Notes under the pieces: model-generated | What the model saw: the letters and a program-made list of their open reading frames with translations, nothing else | The model's database searches: none | What the model was told of the DNA's origin: nothing | Shown: in pieces, positions 1 through 64,000 of the stretch | How the letters are laid out: every line of letters begins with the position of its first letter | How positions within the stretch are numbered: the stretch's first letter is position 1 | Position numbers and translations under genes: made by a program | Assembly: GCF_002234675.1 (NCBI RefSeq) | Contig: NC_019867.2 | Span: forward strand, 1,878,001-1,942,000 | Reading direction: 5' to 3' | Length of the DNA: 64,000 bases | Origin: Oryzias latipes | Lineage: Eukaryota; Chordata; Actinopteri; Beloniformes; Adrianichthyidae

Positions 1-829
1 GGGCCGTTTCCATCCATCCTCACTGTGCTTCCCAGGAAATGTAACAGCAGCAGCGGCGCCGCGGCCCGCCCACGCCGGCGCCGCGGCCCGCCCACGCCGG
101 CTTTGGTCAGAAGTTTCTAAAGCAGGTCCCTCTTTTCACGAACGTTCAGCCACAGATTTCCAGCGTTTTTGCAGCCCCGCTGTAAGGCAGAAACAGGCTC
201 AGGCCTCCCTTGTAAGTTTTGTGGGCGTTTCTTTCCTTTTTTGTTTGCGTGACAAAAAATAAAATAAAAGAAATGTAGTTTTTCCAGAGAAACGATCACA
301 GCAAACGGGTTCAGAGACTTGGAAGCTCTTTGAAAGGGTTTGACCGGAGTTTGGCAGAGAGCAGGAACTTGGCTGGAACGTCAGAAAAAACCTGTGGTCC
401 TCAAAAAAAAAAAAAAGTAAATACAGTTTCATCCGCTAAGCATACAAGTGCAAAGAGTTCACACTGGATCAGAGTTAGCTAGAGTTTGGCTCATTTTGCT
501 CTTAAAAATAGTGTTTTGTTTCGTTTTTTTGCCTTTTGAAGCGTCCGAGGCGCGGATGCAGACGTTTCTGACAGTCTGTTCCTCACAACACTGATGACAG
601 AGGAGAACCGGGACCGCGGCCCCCTCAGGAGGAGAGTGGCACAGGCCGGCATTGGCCACGCCCACTGGGTGTCCGGGGTGAAGGGAGTGAGGGTGGGGGT
701 GTGTGTGCAGTAGGACGGGGGCGGAGCGTGTCCCATTGCCGAGGTTTGTGTTTTTTCCCAGAATCTCCCACCCCCCCACCCCCACCCTCGTGCTGCCGCC
801 TTCCTGAGTTCGGGAGGAGGGATCCCGGA
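1..829. other. 3' flank of scarb2, no separate gene
   Basis: No further coding exon is visible downstream of the scarb2 stop codon (the gene runs leftward). Part of this is probably scarb2 3' UTR, but I saw no AATAAA on the minus strand to fix its end. Positions 55-98 hold two perfect tandem copies of a 22-bp GC-rich unit. ORFs here read through low-complexity sequence and have no recognisable domain. Confidence 0.5.
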
Positions 830-3800
830 TCAGCACTTCTGCGCGTCCACCGGCGACAGGGCGATGTAGGAGCCGTTCCGCATCATCTGGCCGGACGGCG
901 TCTCGGAGCTGTCGTCGGGTTTGCTGCTGACCTGCGTGTACGCCGCGTCGTCTTTCCCCGTCTGAGCGAGAGAACAGAGTCAGAGAACGGAACCGCACAG
1001 AACCACAAGAACTATGAACACTTCCACTTTAAAAAACAACAACGGAGATGATGATGATGATGATGAAGTTACAAAAACACAAACAATAAACCAGAAATGT
1101 CAAATAATGAAAGAACAAAAAAGGCAAAACTGAAGACTTACAGCAAAAGAAGGAAAAGCCTCATTAAAATCAATACGTTTTACTTCATTCTAAAACAGAA
1201 AGGAAAAAAGGGGGGGGTTACAGGAAATTAAAACTGGAACATGGTTAATACAACAGTTCATATTGCAATTAAGCATTTTCACATCAAGCTAAAACACCGA
1301 TATGTTTAAGCTAACACTTTAGCATCGGAGATTTAGCGAACGGCGTTTACCGCACTTTTCAATTATTTACAGAATCTAGTCAATATTTCTATTCTTCAAT
1401 TACAGAATAGCATTTCCAACACAGAACTGCGACACTTTACGTTAGTTCCACACGATAAGGCACATCTAAATGCCTCAACGTAAAAGAAAAGATATATATA
1501 AATAAAACCCGGAGTGCCTTTTATATGGATTAACTCTGGTTACTGATGTCGAAGCGATTTTGAAAATACGATAACGTGGCTAACATGAAAAAAAAAGGTT
1601 GGGTGTTACAGATGTTGTAAATAAGCTAACACGGCTAACGCTACTAGCATGGCTAACGTGTAGCAAAGTTGGATTGTTTTTTTTTTTAACATGTTACTAA
1701 CAAAGTTGGGAGTTAGCGCCGACCCTGTAACATTTGTCGTAGCAATCTGTTTTTTATGTGTTGCAAAAAAGATTTGGTGTTACAGATGTTGTAAATAAGC
1801 TAACACGGCTAACGCTACTAGCGTGATACAAACAATGTCTGTGTCTGAATTCCTTCACTATTATGGTGCGTTTACCATTTTGTAGTGCTGTCTGTGCATT
1901 AGAATTTACCCAAAAGATTGGCGAATATAGACCACAATGCATTGCGTTGAACATTTTTTGCAGAAAAAACGTTTTTTAATTAACTATCAAGATTTTCCTC
2001 TTCAGAACACAGTAAATTCATAAAAAGTGGTTCTTTGTTTTGGTTGATCATAGGTGCGTGAACAAACATTCGGATTCGGGGCTCAGATGCCGGATCCGAC
2101 AATCGTTTGCAGCAAAGTCAGCAGCTTTACGGCAAACATAAAGATGCGTATGCAGCAAAGTCAGCCGCTTTGCGGCAAACGTAAAGATGCGTTTGCAGCA
2201 AAATCAGCAGCTTTACGGTAATTGTAAAGATGGATGCGTTTGCAGCAAAGTCAGCCGCTTTACGGCAAAAGTAAAGATGCGTTTGCAGCAAAGTCAGCCG
2301 CTTTGCGGCAAACGTAAAGATGCGTTTGCAGCAAAATCAGCAGCTTTACGGTAATTGTAAAGATGGATGCGTTTGCAGCAAAATCAGCAGCTTTACGGCA
2401 AACATAAAGATGCGTTTGCAGCAAAGTCAGCAGCTTTACGGTAATTGTAAAGATGGATGCGTTTGCAGCAAAGTCAGCCGCTTTACGGCAAAAGTAAAGA
2501 TGCGTTTGCAGCAAAGTCAGCCGCTTTGCGGCAAACGTAAAGATGCGTTTGCAGCAAAGTCAGCAGCTTTACGGTAAACATTAACAAGCTTTGGGTTAAA
2601 CTTGCAGAAGCTGAGCGCAGTTAAAAACAACAGACATCCAGTCAAAAACATCACAAACTAACATTTCCTATCGTTGGTGACACTACCATCTACAGCTGTG
2701 TGAGGACCACGCACGCCTACGTTAGTGCGCATCACTACTGCGGCTCTCAGCGCGGCGGCGCGGCCGCTCCTTACCTTCTTCTGGCGGTTTCGGCAGAAGA
2801 GGACGACGAGCACGAGCAGCAGGATGATGCCCATGCCCACGATGAAAACGGGGAAGTTGGAAACCAGCGTGACGATGAGGAGCAGCGTCTTCATCTGAGC
2901 TGCCGACCCGTCGTCGATGGTCGCCGTCTGCGGCACAAAGAGGAAAAGCGTGAGTTGGCGCTGGGATCTGTCGCTCTGACCGCGGATCAGAGGATCTCCT
3001 CACCTCGTTGACAAACATGATGGGAAAGATGGTCTCGTTGATGTGGCGTGTTTTTCTGAGGGACAGAAACCAGACGGTCAGACGGCGGGAAAACAGAAAA
3101 ACACGAGTCGAACCGGCAACGGTTTAAAGTGAAGAGAAAAAAACAATTGTAAAAAATAATCAGTTACAAAACTGGTTTACATCTAAAGTAAAAGTTGAAA
3201 ATCCAAAGAAATATAAAACATTTTGGAAAAAAAAATGTAAATCCTGAAACCATGAACCTTAGTTAGCCTTAAGCCCATTGGCTTATAGAGGTTCTGATGA
3301 TGTCATTTCTGCTTCACAACAGAACCTAATGGGAAAATAAAGCTGAGTTACTGGTACAAAATTTAATTTGGCAACTACCACACCAAAAAAATAAACATAA
3401 AGAAGTAAAATTATGAGATTTAAAGTTGTAAATTCACGAGAGGAAAAATTAATCTTAAATTTATGACTTTATGCTCGTAATTCAACAGTTGTGACAATTT
3501 TTCTCATAACTTTACGACTTAAAAACTGTCATCAAGCTGATTTTCCTCACCGACTCCTTCATGCTCTTTACAAAACGCTTTTTGGAGCGTCCAAAATCCA
3601 GCGCCCGGGAAAATCTCTCAGAACTTACCAACACATACGATTTTTCGTTTGGATAAATGTTAATTTACTTTACGTGTTTTAAAGAAATCGTCCAAGATTT
3701 CGGCATCAGAAGTGGATTCATAAATTCTCTGGAAAACGTTCCCATCTATTAGGTTCTATTATTGGGTTCAGCAAATTGGCGACCCCGTATTAAAACAGTG

Positions 3801-6800
3801 AGCGTTTGGGTTCAGGAGACGGGACAGTCCTGCACCATAGGGGTTACATTTACCGCCGTCCTCCAACAGAGGAACAGCTGTGAAGCAGTGAAGGAACTCA
3901 CGGGAAGCCCGGGATCCTCTTCACGATGACGTTGAGCTGCGCTCTCTTGCAGGCCCGGATGGGGACTCCTGTGGTCTGAAAACACGGGCAAACAGCGTCT
4001 CAGTCCAAAAGCTGAAGCAGAACACCTGAAAGCGCGGCGTCAGCCCCACGGACTGCAGGACCTACAGGCTGCAGGTCCAGGTACGTCTCGTGCTCGTCCT
4101 TGTTGGGGTTCATCCCTTCCACGGCGTTGATGTATTTGGGGTCGGCCTGGTAGAAGTGGGGGAAGGAGACCACGATGGGAGCACCTTGGAGGAGAGGAGA
4201 GGAGGAGACACGTGAGCACAGAGATACGACGGCGTCTGGGAGCCGTGGAGCGGCCGAAAGCTTTTATTAGGGGCCGAAGGTTGAGGAAAGAGGAAACCCC
4301 CCACTGAAGACCTTGAGAGTGAAGGACAAAGCTCCTGCGTTCCTGTAAACGAGGTCAAACGTGAAGAAGGATCCAGGTTCCCTCCTGGACTTCCTGGTTC
4401 CCTCCAGACAAACGGTGGTGTTTAGATTAAACCGCATTATCCACAGATGGATCGTAAAAGCAGCAAGATTAGATTTTACAGCCGCTGCAAGCTTTGTCCA
4501 ACGACATTTTCCCTGTTCCTCAACGATCTGAACACAGAAATACCCAGAAATGCTGCAATATTTAGCTTCATTGACCTGCTTTATGTCAACCTTCATCAGA
4601 AAAACGCTACAAGAGGACACTAAAAACACCCAAATCACCATTTTCATCAGAGCGGGTCTTTAAATCTGAGCAGAAACACTGAGGTGTGATGGAAAAGGAG
4701 GATAACTGTTGTAAAGAATCTCTCCTTTGATTAGAAACAGACGGGAAAAAGCAGCTAAAGTGCTGCCAAGACGATGACCTGTAGCTACGGACAGCAGAAA
4801 AGGAGGGAAAATGTGCTGGTTCGCAGGTTTGAGGCGTCCGGAAAAAAACGGGAAGCAGACCGAAGGTTTTCAGCGGCGGTGAGTTCGTCTGCTGCAGAGT
4901 CGGCAGAATTTCCTCCCAAACGGATGACGAAAGCAGAGCAAACGAAAGGCTTGAATCGATCTGAATGAGCAAACAGCAAAGTCCAGGTTTCAGGAACCGC
5001 CATTAATGACTGTGATTCGCCGCTCAATCGGCGCTCAGATTGCCTTATCAGAGCCATAAACGGCCTCCGATGACCCCGCTGCTTCGTCAGCGCGTTAATC
5101 ATCGACACGGGTTGAGTAAACTCTGCACGCCGCCCGCTGACTGGAAGGTTTTGGGGGGACGTTGTCCCGCACGCCGCGGCAGACGTAGGTCAAGCGGGGG
5201 CCCCCTACCTTCTCTGCAAACGCTGACTTTCAGCACGCCGGTGCCCAGGCAGTCTCCGGCCGGCACGCAGAAGCCGGCGTTGGCGGGGTTGTCTTTGGGG
5301 CTCATCAGGACGTCCTCCGGCGGGGCGAAGCGGAACGCCTGGATCCCTTTCACCTCTACGTCCTCCACGTAAGCCAGGTGGATGGACCTGGGGGCCGACG
5401 CAAACGGAATCAAACAGGAATCAAACCTGAACAAGCAGCGGCCCGGGCGGGCGCCGCTTCCCGTCTCGCCTGGCCGCCACGCTTTGACTGTAAACAAATC
5501 AAAGGGCAAACGAACCTGCAGAGGTCGGCGGCGAAGATGTAGAGCAGCTCGTTCCTGTTGATCAGCGGGTGGAAGACGGCGCCGTCCGTCCCGTTGATCA
5601 TGTTGCTCTGGTTGGACGACCACCAGGACATTTCCCTGCAGAAACAGGAGGCAACTTCAAACTCTGATCACGAAATGCCACTGGTTTTTCAAAATAAAGG
5701 TGGTTTCCCACTGTAAGGCTCTTCCAAATAAATACTAGAAAATCCCAAAACGGTGCGTTCACATGCAGCCCGTTCTGTAGGAGTAACTTTAGGGAATTCT
5801 GGGTAAAGATCCTCTTCCTAATGCAGCTTTGTGCGGTTCATGTTCTGACCTAAATGCTAGATAAACTATTGTGACATGATGCTGCCTGTCAATACTGAAA
5901 GAGCCGCGACGCCTTTCCGTGTCAGGCGGCGCGTGACGCGACGCTCCTGCCAGAACCGGTTTGAGCCCACGGATGCTGACGGCATCACGGATGTCGGTTA
6001 TCCAAACCGAGGTTTTGCAACCTCGCTCTGCGTGACCAGCTATCCTTTCGGATGCCGGTTGTGCAACACTGCAAACATCCCGGGGAGCAAAGTGCTGACA
6101 GAACACCCCACCCACCCCCCACCCCAAAAGAAAAAAAAAAGGGGGGTTACCTCAGGCCGTTCCACGTGTCGATTTTGCCGTAGTCCAGGTAGTTCTGCTC
6201 CCCGGTGTGGAAGACAAATTCTCCTTCATGCGTGCCGTTTTTCTGCAGGACAAGCACACGAGAACAAGTTAGTGGGGGGGTGGGGGTCGCTGTAGGTCAG
6301 AGGGGTGTTTGAACTCGACCCTCAAAGTCCACTGTTGGATCTGTGCTAAAACCTCTAACCTGGTTTTCAGACATTGGACCGCTCTTCTAGCTTCTTTTTG
6401 CTCAACATCCTTCTAAATTTTCTCAAAATTCAAGAATTTTTGTCTCATTAAGAGCAAGGATCAAAAAATAAGAAAATGTTAATTAAAATGAGTCCAAATC
6501 CTTTTGCTCCAAACTCTTGACACTAGAGAGAATGTGGTTTAAGACTCAAACGCAACTCAGTCATTTTGGTTTAGACTGGCCTTCATTGCCTTTTGTTCTA
6601 GTAGATTGATGTTCTACGTATCAGTGCCAGTTTTAGCATCTATGAGGATTTATTTACAGGGGCCAACTTGATCTAAAATGACTCATTTCCTCTTTTAACA
6701 CTATTTTTTGTCACCGTTTTCAAAATAAAGGTTATGAAAAGTCAAAAAATACAAACCATTAAGCTTAGAGCTAGTAAAATAAATCTGTATTATTGGGCTG

Positions 6801-9800
6801 TAGAACAATCCAGCAGCTTTTTTTCCTGTTTTACATGTTTGTGTGGAACTCTTTCTTTGTAGATTCTAATATTTTATTCTCAGATTTCTCACTGAAAAGC
6901 GCCTCGCTGCAGACAGATCATTGAACTGCTTTTCTTTGGATTAAATAAATGAGTTAAGTATGACTCAGGCTGGATTTGAACTCACGACCTTCTAATCACA
7001 GGGTGGACACTCTACCACATGACCCCTGAGCTGAGTTTTTGGGCGGCGTCCTCTGAATTGAGGAAGGCGTCGGCGTCCGTCTTTGTGACGAAGTGCTGAC
7101 TGAAGGAGAAGTAAAACCTGATCTCTCAGCACCCAAAGTCCTCGTTTGCTCTCCAAAAACAGGATCTTTGGTGGGATTTGAACCGACGTCACGCTTACCT
7201 TCCACATCAGCCCGAAATATTCGTCCACGTCGGGCTTCATGCTGTGGATCTTTGAGAGCAGCGGGTCCTTGAAGCCCCACAGGATTTCGTGGACGGTGCG
7301 GTTCATGAAGACGTCCACGCCCAGGGAGGACATGTAGATGGACACCATGCTCCGCAGGAAGAAGGAGTAGGAGTTCAGCTCGTCCATCACCGCCTGGAAG
7401 ACACGAGACGCGGCGTTGGCCGGGAGGAAAGGCGGCGGTGGAGGGGAACTCGCCGTCCCTCCGACCGGACGGAACCACCGTTTGAGGAACTGAAATCGCA
7501 GCCGTCATCCAAAGCCGGAGGCGGCGGCGCTTCCTGGCGTCACTCACCACAAAGGGGATGTTGATGGTGGTGACCATGTCCACCTCGGGGTTACCGGCGG
7601 ACTTCTCCGGGACAAAAACAAAGGATTTGGGGTTCAGGGCGTAAAGCTTGGTGCCGTTCTCCAGGAACGTGACGTTCTCCCGCGGCCGGTATTCCCTGTG
7701 GAGGACAGACACGGTCCGTCACGCCCGCCCGCTGCCAGTCTGGAAGCCCCCGGGCGCGAGCCCCGCCCCGCCCCGCCACGGCTGCAGCCCGAGCGCTCAC
7801 CTGTAGGTGTACGGGCCGATCTGCTTCACGGAAGCCTTCTTGCCCTGCAGGAACTCCCAGGGGTTGGTGACGTTGAAGAAGTAGTACTCCATGTAGACGG
7901 GCGGGGGCGGGTTCTTCCAGGACTCAAACACCTGGCTCTTCTCCGTCAGCGTGATTTCCTGCGGGGCAAAAAAAACCACGTCAGAAACGGTTGGCGGGAA
8001 GCAGCCCCGCCCACCATTCCCGTCACTCATAACTGCGATTTCTATAATCTGTCCTGCTAGCTTACAGCCCCTCATACCCCCCAACCGAACATCAAGCTCA
8101 GACGAGGAAAACAAAGACGTTTATGGATCCAGTGAATGCATCAGAATGGAGCGGAGCAGGGACGCTGTGGCCCCGCCCACCGTACTTTCTACAAATACAA
8201 TCTTTTTCATTTTTCGTCTGCTCCTGTTTCACAACCATTTAAAGAAAGTTTTATTGTAAAAATATGAGAAAAATACTACAAGAACATGTCAAAAAACAAA
8301 ACAAACATGGCGGTGGGTCTCAAACATTTGGTTGACTTGAAGGGCTGACTGAGATGTTTGGGGGGGGGGGGGGGGGGGGCGGCTCATCTGCTCTGAAAAA
8401 ACTCTTAAATGGCAGACGAGCTTCCTCCTCCTCCTCCTCCTCCTCCTGAGACGCTCTTGAAGAAGCCGGACACGCTGGTCGCTCACAGCTGCTTATCGCC
8501 GTGACGCCGTCACTTAAAGCTTCCTGTTTGTGTCGCCGTTTCCAGGAGACAAACGGGTTTTGGAGAAACTTTGCAGAAGCGACAAAGGGCAGGGATCAAG
8601 TTCACAGGAATCACTTTGGTCTAATGATCCGACATAGCAGAATGTCCCATGAAAACGTCTGACTGTGAGCAGAAGTGTGTTTTTAATCAAATAAAATGTG
8701 GTTTTTTTGGTGCCACAGACTCCAGGTCTTCCCTCTAGAGGTATTTAAGAGGCTGGACTCTCTGGAGTCCTGCTGACTTTATAATTAAAAGCTGGAAGTG
8801 AAGAAGACGACGCTGAAGGCCGACAGGGACCGATCCCTGGTTTGAAACCGGCGCTGTCAGCTGGGAATTCAACCTTTGACCATCCTGGTCTGCCGTGACC
8901 TTCAGCTGAAGGTCTGATGACGGCCTGAGCCGCAGCCAAAGCGCCAGAAGGTGGAATTCAGCGCCGCGGCCTTCACCTTCAAGGTTGCTTTCACTCAGGG
9001 ACAAGCCTTCAAAACACGGCGGGAGGGCGTGGCAGGAGGAGTCTGCCGCCATCTGATTGGGCGAGGCAGGAGCGAGGAATTAGGCGATGGCTCTGGGGCA
9101 AAAAATCCTGCCCTCGGGGCCGAGAAGTCAGAGAAATTCCTGACAGGGCCCCAGGAAGCCGGTGGCGGCGCCGGTCCGGAGCAGCATCTGCTCAGCTGCG
9201 TTTAGAGGGAAAACTGTGGCGAAAGAGGATTAGCCGCCGTTTCACGTCACCACAGTGGATGAACTTCCCAAACTCCTCATTCGGGCCTCCGTCCAGGATT
9301 TAGGACGAGGCGTTCAGAGTAAATCCAGGCGCGCCTCCTCCTCCCAACTCAGAAAACGAGGAGTCAGATTGATGGATAGCCATCTGAAAGTGGAATGCCA
9401 GTTTTTTTTTTTTTTAGGTAGGAGCAGGTCAGCAGGATGTGAGCAGACAAATGCAACCCCACCCACCCTCCCCATCACCTCTGCTCCCCCTCCAGCATCA
9501 GATTTCCCCGCTTCACCTGCCAGGACTCCTTCAGGAAATCATCTCTGCTTTGATTTGTTTGATAAATGCATCAACAGAAGCCCCCCCCCAGGTCACATGA
9601 TCTTCAGGTGAACTCTCCAGGTAGCAGTGGGATGAAATATGTCACTGGGTCACGGGGGGGGGGGGGGGGGCATAAACGACAAATTCCTTCACGCTTTTTT
9701 CACTCAAACGGAACAGATGCGTTCAATGACCCTCCTTAGAGCGGGGATCGAACCCTCGGAGCACACGTGAAGGCTGATCATCTGATGTGCATCCGCGTAA

Positions 9801-10007
9801 ACGGGACTTCCACGCCGGTCATGCGGACCCCTGCTGCGGGGAGGGGGACACCGCCTCCCGTCCCGCGCACGCGCGCGGACCTACCTGCTTCAGGCGTTCG
9901 TGGATCATGGTCTGGAAGACCTGAGCCACCACCAAGGCGATGCCGAGGATGAGGAGGTGAGCGCTGACGATCCCCGTGACGTAAATGCAGCACGATCTCC
10001 GAGTCAT
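830..10007 (-). CDS. scarb2: Lysosome membrane protein 2 / scavenger receptor class B member 2-like, 12 exons
   Basis: CD36-family lysosomal membrane glycoprotein; mammalian LIMP-2 carries beta-glucocerebrosidase to lysosomes. Coding exons from the 5' end: 9885-10007, 7801-7958, 7548-7695, 7199-7393, 6151-6242, 5516-5635, 5209-5387, 4066-4184, 3902-3975, 3004-3055, 2775-2927, 830-961. All junctions are GT/AG and all phases agree, giving 514 aa (human 478). Visible: N-terminal membrane segment (about residues 7-30), YFFNVTNP, GPYTYR, ILWGFKDPLL, MINGTDG, the NAGFC...GDC cysteine pair, SFPHFYQAD, a second membrane segment in exon 11, then a 44-residue tail ending AQKC. Several N-glycosylation sequons support a luminal domain. 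Odd points: the tail lacks the usual dileucine ending, and Phe154 lies where human His150 should be. LIMP-2 fits clearly better than SCARB1 or CD36; which fish paralogue it is remains open. Confidence 0.93.
1603..1822. repeat. 46-bp direct duplication
   Basis: The 46 bp at 1603-1648 recur at 1777-1822, both beginning GTGTTACAGATG, 128 bp apart inside the last scarb2 intron. They look like a local duplication; no function is evident. Confidence 0.7.
2104..2582. repeat. Minisatellite with 43/47-bp units in the last scarb2 intron
   Basis: About eleven tandem copies of a unit built on GTTTGCAGCAAAGTCAGC then CTTTACGGCAAACGTAAA. Two length classes alternate: about 43 bp ending near CAAACGTAAAGATG, and about 47 bp with a GTAATTGTAAAGATGGATG tail. 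Open frames of about 85 codons on both strands here come from the repeat, not from a gene. Confidence 0.9.
6960..7192 (-). repeat. tRNA-derived SINE-like sequence in scarb2 intron 4
   Basis: Read on the minus strand, 6968-7023 resembles a tRNA-derived SINE head: GTGGTAGAGTG (A-box-like) followed by GAGTTCAAATCC (B-box-like). A second B-box-like GGTTCAAATCC lies at about 7173-7183. No complete cloverleaf is present, so this is not a tRNA gene. The second B box sits just beside the donor of scarb2 exon 4. Confidence 0.55.
8029..8240. repeat. Copy of a dispersed repeat (family B)
   Basis: The stretch CTGTCCTGCTAGCTTACAGC is complementary to part of the repeat at 35036-35512, and both share CCCCGCCC and TTCGTCTGCTCCTG segments with copies near 42.1 and 53.4 kb. 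It is a non-coding dispersed repeat inside scarb2 intron 1. Confidence 0.45.
8360..8447. repeat. Poly-G tract and CTC microsatellite
   Basis: A run of 20 G at 8360-8379 is followed by a (CTC)n tract at 8421-8447, in scarb2 intron 1. Another 17-G run lies at 9654-9670 in the same intron. These are simple repeats that are length-variable and prone to assembly error. Confidence 0.9.
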
Positions 10008-12419
10008 GGTGTCCGCGTGCGCTCTTCACGCGCGTCCAGAAAAAAAATAATAAAAGAGTTTGGCAATAACGAGAAAAAAAGGTAAAAGGGCGAGAAGTGC
10101 GGTTGTGAAACCTCAGTTCCGCCGTCTCCGGAGCAGCAAAGTGGGGGTTGAAGTTCTCCTCGTGGCTCCGCGTGCTCCTCCCGCTCCGGCTCTGTTGGCA
10201 CTTTAAAAATGGGCTCTAAAAACGGAAAGTTCACTTTTATCAGGCGGAGGAGCCGCAGGAGGCGCGAGCTGCTCGGAGTCGGCGGAGAAATGAGACGGTG
10301 GCTCCGCCAGCATCGGGTCGTAGAAGAAGGGCACTCCTCCTCCTCTTCCTCCTCCTCCTCCTGCTGCTCCTCCTCCTCCCCGCATAAATAAAGGCAGTCA
10401 GGCGAACAGCGACGCTTCGGGCCGCAGTTCGGGCGGCGGAGGTGTAAAGAAACAAACTTACCTCTTTGTCAACAAAATAAAAGTCGATTTTAAACCAAAC
10501 CAAAATGGCGTTTATTTGTCTGTGAGCGGGACAGATTTGAATCTAGATAACTTTATTAGCAACATCTGAGGTAGCACGGGAGGGGGGGGGGTACTTCGAA
10601 ATTTGAACTTCATCCGGTGTTTTGACAGGAAATAACAAAAACCTGCGCAGCGGTTTTTCCGTTACTTTTCTATGCAAACCGCTATCTCGCCCCATCGTGA
10701 CTCCTTAAATAAGCCCCGCCCCGATGCGAATACAGTCCCGTTTAAACCACCAACAGCCGTTGACGCGAGCGCTTTGTCTGCCGCGCGGGCGTTCTGATTG
10801 GCCGGCGGCTCGACGGACCACCGGCAGAAGACCACCCCTCCCGAGATCTGATTGGTCCGGCGTGGGGAGAGCGCTGCTGAACTTCATCGACTGATTTCAG
10901 GGCGGGGCTCCCATAAAGGTGGCGGAGCGGTGGGAGAAGCGGAGCCGAACGCTCGACCTGCGGCGGAGAAACGGCGGCGCGGCTCCGTTTTACCGACTCC
11001 TGCTGCTTCACAGCGGCCGGCAGTCCCACTGACATTATTCCAGACAGAGAAACAGATGGAAAAAGTCTCAAATGAAATTTTTTAATCTATTCTCCCCAAA
11101 AAACACAATTTTCTAGAGCAGAAAATGAGCGAATTTAAGGAAATTATAAATACTTGTGAAAAAGATAAATTTGAAGAACGAAAAACAGATTAAACCAAAC
11201 GAATCTAGATGTTGTTGATGTTTTTATTTTCTGTCACTCTTTTAGTAAAGAAAAAACATGGCATCACATTTATAAATACATTTAAAACAAAAAATAATCA
11301 TCATAAAATAAAAAACATTACAAACATTTGAAACAATCATATTTTGGAAAGTTTTTTTCATGTATTTGTCTTTTAAAAAGGATTTCAGTTTGGTTCACGC
11401 AGCCTTTTTTTGGGAGTTTGATGGCTGAAGATCATAAGTGAATCTTTTTTATTTGGTTTTGTGCTGAATTTAGTTCTTCCTCAAGAAAAAAAGAGTCTTT
11501 TGAAATCCTCACGTGTCAGTGAATAAAAGCTCCTTCAATGGGGCAGTAAAATGAAGTCAACTGGTGTGAATAATTGCAGTCATAAAGTGATTAACAGCAT
11601 ATAAATATGAGTAGTGTACACACAATTCCAGAGTTGTCAAACAGTCAATATTTGCAAGTGAAATTTACATTATTTCTACAAACATTTATGATCAATAAAA
11701 ACATATTTTAGACTTTAAATGTTTTGAGAAGTGAAAACCTTGCTTTAGTTAACTGTGAGCCCAAAATTACGGATTTAGCACCAAATGGTAAGACAAGAAC
11801 TTAAATTGTCTGCAGAAATTGTTGATGTTTTAAATATAAATTGCTGAAAACGTACGTTTTTCCTCAATTGCTCAAGTCTTTTGGCGTCTGCTCTAAACAC
11901 ATTTAAACGGCTGCAGTTCAAAAAGGCTGGAAGGTCCCCCGAGTTTTCTCTGCAGCGAGGGAAATGAAAGTGGGCTCATTTGTTTGTCTATTTAGAGCCA
12001 ATTCCCGCACGACACAACTCCATATCATTATGTACACATTATTCAGTGATCCTTTACCAAATGACATCCCCACCAGCTTCCTGAAACAAGTAACAACCAG
12101 TCCTGAGAGGTTGAACGCCACCGCGTTTGTTGGCGTTCCTCAAACGTTTTCAGGCTGGATTTTACTGCCTGTTTCTTATGTTCTCATGTGAAACTCCAAG
12201 CCTGAGTCTCAGCTGGACGAGGACCAAAGACCAAAGCATCAGACATAAAAAGTCGCAGACCCGTGAGCCCTAAAGCCAAAACGTTGTTGCACATTTTTTC
12301 TACGGGCATTCTGTGGGCGACGGGTCATTGTGAACCCTAAAGTCTCAAGTCCACTGAGCGGTCCGGTCCGGTTTAGAATGGTCCAGGCAATTCAGGTGAG
12401 CGTCTCCACTCAACATTCT

Positions 12420-12680
12420 ACTTTTAGTTTTTAGAGCCTTGCGTGGTCAAGCTCCAACGTACATTTCTGACCTTTTAACTCCATCATCTTCGGCTCGATC
12501 TTTGAGGTCTTCCAACCAAAATCTATGAAGCGTTCCAAAAAACACACTTTCAGACTAGAGGGAGATCTCTCATAGAAAAGGCGTTGCTACTCGTCTTTGG
12601 ATTTTATGCTCCTATTGTGAAGCGCTTTGTGATTCCTTCTGGGAAAAGTGCTACACAAATTAAGATATTCTATTCTGTTC
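12420..12680 (+). mobile_element. 3' end of an L2-like non-LTR retrotransposon
   Basis: The sequence GAAGCGCTTTGTGATTCCTT and the nearby AAAAGTGCTACACAAATTAAG resemble the 3' tails of fish L2/CR1-type LINEs. The segment before it reads, with breaks, like the end of their reverse transcriptase protein. It is 5'-truncated and dead. Confidence 0.5.
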
Positions 12681-14796
12681 TCGTCTCAAAGTTGGACCGC
12701 CAAGGTGCATGCGGGGGGAAAACTATTACCAACAACAATGGAGGTCATCCAGCCGCTCATTTGTTCCCTTTGGCTCTTGGTACTTTGTATCTTCAAAACA
12801 TTGAGTTGTGGGCGGCGAAAAAGGAATACGGCCACTTTTATCATAGTGACCTTCAGCCAGTCAATCGGTTTCAACAGTAGCTCCGCCCTAACTGGTCCAT
12901 TCCATTTTTCTATGCGGTGGGCCCACAAATGGGTTTGGTCTGGCCTAATGGGTCGATTTGGTCATGGAAACGCTCAAAATAGCAGACTGGACTGTACAGT
13001 ATACGACATTTCAGGGGGAAGTAGGTGTGACGCAATTATTCTAACCCACCCACCGTACGAGACTCGAGGGAACTGCAAGACGCACCTGTACTGCTGCCGC
13101 TCCTCCACACGACCCTCCAGGGACCCGGACGACCCGAAAACCTCCATCGGTCAATGAGTGCACCAAGTGACCAAGGCCTTAGCTCAATAAACACACACAT
13201 TGATTGTGTTTCTTTCTGACAAATTCCTTTGTTTTGGCTGACTTGTTCACGGTTCTCTCATAGTCAGAGGAGTCAGTGCTCCCCCTTGTGTGGACGAGAA
13301 ACCAGCAAAAATGTCCAAAACAGGAAATAAAAAGATTCTATTAATGTTTAGCGTGAAAGAACAGGCTTTGAATTTACACGTCACCGATTTCAGAAGCTGC
13401 TGTGGGAATCTGAGCGGATGCAGACGGCTGAGGGGAAAACAGAAATGCCAGCCCTCCAAGGCTTGCCTCTGTTCAGAGGCCTTCAAATCTTAAATTTAGA
13501 AAAGGTCAAAGGTGACGTTTCTCTAGGACTCAGAGGCACTGAGATCATCCGGTGGCCATAGGGTTGAAACGGGACACCTCGGGGGCCATAAGTTACCCCC
13601 CCTCCTTGTTTACAGACAACAGCAGCTGCTTGGCTCCACCCAGGACTTAGCCAGGACCGTCAGCAAGAAGTCTCAGCAGGTTTCTGTTAAAAACAACAAA
13701 GACTGCTCCCCCACTCACACCGTCATCTCTGATTGGTCACACCCAGCGTAGATCATTCACAGAAAAGGTTCTTGGTGTTTCTGAACATGTCCAGACTCAG
13801 AAGGTACAAACCTTATCGCTGATGCATCACAGGTAAAGTTCACCCACAGGCCCACAGGACTAGGAGCCAAAACCGCTTTCATGACGTCTCATCTACAGTT
13901 TTATTTGGATCTACAGTATTTTTTGTTTTATTTTGTTGAGTCTTTTCTTTTCTGCTGAGGTTTCTGCCTTGTGTTTGTTTGATATCTAACCGTTTTCTTT
14001 TATTTTTAAACCTGCATGTCCTTTAGTGTGTTTGGTTTAACGGTTGATCGTGGTCAGAACCTTTTGGACAACAGTTTTACCGGCGTCTGACACCTAAAAC
14101 CCAGCCCCCCTTTTTGTCCTTTCTGCTGGGATATCTTAAAGGTTTCCGCTTCCTCCGTGCTGTTGGTTGGGATCTGCTCACAAACCTGTGAAGACCTGCG
14201 CCAACCTGCAAACTGTATAATATGGAGGTTTCACCTGAGCGCCGCCCACACATGACATCCCAGCATGCATCTCTGTGTTCCCAACTGTTGCCCCCCCTAG
14301 CAGTGTCTCTCCCGAATCCAAATGCTTTGGTTTTCGTCTGAGCTGAGAGGTGAACACGGCCATCCAGCGTCTCTTACATAATCCATTCATAAATAAAACA
14401 GAACAAAAGGCTGCAGGTCGGCGGCGGGAAGCGATATATGTGGCATCATTTGATGTCGAGAGGAACCGTCTGGGGGGCCGGACTCTCACCAATAATGTCA
14501 TCCAGTGTTGCCTCATTGTCCCGGGCCTCACGGCTGCTCCCAGAGGATGGGGGGCCATAGGAGGGGGGCGGCATCTGTTCAAACAACAGCGGTGCAAAAA
14601 AAAAGTTAAAGAAAATCATCGGGGGGGATAACAGCAGAGTAAAGCAGGAACATTGTTTCTGCCTAAAGAAGGGGGGGTGAAGGAGGTTAACCTCAGTGAC
14701 CGACTCCTTTCTGTTTGGTCAGCAGAGCTTCACTGATGTCTCCTCTTTCTGCTGAAGACGCCACACTTTCAATGCAGAGACTCCTTTCTATCAACT

Positions 14797-15362
14797 GATA
14801 TTTATGCCACCATGTTGCAAACTAAACTTTCTAAGTTGCAAATGAAATTATTCAATATTTGCTTTTAAATGCTTTTTCTTTGCTTCCAAATTTTTTTTTT
14901 GCAACCCAGAACGTTTTGTTTTCATTGTGGGGGCATAAATATCACTTCATAAAAAGCGAGATAAGACACAACGTATGTGAAACCGTTTGTGTTGCAAATG
15001 CAAATAAACATTTTTGAATGCAAAAAAAAAGAAATTAAAGGCAAAAAATGTTTTTAAGCAAAAAACAATTTTGAAACAAAAAAAATGTTGAACGTAAGGA
15101 AACAATCGAAAGCGGAACAAAGGTTTTTTAAGCAAAAAAAATGTTTTGAAAAAAAAAAAACAATTTTGAAAGCAAAAAAAAATGTGAATAAAGAAAGATT
15201 TAAGGAAAAAAGCTTTTTTAAGCTAAAAAAAATTTATACCAAGAAAGTTTATCAAGCAAAAAAAAATTGAAAGCAAAAAAAAGTTTTTGAAAGCAAATAT
15301 TTAATGTTTCCATTTGCATCTTAGAAAGTTTAGTTTGCAATCTGGTGGCATCAATATCACTC
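14797..15362. mobile_element. MITE with long terminal inverted repeats and an A-rich centre
   Basis: The left end from 14797 and the right end reading back from 15362 are inverted copies of each other for about 70 bp, sharing TGCAAACTAAACTTTCTAAG with few mismatches. The centre is a string of poly-A blocks separated by GCAAA/GAAAG words. A second copy of the outer end (GGGGGCATAAATATCACTT, near 14930) lies inside, so one element may be nested in another. No ORF and no clear target duplication were seen. Confidence 0.65.
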
Positions 15363-15927
15363 CGTATATTTCAGGACTCTGGATGTTTGTCTTCCCCCCC
15401 CCCCCCCCCCCCCCCCCAGGCCTGTGAGTTGAACTCATGAGTCTGAATCACGCGCTTCACAAAGAGCTGCTAAATCCTCTGGGATAACTGATGGGCGGAG
15501 TCTCTGTAAACTTTGGAAAAGCTCAATGTAAACATTTCTACCTCATAATATGATTTAAATGAAACCGCGTGGCTGACAAACACGGTTTCATGGCTTTCAG
15601 ACGGTCAAATCTACAACCTATAAGCAACGATACAGACGGTTTCCACCCTCAGGTCAAGATTTCACGTCACAGAGAAGCTGGTGTGAACTTATGTGCGACG
15701 GTGGGAGGAGACTTTAAATGAAAGGATCAAATATTTCTAACAGTTTTATTGTTTTTATATTTCATTTAAAAATGTTGCTTTAGTTATGTTGTAATGTTTA
15801 AAAATGGATGATTTCCTAATCTTTGTCAATAATCATACTAACACTGCCTCAAAAATTGGGGGGGGCAATGCGTGGGGAAAAGCCTTGCCCCCCCTGTAGC
15901 TCCGCCCCTGGTTTTTACCCTTTAAGA

Positions 15928-16807
15928 CAGTGTTTTTCAACCTTTTCTGAGCCACGGCACACTTTAACCTTAAAAAAAATCCCGCGGCACACCAGGATCC
16001 AAAAATAAAAAAAAAAACAAACGGAGAAACTCAGTCTGTATTGATCTACAGCCCCTCCCTCCACAATTGCACATGCATTTTTGAGATAATTGTTGCAGAA
16101 AAAGCTCGAAACTGCAGCTGTTTTTTGCTAAAAGATGCAATAAAAGTTAAGTTAGAAGATTTAAAAACAGTTTGATGTGTGTTCGTTGGTTTCAAGACGT
16201 TTAACAACAGATCTCCTTGTGCGCTGTCACTCTCACAACCCAATGCATCATGGGAGATGTAGTGCATAAAACAGCCGGCGGAGATCGCGTCTCTGAGCTT
16301 CATTGTTTTGTTCACTTGTTCCACGGTCTGATACCGGATTCTGTGGAAAGCTACACCGATAAAGACGAGCTTTAGCTGGTATTTTTGTTAAAACTGAGCG
16401 ATTTTACGAGCTAAATCGGGACAAGGAAGTGAAGACTTTAACCACTTCTGATTGGTCAGACTGATGACATGTGATTAAGCTCCCCAAGAATGATTGGTGG
16501 AGACAGTTAAAGGGCCGGGACTTTTCTAAAATACAGCCGGAGCTGCAGCTGAATCGCGGTACCATCATTCTTATCAAAATGTCTTTAATAAAATAAAATA
16601 AACGCAAAGAAAAAGTATTTTACGATCTTTTATATTCCTAACTACTCAGTGTTTTATCAGGGCCTGTTTGGATGAACAGAGAGCTGAAATCCTGGAGATG
16701 GGAAATGCTTTTATATCAATCAGTTAATGAGGGTGATTTCCCACGGCACACTTGACCATCTCCCGCGGCACACTAGTGTGCCGCGGCACACTGGTTGAAA
16801 AACACTG
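15928..16807. mobile_element. Non-autonomous hAT element with 8-bp target duplication
   Basis: Ends are CAGTGTTTTTCAACC and GGTTGAAAAACACTG, perfect inverted repeats. The 880-bp element is flanked on both sides by CTTTAAGA (15920-15927 and 16808-16815), a perfect 8-bp target site duplication typical of hAT insertion. GGCACAC words are repeated near both ends. The interior has short ORFs on the minus strand with no transposase motif, so it depended on a partner for movement. Confidence 0.9.
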
Positions 16808-17145
16808 CTTTAAGAGGTGGTGTTTGGCTGAGGAAGACGGGGAGGGATCGTCCAGGAGGCCATAAACCAACAAGGAAAACAAACAGAGCAGGCCGCACGC
16901 CACACTCTGGAGGTCAGAGTTCACGAGTCAAAGATACGAGCGAAAAGCAAAAACATCCTGAGAAACGTTCTGTGGACGGATGAGATCCTGGTTCCTTACG
17001 GAAGACCAAAGACCACAAATTAAACTCAATCAACCCAATATTCAATAATTAAATAAATGTGCCACAAATTAAATAAAATTAATATTAATTTCCTGTTTAA
17101 AGTTCATTATTTTACGGTTTAGTGTTGCAGGGTTTCATGAATTAA

Positions 17146-17345
17146 CCCTTGTGCTATCCTATGACCCCCCCCACATTGAGGTGTTCTCCTACCATGACAA
17201 AGGTGGATAAAGGTGGAAAGATTTCATGTAATCCATGGACACCAGTGAAGATCACAAATCATTGAAGAAAAAAGGTTCAGAGCACTGTCTAGTGGGTCTA
17301 GATGACCCACCTCCCAATGTTAAAGTACCTAGGATAGCACAAGGG
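17146..17345. mobile_element. 200-bp MITE, piggyBac-like
   Basis: The element begins CCCTTGTGCTATCCT and ends with the exact complement AGGATAGCACAAGGG. The left flank is TTAA and the right flank is ATAA, one base off the TTAA duplication expected of piggyBac elements. The CCC...GGG ends also fit that superfamily. No coding capacity. Confidence 0.75.
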
Positions 17346-18995
17346 ATAAAGCTGTCAAACTTGTCTATCAACATCAGTGGGCGGGGCTAACTCAAATCTA
17401 GTCTATCGATTTAATTCCAAATTTTTATGATTTTATGAACCACTAGTTATTAAATGAATGTAGTATTTCTTATTGTTTTTCCCTCTTTCCTCTCATGACT
17501 CTGTAACCTGAACCGTCCAGTCGCCATCTGGATTGAACATCTGGGATTATGCAATCATTTTGGCGAAGCAGAGTTTACACAATTCTCCAAAGGCGAATGA
17601 AACGATTAAAGGATGGCTGGCAGGAGATGAGGTTTCACACGTCAACAAGACTTGTCCAACTGGTTTTTTAACAGTAGCTGCTTTCCGGGCCAGTGACCCG
17701 TTTCCCAAATCCTTTGTCAGGTGTGATATTTGATGACCCGGGGCTTTAGCTCAGTCAAATGTTTGGGACATTCCTGAATGTTCTGCCTTTTTTTTTTTAT
17801 TTGAATTTCATTTATTTATTTTATTTTTTGTTATTTTATTTTTTAATTGAATTAAAAAAATATGTATAATTTTATTAATTTTCATTTTACGTGTTTGTTT
17901 ATTTTAATTTTTTTTGTGCCTTTTCTGCCTTCTTTTTTATTTCATTTGAATATTTCTTTCTTTTTTATTTCATTTTAATTATTTATTTTAATTTAATTAA
18001 TTTCTTTTTTTGCCTTCTGTACGTCATCTGATCAGAACTCTAACCACGACAGAGGTTTTCCATTCCTGGAGCCGTGAAGGAACCGTGATCCTGACACAGC
18101 ATGAGGGAGCGGTTCAGAGGAAATAAAACAGGAGGTCTGGACTTGATCAAAGTCCAGACTCCAGATTTGTGCCGTTTCTTGTGCAACACCAACAAATCTA
18201 CAATTATGAAAAATAGCTTAGGTTGTGGTGGATGCGTGGCTGGGTCATGTCAGTGTTTGTGCAGAGAGCGAGATCCCAAATACCGTCCCCTTTCCAGAGG
18301 CAGAGTGGGGTTTACCCCCCCTGACATCACGGACCCTCCCCGCTCATGAATGAGCTGCAGATCCACGCCGTCATCCTCGGCGTGTAAACAACCATCCTTG
18401 ACATCATGTGACCCCGGTCAGCCTGGCGCTTGTGTGGAGCAAAACACGGCGAGCTAAAGGCGCAGGACGGAAACTTTCCCCGAAAAACAAACGGAATTCT
18501 TGGATTGAACATTCGTGTGGCTGAGCGCAGCCTCAGATGCGGCGTGGGGATGTCATCCCAGGAATGACATCACGGCGCTGCAGACGGTAACCTCCCGTCT
18601 GGGCAGGAGAATTCCTGCATCTGTCACTGAAATGAAAGGGGAGCTGACCTTGAAAAAAGGTCACATGATTGCAACCCGCCAATCACATGTCCGTTGGAAT
18701 GAAGAGAACAACAAGCGTTGAGCAAACATGACTCAGAATTCTTGAGGATGACTCCTGTTTTTGAGGAACTCGCCTGCTGTTTTCAGGAATACGCTGCAAA
18801 AACACCAAACCTGAAAACGTCTTTTTGTCTCGATTCTGAAGTAAAAACATTTGATAAACGACAAAACAGACCAACTAACTGTTCAGTCAAATGGAACGAC
18901 TTGTTTGAAAACACTAAACCGTCAAATGACCTTATACTAAGCAACATCTCTCTGGGGTTTAGCCGTTATGAACTGTACATCCTATTTCTTAAGTT

Positions 18996-19175
18996 TTATC
19001 AGCCCAGCAGCGCAGTGGTCAGCACTCTCAACGAGAGGACGCTGGTTCAAATCCCAGCTGGCCCCCCTCTGTGTTCTCCTCACGCGGATCCCCGGTTTGG
19101 CGTCTCTAAATTGCCCCCCAGCAGTAGTTGTGATAGGCTCCAGCAGCCCAAAAAGACTCAGTGGGTTTGAATAAA
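18996..19175 (+). repeat. Degenerate tRNA-related fish SINE
   Basis: It contains GCGCAGTGGTCAGCACTCTC, then GGTTCAAATCCCAGCTGG (B-box-like), CTCTAAATTGCCC and TGATAGGCTCCAGCA, the landmarks in order of a very common fish SINE. A shorter fragment with the same B-box region lies at about 23190-23240, and part of a related unit in reverse lies at about 57885-57975. Confidence 0.65.
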
Positions 19176-22100
19176 GAAATACTCCAGAAATGCCACAGGA
19201 ACATGTTAAAAACAGCATTTTCATCCGAGTGGGTCTTTAAGGACACATTCTACTGGATCCACTGACAGACTTTTTTTCTCCTAAAAGAAGAAGACATGTT
19301 TTTTTTTAATTTGTTTTGAAAAGGAGCCTTTTTTCCGTGTATTGGGAAAGTGTTTGGTCGTGTCTCCTTGGATTCACGTGTTTGTGTTTTCACTTCCTGT
19401 CATTACATGTCAATTAGATTCAATAGAAACAGGATCAAAGCCTGGAAAAGGCATTTTAATTGTTTGGACCATTTAAAGTGAACAAACTCTAGCCCCTGTA
19501 AAGACTTCTGGATGATTGTAAATATTTACTGAACTGTGACGTTTGGCAGGAGAAGGACTTCTTCTCAGAACCAACAGTTCTTATCTGATGAGGAAAGCCA
19601 AAGTGAAAGGCAGCCGCTGCCTCCTCCGCCACATTCCCTCTTCTCTGCTTATCTGCAGCACAAACACCAACCCTGTCCTGGTTCTCCTCCCGACAGGCCC
19701 GGCGGGGCGGTGGAGCCTGGTACCGGGCCTGAAGGCGGAGACAGTCTCTGCAGCGCCTGACCTGCAGCCAGAGCTGTGGGAGAGAGTGAGGAGGGTGATT
19801 AACACGAAGCCCTCCATCAGACGAGGACACGGCTCTGAATTCAAGTCTCCTCCGTCTGGGGAAAGAAAGGCGGCAGTGACCAGACGAGAAGACAAAAGAA
19901 ACGTTAGAAATGCTGCGAGGGGCAGATCCTACACAGAAAAGAGCTTTTTCTTTTGCATGGGGCTAAAAACTGAGTGGAAACCACAGGAATCAGCTCCGTA
20001 GCTGCATGAATGACGAGCTGCAGGCCTTTCACATGCGTGTGAAGAAAAAGGGAGTTGCACCTTCAGGCGTGTGATTTAAACTCCACATGCTTGCCTCCCA
20101 GTGAAGCACGGAGGCGTGGCCTTTGGGTCCTGGTGGCACCACTTCCCAGTTTATTTACAACAACAGCGGTTGAGTGATGGCCCGACCGACCGGGGCATTC
20201 CTTTGTCCCCCCTAGGTGCGGCCCGTTTCCCACCATTCAGCGGCGTGTTTTGTAAATGTCCCCACCCTCAGCAACAGGGTGTTAATTTAAGAACCTGAGG
20301 AGCCTCCGCTGCTGTCGGTGACAAAGGCAGAAAAATAATCCCCCCGATTCCTGCCACCTTCACAACCGCCGCTGGATTTGCTGTTCTTCTTTTTGAGCGG
20401 CCCCTGCTTGGCCCCGCCGACCCCGACCCCAGACCTCGGTGGACACTTACGCAACAATGTGTGCATTGTATGCTATGTATTGTCTGACAAAAGCAGCCCA
20501 CCATTTGCTCGACTTGCTGAGTCTCGTGGGTAGAAAATGCAGGGAGGCTCAGCGGTTTTCTGTGAAAATCACAATTATTCGGAAATCCGCAACAAAACAA
20601 AAGCATCTGCTTGGGTTTGTGAGGTTTTGAACGTGTTTCTGTCAAAGTCTTTTATTGTGGAGGGACCTGTTTTAATCCTTTCAATCTATGGACACTGGAT
20701 GGATCTTCACCGTCAACACCAATCATGAAGCAGCACCTGAATTGGATTGAAGTCAGATGAGACGCTGGAATTACTGGAGCGTTCGGATCCGTGTCTTCTT
20801 AGTGGTCGTGTCAACGGTGCCGGCGTGCCGACAACAGAAAGGTTCTGTTTAAAGTTATTTTTGAGTGACTGACCTCGGGTCGGTCTAGCCACACTGCCTC
20901 TGATCGCGATCGACGTATTGGGAACGAGCGAGTGTGACGTCACCCGTAGAAAATGGTTTATTCCAGTTCCAACTAAATGAAGGAAATTCAGTCGCCATTT
21001 CTTTGCGATACAGACGCCGCCATGTTGGAGCCAGACGTCGTCAGTGTCGTTACCCGATCTATCAGAGAGTGCAAGCTCCAGCTCAACCAGAGGAAAAGCT
21101 CCTCCGCCGCGCAGGGAGTTCTGAGCATCCCCCAACTCCAGGCACGAGCCAGGGCCCCCGCCCCACGCTACAGTCAGCCACCCAACCAGCCCACGGTTGG
21201 TCCAGGAGAGAGCGAGGCAGGGGCCGGCCACCCCTGCCCAGGAGGAGGACGCCCAAGAGAGGTGGGGGTCCATATGTTATAAACATGGCCCAACCAGGCT
21301 CACCCACAGTTGGAGTTTAGGAGAAGGGAGAATTTAAATTTCACCCAAAAACAGTTTGGAACGGCAGACACTGCAAGGCAGGCCCAGACCATGACACCAC
21401 CGCCACCGCCACATTATTTGACTGTTCCGCTCCTCTGTGCGGCGTCCTGTACACGGTCCACTGCGGTGATGGGAGACGCCTTCCACTAAGGTCCCCTCCT
21501 TTACTTTCTGCTAACATTCCCTCCTCAAACCCAAACGCCAGAAGCAAACTGAAATATTGACACACGACAAACAGAGAGTTTGACGTCCGGAGTTAAACCG
21601 TCGCCAAAGCCGGAGCAGCCGACTTATGAGAAAGCAGCTTTCAGAAACGGGCCTGTCTGTCCAGACACCGCTCTGTGTTTATTGTACCCCGACATCCTAA
21701 AGGCAGAGCGCATTGTTAGAAATGGAAGAAACCTCCTTTTTCTCAGCAGGCGGCCGCGCTGATTTCACTCCAAACAAACGTTTCCCCGAATCCCACACGT
21801 TTCCTGCGATTGTGTTCACCTCGCAGGTGGAAGAAGATGGCGGTCTCTGGAGGAACATTAGTGTCATCCTGGCCGCGTCTTTTTGTTTTTGTGAGGCGTA
21901 AAATTAAAAATAAGGTTCGCCGTACAAGGGCCAGCAGAAAGTGGGAATAAAGGAACGGCTCTTCCCCATTCAATCTTCCCGTAGGACGATTGAATGTCAC
22001 ATGAAGAAATGCTTCAAAGTGTGCACGTAAACATCTCGGTGCACGGTCGTCTGAATGTTTACTCCCGGCTTTTCTGTTGGCCCACGAGAGGCCGAGCTTA

Positions 22101-24907
22101 GAAGTCAGGCCATCTTCCCGCAGCCACTGAGGGAGCCGGAGGAAAGACAATGAAGCGGGTCACACTCCATCACTCACGAGTCAGGATGCTCCAGGAGGAA
22201 ACCTCAAGTGGAAAGTGGAAGGAAAGGTGCGGTGTGTCCGACTTCAAGCACACGGCGTTTCCTCTCTGCCACTGAGACCTGCAGATAAGAAAAGAGATCT
22301 CATTAAGAAATGAACAAACAATCCAGAAATAACCTTTTCCAACAAACTCCATGCAGACCCAACAGGAGGTTAAAGATATCTGTCCTTTAAGGCACAGCCG
22401 GCACTCAGGTTTTCTGCTGCCGCCTTTTGTTAAGTCGTTTTTTTAAAAGGTAAAAAAAAAAAGAAAACACACGAGATCCAAACACGCAAAGCAGAGCCTT
22501 CAGCAGAACCAAACGCATCAGGACTGAAGGGTTCTGTCTTTTACAATTTGCTCCATCAAAATTTAAAACTGTTTGACTTTTTTTTGTTTTGTTACATCAC
22601 ATAATGACTCCGAAACGGTCCAAAAAAACTCAATCATGAATATTTTCACTGCAAAAAATTTAGATCAAACAGTTTTTTATACCAAAGATCAAATGTGAAG
22701 AAAAATGTCTAAAAGCAAAAACAAAGCAGAAATAAAGTCAAAAGAATAACAAAAAAAACGTCCACAAAACCAGGAGAAGGATTTATTCCACAATCATTTA
22801 ACTTAAATCAAACATTTCAAATCTGAAAACGTTTTAGCTTTGAAGGAAAACGACACTAATGGGGGTGTCGGTGTTATTTCTAAATCACGGTAAAACTACA
22901 ACCTGAAGAAGAGGAAATCCCCCAAAAACTTCTGCTTGGATCGTTGTTGCTGGAATTTCTTATTTTTTTTTTTTTAAAGTTGCTAAAAGGCTTTTAATAA
23001 AAACTTTTAATAAATTGGATTTTGTTCAAATGTTGCCCGGTAATCCTCACTTTGTTTGCAAGAATCTTTATGTACCAACGATCACAAAACGGGGAAAGAA
23101 CAATAGAGTTTTTTGGAAATATGAAAGATTTTAGAATAAAATGACACATTCTTAAAAACCGGGATGTTTAGCTTTTAGATGAAGAGCTGCATGGTGGGGC
23201 AGCAGGAAGGTGCTGGTTCAAATCCCAGCTTCCTCCTCCAGTCTCAACACAAGATTTCTTTTTTTTTTAGGTCTAACAGTCTGTTGGGTGTGGACGGGAC
23301 TCTCCCTCCCTTTGACCTGCTAGGACCTGCCAATCAGATTTGGATGGATGACCCAAAATACACAAAAACATTCAGAACTGACTTTAATTTGACCTTTCCT
23401 AAATATTTACAGGTTTATACCTGGAGGAGACCTCGTTTCTTTAGGAGTAATCTTGGAATTTTTGTTTATTTAAAAAGAAAATAGTAATTTTATAATTGAA
23501 GAATAAAATCACATTAGGAGAGAAGTGAAGATTGAGTTACAGCAATGTCCAAATCATCATCCTCGTCTTCCTCATCGTCTGAGACACAAATGCCTCTTTA
23601 TTGAACCCCAGCTCAGCAGGCGGAGAACGCGAACGGCGAGCATCACCCGAGGATGAGGTCACGCGTCCAACAGCAGGCCTCGCTTTCTGGCCGTGTTTCT
23701 GACAAACGATCCAAAGCGGCGAACGCGGCAGCTCGCCAACTTCACTGAAACATTCAGCAGAGAGATCTGCCCCTGGAGTCTGAAGCAGAGTCCAGAGACC
23801 TGAACTGAAGCTAACGAGCTAATTGATGAGGCCTGAAGGGAAAACATGTGATTCAATGTTCAGTCAGCGGCAGCTCTCAGAAATCCCAGCACAATCTGTG
23901 CCTTTTATGCGTTTCTGACACTTTTTCAAAACTTTAAACGACAAAGAAACATGTTTTACACAAAAAGGTTTAACAACTTAAAAGATTTGAACGCTTCAAC
24001 CTTCAAAACAGCATGAATATATGCATCAAATGCAGATGTGAGGTTTAAACATATGGAGCCATCTAGTGCTCAATGAGGGAAAACAAAAGACTGGGAAACA
24101 ATTTTATGTCTTTTTCTGTAGCAAATCCAAAATAAAAATAAGAAACATTAGGATTCTTTGGTAATGAGAGAGTTTTACATGGAGACCGAAAAGTTGGCTG
24201 GGAAAATAAAAGGTAAAAACATATTATGGATAAAATAAAATGACACAAAAGAGAATACACAACAATCCGGACCAGAAATGATCAAAGATGACCATAAATA
24301 AAGTGAAAACAGCACAAGAACAAAAAAAGATATGTTTGTGAAAAATGCCAGAGCCGGGTATCGAACCAGCGAGCTTCTGCACCAAGGATTCTCAATGTAT
24401 TTTAATGGAGGCAGAAGTTCTGGAAAATGTGGAAAAGTTCAAGGATTTGAAGGACCAAAAGTCACAGCTGGAAAAAGATGAAAGAGCTGAACATTTGAAT
24501 AGTTGAATGGTTGAAATAGATGAAATATTGGAGAAGGAGATAAGCACCAAAAACATGGAGGAAGATGCTAGAATAAAGAAAGAGAAACAGCAAAACAATA
24601 GTTGAAGGATTTGTAGCATTGAACCCATTTGTGAATGTAATAAATATCTGAAGTTTAAGTAAATACAGCAACGTTTATGACAGATTTGTCCGTCTGCCTA
24701 GACACCAAACTCACACCGCCTGAAAAAACCCGCCAAAAACACTTTTTTGAGCCGAGCTGTACTTTTATTCTTTTCTGATGAGAGATTTTCCTTTTTTTGT
24801 TGGAAGACTGTAAAGAATAAACAAAGAAAAATAATTTTTCATTTTTCAGAACGATTCCTTTTCTTTGGTGATGTGTGGACATAACCAACACGTCTTGTGG
24901 TTTAAAC

Positions 24908-24984
24908 GGGGTCCTTATAGAAGAGCGTGGATTCCACGACACGCCCGCCGCGTCGTGGAATCCACGCTCCTGTATAAGGACCCC
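24908..24984. repeat. 77-bp near-perfect hairpin
   Basis: Arms 24908-24940 and 24952-24984 are reverse complements at 31 of 33 positions, around an 11-base GC-rich loop (24941-24951). It stands in the spacer with no ORF. It could be the folded end of a transposon or a transcribed stem-loop. Confidence 0.8.
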
Positions 24985-26709
24985 GGCAGTGCCGTTCACG
25001 TGAAACGTGCACGCTCCTCGCTGCAGACCGACTGTTGGAAATGAGGAAGTTAGTGTAGTTTGTGTGGACGTCCTGCGGCCACTTGTGTATCACGTTTGTG
25101 ACTAGAGTGTACGACATCTCCATTATCCTTACCGATACTACGCACGACAATGGTGCGTTCCACTGGGAAAGGTGAGACACACCTGCACTCCCCTTTAGAT
25201 GCAGCCGCTCCTCTCTACGACCCCCCACGGACCCGGACGACCCAAAAACCTGCAGAACCCGCAAGGGTCATGTGACGAAGGCGTAATGGGACGGTGAGGC
25301 GTAACTCATAAGACATACGGATGAGTTTGACAGAACTAGCTCGTTGAGGGGTCAATCGAGACCCGGAGCTAGCTGCTGGTTTCGCGTCGGCGTCCCATCA
25401 CGACCGCGTTCTCATTCTCATTTACAGAAGTGTCTATATTGAGCTGCGTAACAACGACCGCGACACAAATCACGTCGTTTTGGTGTGGAAGTGGAAGTAA
25501 ACCCCCCAAATAAGAACTAAATGTTTCCTTGTAAATATTTTATATTAATAAATGTTTTTGCCAGCCTTTAAAATCGATACCAGTATTGCCAAAAATAATA
25601 TATTGCGATTTATCATTTAGCCTATTTTTCTCCTCCTCCTTTATAACAGATGTTTCGACAGAGATGTTCCTTTTTTAAGAAAGCTAAAGAGAAGATGGGT
25701 CGATTGTCTCAGCAGCGTCTCCCACGCAGCAGCGGATGGCCATCGGCTTGGCCTCTTCAAGGAAAACAAATCCAAAGAAGAATTGCTTCCACCGGTGAAT
25801 AACCCAGCGAAAACACAGAAGACAGGACGAAAGGCGGACACAAGAGAACATGAAAACATCTGCCAGACTTTCAGGAAACGTCTCCAGGAAACCATAAAAG
25901 ACAAAAGCTTAGACGAGCTTTCACTTTGGTGCCAAAAGAACAACATCAGCTCCACTCTGGAGATAAGAGGAGGCCGTTCCCTCAGGGATCCTCAGAGGCG
26001 TTTGATCACCGGTATTAAACGTCAGAGTCAGTTCCAGGGACAGATATTCCAGTCTGGAACATGGAGATGAAAAGAAAATATGGATTTAAAAAAGGTTGAT
26101 TCCATAGGAATCCAATGATTGGAGTTCTTTCAGTAGTTTCCAACTTCTGCTCAATCAAACATGAAGACGTTGGTCCTTCTGGCTTGAAGAACATGGTCAA
26201 AATCCACACTTCCAGTCAGGAAGCTACATGATCTAAGCTTCATGTGGACTAGAGAGATCATCGAAGAACAAGCCCTAGACATGAGGCATTTGAATAAAAA
26301 CTGATGTCCACTTAAAGACAGAGATAAACTAATGTGACAGACGAAGACGGCTGCATCCGTCTCAGCAGGTCCTAGATCTTTGCTGGACGTCAGGATGGGT
26401 TTCTGCTGTCTCAGCTGTGGACGTAGAATCCGGCCGACTTTGTCCGTTTCAACAGAAACTCTTGTTGAACCCGTCAGAACAAAACTGACCACCGGAGACG
26501 TGACGGATTCACCCATGGCGCCAGTCAGCTGCTCGGCCTGGAGGTCAGCAGAGAATGGACGGGAGACTTGCGGCCCAGAGACAGCTGGAGCAGGAAGCTG
26601 CTGGACTTCCCTGGGATGGACCCAACGGGATCTAGAAGATCCAGTAAATCCAGTAAACTTTCAAGTTCTTCTTGGTACCGAGAAAATAATTTCTGACGTG
26701 TTTCAGAGC

Positions 26710-28229
26710 AGGTCTGCAGGTCTACAGGTTTAGAGGTCTACAGGTTTAGAGGTCTACAGGTTTAGAGGTCTACAGGTCTGCAGGTCTACAGGTTTAGAGG
26801 TCTACAGGTTTAGAGGTATACAGGTCTGCAGGTCTACAGGTTTAGAGGTCTACAGGTTTAGAGGTATACAGGTCTGCAGGTCTACAGGTTTAGAGGTCTA
26901 CAGGTTTAGAGGTCTACAGGTTTAGAGGTATACAGGTCTGCAGGTCTACAGGTTTAGAGGTGTACAGGTTTAGAGGTCTACAGGTCTGCAGGTCTAAAGG
27001 TTTAGAGGTCTACAGGTTTAGAGGTATACAGGTCTGCAGGTCTACAGGTTTAGAGGTCTACAGGTTTAGAGGTCTACAGGTTTAGAGGTCTACAGGTCTG
27101 CAGGTCTACAGGTTTAGAGGTCTACAGGTTTAGAGGTCTACAGGTTTAGAGGTATACAGGTTTAGAGGTATACAGGTCTGCAGGTCTACAGGTTTAGAGG
27201 TCTACAGGTTTAGAGGTATACAGGTCTGCAGGTCTACAGGTTTAGAGGTCTACAGGTTTAGAGGTCTACAGGTCTGCAGGTCTACAGGTTTAGAGGTCTA
27301 CAGGTTTAGAGGTCTACAGGTTTAGAGGTATACAGGTCTGCAGGTCTACAGGTTTAGAGGTATACAGGTCTGCAGGTCTACAGGTTTAGAGGTCTACAGG
27401 TTTAGAGGTATACAGGTCTGCAGGTCTACAGGTTTAGAGGTATACAGGTCTGCAGGTCTACAGGTTTAGAGGTCTACAGGTTTAGAGGTCTACAGGTCTG
27501 CAGGTCTACAGGTTTAGAGGTCTACAGGTTTAGAGGTATACAGGTCTGCAGGTCTACAGGTTTAGAGGTCTACAGGTTTAGAGGTCTACAGGTCTGCAGG
27601 TCTACAGGTTTAGAGGTCTACAGGTTTAGAGGTCTACAGGTCTGCAGGTCTACAGGTTTAGAGGTCTACAGGTTTAGAGGTATACAGGTCTGCAGGTCTA
27701 CAGGTTTAGAGGTCTACAGGTTTAGAGGTATACAGGTCTGCAGGTCTACAGGTTTAGAGGTATACAGGTCTGCAGGTCTACAGGTTTAGAGGTCTACAGG
27801 TTTAGAGGTCTACAGGTCTGCAGGTCTACAGGTTTAGAGGTCTACAGGTTTAGAGGTCTACAGGTTTAGAGGTATACAGGTCTGCAGGTCTACAGGTTTA
27901 GAGGTCTACAGGTTTAGAGGTCTACAGGTCTGCAGGTCTACAGGTTTAGAGGTCTACAGGTTTAGAGGTCTACAGGTTTAGGGGTCTACAGGTTTAGAGG
28001 TATACAGGTTTAGAGGTATACAGGTCTGCAGGTCTACAGGTTTAGAGGTCTACAGGTTTAGAGGTCTACAGGTTTAGAGGTCTACAGGTTTAGAGGTATA
28101 CAGGTTTAGAGGTATACAGGTTTAGAGGTATACAGGTCTGCAGGTCTACAGGTTTAGAGGTCTACAGGTCTACAGGTTTAGAGGTATACAGGTCTGCAGG
28201 TCTACAGGTTTAGAGGTCTACAGGTCTAA
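26710..28229. repeat. Tandem array of about 190 octamer words
   Basis: The array can be read almost entirely as 8-bp words starting AGGT: AGGTCTGC (C), AGGTCTAC (Y), AGGTTTAG (T) and AGGTATAC (A). Order is not random: C is followed by Y, and T alternates with Y or A, giving blocks C-Y-T-Y-T-A (48 bp) or C-Y-T-Y-T-Y-T-A (64 bp). Rare variants such as AGGTGTAC and AGGTCTAA occur. It has frequent stops and does not code. It lies just downstream of ccdc158. Confidence 0.95.
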
Positions 28230-28388
28230 AGATCTTTAGATTAGATAGTTAGGTTTAGATAGTTCTTCACACCTGAAGTACTTTCAGTTCCACCAGCTGA
28301 TAGTTTTCATTATTAGTCACTAATGCAGTCGGTGAATCGATCTGATGGGTCACAGGAATCTATTGGATCTCTAAATCTAACTGGTGCT

Positions 28389-28394
28389 TTTATT
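28389..28394 (-). terminator. Candidate ccdc158 polyadenylation signal
   Basis: AATAAA on the minus strand, 80-150 bp beyond the candidate stop codons of ccdc158. The spacing suits a short 3' UTR. No transcript evidence. Confidence 0.4.
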
Positions 28395-28534
28395 AGAAAC
28401 ATTACCAATGACACATTTATCCTTGCAAAGACGATGGACATTAAAAATGACAAAAACAAAACAACATTTCTGAAACTCACTGACTTTGATCCAGTTTTTT
28501 CTGTTTCAGCTCCGACGTCTGCAGACGATGAAGA

Positions 28535-31500
28535 TCACTGAAAACACAAAAGAATACACACACACACACGTATACACAAACACAGACTTGAGTTACGTCA
28601 CGTCACACAGCCGGTGTCACACTGTTGCGTAACCAGGGGTCAAAGGTCATGCAGGAAACGGTGAGGGTCGATCGCAGTCACCCGTGAAAACAGGATGAAG
28701 TTTGATGGAGTCTCACCTGCTGAACGTCTTCCTCCTGACTTTGGAGCCGAAGTTCACTTCCTGTTTGCTGTGGAGCCAGAGAAGCAAAAGTCTAAACTAT
28801 GAGGAAGAAGATTCAGACGCTCAGATGCTTTTGTGTTGACGGATGGAGGCACACATACTGCGTCGTGGCGTTCTCCCGCCCGGGAGCAGACCTCCTCCTG
28901 CAGGAGCTGCTGCCAGCGCCTCTCTGCTCCCTGGGAGGTCTGCGGTTCTCTGAAACTCCTCCTGCAGGGGATCTGAGCTCGCAGCTGCAACCCTCCTGCT
29001 GCCTGTAGGGCTTTGAGAGGAGCAGACATGTTGGATAACTCCGATCCGCTCACTCCGGACGGGAGGTTCAGCAGCAGCAACGCGCCTGCCGTGCCGGAGC
29101 TGCTGCTGGATCCCAGCAGGAATGCTGAGCTCATGCCGGAGCCGCCAAATGAAAACGATCGCAGATGCAGCTGATGAGGCGGGAAGGGATGGGCAAAATA
29201 TGCTTCTGACTCTACCTTGTTCTGGGTGTTGGAGGCCTGCGGGGTGGAGGGTGGAGCGGCGTTCCCCGGCGAGGTCGCCGAGTCCACATCAGGTGGGGGT
29301 TTGGACAGAGCCGAGTGCAAACTCTGACTTTGGAGTTCCTGCACCAAACCGAGTTTTGAGTTTTACCAACATACGGCTGTGTCACAAACACAACTCCTGC
29401 TTTTATCCAACTCATGGTGTTTTTTATTAAAAATATTATGATTTTAATAAAATTAGGAAGCAGATTATGACAACTATGTAAAAGAAAAAAGTGAAGTAAA
29501 ACACAATAAGGGTGGGATTACATAAATTCACGTCTTCCCGCTGCCTTTTAGGCAAACAATCAAACTATTTGTCAATTCTTTGATTTAACGGGTCGTAGAG
29601 TCAAGTACTGTCTGTGTAAATCTGAATATGTCTATTTATGATTAGGAGGAATTGTGCTTTAAAAACAGCATCATTTTCTTTCATTTCCTAATACATGTAT
29701 GAATTCAATAGAACCTAAATAGATCATATTTAAGTTGTTTCTTTTTGTTGCTAAAGTTGCTTGAAATAATAATAATAATAATAATAAATCAAATCAATTA
29801 ATCAATAAAATAAAAAGAGAAAACCAGTCAATATTTCCTGATCCAAGCTTCCTGGTTATTTTTATTTCAACTGAAAACAGTCCTGAGGCTGGCAAAAGCT
29901 TTAATCTGCTTCTGTTACAGAAAAACTATGTTTGTTCCTAGATAAATAATCTGCAGTTGGACTATAAAAGTCTAAATCCCTGTAAGTAGATGTAAAGAAC
30001 CAGAAAAACGGCAAAACCTGCCCCTTTATAAAGGTCCGACTGCTTGCTATTGTGAATATTTTATATGAACATTTTGCACATATTGCACGGATGAAAACTG
30101 ATCATGCGTGGAAAAAGTGAGAAAAGTATGTGAGAAATTTTCACAGATGTATCTCGAATGAAACACGCTAAAACCACGGAAGGAGTTCGAACGAACCACG
30201 CAAAGAACACGTAAACACGCGCTTCATTGTATTTCTTCATTTCAGAGAACTGGACAGAAATCACGCCGCGTCAGCACCACGGTCAGCGCCCACCGGGGGG
30301 CCCTCGCAATGCTTTATTTGAACTAAACGGTCGGGTTCCTGTGGTCCGCACCAAGTCAGCTGCCAGGAGAAAGCTGAGGCAGTCCGTCTCAGCGAAAAGG
30401 CCTAGTGCTCATCCAGAGGACTCTGGTCCTGATGTTTTGTTTTGTTTTTTCTCAATTGTTGGAGATTGAAAAAATCCCCTTGTTGGTGTAAAAGTAAAGT
30501 TTGGAAGTCTGTTATATTAGAAAAACTTCATGAATGCAGTTTTTTTTAGTTCTGAACTGATCTTTTACTGCGACAATGTCACAAATTTAAATGAAAATAC
30601 TTCAACATGAGGCTTTTTACAGCATCATTAGCAGGCCACGATTAATTTATCGCACAAAATAATGAATCACATGACAGCACTAGTGATAAAACTATAATGC
30701 TTCTTGATTTTAGCACGTGTTTAAGACGTTCAACGTAAGCGTACTCGTATGCAGTAGAGACGCAACGATTTACTTTCCCCACGATGGGTTCAACTGGGTA
30801 ACATTGTCAGCGGTCAGAGCTCTGTGTCCCCCTCTGGTCACCAGGAACCGTCTCCGGATTACTGAATGCACTTCATCTCCCAGCAACCCCAGCGAGCACT
30901 TCCTGGATGCTCCACGCTGTACTCCTTCACTCAATCAATCTCAGTCTACTTAAGCTCTGCACAGAGACTGGATCCTGACTACCCCATCTCTCCTCTGATG
31001 ATCTTGTGCCTGTTATTGACCCCTGCCTGACCCTGATTTAGCTCTGTGGACCTTTAGCTGAACTAATAAACCTGCTGATCTGGATCCAGCTGTCTGCCTG
31101 TTGTTGAGACAAACGTACGATTCAGGTTTGAAAGGAGGATTGCGCTGGATGTGTGCTCAAACCATAAGATTTATGGTCAGGTGTTATTTTATAAGGAATA
31201 TCACAAATCAACATGTTTTTAATAGATAAATCTAAAGCAAAACGTCTTTATTTCATTTAGGGGAAGTGTGTTGAAATGGAAGAAAGAAGCGTTTCTTTCC
31301 TTTCCACGTTTCTCCTAAATGTTCAATGTGAGTCGTGGTACAAACAGGCCGCTTTACCTTCAAGTCCAGAGTGTGTTGGAGCTTCAGACGGAAATAGTCC
31401 TGCTCCCTCAGCTGAAGGAACGCTTGGCAGCTGGTGAAGCTTTCTAACATCTTTGGGAACAAAAAGGAAATAACACATTCACTCAGGAAATAACAGAGCG

Positions 31501-34500
31501 GCTATATTTACTCCATCATGCATCCCATCTGTTTACATCCACACTTGAACCTAAACCGCTGGAAATAAACCGACATAAACATTTGAAAGATTTGATCTTA
31601 ATGTGTGGTTTATGATCATCCGTAAACTGGATGTGGATTTTGTTTCCTTGCTCACCTTGTGAAGCATCGCCTCCAGTTGGCTGATTCTCCCCTTTAACTG
31701 CTGGTCTTTGGACCGAAGGGTCTTCAGCTCTTCTTCTAGTTGCCTCCTCTCCTCCTCGGTGACAGAAACCTTCTGGAGCTGACGCCGGAGCTCCAGGCTC
31801 TGGAGGAGCTTCTCCTGCATGCAGGAGACCCATTTTCTGGTCATTCAAAGCTCACATTTCAGAGTTTCACCAATGAATTTACCTGTTGCAGCGTCACAAC
31901 CTCCTCCTCCAGATGTTGGATCCGACTCTGCAGAGCGTTGGCCTGCTCTCTCCTGGAGGTGACCTCTTCCTGCATGTCGAAGGCCGCCTGCAGGCCTGAT
32001 GTCGACACAAACTGATTAAGGAACGTCAGACAACAGGATTTCCGGCAAACTCTGATGGAGACCTTGACGATCGGCTCCTTCCAGAGTCTTCAGGGTGTGT
32101 CGGAGCTTTTCCAGCTCCTCTCGGGCGTTCCTCAGCTGACTCTGCAGCTTCAGCACCACGCCTGCACGCTCATCCTTCTTCCAGCTGTGGAGCTCTTCCA
32201 GTTCCTTCTTCTCCTCTGAAACGGTTGCCAAGCAAACATACGATTTACATCAAACCGATGGAGCAACCGAAGAGGAGCCGAGGTTCTTGGTTTCATCAGC
32301 GGAACCAGAGGGAGAATGTGGAGCTGTGAGGAAAGATCTCTGAGGGAAAGCGCAGCAGGGATGTTATCGTAAACACTTCAAACTCCCACAAAACAAATGT
32401 GTTAGGCTGAACTTCTGCTAACTTTATCTCCTTCAAGGCAAAAAAGAAGCTGGTGTTGCCGTCTGGATACCACCCTTTCCTGACTCTGCACATAAATAAA
32501 TATATTTAATATTCAAACTTTTTTTAGGTTTCATTATTTGTCATTTTAGAAACAACTTCTGCCTGTTCATCCCTGTCCTGCAGATTCATGTTTGATGGAT
32601 GTTTATTCAGCCAAACCTCCAAAAACCCTAAACTACTACGACAGAGTAATAGAGCCACCGGAAAAGAAATACACATTTAAGAATAAAATCGTGAAATATT
32701 ACGGAAAAAAAGGTTTAAAAAAATGTATGAGAATAAGGTCAATGTACATTGTTTGACTTATTCCTTATAATTCTACTATTTTGCTCTTGTCAAATTTCAA
32801 CTTTTAAATCATAATTTTCTGTTAGATAATTTTACGACTATAACAATTTTTTTTATAATTTATCACTTTATTCTTTTCAAATTTTGATTTTTGAAAATAA
32901 TTTTAAAACTTATTCCGACCAAATTTTGACTCTTCTCATAATTTTCTGACTTTATTCTTGTAAAATTTTAACTTCTTTATTTAATTTGACAAAATGTTGA
33001 CTTTTTTTTTTTAATTTTGCGACTTTTTTTGGTAAACTTTTGACTTTTCCCCATAATTTTACAGCTTTGTTCTTTTTTTTAAAAAACTTTTTTTCATAAT
33101 TTTTACAACTTTATTTTAATATTTTTATTTATTTTTCCATTTGTATGGCAGCCTGTCAAACTGCAGCAGAACTAATGAACAATTTCCTCCTGTTGAACAG
33201 ATTTATCAGCTTTTGCAGCATAAACTGGCATTTCCATTTTAACTTCTGGTCTAGAATTTCCCCCCAAACTCTGCTTTTGGACAGAAGTTCAGCGAAGGCT
33301 CCGTCTGAGCCCTGGAGCGTTGTGGGCTTTGCTTTGTGAAGGTCCTCTGGTGTTCCTGGGGTTCAGACTGACTCGTTCAAACCAAACTGTAGAGATTAAA
33401 TGAAAGTCCCGGAGGTGTAAACTCACTGCTGAGGCTCTGCAGCTGCAGCTGAGTTTCCTCCTGGATTTTCTGACTCTGCAGTCGTCTGCTCTCACACTCC
33501 GCAGCTGCCAGGTCTGACTCCCTCTGATCAGATGAAGGAAAGCAGTAACACAGAGGGAGGTTGTGAAGGAGCAGATCGATGGCAGAAGAACTGAAAATCA
33601 CGTTTTTCTTCTCCGTCTGACCCTGAGCTGCTGGATCTCCAGCTTGTGCTGCTCCAGCTGTTTGATGAAGAGGCTGTTTTTGTGCTGGAGCCTCTCAATA
33701 GTCTGGCTGTGCTCTGCCGTCTTCTTGGAGCTCTTCTCCATCTGCAGTTTCAGATCATTTATGGTTTTCTCTTTGCCCTCCAGCTCCAGCCTCAGAGCTT
33801 CTCGCTCGGCCTGCAGAGTCTGACACTGACGGGAAAGATGCTGCGAGACGGACAAGCGGGCGGTTCTCAGGTCATCGTCTCCAGCACATAACTAGAGAAA
33901 AGGCCATGATGGGAAAAATAAACACACAGGATCTGTCCTGGGTTCATCACCTGCTGGGTTTCTTGCAGAACATCGTGAAGTTCCCGGTATTTCCCCTGCA
34001 GGACCTCTTCGGACTGTTTGGCCTCCTGGTTCCTCTGCTCCAATAGGATCTGCGCAGGAGTTTCATCCTCCCACACGTCGCAAATCTGCTTCCTGATGAC
34101 CTCCAGCTGCTCCTTTAAGATCCGTGCATCCCCCTCAACGCTAAGCGACTGCCGCTCACAGCAAGTCTAGAAAAAAAAACAGAGGCAAGAAAGAGGGCAA
34201 AGTGTTTCAAGAAGAGGAAACCTGACCACTGATGATGACTCAACTTCAGGACAACATCCCCTGGAGGAATGAAGATAATTCCACTGAACCAAAGAATCAG
34301 AGAATGAAAGACAAACACTGTCTGTCCCGTCCCACTGGATGTTTTCAGTGCTACATCAATGAAAGTGAACTAATGTGCTGTTTTATTGGCTTTGCTGTAC
34401 ATTCTGCCTTTGACTTAAACCTAAACACAGGGCGGTGACGGTGACGCATTGGCGTTCTGCTGCCGCACCTTCAGCCGTCCGAGTCGGGCCTGCAGATCTT

Positions 34501-37500
34501 TCAGAGACTGTGGAGTTCGATTCCTCTCCGTCTGAGAGCCGAACAGCTCAAGTCGGGTCTCGGAAAGTCGCTGCTCCAGAAAACAAACCTGAAACGAGCA
34601 AACGATCGTGTCAAAATAAAAGCATCTGGTTCTCTTCTGTGAAGACGGATCATTTGCAGCTGAAGGTTCCTGCGTGTGAAACCCTTCAAAGCTGACGGGT
34701 CACAGCAGGAGTTACACGGGTCCGACTGTGGAACAAAAAAGGGACTTTGAGTGCAGCATCAACGTTTGCTCCACTTCTGCCGGGCAGAAGAACATCTCAG
34801 ACGCTGAGACACCGTTATAGAACATTTCCCAGTTTGAAAGTCTCTAGGAACGACAAGTTTCTCTGCAAAAAAAACAATTTTCAAAAAGTAAAAAAGAAAA
34901 ACTCAAGATAAATTGTCTTGAAACAAAAAATTATCTTATCAAAAAATGTAAAAAAAACAAATAAAATAAGTTTAATTTCAAAATGTGATTTAGTGACTAT
35001 AATTTGTTTTCTGAAAAATAAAAATTCTTGACTCATTTAAGGACCCACTCCAATGAAAATCAAGTTTTGGTTGTTTTTAATATGTTCTTTTCTCATTATG
35101 GACAACAAATATTAAGAAAATTAGGCCCAAAGTTGCATTTCTGAGCATTTTTGAATTAAAATAGTTCTTAATCAGGAGCAGACGAACAATTCTGTTGGAA
35201 AAAGCCTGTGTAGCTACAATCTGTGGGCCACAAGCTTCAAGCTCCGCCCCTTTCTGATCATCCACCTGCAGACAAATAGATCCATGAACATCTTTTGGAA
35301 TCCGGATCAGAACTGGACGCCTGGATGGATCTGATACTGCTGCCATTTTTGTTGCACCGGTAATGTTAGGTTTGAGGTGTGAGGGGCTGTAAGCTAGCAG
35401 GAGAGGGTGTAAACAAAGGGATGATGGGAAATGAGTGCAGGCTCACTCCACACAAATGGACCCGCCCACATTGAACTCCCGCTGCTCTGCAGGAGCTATG
35501 TCCTAAAAAAACTCTAATGTTAAGAACGTTTGAAGTGTTTCTAAGGGGCCGGTTTGCAGCGTGACACACATGCTTCCTCGCTTTCAGCGTCTAAAATTCA
35601 TTCAGTCGCCGTGTTTCCACTTGCAGCTGCAGATACATCCCATAATAAAGAACATTTTCTATTCACCTTCTCTCTAAAGCAGGACAGCGCCGACTCCAGC
35701 TCACTCGTTTGATGTCTGTGCCGCGACGTCTGCCTCTCTGCCAGCTTCCTGAGGAACAAAAGACATTTCAGGGCTTTTCCATCCACATGTTCTCACTGCA
35801 CACTTTGCTGAGGAAGACTAATGAATCGGACAAATCCGAGCCCAGGCTCCCCTGACCTCAGCTGCTCCATCTTGATGGACAGGCGTACGCTGCTGTCCTT
35901 GGTGGAGCTCAGTCTGTGGCTCAGCGTCGCCACCTCCTGGCCAAGGCCTGAAATCAGCTCTTGAATCCTATAACGCAGGGGTGTCAAACTCATTTTCACC
36001 GAGGGCCACGTCAGCATAGCAGTTGTCCTCAAAGGGCCGGATATGACTTATACATTCAACTACATGTAATGAAAAATAAACGTAACTACTCCTTAATGTT
36101 AAACAACTAGTTTATTTATTTATTATAACTTTTTAAAGTGACAATTACAGTTGCATAGAAAAACATATGTTTGCTTTTTCCTCTAGGATAAATCCTTTTA
36201 CATTTGATTCTGTCAGGTTAGGTTATACGGACAGTGTTTGAATTGTAATGTATAGTTGACCAATCCCATATTTCAAGTCAGATTCCACCTAGATATGAAT
36301 AAGTACACACCACTTTTTATTTTAAGAAATGAAAAACTGTTATGCTCTCGGGGGCCACATAAAATGACATGGAGGGCCACATTTGGCCCCCGGGCCTTGA
36401 CTTTGACACATGTGCTATAACGGGTGTGGAAATAAAGCTTTATGATGGCGGATTGTTAGAATAGCTTAATGTTGCAGCAGCGTTTGAGAGGATTACATTA
36501 GATGCCTAAAAAAGAAAACAAAAACCACGTCAGGCGAGGCGAGTGAGACGTCACCAACGCCACCAGAAAGTCTGCAAATAAATAACCAAAGGAATCAAAA
36601 ACCTAAAAAACTCAGGTGACCGTTAAATTAACTTTGAATCGACTCATTTGACCAAATATCTAACATTTTTTTATTTATGAGGACGTGATATTTAAAGGAA
36701 GATGAGCTTAAAACACTGATGTAATCATTGAGGGCAGGCATGTCCCAAGTCCGGCTCGTGGGCCGAATTCAAATTTCTACCGGCCCACAGGTTGCTGTCA
36801 ATCAATGATGTGCTAAAAACTTTGTGTTTGATTTCGTGACGCTGCTGCTTAATTCCATCATTAGCCGCTGTAAATCTGCTGTTGCAGGAGCCTTCAGAAA
36901 TGTCTGCCGTGAACCAAAGGAACAGATCGGTTTCTCGGGCCGGAACCAGAATTTACCGTGTGATAAGGAAACCGTTTGCTTGTTTTTTCCGTTCACGTGT
37001 TTTACAGCCTATGTGACATTTCATGTCAGCCCAGATTTTATGTTGGCAACTTTTCTTTTTTTCAGACAGACTTTTTTATATATTCTAAAAATGTTTTTGG
37101 ACGCATTTCACTTCTATGTTTAGTAATGAAAAAAATCCCATTTGGAAACATTTTTACTGTAGGAAACATTATTATAGAGTTAAAGAAATGATGGGATGGT
37201 CACAGAGTGAATTCTCTACCGTTTAGTCCAGTATTTGTGCTTTTTTTCTAGAAACTAGAGCTGAAAGTTACAAAGATCTGGTTTTGACATGTTGTTAATG
37301 TTTTACTGGTTTAATAAAGGTATAAAGGAAAAAGGACAAACAGGGCCAGAACTGAACAGAATGGAACGGTACCGTTCTTGATGGTTTAGTTCTCTGTGTT
37401 CTTCACTCTCTGGTTGCTTTTCAAGCTTCAATGAAACAACAGAACAGGAGATTACAGGTCTTTGACCTCATTTAACTGCAGTTAAATGATCTTCAGGAGG

Positions 37501-40108
37501 TTGAACACTCACTGAAACCCCGTCCTCCTCCAAAGCGTCCTTTAGACGGGGGTGGGTTCTGTTTCCACGCGGCGCCTCCCACAGACGCTGGCACGCCTCC
37601 TTCAGCGTTTGCTCCAGAGATTCAACTGTCCGGCGAAGAGCCGTCGCCTCTTCTTCCGTCTCCTGGAGCTTCTGGCTCACAGATCTTTTGATGCTCTGAA
37701 CGTCTTCCAGCATCTGGAGCATCTGTTCCATTTGGTCGACGTTTTTCCTGGAATCCTTCAATCTAAAAGTGACAAACTGCGTTTAACGTCACGGACCTGA
37801 CTTATGGACAGAAGAGCCATCCGTGCTAACCTGAGGTCAGACAGCAAATCCTTTTCCATCTGAGCTTCATGAGGCTTTTCCTGCAGGTTCGTGATTTCTC
37901 TGTGAGAAAGACTTCTGCTTGTTTTTCCCACTTGAAGTGAAACAGAAAACTATGGGAAAAGACAGAATTCAGAAAACTGTTGATGACATTTATTTCTGTC
38001 AGACCTGGAATGAAGGACCAGACTATTGCCACACTTCTTCTTCTTCTGTCTTCCTGCGCCTTTGAGCAAAAATGGACGCTCACCTAGTAAACGTTTCTGA
38101 CACCGTGAAACACCCAAGGAAAAAAAGAAAATAAGCGATGACATCACGGTGCGAGAAACTGTCAAAGAAACAAACTCAAAAAATAGCTCAAAACCCACAA
38201 ATGAAACCAAAACACACACAAGTCGGAGATATCCGAAGACAGCTTTCAAACTATTATGGGATGGCCAGGGGACTTTTGTCTTGGTGGTCATTTTAGGTGA
38301 AATTTGGTGACCTTCACATTTTTTTCCACAATATAGGAAAAGGAACATTTTTGTTTGAGCAATCTTCACAAAATTTTACCCACGTCACCAGACGAAGTCC
38401 ACAACCACAACCCAAGTTTGTTGACCTTTGACCTCAGGAAGAGGCCACCATCTGGAATTTTCAAAATAAAATAAAAATCACCTTTAGTACCTTCTATAAA
38501 CGTAAACTCCTCCATGGGATTTTGATCCTATGGTCTCCTAACTCTTTGAGGATCACTGAGAAGATATTTGGGGATCTTTGCAGATTTTTGAACGTGGTTA
38601 GTGTGGCGACCTCGTAAAAGTGGCGCTCGCCTTTTGCTCGGATATTTTTTTACTGGAATATTGTGAAAATATGTTACAAAAATTCCTGGATCAAGCTGAA
38701 AGAAACAGTATAAACATAAAATATGAAAATATTAGGAACGTGGGCGGGGTTAACAAAAAACCTCTGTTGCCAAGGAAACCCAAAAGTTTACTTTTGCCGA
38801 TTGTCCTAAAAATGACATCGACCTGTTTGTCACCCGCAGGCAACCAAAACAGAAATTAGTTGCTATGGAGACAAAACTAAACTAAACTAAATATGGACCT
38901 TGTTGAAATCAGAAAACTGTTGAAGACGCTCGTCCACTGGATCCATTCTGAAGGAGCCTCCTTCTTTGAGGGGCCCCTCCTGGTTCCAAGGAGGAGTCAG
39001 AGGCTCCTGAAGGGCTGAAAGACTGCCTGAAGCTTCAGATGAGTCGTCTGCCAAAAGAGCAAAAAGCTTTAAAAAGATATTGTTTCTGTGAGAAAGGTTG
39101 GTGCAAAAAGCTACAAGGAAGCTTCTGTATTTCCACAAAAATGTGAATTAGCAGACATTTTTACTGCAAATAATACATTTTTCTGGCTGTAACAGAACTT
39201 ATGGACGGTATTTTTTTCTTTAACTATAGTCAGCGCATCTGTTTTATCATGACTAGCACTAACCATGGCAGACAGTCTGTGCAGGCGAGCATTTTCTGTA
39301 AGTGCAGCCGAACTTCTCCAAGGCCTCCCTGGTTTCTGTTTCCACCTCCTCCTGGAGTCTCCGAGTTTCCTTTGTGCGTCTGTCAAGCTCCTCACTACAA
39401 AAACACAAGTTTGTGCAGCTGTCATTCTTTAAAGTTTTTTTTTTTTCTGCAAAGGTCGAGCATTAGGTCCACTCTGCCATCTGAAAGCCACAGCGTGTAT
39501 TTGCTGACATGTCTTCAGAGTTCAGTAGCTGCTTTACAAGCCAGCAACCAACTCCTGGAACTCCTGGACCGGTTGGTACTGGAAATCCAAGTCTCTGCGT
39601 TCTCCATATGAAAGTCTTGAGCTAACCTGTAGGCCACATGCAGTTTGGAGGTCTGAACTGCACAAATGACGGGGTTTGGTCACCAATACCTGGTGTAAGT
39701 GTGCACCCAAACTCTTCCACTTAGTTATATTATTACTGCCTGTGATAACATAAGGTAGATATTTTTCCACAGGACTTCTTGCACAAACAGCATTTTAAGT
39801 ATTGGATGTAATACATTGGCAAATAATCCTCTAATTATAAAAGAACATTCAAGGAGAATGATTTTTTCCATGGCTTAAAAAATGTTGTTTTTACCTCAGT
39901 TCATCCAGAGTCAGACTGTTGAATCCCAGCCCAAGAGATGCGCTCTGGGTTCCTGTGGAAAAGAGCTCTTCGGGTTAGCAAAGGATCATGGGAAAAACGT
40001 CATAACGTCTCTACACTTACCAACTTTAGCTCGTGTTTCCTCTTTCGGGTGAAAGTCAGAAAGAGAAAAGTCCGGTGCCAGGTCCAAACCCTGATCTCCG
40101 GATGACAT
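28535..40108 (-). CDS. ccdc158: Coiled-coil domain-containing protein 158-like, about 20 exons
   Basis: Long coiled-coil protein; the molecular role of the family is not established. Exons from the 5' end: 40021-40108, 39895-39952, 39264-39394, 38899-39047, 37831-37899, 37513-37762, 37373-37425, 35857-35967, 35667-35748, 34469-34588, 33951-34166, 33622-33891, 33427-33523, 32063-32215, 31883-31995, 31656-31814, 31358-31450, 29216-29338, 28717-28767, then the stop. About 800 aa against about 1113 in human. The call rests on human-like segments such as RHTLKTLEGADRQG and RLKLQHTLDLK and on synteny. Heptad-rich sequence dominates; the C-terminal part is Ser/Pro-rich. Unresolved: phases do not join between the fourth and fifth exons, where a microexon (for example 13 nt near 38090) or a missed exon is needed, and exon 18 may extend toward 28880. 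On the phase-0 reading the stop TGA is the first codon of the last exon. Confidence 0.82.
30830..31115 (+). repeat. Dispersed repeat with a polyadenylation-like tail, copy 1
   Basis: The part at about 31015-31115 (TGACCCTGATTTAGCT ... AATAAACCTGCTGAT ... GTCTGCCTGTTGTTGAGAC) matches, in inverse orientation, the segment at 47825-47945. It carries AATAAA. It could be the end of an LTR or another transposon; the class is not determined. It lies in a ccdc158 intron. Confidence 0.55.
35036..35512. repeat. Dispersed repeat family B, longest copy
   Basis: Begins GGACCCACTCCAATGAAAAT and ends AGCTATGTCCTAAAAAAAC. Inverted copies occur at about 42030-42305 and 53290-53525, which begin TAGGACATAGTTTC and run to GCATTTTTATC/CATTTTCATC-type ends. 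End fragments lie near 4636 and 19205. No ORF. It sits in the ccdc158 intron between the exons at 34588 and 35667. Confidence 0.6.
35976..36414. mobile_element. hAT MITE inserted at a ccdc158 splice acceptor
   Basis: The left end is CAGGGGTGTCAAACTC and the right end is TTGACTTTGACACATGTG, an imperfect inverted pair, with GGGCCACA/GGGCCGG words inside as in other vertebrate Charlie-type hAT MITEs. Perfect 8-bp target duplications CTATAACG flank it at 35968-35975 and 36415-36422. The left duplication holds the AG of the 3' splice site of the ccdc158 exon that starts at 35967 (minus strand). Confidence 0.88.
38130..38880 (+). repeat. Long dispersed repeat, copy in ccdc158 intron
   Basis: Shares ordered landmarks with the inverse of about 60050-60690: GATGACATCAC, TTGACCTTTGACCTCAGGAA, ACCTCTGTTGCCAAGGAAA, ACATCGACCTGT and TTGCTATGGAGA. 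The copy holds no intact gene. The family is unknown to me. Confidence 0.65.
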
Positions 40109-40196
40109 ATTCTCTGCTTAAAATTTGACGCCAAAACCGGAAACACGAGCAAAAAAACCCCAGATTTAGCGAACAAGCCTAGCTAAAACGGGTTCC

Positions 40197-40210
40197 GTCA
40201 CCATGGAAAC
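40197..40210 (+). promoter_or_regulatory. X-box-like RFX motif
   Basis: GTCACCATGGAAAC fits the RFX consensus GTNRCC-(0-3)-RGYAAC at 11 of 12 positions with a 2-bp spacer. It lies about 90 bp upstream of the ccdc158 ATG. RFX factors drive ciliary and testis genes, so this suggests how ccdc158 might be controlled. Confidence 0.4.
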
Positions 40211-40533
40211 AACATCCGCCCTTAGCTTTAGAAACCTGACCTTTACTTTTTCACCGGTCAACATTTCAGATGTTTTAAAGCTAAGCAAATGTGCTCAAGA
40301 GTTTAGTTTGTTTGTAACTCGCCTGTGAAAGTGACGCCGCTTCAGCTCAGAGTTTGAAAAGGACGCCAAAACTACTGACAGGCACCCGTGACGCTAGTGC
40401 GTCGCGCCCAAAGCATTGCATGATGGGTAACAGAGTTTATGTGATTCGGGTAGAGGGCGGGTGAAATTCCGTTCTCTCGGGGTGTCGCGCCCCGGTGGCC
40501 CCGTCGACCGTCTTGTTTTGTTTGTTTGTTTGT

Positions 40534-40540
40534 GTAAACA
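40534..40540 (+). promoter_or_regulatory. FOXO-like site upstream of ccng2
   Basis: GTAAACA, preceded by TTTGTTTGTTTG, fits the forkhead core. Mammalian CCNG2 is a FOXO target. It is a short motif, so chance occurrence is possible. Confidence 0.3.
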
Positions 40541-41062
40541 CGTCGACGTAAAGATGATTTAATGATGTTCGGAACCTTTTCGAGGCGGTTCGGGTGTTTC
40601 ACACGACGGAAGCGTCTCGGCGAGGTAAACCGAGAGGAGCGGATCTGTCTGTCCACTGAGGCTAGCATGCTAGCTAGCTAGCTAAGCCAGGACACATACC
40701 TGTCTGTCTGGGCTTCACATTGATTCTATTTCTACATTACATTGTTAATGCAAAGAACCTTTTCGAAACAACGTCATCAATTATGAAGCTTCGGAGAATT
40801 TAGTCTTTAAGCTAAAGGATAAAAAATTTCTGACTGGAGTCACATTTTCTTTCTTGCATATTTTCCACACACGTCAGTTTTTGTCTGGAAACCAGCATCA
40901 TGTCTGCATACATACATGTGTTTACAGTCTGAGGTCAGCTGGTGATTGACCCCTACCCAGCTTGGACTCAAACGGTCACGTGGGCTCATCTCCTCAGCCT
41001 ATAAGAATCATTTTTTGGTGACATTTCTCGTTGTTTTTCTTTGTGTGTGGCTGTTCTCCAGG

Positions 41063-44000
41063 ATGAGGGATCTTCCTGGCATTGACAGTTTGCTCTTAAA
41101 AAAGCTGAAGGTATGTTGTGCCAAAGAGGACAGCGTTCTCCCCAGAGAGACGGGCCTGAAGCTGATGGAGTCCACTCCTGCAGAGGTGACCTACTTTTGC
41201 TTCACGTCTTTCTCTATTTCTTGCAGTGGTATAAATATGTTTCCATGTCCCCTCCGCCCAAAGAACTCCAGTGGGGTGTCTGCAAAGTGCCGGGACAGCC
41301 GGGTGGAGGAACTGTGGGGCCTGACCACTTTCTTTGGCTACAGCACCCAAACCTTTGTCCAAGCTGTCAATTTGCTTGACAGATTTCTCACCTTGATGAA
41401 GGTAACAAAACCTCTGGCAGTCTGTAACTCTGTGACTCTGTTTTGAATCTTAAAATCCATCACTTTGTCACTTCTGATAGAGTTTAGATGTCAAGTTACT
41501 ATTTATACATGCTTTTAATCCATGAACCTATTTGCCCTTTAAAGGATTTTAGCACAAGTGGTTCTAAAGTGCAAAGCGTCAATAGAATAGAATAAAATGC
41601 TTTTATTGTTGTTATTATACATAGCATAGTGACATTTGAAAATGGTCACAAGACAGTTTGGACGTCACTGATTGGATGATGACATTTGTTCACCTTAACA
41701 GGAGGTTATTTGTCATAGCGTTGTCTTCAATGGAAGATATTTCGTGGAGCTTCTGGCCACGCCCACTGCAACAGTTCAGTGATTGATGTATTAACCGTTT
41801 GGAGAATAACCTCCTTCAGTTTTTACTCTATTTCAAAACCTTTTTCATGTTTCTTATTTTGTTTCATTTATTTTTTACAGTTTAGTTTGATTTCTAAGGA
41901 ACCCCTGAAGGGAAAAAAATTGTAACAATTATTTTTTTTGTTTTGGTTTCTAAAATGTAATGTTGTTTTATTTCTTTTCAAAGCGTTCCCAGTGTTTTTT
42001 TTAATTACGATGATGCCGTTTTTAGCCAAAATCTAAAAAAAAAACAACCTTTTTCTAGGACATAGTTTCTGCAGAGCGGTAGGAGTTCATTAGAAATTCA
42101 CCTCTAAGTTGTGGCCGCGATGTCGGCATGTAATAACCCCGCCCCCTTCGTCTGCGCGGGCTCTTGCGGCGTATTTTCTTCGTCACAAATACGATCTGAA
42201 TGAAGACATACTCTCAAATGCAATTTTTATCGTAATTTTCTTTATAGGTGTCCATCATTAGAAAAAGGCAACAAAAAGAAACACAATTTTCCTCTTTAAA
42301 GTGTTTAAGTGTTGAGTGATTTGTTGTTGTAATTTGTACTTCTGGGCCACCGTAGCTTTAGGAGTGCTAAAGTTCATGAACTCAAAACTAGGATAGGAAA
42401 ATAACCTGGACAGGGAAAATCCATAAAGTAGTCATCTATATGTTTTACACTAACTGTAGATTTTTGAAACTCTTCGTTACACATTTTCACTTTTCTCTTT
42501 GTTTAAACTCTCAAAGTTCAGACACAAGTCCAGGATTATAGAATTAAAACAGAGATCTGATCGGGACGAAGATTTCTAATTTGTTAAAATGAATACATTC
42601 TGTACAGGAGACATGGCACAGAGAAGCTTGATTGACAAGGTCGATAGCCAATCAGAATGCAGAGCAGAATGCTGTTGCAAAAGAAACATTGAAAACTGAA
42701 TTATGCCAAGCGGCGATATCATGAAAGGTGATTTCCATGTTTTTGGTGACAGGTGCAGCGCAAACACGTCCCCTGCATCGGAGTCTGCTGTCTTCACATG
42801 GCCGCCAAAATGATTGAGGAGGAGGCCGACGTCTCGCCGACCCACGAACTCATCCGCATCAGCCAAAGCAGGTTCACGGTGTCGGACCTCAGCCGCATGG
42901 AGAAGATCATCTCGGAGAAACTGTGCCTGGATCCCAAAGCGGTGACGGCCTTGACCTTCCTGCAGCTTTACCACTCCGCCATCGCCTCCCAGTCTGCCGG
43001 CAGGTACGCGTCTCCTCCTTCCAGCTGCTGTTGGAACGTTGTCCCGCTTTGCACTGAGCTGGTCAAACAGGTTGTTCTTTATGAGGTCTGTACGGCGGAT
43101 CACGTAAAGTTCCCCTATATATTTGAAGGGAGGAGATCCCAAGCATTGGGAGACTGGAAGCCCAGCTTAAAGCCTGTTTATGCCGGCTTGTTTTCTCTAA
43201 AGCAAAAGTAAGAATTGTTCTCAGGTGACATTTTGTCAGCTTTGCTGCATTCGCTGACCGTCCGGGAGCTGACGCAGCCCTTCCTTCTCCCCGTCTTCTC
43301 AGCCGTCGGTGTTGGCGCTGTCGCTCGTCGCTCAGGAGTTTGAGTCGTTCTCGGTGATGAAGACTGTCCAACAGTTTCAAAAGCATCTAAAAGTAGGTTT
43401 TCTCTGGAGATTTGTTTCCGCGTTCGGCGATTCATTTCACGTTTTCACTCTCGGCTGTTTCCTGTCGACTCTGCAGATCAGCGACGCTGAGCTGCTCGGA
43501 TGGAAGGAGCTGGTGGCCGAGTGCATGAGCGCCTACCACTCCAGCCAATGCAGCAAACCGGACAACAAAAAGCTGGTTTGGATTGTGTCCAGGAGAACCG
43601 CCCAGGGCCTTCAGAGCTGTCACTTCAGCGTTCCCGCTCTGCCGACCATTCCTGAGAGGAGCTGGAACCAGAGCCAAAGGTTTGGAGTCTGAGCGTTCAT
43701 TCCTCCCTTTTCCTTTTCCGGAGATCGTTTCTATTTCATTTGTATCCGTTTCTTTTACCCTAATATTGATTCATTAGTTAAAAAAACAAGTTTGTGTGAT
43801 TTTCTACACTGCAGGACACAAAAACGCTCTAGTCCTTAGTGAGGTGGGAGTACTGGCTCCTTACTAACCGCACGCAAACGCTGCACGGGGTGTGCAGCGG
43901 GGTGTGCACGTGATGAGCAAACGCTCCTTTCCCTTCCATGTTGCATTAGTGTTCCGTCCAACATGACCGTAGAAATAAATGTACATGAAGGTTTTCTCTT

Positions 44001-44638
44001 AGTGGTCAACCAGCTCTGTGTGTGTGTGTGTGGGGGGGGGGGGGGGGTGTCACCTGTGTGCCCCGCACAGGCTTGCCCATTTTTCCTGTGTCCACCCATA
44101 AGAACAGTTGGTTCTAAAGTCTGCTTTTAAAGGGTTAAGCGTGCTGTGATACAGTTTCAGCTCAGGATTTGATCGCAGAGAGGTTCATGTCCCAGAAATA
44201 TTTTTAAAAAACTTTGGTTTTCTGGAGCCTGAGTCGGATCTTAAACTGGCTCATGAAAATATTCAGGAAGACAAATGTTTGTTGAAGGATCTCGTCTGCA
44301 TCCAGACTTTGAACGGACTGATGCAGAAGCAGAACCGGGCCTTCCTCCTGCTGTGATCCAGATCTAGAACTCTGCGTCAGAAACACACGAATTGATCCTC
44401 GTTTTAGCAAAACTGTTGGGTTTTGTATAAAGTGCGTACTTGTGATTTTACGTAACTAATTGAATCAAGTTAAGAGACAGATGGCGAGGGCGGGTCTTAA
44501 CTGAGTTATGATGTGTTGCCTTACAGCGAGGACTCGGGCGAGGACACGAGCTGCTCTGAGGAAAGTCCATGCGGTTCCTTAGGAAGCGACGGCGAAGGAA
44601 CCTTCTTCCCCTCCAGCTTCCACCACAGCCGAGACTGA
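41063..44638 (+). CDS. ccng2: Cyclin G2, 7 coding exons
   Basis: Unconventional cyclin linked to growth arrest and stress responses; it works in nucleus and cytoplasm. Exons: 41063-41185, 41264-41401, 42753-43003, 43129-43207, 43303-43392, 43477-43679, 44527-44638. Phases all agree and give 331 aa (human 344). The cyclin box spans about residues 45-190, with VNLLDRFLTLMK, CIGVCCLHMAAKMIEEE, RISQ and MEKIISEKL, then RLEAQLKAC and KKLVWIVSRRTAQGL, all close to CCNG2. The C-terminus is Ser/Glu/Asp-rich, like a PEST region. The 79-nt exon at 43129 restores RLEAQLKAC, which no long ORF contains. The small first intron (78 nt) is a multiple of three and has no stop in frame. CCNG2 fits better than CCNG1 or CCNI in my comparison; synteny with ccdc158 agrees. 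Confidence 0.93.
42030..42305 (-). repeat. Dispersed repeat family B copy in ccng2 intron
   Basis: Carries AGGACATAGTTTCTGCAGAG and CCCCGCCCCCT-type landmarks shared with 53290-53525 and, inverted, with 35036-35512. Non-coding. Confidence 0.55.
44020..44047. repeat. GT microsatellite followed by poly-G
   Basis: (GT)n runs directly into a run of G, in the last ccng2 intron. A further poly-G tract lies at about 45206-45219, beyond the gene. Confidence 0.85.
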
Positions 44639-45927
44639 TGGGAGTTTTTCCATTTCCTGGAATTATAACATTTTTAGCAGAGACGTGTGCGTTTTGTGTG
44701 CATGTGTTGTGTGTCATCTTAGGTGTGTAAAAGCGGACTGAAGTGTGGATTGTTGGACATCAAAGGCCCATCTTCAAAATGTAAAGCAGAATATTTGCGT
44801 TACCGCGGCAGCCGGAATGTTTTTATTAAAGTCACTTTAAGGTGTTCTTCACACGAAGCACAAGAGGTCAAACACCAGATGCTCCGTAGTTTGTTTTTTG
44901 AAGCCCGTTTTCTATTTACATCTAACAGTATTCTGCATATGGAAAATGTATGTTCTCACTAACATGACTCACCTGTGCTGCATATGATGGTACTGGACTG
45001 TAAATGCATGCAAATGTTGAAACATATTCATGTTTATGGTCAAAAACCCCTCTAGAAAAATCAAATAACTTGTAAAATAATAAAAATGTGTATGTTTGGG
45101 ATGCTGTTTATCGTGCTTAACAGAAAGTATGTGGGAAGCTCAAACTTCAAAATAAAAGTCTTTTACATTTGTCGTTTTATTTTTCTATCAGTCAGAAATA
45201 GAGCGGGGGGGGGGGGGGTAGTGAGAATGGGCGTCACGTGTTATTCCTAAATCCACACGTTTTTTTCTTATAATATTGATAACAATACAACAGAGTTAAT
45301 TCTCAGGGAGGATTGAAATGTGTACAAATTGCAGAAAAAGTAAAAAATACAATATTTATAGACATAATTACAATATGAGAAAAGATTACATCAATCCAAT
45401 AACCGCTGGGGTTTAAAAAAACGTTTCAAATTAGTTCGAATTGCCTTTTGGTTTTGAAATTGTTTAATAATTAACAGGACTGATTGGTTTCATTCTAGGT
45501 TTGAATTTAGACCATTTGGCTTTATGAATATGGAATTTTGCTAATAATAAAAACAACTGTGTAATAAAGATAATATCTTTGTCTAATTTACCAGGAAAAT
45601 ATCTTTATACAAAAATGGAGTAGTTTTTTTAAGTTATATTTCCAATATAATTTCCCACTAAATCCACAAGTGCGTCCGTCTTGTTGGCGGCCGCGCGCGC
45701 GCGCTCGGATGCGCAGGAAGGGGGCGGGGCTCGGCGGTGTTGACACGCATCTGCTCCACCTGCAGTCTGGAGGCTGGTCGCCGGAGAGTGGCGGGAATGA
45801 GACGGAGCAGAGGCTCGGCATCGTCAACATGCAGACCCCGAAAAGGGCCTCGTGAGCCGAACCGACCGGGACCAGCCCAGCCGACGCCTCCACGCTGTCA
45901 CGCGCCACATACCGACAGGCCCCCAAG
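44639..45927. other. ccng2 3' UTR and short intergenic spacer
   Basis: AATAAA at 45151-45156, about 510 bp after the ccng2 stop, is the best polyadenylation signal. From about 45670 the sequence becomes GC-rich with an alternating GC tract (CCGCGCGCGCGCG), consistent with a CpG promoter for the next gene at 45928. No other gene is seen. Confidence 0.6.
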
Positions 45928-48900
45928 ATGGTCCGCATCGCCAAGGCCCTGGGCCTGGGCATCCTGTGCGCGGTCGTGCTCATTCTGTCGCTCATCAGCT
46001 ACGTGTCTCTGAGGAGAGACAGCCTCTTCTCGTCCGTGGGAGGCCCGCGGATCATGTTCCACGCGGGTTTTCGGTAAGTGAGCGACGGGATGCTGCGGAG
46101 CGCGCGGACGTGGCCTCGCGCCGCCCAGAACCGCAACTCAGCATCACGAAAATCAAACACTGAGCTGTCCGAGGTGCTGAAGCTCCGAGGATCAACGCCG
46201 GTGTCCGTCCGGTACCGTGACACATCACGGAAATCCGAGGAGAATCTGCGGGTCTTTGATTCAAAGCGTCTGCACCGAATATTTACAACATATGGAAAAT
46301 ACAAAAATGAAGGTTTTATTCCACTCGGATGTTGAGACAGGCTTTATGAATCAACCAGAGCTTTAATTACTGTATGGTTTACAGGAAACCAACATACCAA
46401 ATATGAAATTATCTTAATTTATCATATCAAACCAACAATTGATTAATAAATCAACTTAAAGAGGCTCGATTCAACAAACTCTTATGGTTGGATGGGACGT
46501 CCGAGTTGGTTCCCACTTTCAGTTTTTAGAATTTGAAGCCCACCTGGAAGAACTACGTGTTCCAGTTCCTCAAATGACCACTTCAGGCTGGTTTCAAAGA
46601 GCAGTAATTCAGAGTTTTGTTGGGTCTATCCCAGCCCCAGATGTCAGATTTTTCAAAGCCAACCCAGAAGTATAACATGGAGCTGGAATTGAGGCTTCAG
46701 ATTTGTACTTCTTTTGTTTTGTAACTTGCACACATGCATTTTAAAAATACAAATATCAAGTTCTAGGCTACAGGTACCAAACAAAACCTACATAACATTT
46801 TTTTTAACCATATTTGGCATTCCTGAGTGAACTAATGACTGGCACATTTGGACCAACCAATCATGTTTTATAACTCATCGTCCATTTCCCAAAGATAAAC
46901 TCATTCGAAGTCTGTTTTTCTAGAGATGTTATCTGAACCGATTGTTTTCCTGATTGTCAATCATTGTTTGTTTGTAGTTTACGGTCGCTGCAACAACCCA
47001 ATTTCCCAAACTGGGATCAATAAAGTATCTTTATCTTGTGTTTCTAGAATCTCCACCCAAACATTGGCCCATTACTACCTCGCAAAGAAAGCTCAAATGT
47101 TGATTGATGGCTTAGATGTTGATTAATGGGGAACATTGAGTTTGCTACATTTCCCCTTTTTTTTCCAAAGAGGTCCTAAATATGAATTTTCCATTCCAGG
47201 ATATTGCCAAAAATCAGCAAAGCAGTTACTGACCAACATTTTAGGAGAAAACCTCATAATCCTGCAGTAATTCTGACCTAATTTGGCAGCGTCCTGAGCC
47301 TGTAATTGTATTGTTTTCAGGTCCCAGTCGGCCATGAACTTCCTGGACCCCTCCTTTATTCCTCTCACCACTGCCCTGAATGAGGAGCTTCAAGGTAAAC
47401 CGTACAAATGGAAGTTTAACAGAACAGCCTTTTACCAGCAGAGGTGAGACCAGAACTTTCTGTTTCCACTCTAATCCAATGAAATGCTTAGCAACCTGCA
47501 GATTTACCCAGACTGTGTTCTTATTCAATCCCACCAGGACAGATGTGGGTGAAATGTTTGCGCACTCTTTATGGGTTTATTGCATTTTCATTCATTTTAC
47601 TATGCTCACTATGCTTAAGGATATAAAAATTACTTTTATATTTTTTGTTGGAAAGTATAAACATTTCTGTGAGTGTCTCGATCAGAAAAAGGAGTTTCAC
47701 CAAAAAGGACATGACTCAAAGGGAAATATGTATAATGTCCTTTATTATAAATGATCCCGGAACTTCATACTTGTCTATAGTTACTAAAAGCATTAAGTAG
47801 AGTATGTTACTACCACTGGATACCTGTAGGACTGTCACAAGAACAGGCAGACGGCTGGTTCCAAATCAGCAGGTTTATTAGCACAGCTAAAAGTCCAAAA
47901 AGCTAAATCAGGGTCAGGCAGGCGGCAGGCAAACAGAATCAGAAACATAAGGATGACCCGTTTGACACGGACGCTCCGGCGCTTGTTGCACCTTCATGAA
48001 GTAGAGTGGTTCGGCACAATGTTTCGGGGCTTGTGTCAACTAGCGCAGATCATGTGGTTGATGACGTATGAAGCGCCAAATGCATCGTTTGGTCGAACCA
48101 CGGTTCATATGTCACTTGTGTTTGAACAGTTGGGTGCGCTATTCTCTATAAATACAAATGAACATTTCCCGACCAGTTCTGTTGTTTCCCCTGTATTGGA
48201 ATCAGCGTCAGTTCATTGCACTGTACCATAGCTCCTGGTAAAAAAAAAAAAAAAGTACTGTGGTGTGTCAGTGGGATTGAAGAGATCCTCAAATTATTCC
48301 TTCCACCGCCCGACAATGTCCCCAGTCGAAGTCAACAGCCCCCCATCTGCACTGAAAACGCTGCCTGTGGAAAACTGCTTTCCCCTCCTGAGGCGCCGGA
48401 TGGTTTGCCAGAATTTTTTCGAGGCCAACCGATAGTCCTTCTCCATCGCCTCACCGAAGTCTTCCCAGGACAGAGTTTTTGCCTCCGCAACAGTCCAGGC
48501 CGCAGCTCGCTAAGACTCCTGATACCTGTCAGCTGCCTCTGTCCCGCAAGCCAGCCAGGTCTGGTAGGACTCTTTCTTCAGCTTGACGGCATCCCTTACT
48601 TACGGTGTCCACCACCGGGTTCGGGGGTTACCGCCGCGACAGGCACCAGAGACCTTGCGACCACAGCTCCGAGCAGCAGCAGCGACAATGGAAGTGGAAA
48701 ACATGGTCTACTCGGACTCAATGTCCCCAACCTCCCTCGGTACCCGTTTGAAGTTCTCACGGATGTGGGAGTTAAAGACTTCCCTAACGGAGGGCTCAGC
48801 CAGACGTTCCCAGCAGACCCTCACAGTACGTTTGGGTCTTCCAAGTCTTTCTGGCCTCCATCCCCACCAGCGAATCCACTCAACACCAGGTAGTGATCGG

Positions 48901-51900
48901 TGGACAGCTCTGCCCCTCTCTTCACCCGAGTGTTCAAGACACAGGGCCGAAGGTGCCTGAAACAACTACAAAGTTGATCATTGACATCCTCTGCCTAGGG
49001 TGTCCTGATGCCAGGTGTATTGATGGACACCCTTGTGCTTGAACATGGTGTTCGTTATGGACAAACTATGACGAGCACAGAAGTCCAATAACAAAACACC
49101 ACTCGGGTTCAGATCAGGGGGGGGGGGGCACTCCTACCAATCACGCCCCTCCAGGTGCCACTGTCATTGCCCACGTGAGCATTGAAGTCCCCCAGGAGGA
49201 CAATGGAGTCCCCCGTTGGGCCACTTTCCAGTACCCCTTCGAGAGACATCAAGAAGGTCTGGTACTCCGAACTGCTGTTCGGCCCGTAAGCCGGAACCAC
49301 AGAGACCTGTCCCCCACCCGGAGGCGGAGGGACATGACCCTCTCGTCCACCGGGGTGAACTCCGGCTGCGGCTGAGCTGGGGGCTCACGAGTAAGCCCAC
49401 ACCAGCCCACCGCCTCTCACCTTGAGCAACTCCAGAGTGGTAGAAAGTCCAACCCAATCCCTCTCTAGCCCGGGCTATGTGTGGAGGTGAGACCGACTAT
49501 ATCTAGAGGGTATCTCTCAACCTCTCGCACCAGCACAGGCTCCTTCCCTCCCAGAGAGGTGACGTTCCATGTCCCCAAAGCCAAGTTCCGTGACCGGGGT
49601 TTGGGCCGCCGAGCCACCCGCCCTCAACTGCCACCCAAACCAAATTGCACCAGCCCCTTTTGAAGTCTCCTACGGGTGGTGGGCCCATGGGAGAGTGGTC
49701 CCAAGGCTGTGCCCGACCGGGGCCCATGGGAAAAGCCCCAGTCACCAGGTGCTCGCCTGCGAGCCCCAACTCCGGGCCTGTCTCCAGAGTGGGGCACCGG
49801 TGAAGCCAATCCGGGCGACGTAATCTGGTCCTTGTTGTTTCTTTTCATTAGGGGGTTCTGAACCGCTCTTTGTCTGGCTCGTCACCCAGGACCTGTCTGC
49901 CATGGGAGACCCTATCAGGGGCTTAAGCCCCAGAGAGCTTAGCTCCTGGGATCATTCAAGCTATCAAACTCCCCCACCATGTTAAGGTGGCGGTTCACTG
50001 GGAGGTTTTCAAAACAAGAAAAATCATTTTTAAGCACATTGTTATTGTGTGAATACGTTTCGAAATTCAACCATCGGCCAGGACCTGGAGAGCCTGAAGG
50101 TCACGGACTGAGGAGTCACCAACTCAAAAGAAAATTTACAGACTGTTTTCTTTTTCAGGAAAGATATCTTCAGCTACATCGACATTCCCAACAACTTCTC
50201 GCTCACGAAGAACAGCGTGCGTGTTGGCCAGCTGATGCACTTTGACTACTCCAGCCACAAATACGTCTTCTCCATCAGTAACAACTTCAAGTCGCTCCTC
50301 CCGGAAATCTCTCCCATCCTCAACAAGCACTACAGTGTGTGCGCCGTGGTGGGAAACAGCGGCATCCTGACCGGCAGCCACTGCGGCCCCGAGATCGATC
50401 AGGCCGACTTCGTCTTCCGCTGCAACTTCGCCCCCACGGACGTCTACTCCAAGGACGTGGGCAGGAAGACCAACATGACCACGTTCAACCCCAGCATCCT
50501 GGAGAGGTACTACAACAACCTGCTGACCATCCAAGACAGGAACAACTTCTTCCTCCACCTGAAGAAGCTGGAAGGCGCCATCCTCTGGATCCCGGCCTTC
50601 TTCCTTCACACTTCTGCCACGGTCACCCGAACTCTGGTGGATTTCTTTGTCGAGCATAAAGGTCAGCTGAAGGTCGAGCTGGCCTGGCCTGGAAACATCA
50701 TGCACAACGTCAACAAGTAAGGTTCCGATGGTCGCCTGTGCAGAACATTAAAGTTTTTCTGATGCTGCGTTCACACCGGCTTTGGAGTCGCGCGATCCAG
50801 CAACCACGTCCAAAGAAAAGTCCGGTAAATGCGCGTTTTGGGCTTTGGTGTTTGGGTCAGGGTTTTAACCCAAACCCAAACACCTAAACTCTCTGAAAAC
50901 CAGGAGGATCTCTGAAATAATGACAAAGATTCACAATGATTAATAATAAACAGTAAAACAAATAAAGAATTTTTAAATGCTTTTTTTACTCAACAATTCT
51001 TCTCAAATAAATCTATGTAAGTCCAAAAAATGTTTTAAACATCAAACTGGTTTCTAAAAAAATATAATTTTTTCTTTTGTTTTTTATTGTGTTTTTTTTT
51101 CTGCAGTACTTTAGCAGTAAATATTAGAGGTGCAGGGGAAATCGATTATGCGATATATGTATTCATTTGGTGATACTCGTATCACTTTAAATTCTGTCAA
51201 CACGATATTTATTTAATTATTTCTGAGCGTCCTTCAGCGTCAGACTCTGGTTTTTTACTTAGACCCCCAACCGCTAGCTGGCAGCGCCGCCCACTGAGCC
51301 TCTTCGAGCAGAACCAAGCAACTACCAGATCTCGCGAGAATCCGCTCGTGTTAAATGCTAAATGTTCAATCGGTCTCTCGGTTTTTGTCCTTATGAGACA
51401 CACACTATGTAGTTTTTGTCTGGGATAGGTATCGAAACTGTGTCATGTTGCTGCCAGTACCATGTAAAATCGCAGATCGTGGTGCTTTGTAGTGGGACGA
51501 GGGACACATGATACGTATCACGATACATATCGTATCGTGAAACATGTATCTCGGTGCGTATCATATCACCAGACTATTGCCAAAATAAAACCTAGTAGAT
51601 AGACCCTTCATGACTAAAGTGGACTGAATTGGATTATAACAAATCAGACCATAATGGATCGTAATGAAAATAGGAGGTGGTGTGGTCAGATGGTTTCAGG
51701 AGATCAGCGGTTTGGATCACGGTTGAACATCTGATCTCCTTTGTTTCCCTCACAGATACTGGAAGACTAAGAACCTGTCTCCCAAACGCCTCAGCACCGG
51801 TATCCTCATGTACACGCTGGCTTTCTCCATGTGCGACGAGATCCACCTTTACGGCTTCTGGCCCTTTGGCTGGGACCCCAACACGGGCAAAGACCTGCCA

Positions 51901-52038
51901 TACCACTACTACGACAAGAAAGGGACCAAGTTCACCACCAAGTGGCAGGAGACTCACCAGCTGCCCAGCGAGTTCAAACTGCTCTACAAGCTGCACAGGG
52001 AGGGCGTCACCAAACTGGGTCTGTCCCACTGTACATAG
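45928..52038 (+). CDS. st8sia3: Alpha-2,8-sialyltransferase ST8SIA3-like, 4 exons
   Basis: Golgi type II membrane enzyme that transfers sialic acid from CMP-sialic acid in alpha-2,8 linkage to sialylated glycans; ST8SIA3 is mainly neural. Exons 45928-46073, 47321-47443, 50159-50716, 51756-52038, all in phase, 369 aa (human 380). Visible: short cytoplasmic tail, signal anchor at about residues 8-28, N-glycosylation sites (NRT, NFS, NMT), sialylmotif L around [20 protein letters not shown], sialylmotif S around [20 protein letters not shown], motif III YHYY, and the VS motif starting at HQLPSEF. The last residues LSHCT keep the family's final cysteine. The start was chosen at the first ATG in frame before the anchor; human has a few more residues there. 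A second fish ST8SIA3 paralogue exists in some lineages, so the exact paralogue is open. Confidence 0.94.
47825..47945 (-). repeat. Dispersed repeat with polyadenylation-like tail, copy 2
   Basis: Inverse match to about 31015-31115. It lies in st8sia3 intron 2, beside the non-LTR fragment. Some flanking sequence up to about 48230 may belong to the same insertion. Confidence 0.55.
48283..49985 (-). mobile_element. Degraded non-LTR retrotransposon (endonuclease region)
   Basis: On the minus strand, 49109-49300 encodes an AP-endonuclease-like segment with [15 protein letters not shown], where GDFN is the catalytic core of that domain; 49164-49457 holds the upstream [15 protein letters not shown] part in another frame. 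Downstream, 48283-48500 holds [20 protein letters not shown]-type sequence seen between endonuclease and reverse transcriptase. Frames are broken, so it is inactive. I cannot assign the clade with confidence. It lies in st8sia3 intron 2, antisense to the gene. Confidence 0.75.
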
Positions 52039-53289
52039 TCATCCAACGAGACGGCACCGGCGAGCATGAACGCACGCGGACAGACCCCATCGTCATCCCT
52101 CACCTAACCTAAAGATGTCAGACTCGTCCAGGTTGTGGATCTCGTCTTTCACCCGGTTTGTTGTTGTGCTCCGTGGTGAAGCTGCTCTGTTGCTGATGTT
52201 CCTGTTCTTTGCATGGCCGCTGATGACCGTTAGCAAAGGTGACATGTCTGCAAGGGACTCTGCTTTTCGTCCTCCTAACCCTCCGTCTCCCGCGGAAACG
52301 CCTGCATCACCTTTAAAGTAGATCCTGTGCACTGCCTAATCTCAGGGAACGAGTTAGATCAGTGTTTTCTTTCCTTCGCCTGATCCCAGATAATGACAGA
52401 CTTTCACGCCCGTTCAGGTCTTCCTCGATGGTTTACAGACTCCTATGAACGAACACGTGTCTTTTGCTTTAAATTTGAATAGTGGCTTAAACTTTGCCAG
52501 AATTCTTCAAAGTCTTGAAATGACGATCAACATTCCAGCAGTAAGCCATGAATTCACTAACAGTCTGTTGTAAACACAGCACCTGGTTGGCCTACATTAG
52601 GTTCTGAGAATCGCTTGACCCAGTACAGCCTCCAACAAGATGAACGCAGAAGGGTTCCTGCAGTACTTTCTAAAGTTTAGGTCAAGTTTCAAAATAAATC
52701 AAGCCTGTTTTAGTCAGGGCGGTTTCCTCCACTGTCCTCTATGTGTCATTGGACCATGATGCGAGCGCCATACTGAACTAATTCATAGATCCTTGCACGT
52801 TTGTTTGTTCTATTGGCTTCCTATACTGCATTTTAAATCAGTTCAAACAACTTTTGTAAAATAAAAGTCCCACATCATCTTCTGATCTATTGGGGAGGCA
52901 TCGGCAGAAGCTTCAAGATTAGCTGGTGCAGCCCAATTTTTTTTTTAAATCCCAAATGTCGATGGTGGGCGTCAGTCGGTCAGGCAGGGATGACGGCGTT
53001 ATGGAATCGGGCGGCAGCTGGGTGGTCGCAGGGCAGTATGTAAATGTCTCTGGACGGCGACCTTCCATGTCACCATGCGGGCCCGTCACCGGTGCAGACG
53101 ACGCGGGTCCCAGAAATGTGCCCTGGCGGCCACTGACCGAAAAATAAAATCGTCTAGTCCCTATACAATTTTTACTTCGTCAAAAAAACTCCCGGCTACT
53201 GTGCGGCGTGTAAAAATGCAACTTCTGCCTCCCGATTTGGGAGACTTGACTACAGCATTGATTGTGATTGTGCCGTTTTTTAAAAATAA

Positions 53290-53525
53290 AATCTATTATA
53301 GGACATAGTTTCAGCAGAGCGGCAGGAGATCACTAGAAATTCCTCTCTGGGTGGTGGGCAGGACTGTGGGCGCGGAGCAACCCCGCCCCCTCTTCCCCTC
53401 CCAGTTGCTGAGAGTTCAGAGCTTTAAATCACACATATTCCTTTCGTCTGCTCCTGATTCGATCATCAGAAAAATCCCACAAAACTGCGTTACAAACACC
53501 ATTTTCATCAACGTGGATCTTTAGC
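53290..53525 (-). repeat. Dispersed repeat family B copy
   Basis: Begins ATAGGACATAGTTTCAGCAG and contains CCCCGCCCCCTC and TTCGTCTGCTCCTGATTCG, as in the copies at 42030 (same orientation) and 35036 (opposite). Non-coding. Confidence 0.55.
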
Positions 53526-55595
53526 TGTTGTTCTGACGCGAGCATGCTGGGTAATTTCCCCGTCTGGTTTGTTAATTTCACTTTTTTTTTTTAACTCGTG
53601 ACTGTGGAAACAAAATGAATAATTTTATTAGATTTTAGAAGTTGTTGGACTTTGAGATATTCCCTCAGATTTTTAAGGAGTCCTGAGCTAACACAACTGC
53701 CCTTCAAACGTTTCTCTGTTTACCGACACGTTACAAAGCCTACATTGTCTTTTTCTTGGTTTGTACCTCATAACCTATAGATCACAGCCAAAGCCCTGGT
53801 ATTATATCTAAAAGTTGTTGGATCTAGAAGAAATCAGGAGAACATTTAGTTAATTTCATTGACACAAAAAACTTTACTAAAACTGGAGAAAAGTGACGTT
53901 AAAACATGGAAGAGAAGGAATGTTATGTCATTTTATGCATCTTGTACAAAAGATCATAATCTATTTATGACTGCATGCAGATATTTTAGATTGGTTTTGT
54001 ACAACTCAATATAATAGCTGATTTTAATGTGATTTGTTTTTGGTTTGCACAGTGTTTTTCATGGAGGAATGTTGCTTTTGGGGCTAAATCCTCTTATATG
54101 ACAAGGAACAAAACATGAATCTGAATGTTTTCTTTATATATACATATATATATATTAACAAGGCTAATCTGCAGCCCTTTAACAGCTCTTTGGTCCTGCA
54201 GGCGGACGCAGACGGACATAAGCCGGTGAACGGCGGCGTCTGGCCTCGTGACTGTCTCATGACTCCACCATGTGCTTCTCCCTGCAGCTCCATAGCGGTC
54301 TGTTTACGGCGGGATGCTCTCTGTTTGACTGCAAGGCAGCGACAGAGACCTTCCAGTTGTACATCAACACATTTTGTCGTTTTCAAGTTACTAATAAGTG
54401 TAATTATGGTCATAAAACGAATCTACAGAGAAAAAGAAATGAATATTTGAAGCTTTTCTTTTCTTTCAGTTTTGTTCGTCAAACCAAAGAGAGGCGTTCT
54501 TTTTCTGATTCTTGAATGTTGTGACACAAACACTTTTATGTTCTGCTGACCTTCTCGACTCCGTGAATGTTCTTTCAATTCGTCTGCGGTGTCAAACGCC
54601 TCTGATGAACACGGCGGGACGTTTTATTCATAAATATTCAGTCAACCTGCAGAATGAGTGGAACAGAAAACGATGCCATCGGAGCTCATGGGGGTTTGTT
54701 TCATCCGGCAGGAAAGAAACTGCAGAACTCTGTGCATTAAACGACCACCACCGAAAAACAACGCGCCATGTTTTTATTCCATCTGGATTCAAACCCTTTA
54801 CCCTTTACTGTGTGCAATCAACAAATGTGTTGAGAAGAAACAGTTCAGAAACGCGTCAAAAATGTGACCTGCAGATTTCTGTTTACAACATGAATAAAAT
54901 CAAGTTTTCTTCTCTGCTATCAAATTTGATTTGTCCCATGTAGGTATAGCTTCGTCACAGGAGCTTAACTTGTTTTATAAATATTTTTATAAATAGTAGT
55001 GGTATTTATCATAGATGAACGGCTTAATCAACTAAACTGATTAAGTTTCAGTGTCATTACTGAGTCAGAATAGGACTTTGAAACCTTTATTATGACTAAA
55101 TGAATTGAATACTTTCAAAGACAAAGTTATAATTGCTTTAACCAAAATATGTCATTTCTTAAACTAATGAACATCACAGAACGTGGCTTAACAGTGAACC
55201 AACAACATAATCCACCAACTGCAACCAAAGGAACAAATCCAGATCAAGACGAAATAAACTGTTTTATTTTGTGGTTATATTAGAACGAATTTTTACTGTA
55301 AATACCATTCATTCACATCGTTAAGTAATTTAAAGTAAAATACGAATTAAACAAAGCATTAGGATGTGCTTAAGGTTCATTTTGATAATGTGAAGTTCTG
55401 TTAACTTATTGTCGTGTAATTCTTCACACACCTGTTGATATATTTGAATTATTTTATCATTTTCCGGGCTCTTTGTTTATGGATAAAAAATGGGGCTAGA
55501 CAGAAAATCAAATGTTACAAATGTAATGAAGTCTATGAAGACAGAAGCCCAAAATAAAAGACCCTTCACTGCAAAATCAGTCACTTTCCCTAGAT

Positions 55596-55612
55596 GGCCA
55601 CTAGAGGGCAGT
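55596..55612 (+). promoter_or_regulatory. CTCF-like motif
   Basis: GGCCACTAGAGGGCAGT fits the CTCF core (CCACTAGRKGGC). It faces two motifs of opposite orientation at 57814 and 58954. Confidence 0.45.
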
Positions 55613-57526
55613 GCGGAGAGAGGTTTCCATGGAATCACAGGGTCACGTGACCTGTCCTGTGCTGTGCTGGCTCCGTTTTTGATTTGAATATTTTTTGTAG
55701 CATTCCAGCCTTACTTGATTCAGACGATGCACTCAATTATTTACTCCAGTCATAATCACACCGTAAAAGCTGAAGAACAGGAAAATAACAAACCTACAAC
55801 AATTCTTTTTTTGATTTACCTTTTTAGCTAGTAGCGTCGTTAGCTTGTTGTTGGATGACTTGAAACATATTTCGTTCTTTTAAACAAAACGAATAGCAAA
55901 CAATCCCAAAATGTATACAATACACATAACAATAATCCTACCTGTTCGCCTTCCAGCTAGATGCTAAAACAAATGATAGATTTAAACAATTATCAGTCCG
56001 TTTCTCTTGTCGCTGTAGCGTCATTTCCCGTTTTTTCCCGTCTCTGCTAAATTGGCGCATGCGTAGGGATTTCACGGAGAAACCGGAAGTAGGTGGAGCC
56101 TTCACAGTAAAGGTCTTAACTCAAATTCACATTATAAGCATGAACACTGTTTTCTTAGAAGGTTCTTTTACATCTTAAACATGAACTCCTGTGAAAATAA
56201 AGGCATCTTGAATCAATCAAAGGAAATGTGAAACAATAATGACTAAACTAGTAAACTGGATCATTTACAATTTTGACTCAATTGATTATTCGTGCCTTGA
56301 TGTTTCACAAGGCTTCATCCTTCCAGCCTTTTTATCTGAACGGGCTCCACAGACGGCTCCGTCGGGACTTCTTCTGTTTCCTTTTTCCATCGCCACACTT
56401 CCCTGTTTTCTTCCCCACATGACCACACGACCTGAAGACCAGAGTCCAGACTCAGTTCAGCTCTGGGAAAAAGAAACGGTCACAGACAAGACAGTGCAGA
56501 GAGGAGATGGAGACGCTGTAGTCCATCTGTTTGGATCTTCCGGAGGACCCGATCTCCAAAGGAAGACCTTCAGAGGGAGGCTCTGCTGTGAGGAAAAACA
56601 CCATGCTGGCTCCTGCGGATCGCTGCTTCAAATTGATGGAAGAAAACTGGAAGCCAGAAGGTCTTGTTTGGTGTGATGGATCTCTGACCTCCATCATCAC
56701 AGTACGGCTCAGTTAGGAGCAGATGGACCTGCAGGACATCTGCAGGTGAGGAAGACATTCTGCCAAACAGCAGCGACCGTCTGCCACATCTGCACAGGTG
56801 ATGAGGATGAAGTCCACACGACCTCTGAAGGAGTTCCAGACGAGAACCCGGCAGAGAATTTGGGAGAAATGAGATCGTGCTTCAACAGGAAGTGGAAAAA
56901 CGTGGAGGGAAGCGAATGAATGAACAGCTGGCCTAATTCCATGAAGCTCCGCCTCCTTAAAATCTGACCGCTCTAAACAGCTACTTTATTTTTACTTAAT
57001 AAAATTAAACTAACGTTCAGAAACAAATAATTTATAACGAACCACAAAAATTTAATATTCCTGTTGAGAAAAATAATTTAAAAAAAGAAACAAAAGAATT
57101 GTTCTTCATAGCAAAATCCATAATCAGCCATGCTTTTAATGTGAAAGGTTCAAAAAGGAAATGTTTAGGATCATTAATTCATTAGAAGAAGCCTCCATGA
57201 AACGTCTGACCTCACTCCAGACTCTTCATCATGAAGATGCTCCAGTGTTCTTCTCAAACCACCACAATGTCTCCATTTAGGACTCCATATTTTGCCAAAT
57301 TGACATTTATTTCTAATTTAGACTAAAGAATTCTACAAAACGTTACAATTATCCTTTAAAAAAGTCACAAAAAAGGATCAAAGACGTGAATTTACTGGTT
57401 ATTATGGCCGGAAAAACACCTCGAGGTAGAAAATTCCAGGTAAAAATCTGAAGTTTGATCATTTTGTGTTGAAAGAATCGATAGAAATTCGGCCTCTTTC
57501 CAGTTTTTGAAGGTCTTCTCCTCCCA

Positions 57527-58177
57527 TCAGCAGGCGCACCTCCTCCTGACAGGAGCCTCCTCCACCTCACGACTGCAGCTGTGGCTGCCGTTGGGCTCCG
57601 AGCCGTACGCCCCCTGCTCCATCCTCTTCATCACCAGATTGAGCAGGGTGGTAACGGCCTGGTCCACACCCGCTCCTGTCAGCGCGCTGGTCTCAAAGTA
57701 AGGGATGCTGGGAAATGGAGGAAGCCTAGAATTATCCAGTGCAATGAACGATCCCTTCTAGGAAAAGGTTCAGTGTTAAAAAATTCAGAAAAACGACAGA
57801 ACAGCAGCAGGAAGGCGCCATCTAGTGGTGAACCAGTGATTAAATTCCTTCTCATTTATTCATTCATTCTTCTTCTTAACCGTTTATTCCCTTTCGGGGT
57901 CACGGGGTTGCCGGAGCCTATCCCGGCCACTTGGGCGAAGGCAAGGGATACCCTGGACTGGTCGCCAGTCTGTCGCAGGGTTAAATTCCTTCTCAACAGG
58001 AGAATAAACATAAGGCTCCTAAAATATTATTTATTTCATAAAAATGACATCAAAAAGGACGAAATGTCCGATCATAAATGTAATCAACCGTGGCTTCTCA
58101 CGTTTTTTGATGTTTTGTTCATCTTGGGAAGCATCCAAAACAAAAACCATAACAAATTATGAAATTAAATAATAATA

Positions 58178-58229
<52 letters not shown>

Positions 58230-61200
58230 GTATAGAATAATGCTATTAAAAAACTGAAAAATAATAGCAAATAGTAATATATTTTTAATAATTAATAATA
58301 ATATCAGGAAAACAATAAAGAAATAAATCACTACATAAGAAAAATTAAAAACTACAAAGAACAGCAGCCAGAGAAAAACAAAGATAGAAATAACATATAG
58401 AAAAGTATATAAATAATCAAGTATATATGTAATACTAACAATAATACATCAAATAATGTTAAATAAAAAGAAAAAATAATAGTAATATAATAAAAATCAT
58501 ATAAAAAATAGATAATAATAATAGTAATAACAAACATTTTAATAAATGGTAACAAATAAATAAAACCCATAAAAAAATAGAAAGTAAATAATTTCAATGT
58601 TCACTTGTTATTTCTCACAAATGCAAGTAAATTGAGAATATTCAGACAAGAAGTCATCTGTTATTAACCTTAAACCTTTTATTTTTTGTTCTCAGATGCA
58701 AAAAGGATTTGTTTCCTAAAGCTTCTTCAAAATGATTACATAATAATTTACATTTTCTTCTTCATTTCAAATGAGCAATTCCTTACAGTACACTGGCTAA
58801 ATAATGTTCCGAATTTGAGGCCGTTTTCAAAATTGAAAGACTGACATCATAATTCGACATTTAAACCCATTAAAGCACTAACTATAAATAGAAAAGCCTC
58901 TAGTTTCAACACCTTGAAGCCCTGCAGAATTCAGTGAAGGCAGAAGGAAGAAAGGGCGCCCCCTGGTGGACAAATCTAAGACCTGCATAAATGTTTGAAT
59001 TTATGCAGAAATGCATGGCTAAAGCTGTTTCACTGTAAGCATTTCTTTAAATAAAAGTAAATTTCGGATAATTTACGGTACATTTTTTTGCAAGATTCTA
59101 AGATTTTAATTTAAAGGCTAAAGTTTGTAAAAAATTAGGACACCAGGAAAAGTTGAGCAAAACTTCCTTCAACATCAAACGTAGTGAAATTTATAATCGA
59201 TGGAGTTCCTCTGCTCACCCGTATCGCTCTGCCAGCTCTCGAGCCTGTCTGGCGTGGACGTTCCTCATGTCCTTGAGGTCTGCCTTAGTGCCCACCAGCA
59301 CCACATCTGGGCTGTCGCAGTACGCGTTGGCCTGCAGCTGACCTGACAGGTCGCAGAGAAGGTCATGTGACGCATGAGCTCAGAGGCCGACGAGAGCATA
59401 AGAAGACCCAAAAAAAAAAAAAAGAGAGATGACCTACTCATCCAGTTCCTGACGTTCACAAAGCTCTGCTGATTGGTCAGGTCGAACATCAACAGGAAGC
59501 CCATGGCGTCCCTGAAGAACGCCGTTGTGAGGCTGCGGAACCTGCAAGCAGAGTTCAATCAGAGCTGGCAGAAAAGAGGATTAACCTCGCCGGCATTTCT
59601 GATCATGTGATTTCAGCCCCGCAGAACTGGCATGAGGCCGTGGTTTCCAGGGCAACGACGACCCGCGGCTCACGCGTCTGCTCCAGGAGGAGCTTCAGGA
59701 GCTTCATCCGAAATCAACGCTGCGCATGAAACTAAAAGGATCAGAAGTAAAAAGTACAAGTTCAAAACATCCTCAGAAACAGTAGAAAGTCAGCTCTCCG
59801 TCATGTTTTCCAGCAGGTAAAGACGGTTCCAGAGGAATATCCTCCTGTTTCAGAGTTTTAGGGCAGAACGTCTGTTGGAGGTCCACGATTTCATGAAGAC
59901 CTTGTAAAGGAGAAGCTTTATTCTGAAACTCTGGTGTCAACATGACTAAACATTAAGAAAAGCAGAGAACAAGGAAAGATTTTTTTAAAATCCATGTACT
60001 ATCTGGTCAGAGCTACATTCATAACTAAAAACACTTTTTTCAAAACGGCGGCTTTTCTGTTGGCTTTATCTCCATAGCAACCATTTCCTGTTTTGGTCAC
60101 CTGGGGGTGATTGACAGGTCGATGTCAGTTTTAGAAGAATCAGCAGAAATTCATTTTTCGATTTCCTTGGCAACAGAGGTTTTTGTTAGCCACGCCCACA
60201 ATCCTAACATGCTCATAACGTATGTCAGATTGTTTTGTTCAGCTTGAGCCAACGATTCATGAATTACATTTTTCACAATATTATGGTAAAAACTATGTGA
60301 GCAACAAGAACGCCACTCTTGCGAGCTCGCCACGCTAACGCGGTTCAAAATCTACAAATTTTAATTTCCACATTTTTTCCCCAAGTAACTTCGCAACGAT
60401 GCTCGAGGAGTTAGGAGGAGATAGACTGAAATCCTTAGAAGGAGTTCGAGTTAGTGAAAGGAACTAAAGGGTATTCTTTTAGAAAATTCAAGATGGTGGC
60501 TTCTTCCTGAGGTCAAAGGTCAATGAAACTTCAGCGATGGTTGTAGACTTGACCTGGTGGCGGGACTGTGAAATTTCCTTTGGATGTCCCCGAAAAAACC
60601 TAAACTTATGGGGATATTGAGGCCCATAAGAGATTTTAGCCCTGTTCATTTTTTTATGGTTTGACCCACTGTGATGTCATCACTTTTGGGGGGGTGGGGT
60701 TAACTACGCTAAAAATGTTTTTTATTTTTTTATTTGTCCTGTCCAACAGCTGAGCAAACAGGTCAGAGCTGAAGGGCTCTTGTGACAGACAGATTGTACT
60801 GTTACAACTGGGACTTAAGGATCTTCTGACACACAAGGAGTATATTTGAATAAACTCCTTTGATCATTTAGACTAAAATTTATTTAGAGTGATATTTGTA
60901 TCTGTTTTGAACTCATTTGCACTGCGTACAAGGCAAAAAGGTTGTTTCTGAGTCTGTGCCGAGGGGGAAATTTTCGCCTAAAGGTGCAGAGAGAAAGAAA
61001 GAAGAATTGGGAAAAGAATCCGCTCCTTCAGTCCAGGCCGAATAAAAAATACATAAAATAAACACCAATTGACTTTGAACATTTATTTCTAATTTTGTTG
61101 TTTAATGGCTCCGTTTTCACAGCTTCCAAAGTAGCTGAGTGTTTTCGGTCCTTCTTTGAGCCCCTCCATGAATAGGAGTACATGAGGGGTTTACCTCTCC

Positions 61201-61665
61201 TGTCCCGCCGTGTCCCACAGCTGGAGGTGGACCCTGAAGCTCCTCTCACTCGCCCCATCGGCCCCCGTCCCAACGTACACCTGAGCCCGAGCAGAGGACA
61301 AATCAGAGCCCAAACGGGGAACAAACAGCCCATTTTATCGTCTGTCACCTCTGCCGAAATAGGAAACACTGACATGAACCTTCTAAATTTAGTCTGGAGA
61401 ATATTCTGTTAGCGCTCCTCCTACATAGTTTATAGTGTACTTGCTCTACTAATACTCAGGTGTACTACATAAAAAACTACTGATCCCGTCTGCTGCAGGA
61501 ACGGTCACTCACCACCCTCTTCTCCCTGAAGTCGATGCCCACCGTGGTGGTGAACCTGCGGTGGAACTTGTTGTCGGTGTACCTGTGCAGGAAGGTGGTC
61601 TTCCCCGCGCCGGAGTCGCCCAGCGCCAGCAGCTTGATCAGGTAGTCGTAGTCCCAGTCCACCAT
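57527..61665 (-). CDS. rab27b: Ras-related protein Rab-27B, 5 coding exons
   Basis: Small GTPase that drives docking and secretion of lysosome-related organelles and exosomes through Slp/Slac2 and Munc13-4 effectors. Exons from the 5' end: 61513-61665, 61195-61280, 59438-59541, 59219-59342, 57527-57707; phases agree, 215 aa (human 218). Visible: [19 protein letters not shown] start, P-loop [22 protein letters not shown] (switch I region), [20 protein letters not shown] (switch II) and ETSA. The C-terminus is CAC, a CXC double geranylgeranylation signal. Odd: the guanine-specificity motif reads TKAD (Thr133) where Rab27 has NKAD. The acceptor GGCAG/GTCC just upstream of the ATG implies a non-coding first exon further 5'. 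Rab27b fits better than Rab27a by overall similarity and by synteny with st8sia3 and poli. Confidence 0.93.
57814..57830 (-). promoter_or_regulatory. CTCF-like motif
   Basis: GGCGCCATCTAGTGGTG is the complement of CACCACTAGATGGCGCC, a good CTCF core. It lies in the last rab27b intron. Confidence 0.45.
58169..58227. repeat. (TAA)n microsatellite
   Basis: About twenty near-perfect AAT units in the last rab27b intron, inside a longer AT-rich stretch (about 58150-58580). Tyrosine-rich ORFs here are artefacts of the repeat. Confidence 0.9.
58954..58969 (-). promoter_or_regulatory. CTCF-like motif
   Basis: GGGCGCCCCCTGGTGG is the complement of CCACCAGGGGGCGCCC, a strong match to the CTCF core, in the last rab27b intron. 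Confidence 0.5.
60050..60690 (-). repeat. Long dispersed repeat, copy in rab27b intron
   Basis: Inverse copy of 38130-38880, with landmarks in the same order when reverse complemented. It occupies much of the intron between the second and third coding exons. Confidence 0.65.
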
Positions 61666-62395
61666 AGTGCCGCTGAGCAGGACCTGCCAGAAAGGAGTCG
61701 AGAAATCTGGATGTGAGGAGCGGCTGCAGACCGCCCCACAGGCGCGGCGGGACCTCCCGAGTGCCGGTCACCAGGGCAGCAGCACATGACCACCACACGA
61801 GCAGTCAAGTGCTTCCACATGTCTGCGTGGTCTAAACCTCGCCTGCCGGGCTTTTTATTGACCTTCAACACCGCCGGTTTAAACGATCAGACGACAACCG
61901 GAGCAGAAGGGAGACCCGAGGAGATGGGAATCAGATCAAAAAGCATCAAAGTAGCTCAAACAAGACCAGACGTTTCCTGGAACCATCTGCAGAGGAGGGG
62001 GTCTGGCCTTCAGGATCCCCACCGAGTCCAGGCTCTTACCTTCAGGAAGAACTCAGGTCCATTCAGATCTGAAACAGTCGATGGCCACCAGAGAACGGCG
62101 GTCACACTGCCAAACCCCCCCCAAGCTGGACATGTGATCCAGGGAGGAGCTTCAGGCCCGCTGGACCCAGGAGAGGCTGGAGGGGGGGGGGGGGGGGACA
62201 AACAACTTTCTCTGGTGTGGAGAAATAATGAGAAGAATGGAAACCCGTCAGGAATCAAACCTGCAGCGGCAGAAGTTTTATTTTGAAATGGTTGGACACG
62301 GCGTTTGGTTACAGACTTTTGTTCCAGATCCGTTCTGTTTTTTTTTTTTAAACGTTCCTCCTGACAGACGGTCACATGGATCGACTCCACCTCCT
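61666..62395. other. Spacer between rab27b and poli
   Basis: Contains the 5' side of rab27b (at least one acceptor, so the first exon or promoter may be here or beyond) and the poli 3' UTR. A poly-G run lies at about 62180-62197 and a poly-T run at about 62339-62349. No other coding exon is seen. Confidence 0.55.
62277..62282 (-). terminator. poli polyadenylation signal
   Basis: AATAAA on the minus strand about 115 bp after the poli stop codon, as expected for a short 3' UTR. Confidence 0.6.
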
Positions 62396-63091
62396 CTAAC
62401 TCCGCTTGAAATACTTCAGCAGGTTGTTGTGCTGACTGCTCCCCCCCACAGCTTTTGGGTCTTTGCCCTGCGAGCGCCTGCCAGAACCTTTGGAGGACGG
62501 GACCTTCAGAACCGGCTTCTGCTGCCTCCACTCGGACCTCAGCTCCCTTTGAATTCCAAGCGGGAGTTGGGAAAACACCAGAGGATCCACGTTTCCCGGC
62601 AGCTCGCGGTCGGATGACGGAGGAAACGCCGCTCGCTCTGTGAGGGTTCTCGTTCCCGCGAGCCGCTCTGGACCCACAGCCGTCGCTGGGTCGGCTGGAC
62701 TGGGATCCTTCCAGAATTTGTTTCCCTCCGAGTCCGTGAAGGTCTTTGGAGGTTTGTTTGTAGGTAAACGGAGAGCATCAGCGATGGAGGGGCAGGTGGA
62801 GGAGTTTAGGTGAGCAGAACCTAAAAGCTCCTTCTGGATCTCCTCTGGAAGGGCGCCGAACACCTCTGGGTCAACATCTGCTGGCAGTCTCTGTGACGGA
62901 GTTCTGGTGGCTTCATTAAAACCGCATCCTTGTGTGCTGCGGGGAATGTCTGTCCTCTCTAGAAGAGTCTCAAAGAAGCTCTGGTTCCTCTCCAAGCCAC
63001 CGAACTCCCCCTCAGAGCCTGAAGAGCTTCCTGTGGGGGCTGGAGGAACGCCATGACCCGAGCGGCGACCATCGATACTCGGAGCCGAGTC
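62396..63091 (-). CDS. poli: DNA polymerase iota, terminal exon (partial gene)
   Basis: Y-family translesion polymerase; this exon encodes the last 231 residues, which bind ubiquitin rather than catalyse. An acceptor (CTGCAG before 63091) opens a phase-0 frame that runs to TAG. Two ubiquitin-binding motifs are visible: VDPEVFGALPEEIQKELLGS and VDPLVFSQLPLGIQREL, the DPxVFxxLPxxIQxEL pattern of POLI and REV1. A PCNA-binding-like segment NNLLKYFK closes the protein. Between them the sequence is Ser/Pro-rich and poorly conserved. The catalytic exons are upstream, beyond the window or hidden by the LINE at 63200. REV1 also has UBMs, but the end of the protein and the position next to rab27b favour POLI. 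Confidence 0.85.
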   Translation of the reverse strand, partial: DSAPSIDGRRSGHGVPPAPTGSSSGSEGEFGGLERNQSFFETLLERTDIPRSTQGCGFNEATRTPSQRLPADVDPEVFGALPEEIQKELLGSAHLNSSTCPSIADALRLPTNKPPKTFTDSEGNKFWKDPSPADPATAVGPERLAGTRTLTERAAFPPSSDRELPGNVDPLVFSQLPLGIQRELRSEWRQQKPVLKVPSSKGSGRRSQGKDPKAVGGSSQHNNLLKYFKRS

Positions 63092-63199
63092 CTGCAGCGG
63101 GAAGAGCAGAAGAGGAGGAGCTCAGACGATTCCAGGAACCACATTGTTGGGAGTTTTGGTTTAATAAAGAGGTTCATTTAGCTAAAATCATTCACCTCT

Positions 63200-64000
63200 C
63201 CAATCACCACAGGTGGGCCCCAGGGTTCTGTCCTGGGGCCCCTTCTCTTCATCATCTACCTCCTCCCCCTCTGTCACATGTTTCGGAAACACAACATGCA
63301 TTTTCACTGCCATGCCGACGACACCCGGCTCTACACCTCATCCAAACCTGGCTCTACTTTCCACCTTCTTCACTCTCTAAATCCTGGTTAACTGCAAATT
63401 TCCTTAAATTAAATTGCAATCAGACCGAACTCCTGGCACTAAATCCACTCTCAGCAGAGTTGGTCATTTCTCTCTCTCCTTCGACATTTCCTCCATATTT
63501 CCCTCCCCTCAGGTTAAGAGTCTGGGTGTCCTCCTTGATAGCACTCTCTCATTCACCGCCCACATCAGTGACATCACCCACTCCGCTTACTTCCATCTTT
63601 GTAACATTCGTCGTCCCCGTCCCGCTCTCCCCCCTCCCTCCACAGCTGTCCTAGTCCACAGTCTCTTCATCCCGCATCGATTACTGTAACTCCCTTCTCT
63701 CTGGACTTCCACTAAAAACCCTCCGTAAGCTTCAACTGGTTTAAAACTCAGCTGCTGGAATAATAACCCAAACCCCCCCCCATTCACCACATTACACCCG
63801 TCTTACAGCAGCTTCACTGGTTACCAGTACCTCACCGGATCACCTACAAAATCCTCATCTTAACCTTAAAGCCCCCCACAGCCTCACCCCTCCGTATCTT
63901 TCAGAGCTCCTGACTGTTTTACCCCCTTCCTCTGACTGGCTGTCCCACGACCACGTCTACTTACCATGGGGGGGGTCGGGCATTCAGCCGCTCTGCCCCA
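63200..64000 (+). mobile_element. L2/CR1-like LINE reverse transcriptase fragment
   Basis: The plus strand encodes [19 protein letters not shown], then a palm segment reading [12 protein letters not shown], then [17 protein letters not shown] and [19 protein letters not shown] in shifted frames, in the order of fish L2-type reverse transcriptases. The catalytic box reads HADD instead of the usual Y/F-ADD, and several frameshifts are present, so it is dead. It runs off the window and lies in a poli intron, antisense to the gene. Confidence 0.82.

Follow-up and report, generated by a model that had tools for sequence, protein, structure and literature searches.

A hAT MITE inserted exactly on the 3' splice site of ccdc158 exon 8, with duplication of the acceptor

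Transposons in splice sites

The kind of event described here is already known, and its nearest case is, by our comparison, the merle SINE at the intron 10/exon 11 boundary of canine PMEL. The passages of the source that deal with this insertion describe a 15-bp target duplication that includes the original acceptor, and state that splicing can use this acceptor or a different one (PMC7349775). As far as that description goes, ccdc158 resembles PMEL in having a transposon in the 3' splice site and the acceptor within the target duplication. The two cases nevertheless differ: merle is a retroposed SINE that brings a long poly-T tract, carries a cryptic acceptor of its own and has a coat phenotype, whereas the ccdc158 insertion is a cut-and-paste MITE without a poly-T tract and without a known phenotype. 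A second parallel is offered by introners derived from DNA transposons, which, in the account given in PMC9860276, recruit splice-site nucleotides from the target duplication, as seems to have happened here. Introners create new introns, while the ccdc158 MITE lengthens an existing one and replaces its 3' end only; in our gene model, the element extends a pre-existing intron 7, and no intron was newly created. The element itself is comparable to Mar, a Drosophila hAT MITE of the Buster type, with which it shares its non-coding nature, CAG... terminal repeats, and 8-bp duplications of the form nnnTAnnn (PMC3517528). Host and element are different, and the description of Mar in that source tells of a small region within a predicted coding sequence but of no splice-site copy. 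Among the titles listed for ccdc158 (medaka; testis or sperm), for target duplications, acceptors and transposons, and for Buster target duplications, none names this locus. The ccdc158 insertion is a finding of ordinary size and brings no new mechanism.

The element, its family and its target site

The window, a stretch of 64,000 nucleotides from Oryzias latipes (C9:1878001–1942000), contains a MITE that starts with CAGGGGTGTCAAACTC and ends with TTTGACACATGTG and is flanked by two copies of CTATAACG, identical at 8 of 8 positions (Table 1). The exon-side copy, read on the minus strand, gives CGTTATAG followed directly by GATTCAAGAG, and the final dinucleotide before 35967, where exon 8 begins, is AG. 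The MITE insertion is placed exactly on the 3' splice site of ccdc158 exon 8, and the acceptor is duplicated. The sequence-only reading had proposed a hAT MITE of this size whose target duplication supplies the acceptor AG, with MITE sequence as the new upstream context of the exon-proximal acceptor and the original pyrimidine tract staying with the other copy of the duplication, 447 nt upstream; all of this is borne out here. The terminal inverted repeats of the MITE are of the CAG type, short and imperfect, with 12 of 16 terminal positions matching. The element is non-coding: stop-to-stop frames overlapping it reach at most 60 aa, except for an 84-aa frame that extends into exon 8. AATAAA occurs four times on its minus strand.

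Table 1. Features of the ccdc158 intron 7/exon 8 region (positions in the window)
Feature	Position	Strand	Description
hAT (Buster-type) MITE	35976..36414	-	439 bp; left (CAGGGGTGTC) end toward exon 8
Exon-side target duplication CGTTATAG	35968..35975	-	carries the proximal acceptor AG
Distal target duplication CGTTATAG	36415..36422	-	duplicated AG, original pyrimidine tract still upstream
Original 3' splice-site region	36423..36464	-	CTAAC branch-point match and pyrimidine tract; now adjoins the distal AG
MITE end, proposed branch-point/pyrimidine region of exon 8	35976..36011	-	CTGAC at -44, TTGAC at -17
ccdc158 exon 7	37373..37425	-	53 nt; weak donor ACG/gtaccg
ccdc158 exon 8	35857..35967	-	111 nt, phase 2-2
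ccdc158 exon 9	35667..35748	-	82 nt
In-frame TGA, reached from the distal acceptor	36273..36275	-	inside the MITE
Candidate MITE cassette exon	36311..36414	-	104 nt; distal AG to donor GTG/gtgtgt, score 6.58

The genome (734,051,031 bases in 25 contigs) was searched for copies of the MITE. Of the 2288 candidates from the first look, most remained unscored; the scored matches numbered 40, the window copy included, and the other 39 showed 88–93% identity. Thirty-nine of the 40 were analysed, the excluded one (L044) having a start that did not align. Duplications identical at 8 of 8 positions at these exact boundaries were found in 35 of the 39 copies, the window copy included; the remaining ones matched at 7 of 8 (L025 and L033), 6 of 8 (L040) and 3 of 8 (L039) positions. 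As 34 of the 38 other copies have perfect 8-bp duplications at the same boundaries, the duplication is a real insertion footprint. The dinucleotide TA occupies positions 4–5 in 35 of the 37 duplications with at least 7/8 identity, L040 and L039 being dropped from this count, and these 35 fit the target consensus nnnTAnnn given for Buster elements in PMC3517528. Judged by its TA-centred duplications, the family carries a Buster-type hAT signature.

How exceptional such a landing is may be estimated from the roughly 200,000 introns in 734 Mb. With this number, about one insertion in 3,700 should have a duplication whose end coincides to the base with an acceptor AG on the sense strand, which makes roughly one such landing per MITE family before selection, if the family size is near 2288 (a rough figure, as only 40 copies were scored). 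Since about one landing is expected by chance, the coincidence is no sign of targeting. The notable point is the tolerance of the insertion, not the coincidence. A target duplication can make a splice-site insertion survivable, since an AG remains next to the exon regardless of the sequence inserted before it.

The exon 8 boundary and its two upstream contexts

The ccdc158 model on the minus strand comprises 17 exons from the ATG at 40108 to 31358, stopping short of the 3' end of the gene, and encodes 754 residues in an open frame with consistent phases. Its product matched Pfam PF15921 (CCDC158) in four stretches with 116.7 bits (E 1.1e-33, cut-off 27), while in the genome profile search single exons stayed below the cut-off, the best at 19.2 bits. 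Exon 7 consists of LEKQPESEEHRELNHQE plus CG, and this CG opens an arginine codon that is completed by the G at 35967. In the joined exons 7–10, residues 14–95 match profile positions 264–344, with one residue unmatched somewhere, and the stretch from R-I-Q-E-L-I-S onward (R-I-Q...E-K) matches positions 268–330, 63 residues to 63 positions. As residue 14 lies at profile position 264, the junction arginine falls at 268 and the homology spans the exon 7/exon 8 junction. These coordinates indicate that the profile match runs through the junction, and together with the phase this fixes the acceptor position at 35967 independently of splice scoring. Removal of exon 8 from exons 7–10 abolished the PF15921 match, and exon 8 alone gave no match to PF15921; in both searches, weak matches may be lost to filters. 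A direct junction of exons 6 and 8 was rejected, since the modelled exon 6 donor leaves phase 0 and exon 8 needs phase 2, a conflict that the 53-nt exon 7 resolves. Some of the human protein sequence lying between the stretches of exons 6 and 7 seems to lack a counterpart here.

Two matrices were used for the scoring of acceptors, one derived from the 15 other ccdc158 acceptors and one generic. The proximal acceptor scored 0.28, the joined empty site 0.23 and the distal copy -3.12 with the gene-derived matrix, and 6.18, 5.71 and 3.90, respectively, with the generic one. The intronic bases of the distal copy and of the empty site are identical, and the lower distal score comes from exonic bases alone, so that on intronic context the two acceptors are nearly tied. 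Of the 15 other ccdc158 acceptors, 13 outscore the proximal one with the gene-derived matrix and 9 with the generic matrix. Leave-one-out scores of these 15 ranged from -1.15 to 9.06, and as 13 of them exceed 0.28, the exon 8 acceptor is weak now and was weak before the insertion. Among the 4056 minus-strand AGs of the window, 33% score at least as high as the proximal one with the gene-derived matrix and 6.3% with the generic matrix.

The two contexts also resemble each other in branch-point spacing and AG-free zone. For the branch-point motif yUnAy, the proximal acceptor has matches at -44 and -17 and the empty site at -42 and -19; the AG-free zone before the exon measures 21 nt vs 23 nt. 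An AG intervenes between the -44 match and the proximal acceptor, an arrangement also present in the empty site, and the -17 match sits near the exon. The pyrimidine fraction is 0.67 vs 0.72 at -20 to -3 and 0.52 vs 0.64 at -35 to -3. The weakened inclusion of exon 8 that had been predicted from the sequence is therefore unsupported by the scoring, in which the proximal acceptor does not fall below the empty site with either matrix, although it has fewer pyrimidines upstream. The MITE end at 35976–36011 differs from the consensus of the 38 other copies by one base, at 36010, a difference shared with 1 of the 38; this base closes the CTGAC match, and yUnAy would be satisfied by the consensus base as well. 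With a single differing base, the acceptor context is nearly unmodified MITE sequence.

The fit of this MITE end to its new place is a matter of mild luck and not of design, as 22% of 20,000 random window contexts drawn before CGTTATAG followed by G scored at least 6.18; 13% combined a score of at least 5.71 with a branch-point match in range. In the opposite orientation, the MITE would score 2.87 at this site and not 6.18. The idea of a portable acceptor, in which MITE ends would generally improve acceptors contained in the duplication, was ruled out by copy-wide scores (37 of the 39 copies). When duplication AGs were read outward from the left end of the element, the context supplied by the MITE equalled or exceeded that of the host in 13 of 29 cases (means 2.81 vs 2.92); for outward reading at the right end this held in 10 of 34 cases (means -1.61 vs 0.14).

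Splicing of exon 8 after the insertion

The insertion of a Buster-type hAT MITE where intron 7 meets exon 8 duplicated the acceptor within the 8-bp target duplication and left an AG at the exact old boundary of exon 8, where it is seen today. The antisense left end of the MITE now stands in the branch-point/pyrimidine position, as the sequence shows, and would be used there in splicing. Given that the MITE context does no worse in scoring than the context it displaced, most transcripts probably still have exon 8 joined at 35967. The enlarged intron would be excised in one piece, the distal copy probably acting as a minor competitor, and the outcome would be an exon whose 3' splice-site region has been exchanged for transposon sequence. 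That the insertion is such a nearly neutral passenger, its end replacing the branch-point/pyrimidine region of exon 8 and the proximal acceptor being mostly used, has in our judgement an even balance of probability. A stronger statement is more doubtful, namely that the MITE end, with at most one base changed later, became the whole working branch-point/pyrimidine region in one step, and that the original region, now 447 nt away, either is no longer functional or leads into a poison MITE cassette exon. If this takeover were true, ccdc158 would hold a natural, base-exact swap of splice-site contexts at a conserved vertebrate exon. The locus is in any case a natural experiment on 3' splice-site choice, with identical acceptor octamers in original and in transposon context, 447 nt apart, serving the same exon.

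The distal copy could also have a larger share. It retains the original branch-point match and the pyrimidine tract, it is the AG that scanning meets first, and on intronic bases alone its score matches that of the empty site. Splicing to it (at 36414) adds 447 nt, in frame, up to the TGA, as the sequence-only reading had worked out and as our translation confirmed. Under this reading of two competing acceptors, which the sequence-only reading had also predicted as an outcome, a substantial share of transcripts would end at the MITE stop and ccdc158 output would be lowered. Against it stand the lower score of the distal AG on both matrices, although through exonic bases only, and the resulting exon of 558 nt; exons of this length are long for exon definition. 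Translation from six acceptors (proximal, distal, 36505, 36571, 36288 and 36059) gave a stop-free continuation from the proximal one only, the stops being reached sooner from 36505, 36571, 36288 and 36059 than from 36414.

The state of the coding sequence speaks on the same matter. The 17 modelled exons contain no stops or frameshifts, an open chain that is partly built in, as some exon boundaries were picked to keep the frame. Neutral decay, as would be expected had the insertion killed the gene, was simulated at 1.6–4% with assumed indel ratios (1500 simulations per setting). Over all 17 exons, it yielded 4.6–14.8 disabling changes, with zero in at most 0.9% of runs, and over exons 9–17 2.7–8.8, with zero in at most 7.1% of runs at any setting. 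The absence of the expected disabling changes favours splicing that keeps the frame, either by proximal use or by in-frame skipping, two outcomes that the decay argument does not separate. Since exons 9–17 carry no decay, this also weighs against the two competing acceptors, a reading we hold to be possible but unlikely.

Skipping is the one other outcome, among the five alternative acceptors and skipping itself, that keeps the frame: exon 8 (111 nt, phase 2-2) can be omitted and the product stays open. Exon 8 might now be mostly skipped because intron 7 is weak at both ends, with an exon 7 donor scoring 2.8, the third lowest of 17, and 37 coiled-coil residues would then be lost in frame. The exon 8 donor is nevertheless ordinary (6.83), the proximal acceptor does not score below the empty site, and the disappearance of the Pfam CCDC158 match on removal of exon 8 suggests that skipping would cost conserved sequence. 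We consider predominant skipping quite improbable. Still further down we place a cassette within the MITE, in which the distal AG and a donor at 36311/36310 would delimit a frame-shifting poison exon and the proximal AG would end a second, MITE-internal intron. This donor, at 6.58, outscores 8 of the 17 modelled ccdc158 donors, and the duplicated AGs bracket the cassette; its distal acceptor is, however, weak, and the internal intron left over would be 343 nt long with a putative branch point. Such a cassette is most improbable.

The age of the insertion bears on whether it occurs only in the sequenced strain or has yet to reach fixation, a case that would be compatible with each of the other readings. 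One genome was examined, and this leaves room for such a case. The insertion is, however, not brand new. Of 438 sites compared, 32 set the window copy apart from the consensus of the other 38, mostly through differences that related copies have too; 6 substitutions and 1 insertion in 439 bp are private to it, present in none of the 38. Its terminal branch measures 0.032 (IQ-TREE) or 0.040 (FastTree), i.e., 3.2–4.0%, values that variation among source elements could inflate, making the insertion look older than its true age. Confinement to one strain or an unfixed state is, by this evidence, very unlikely.

Several further features were observed near the locus. At 36505–36530 on the minus strand, outside the MITE, lies a very strong acceptor-like site, gtttttgttttcttttttag followed by GCA, with a stop within a few codons. 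Its AG at 36505 tops the 89 AGs examined from the exon 7 donor to the exon 9 acceptor (scores of 13.78 and 12.92), and it is possibly an alternative or poison splice site. As it lies outside the MITE, the intron presumably held a decoy before the insertion. Upstream of the MITE in intron 7, the minus strand at 36725–37008 may contain another dispersed element (plus strand GGCAGGCATGTCCCAAGTCCGGC...); in a Pfam search of translations, 36725–36952 gave one match below the cut-off (E 0.07) and 36802–37008 none. Adjoining ccdc158, at about 41000–44700 on the plus strand, there is a cyclin-like coding region, which we take to be possibly ccng2, the human neighbour of ccdc158.
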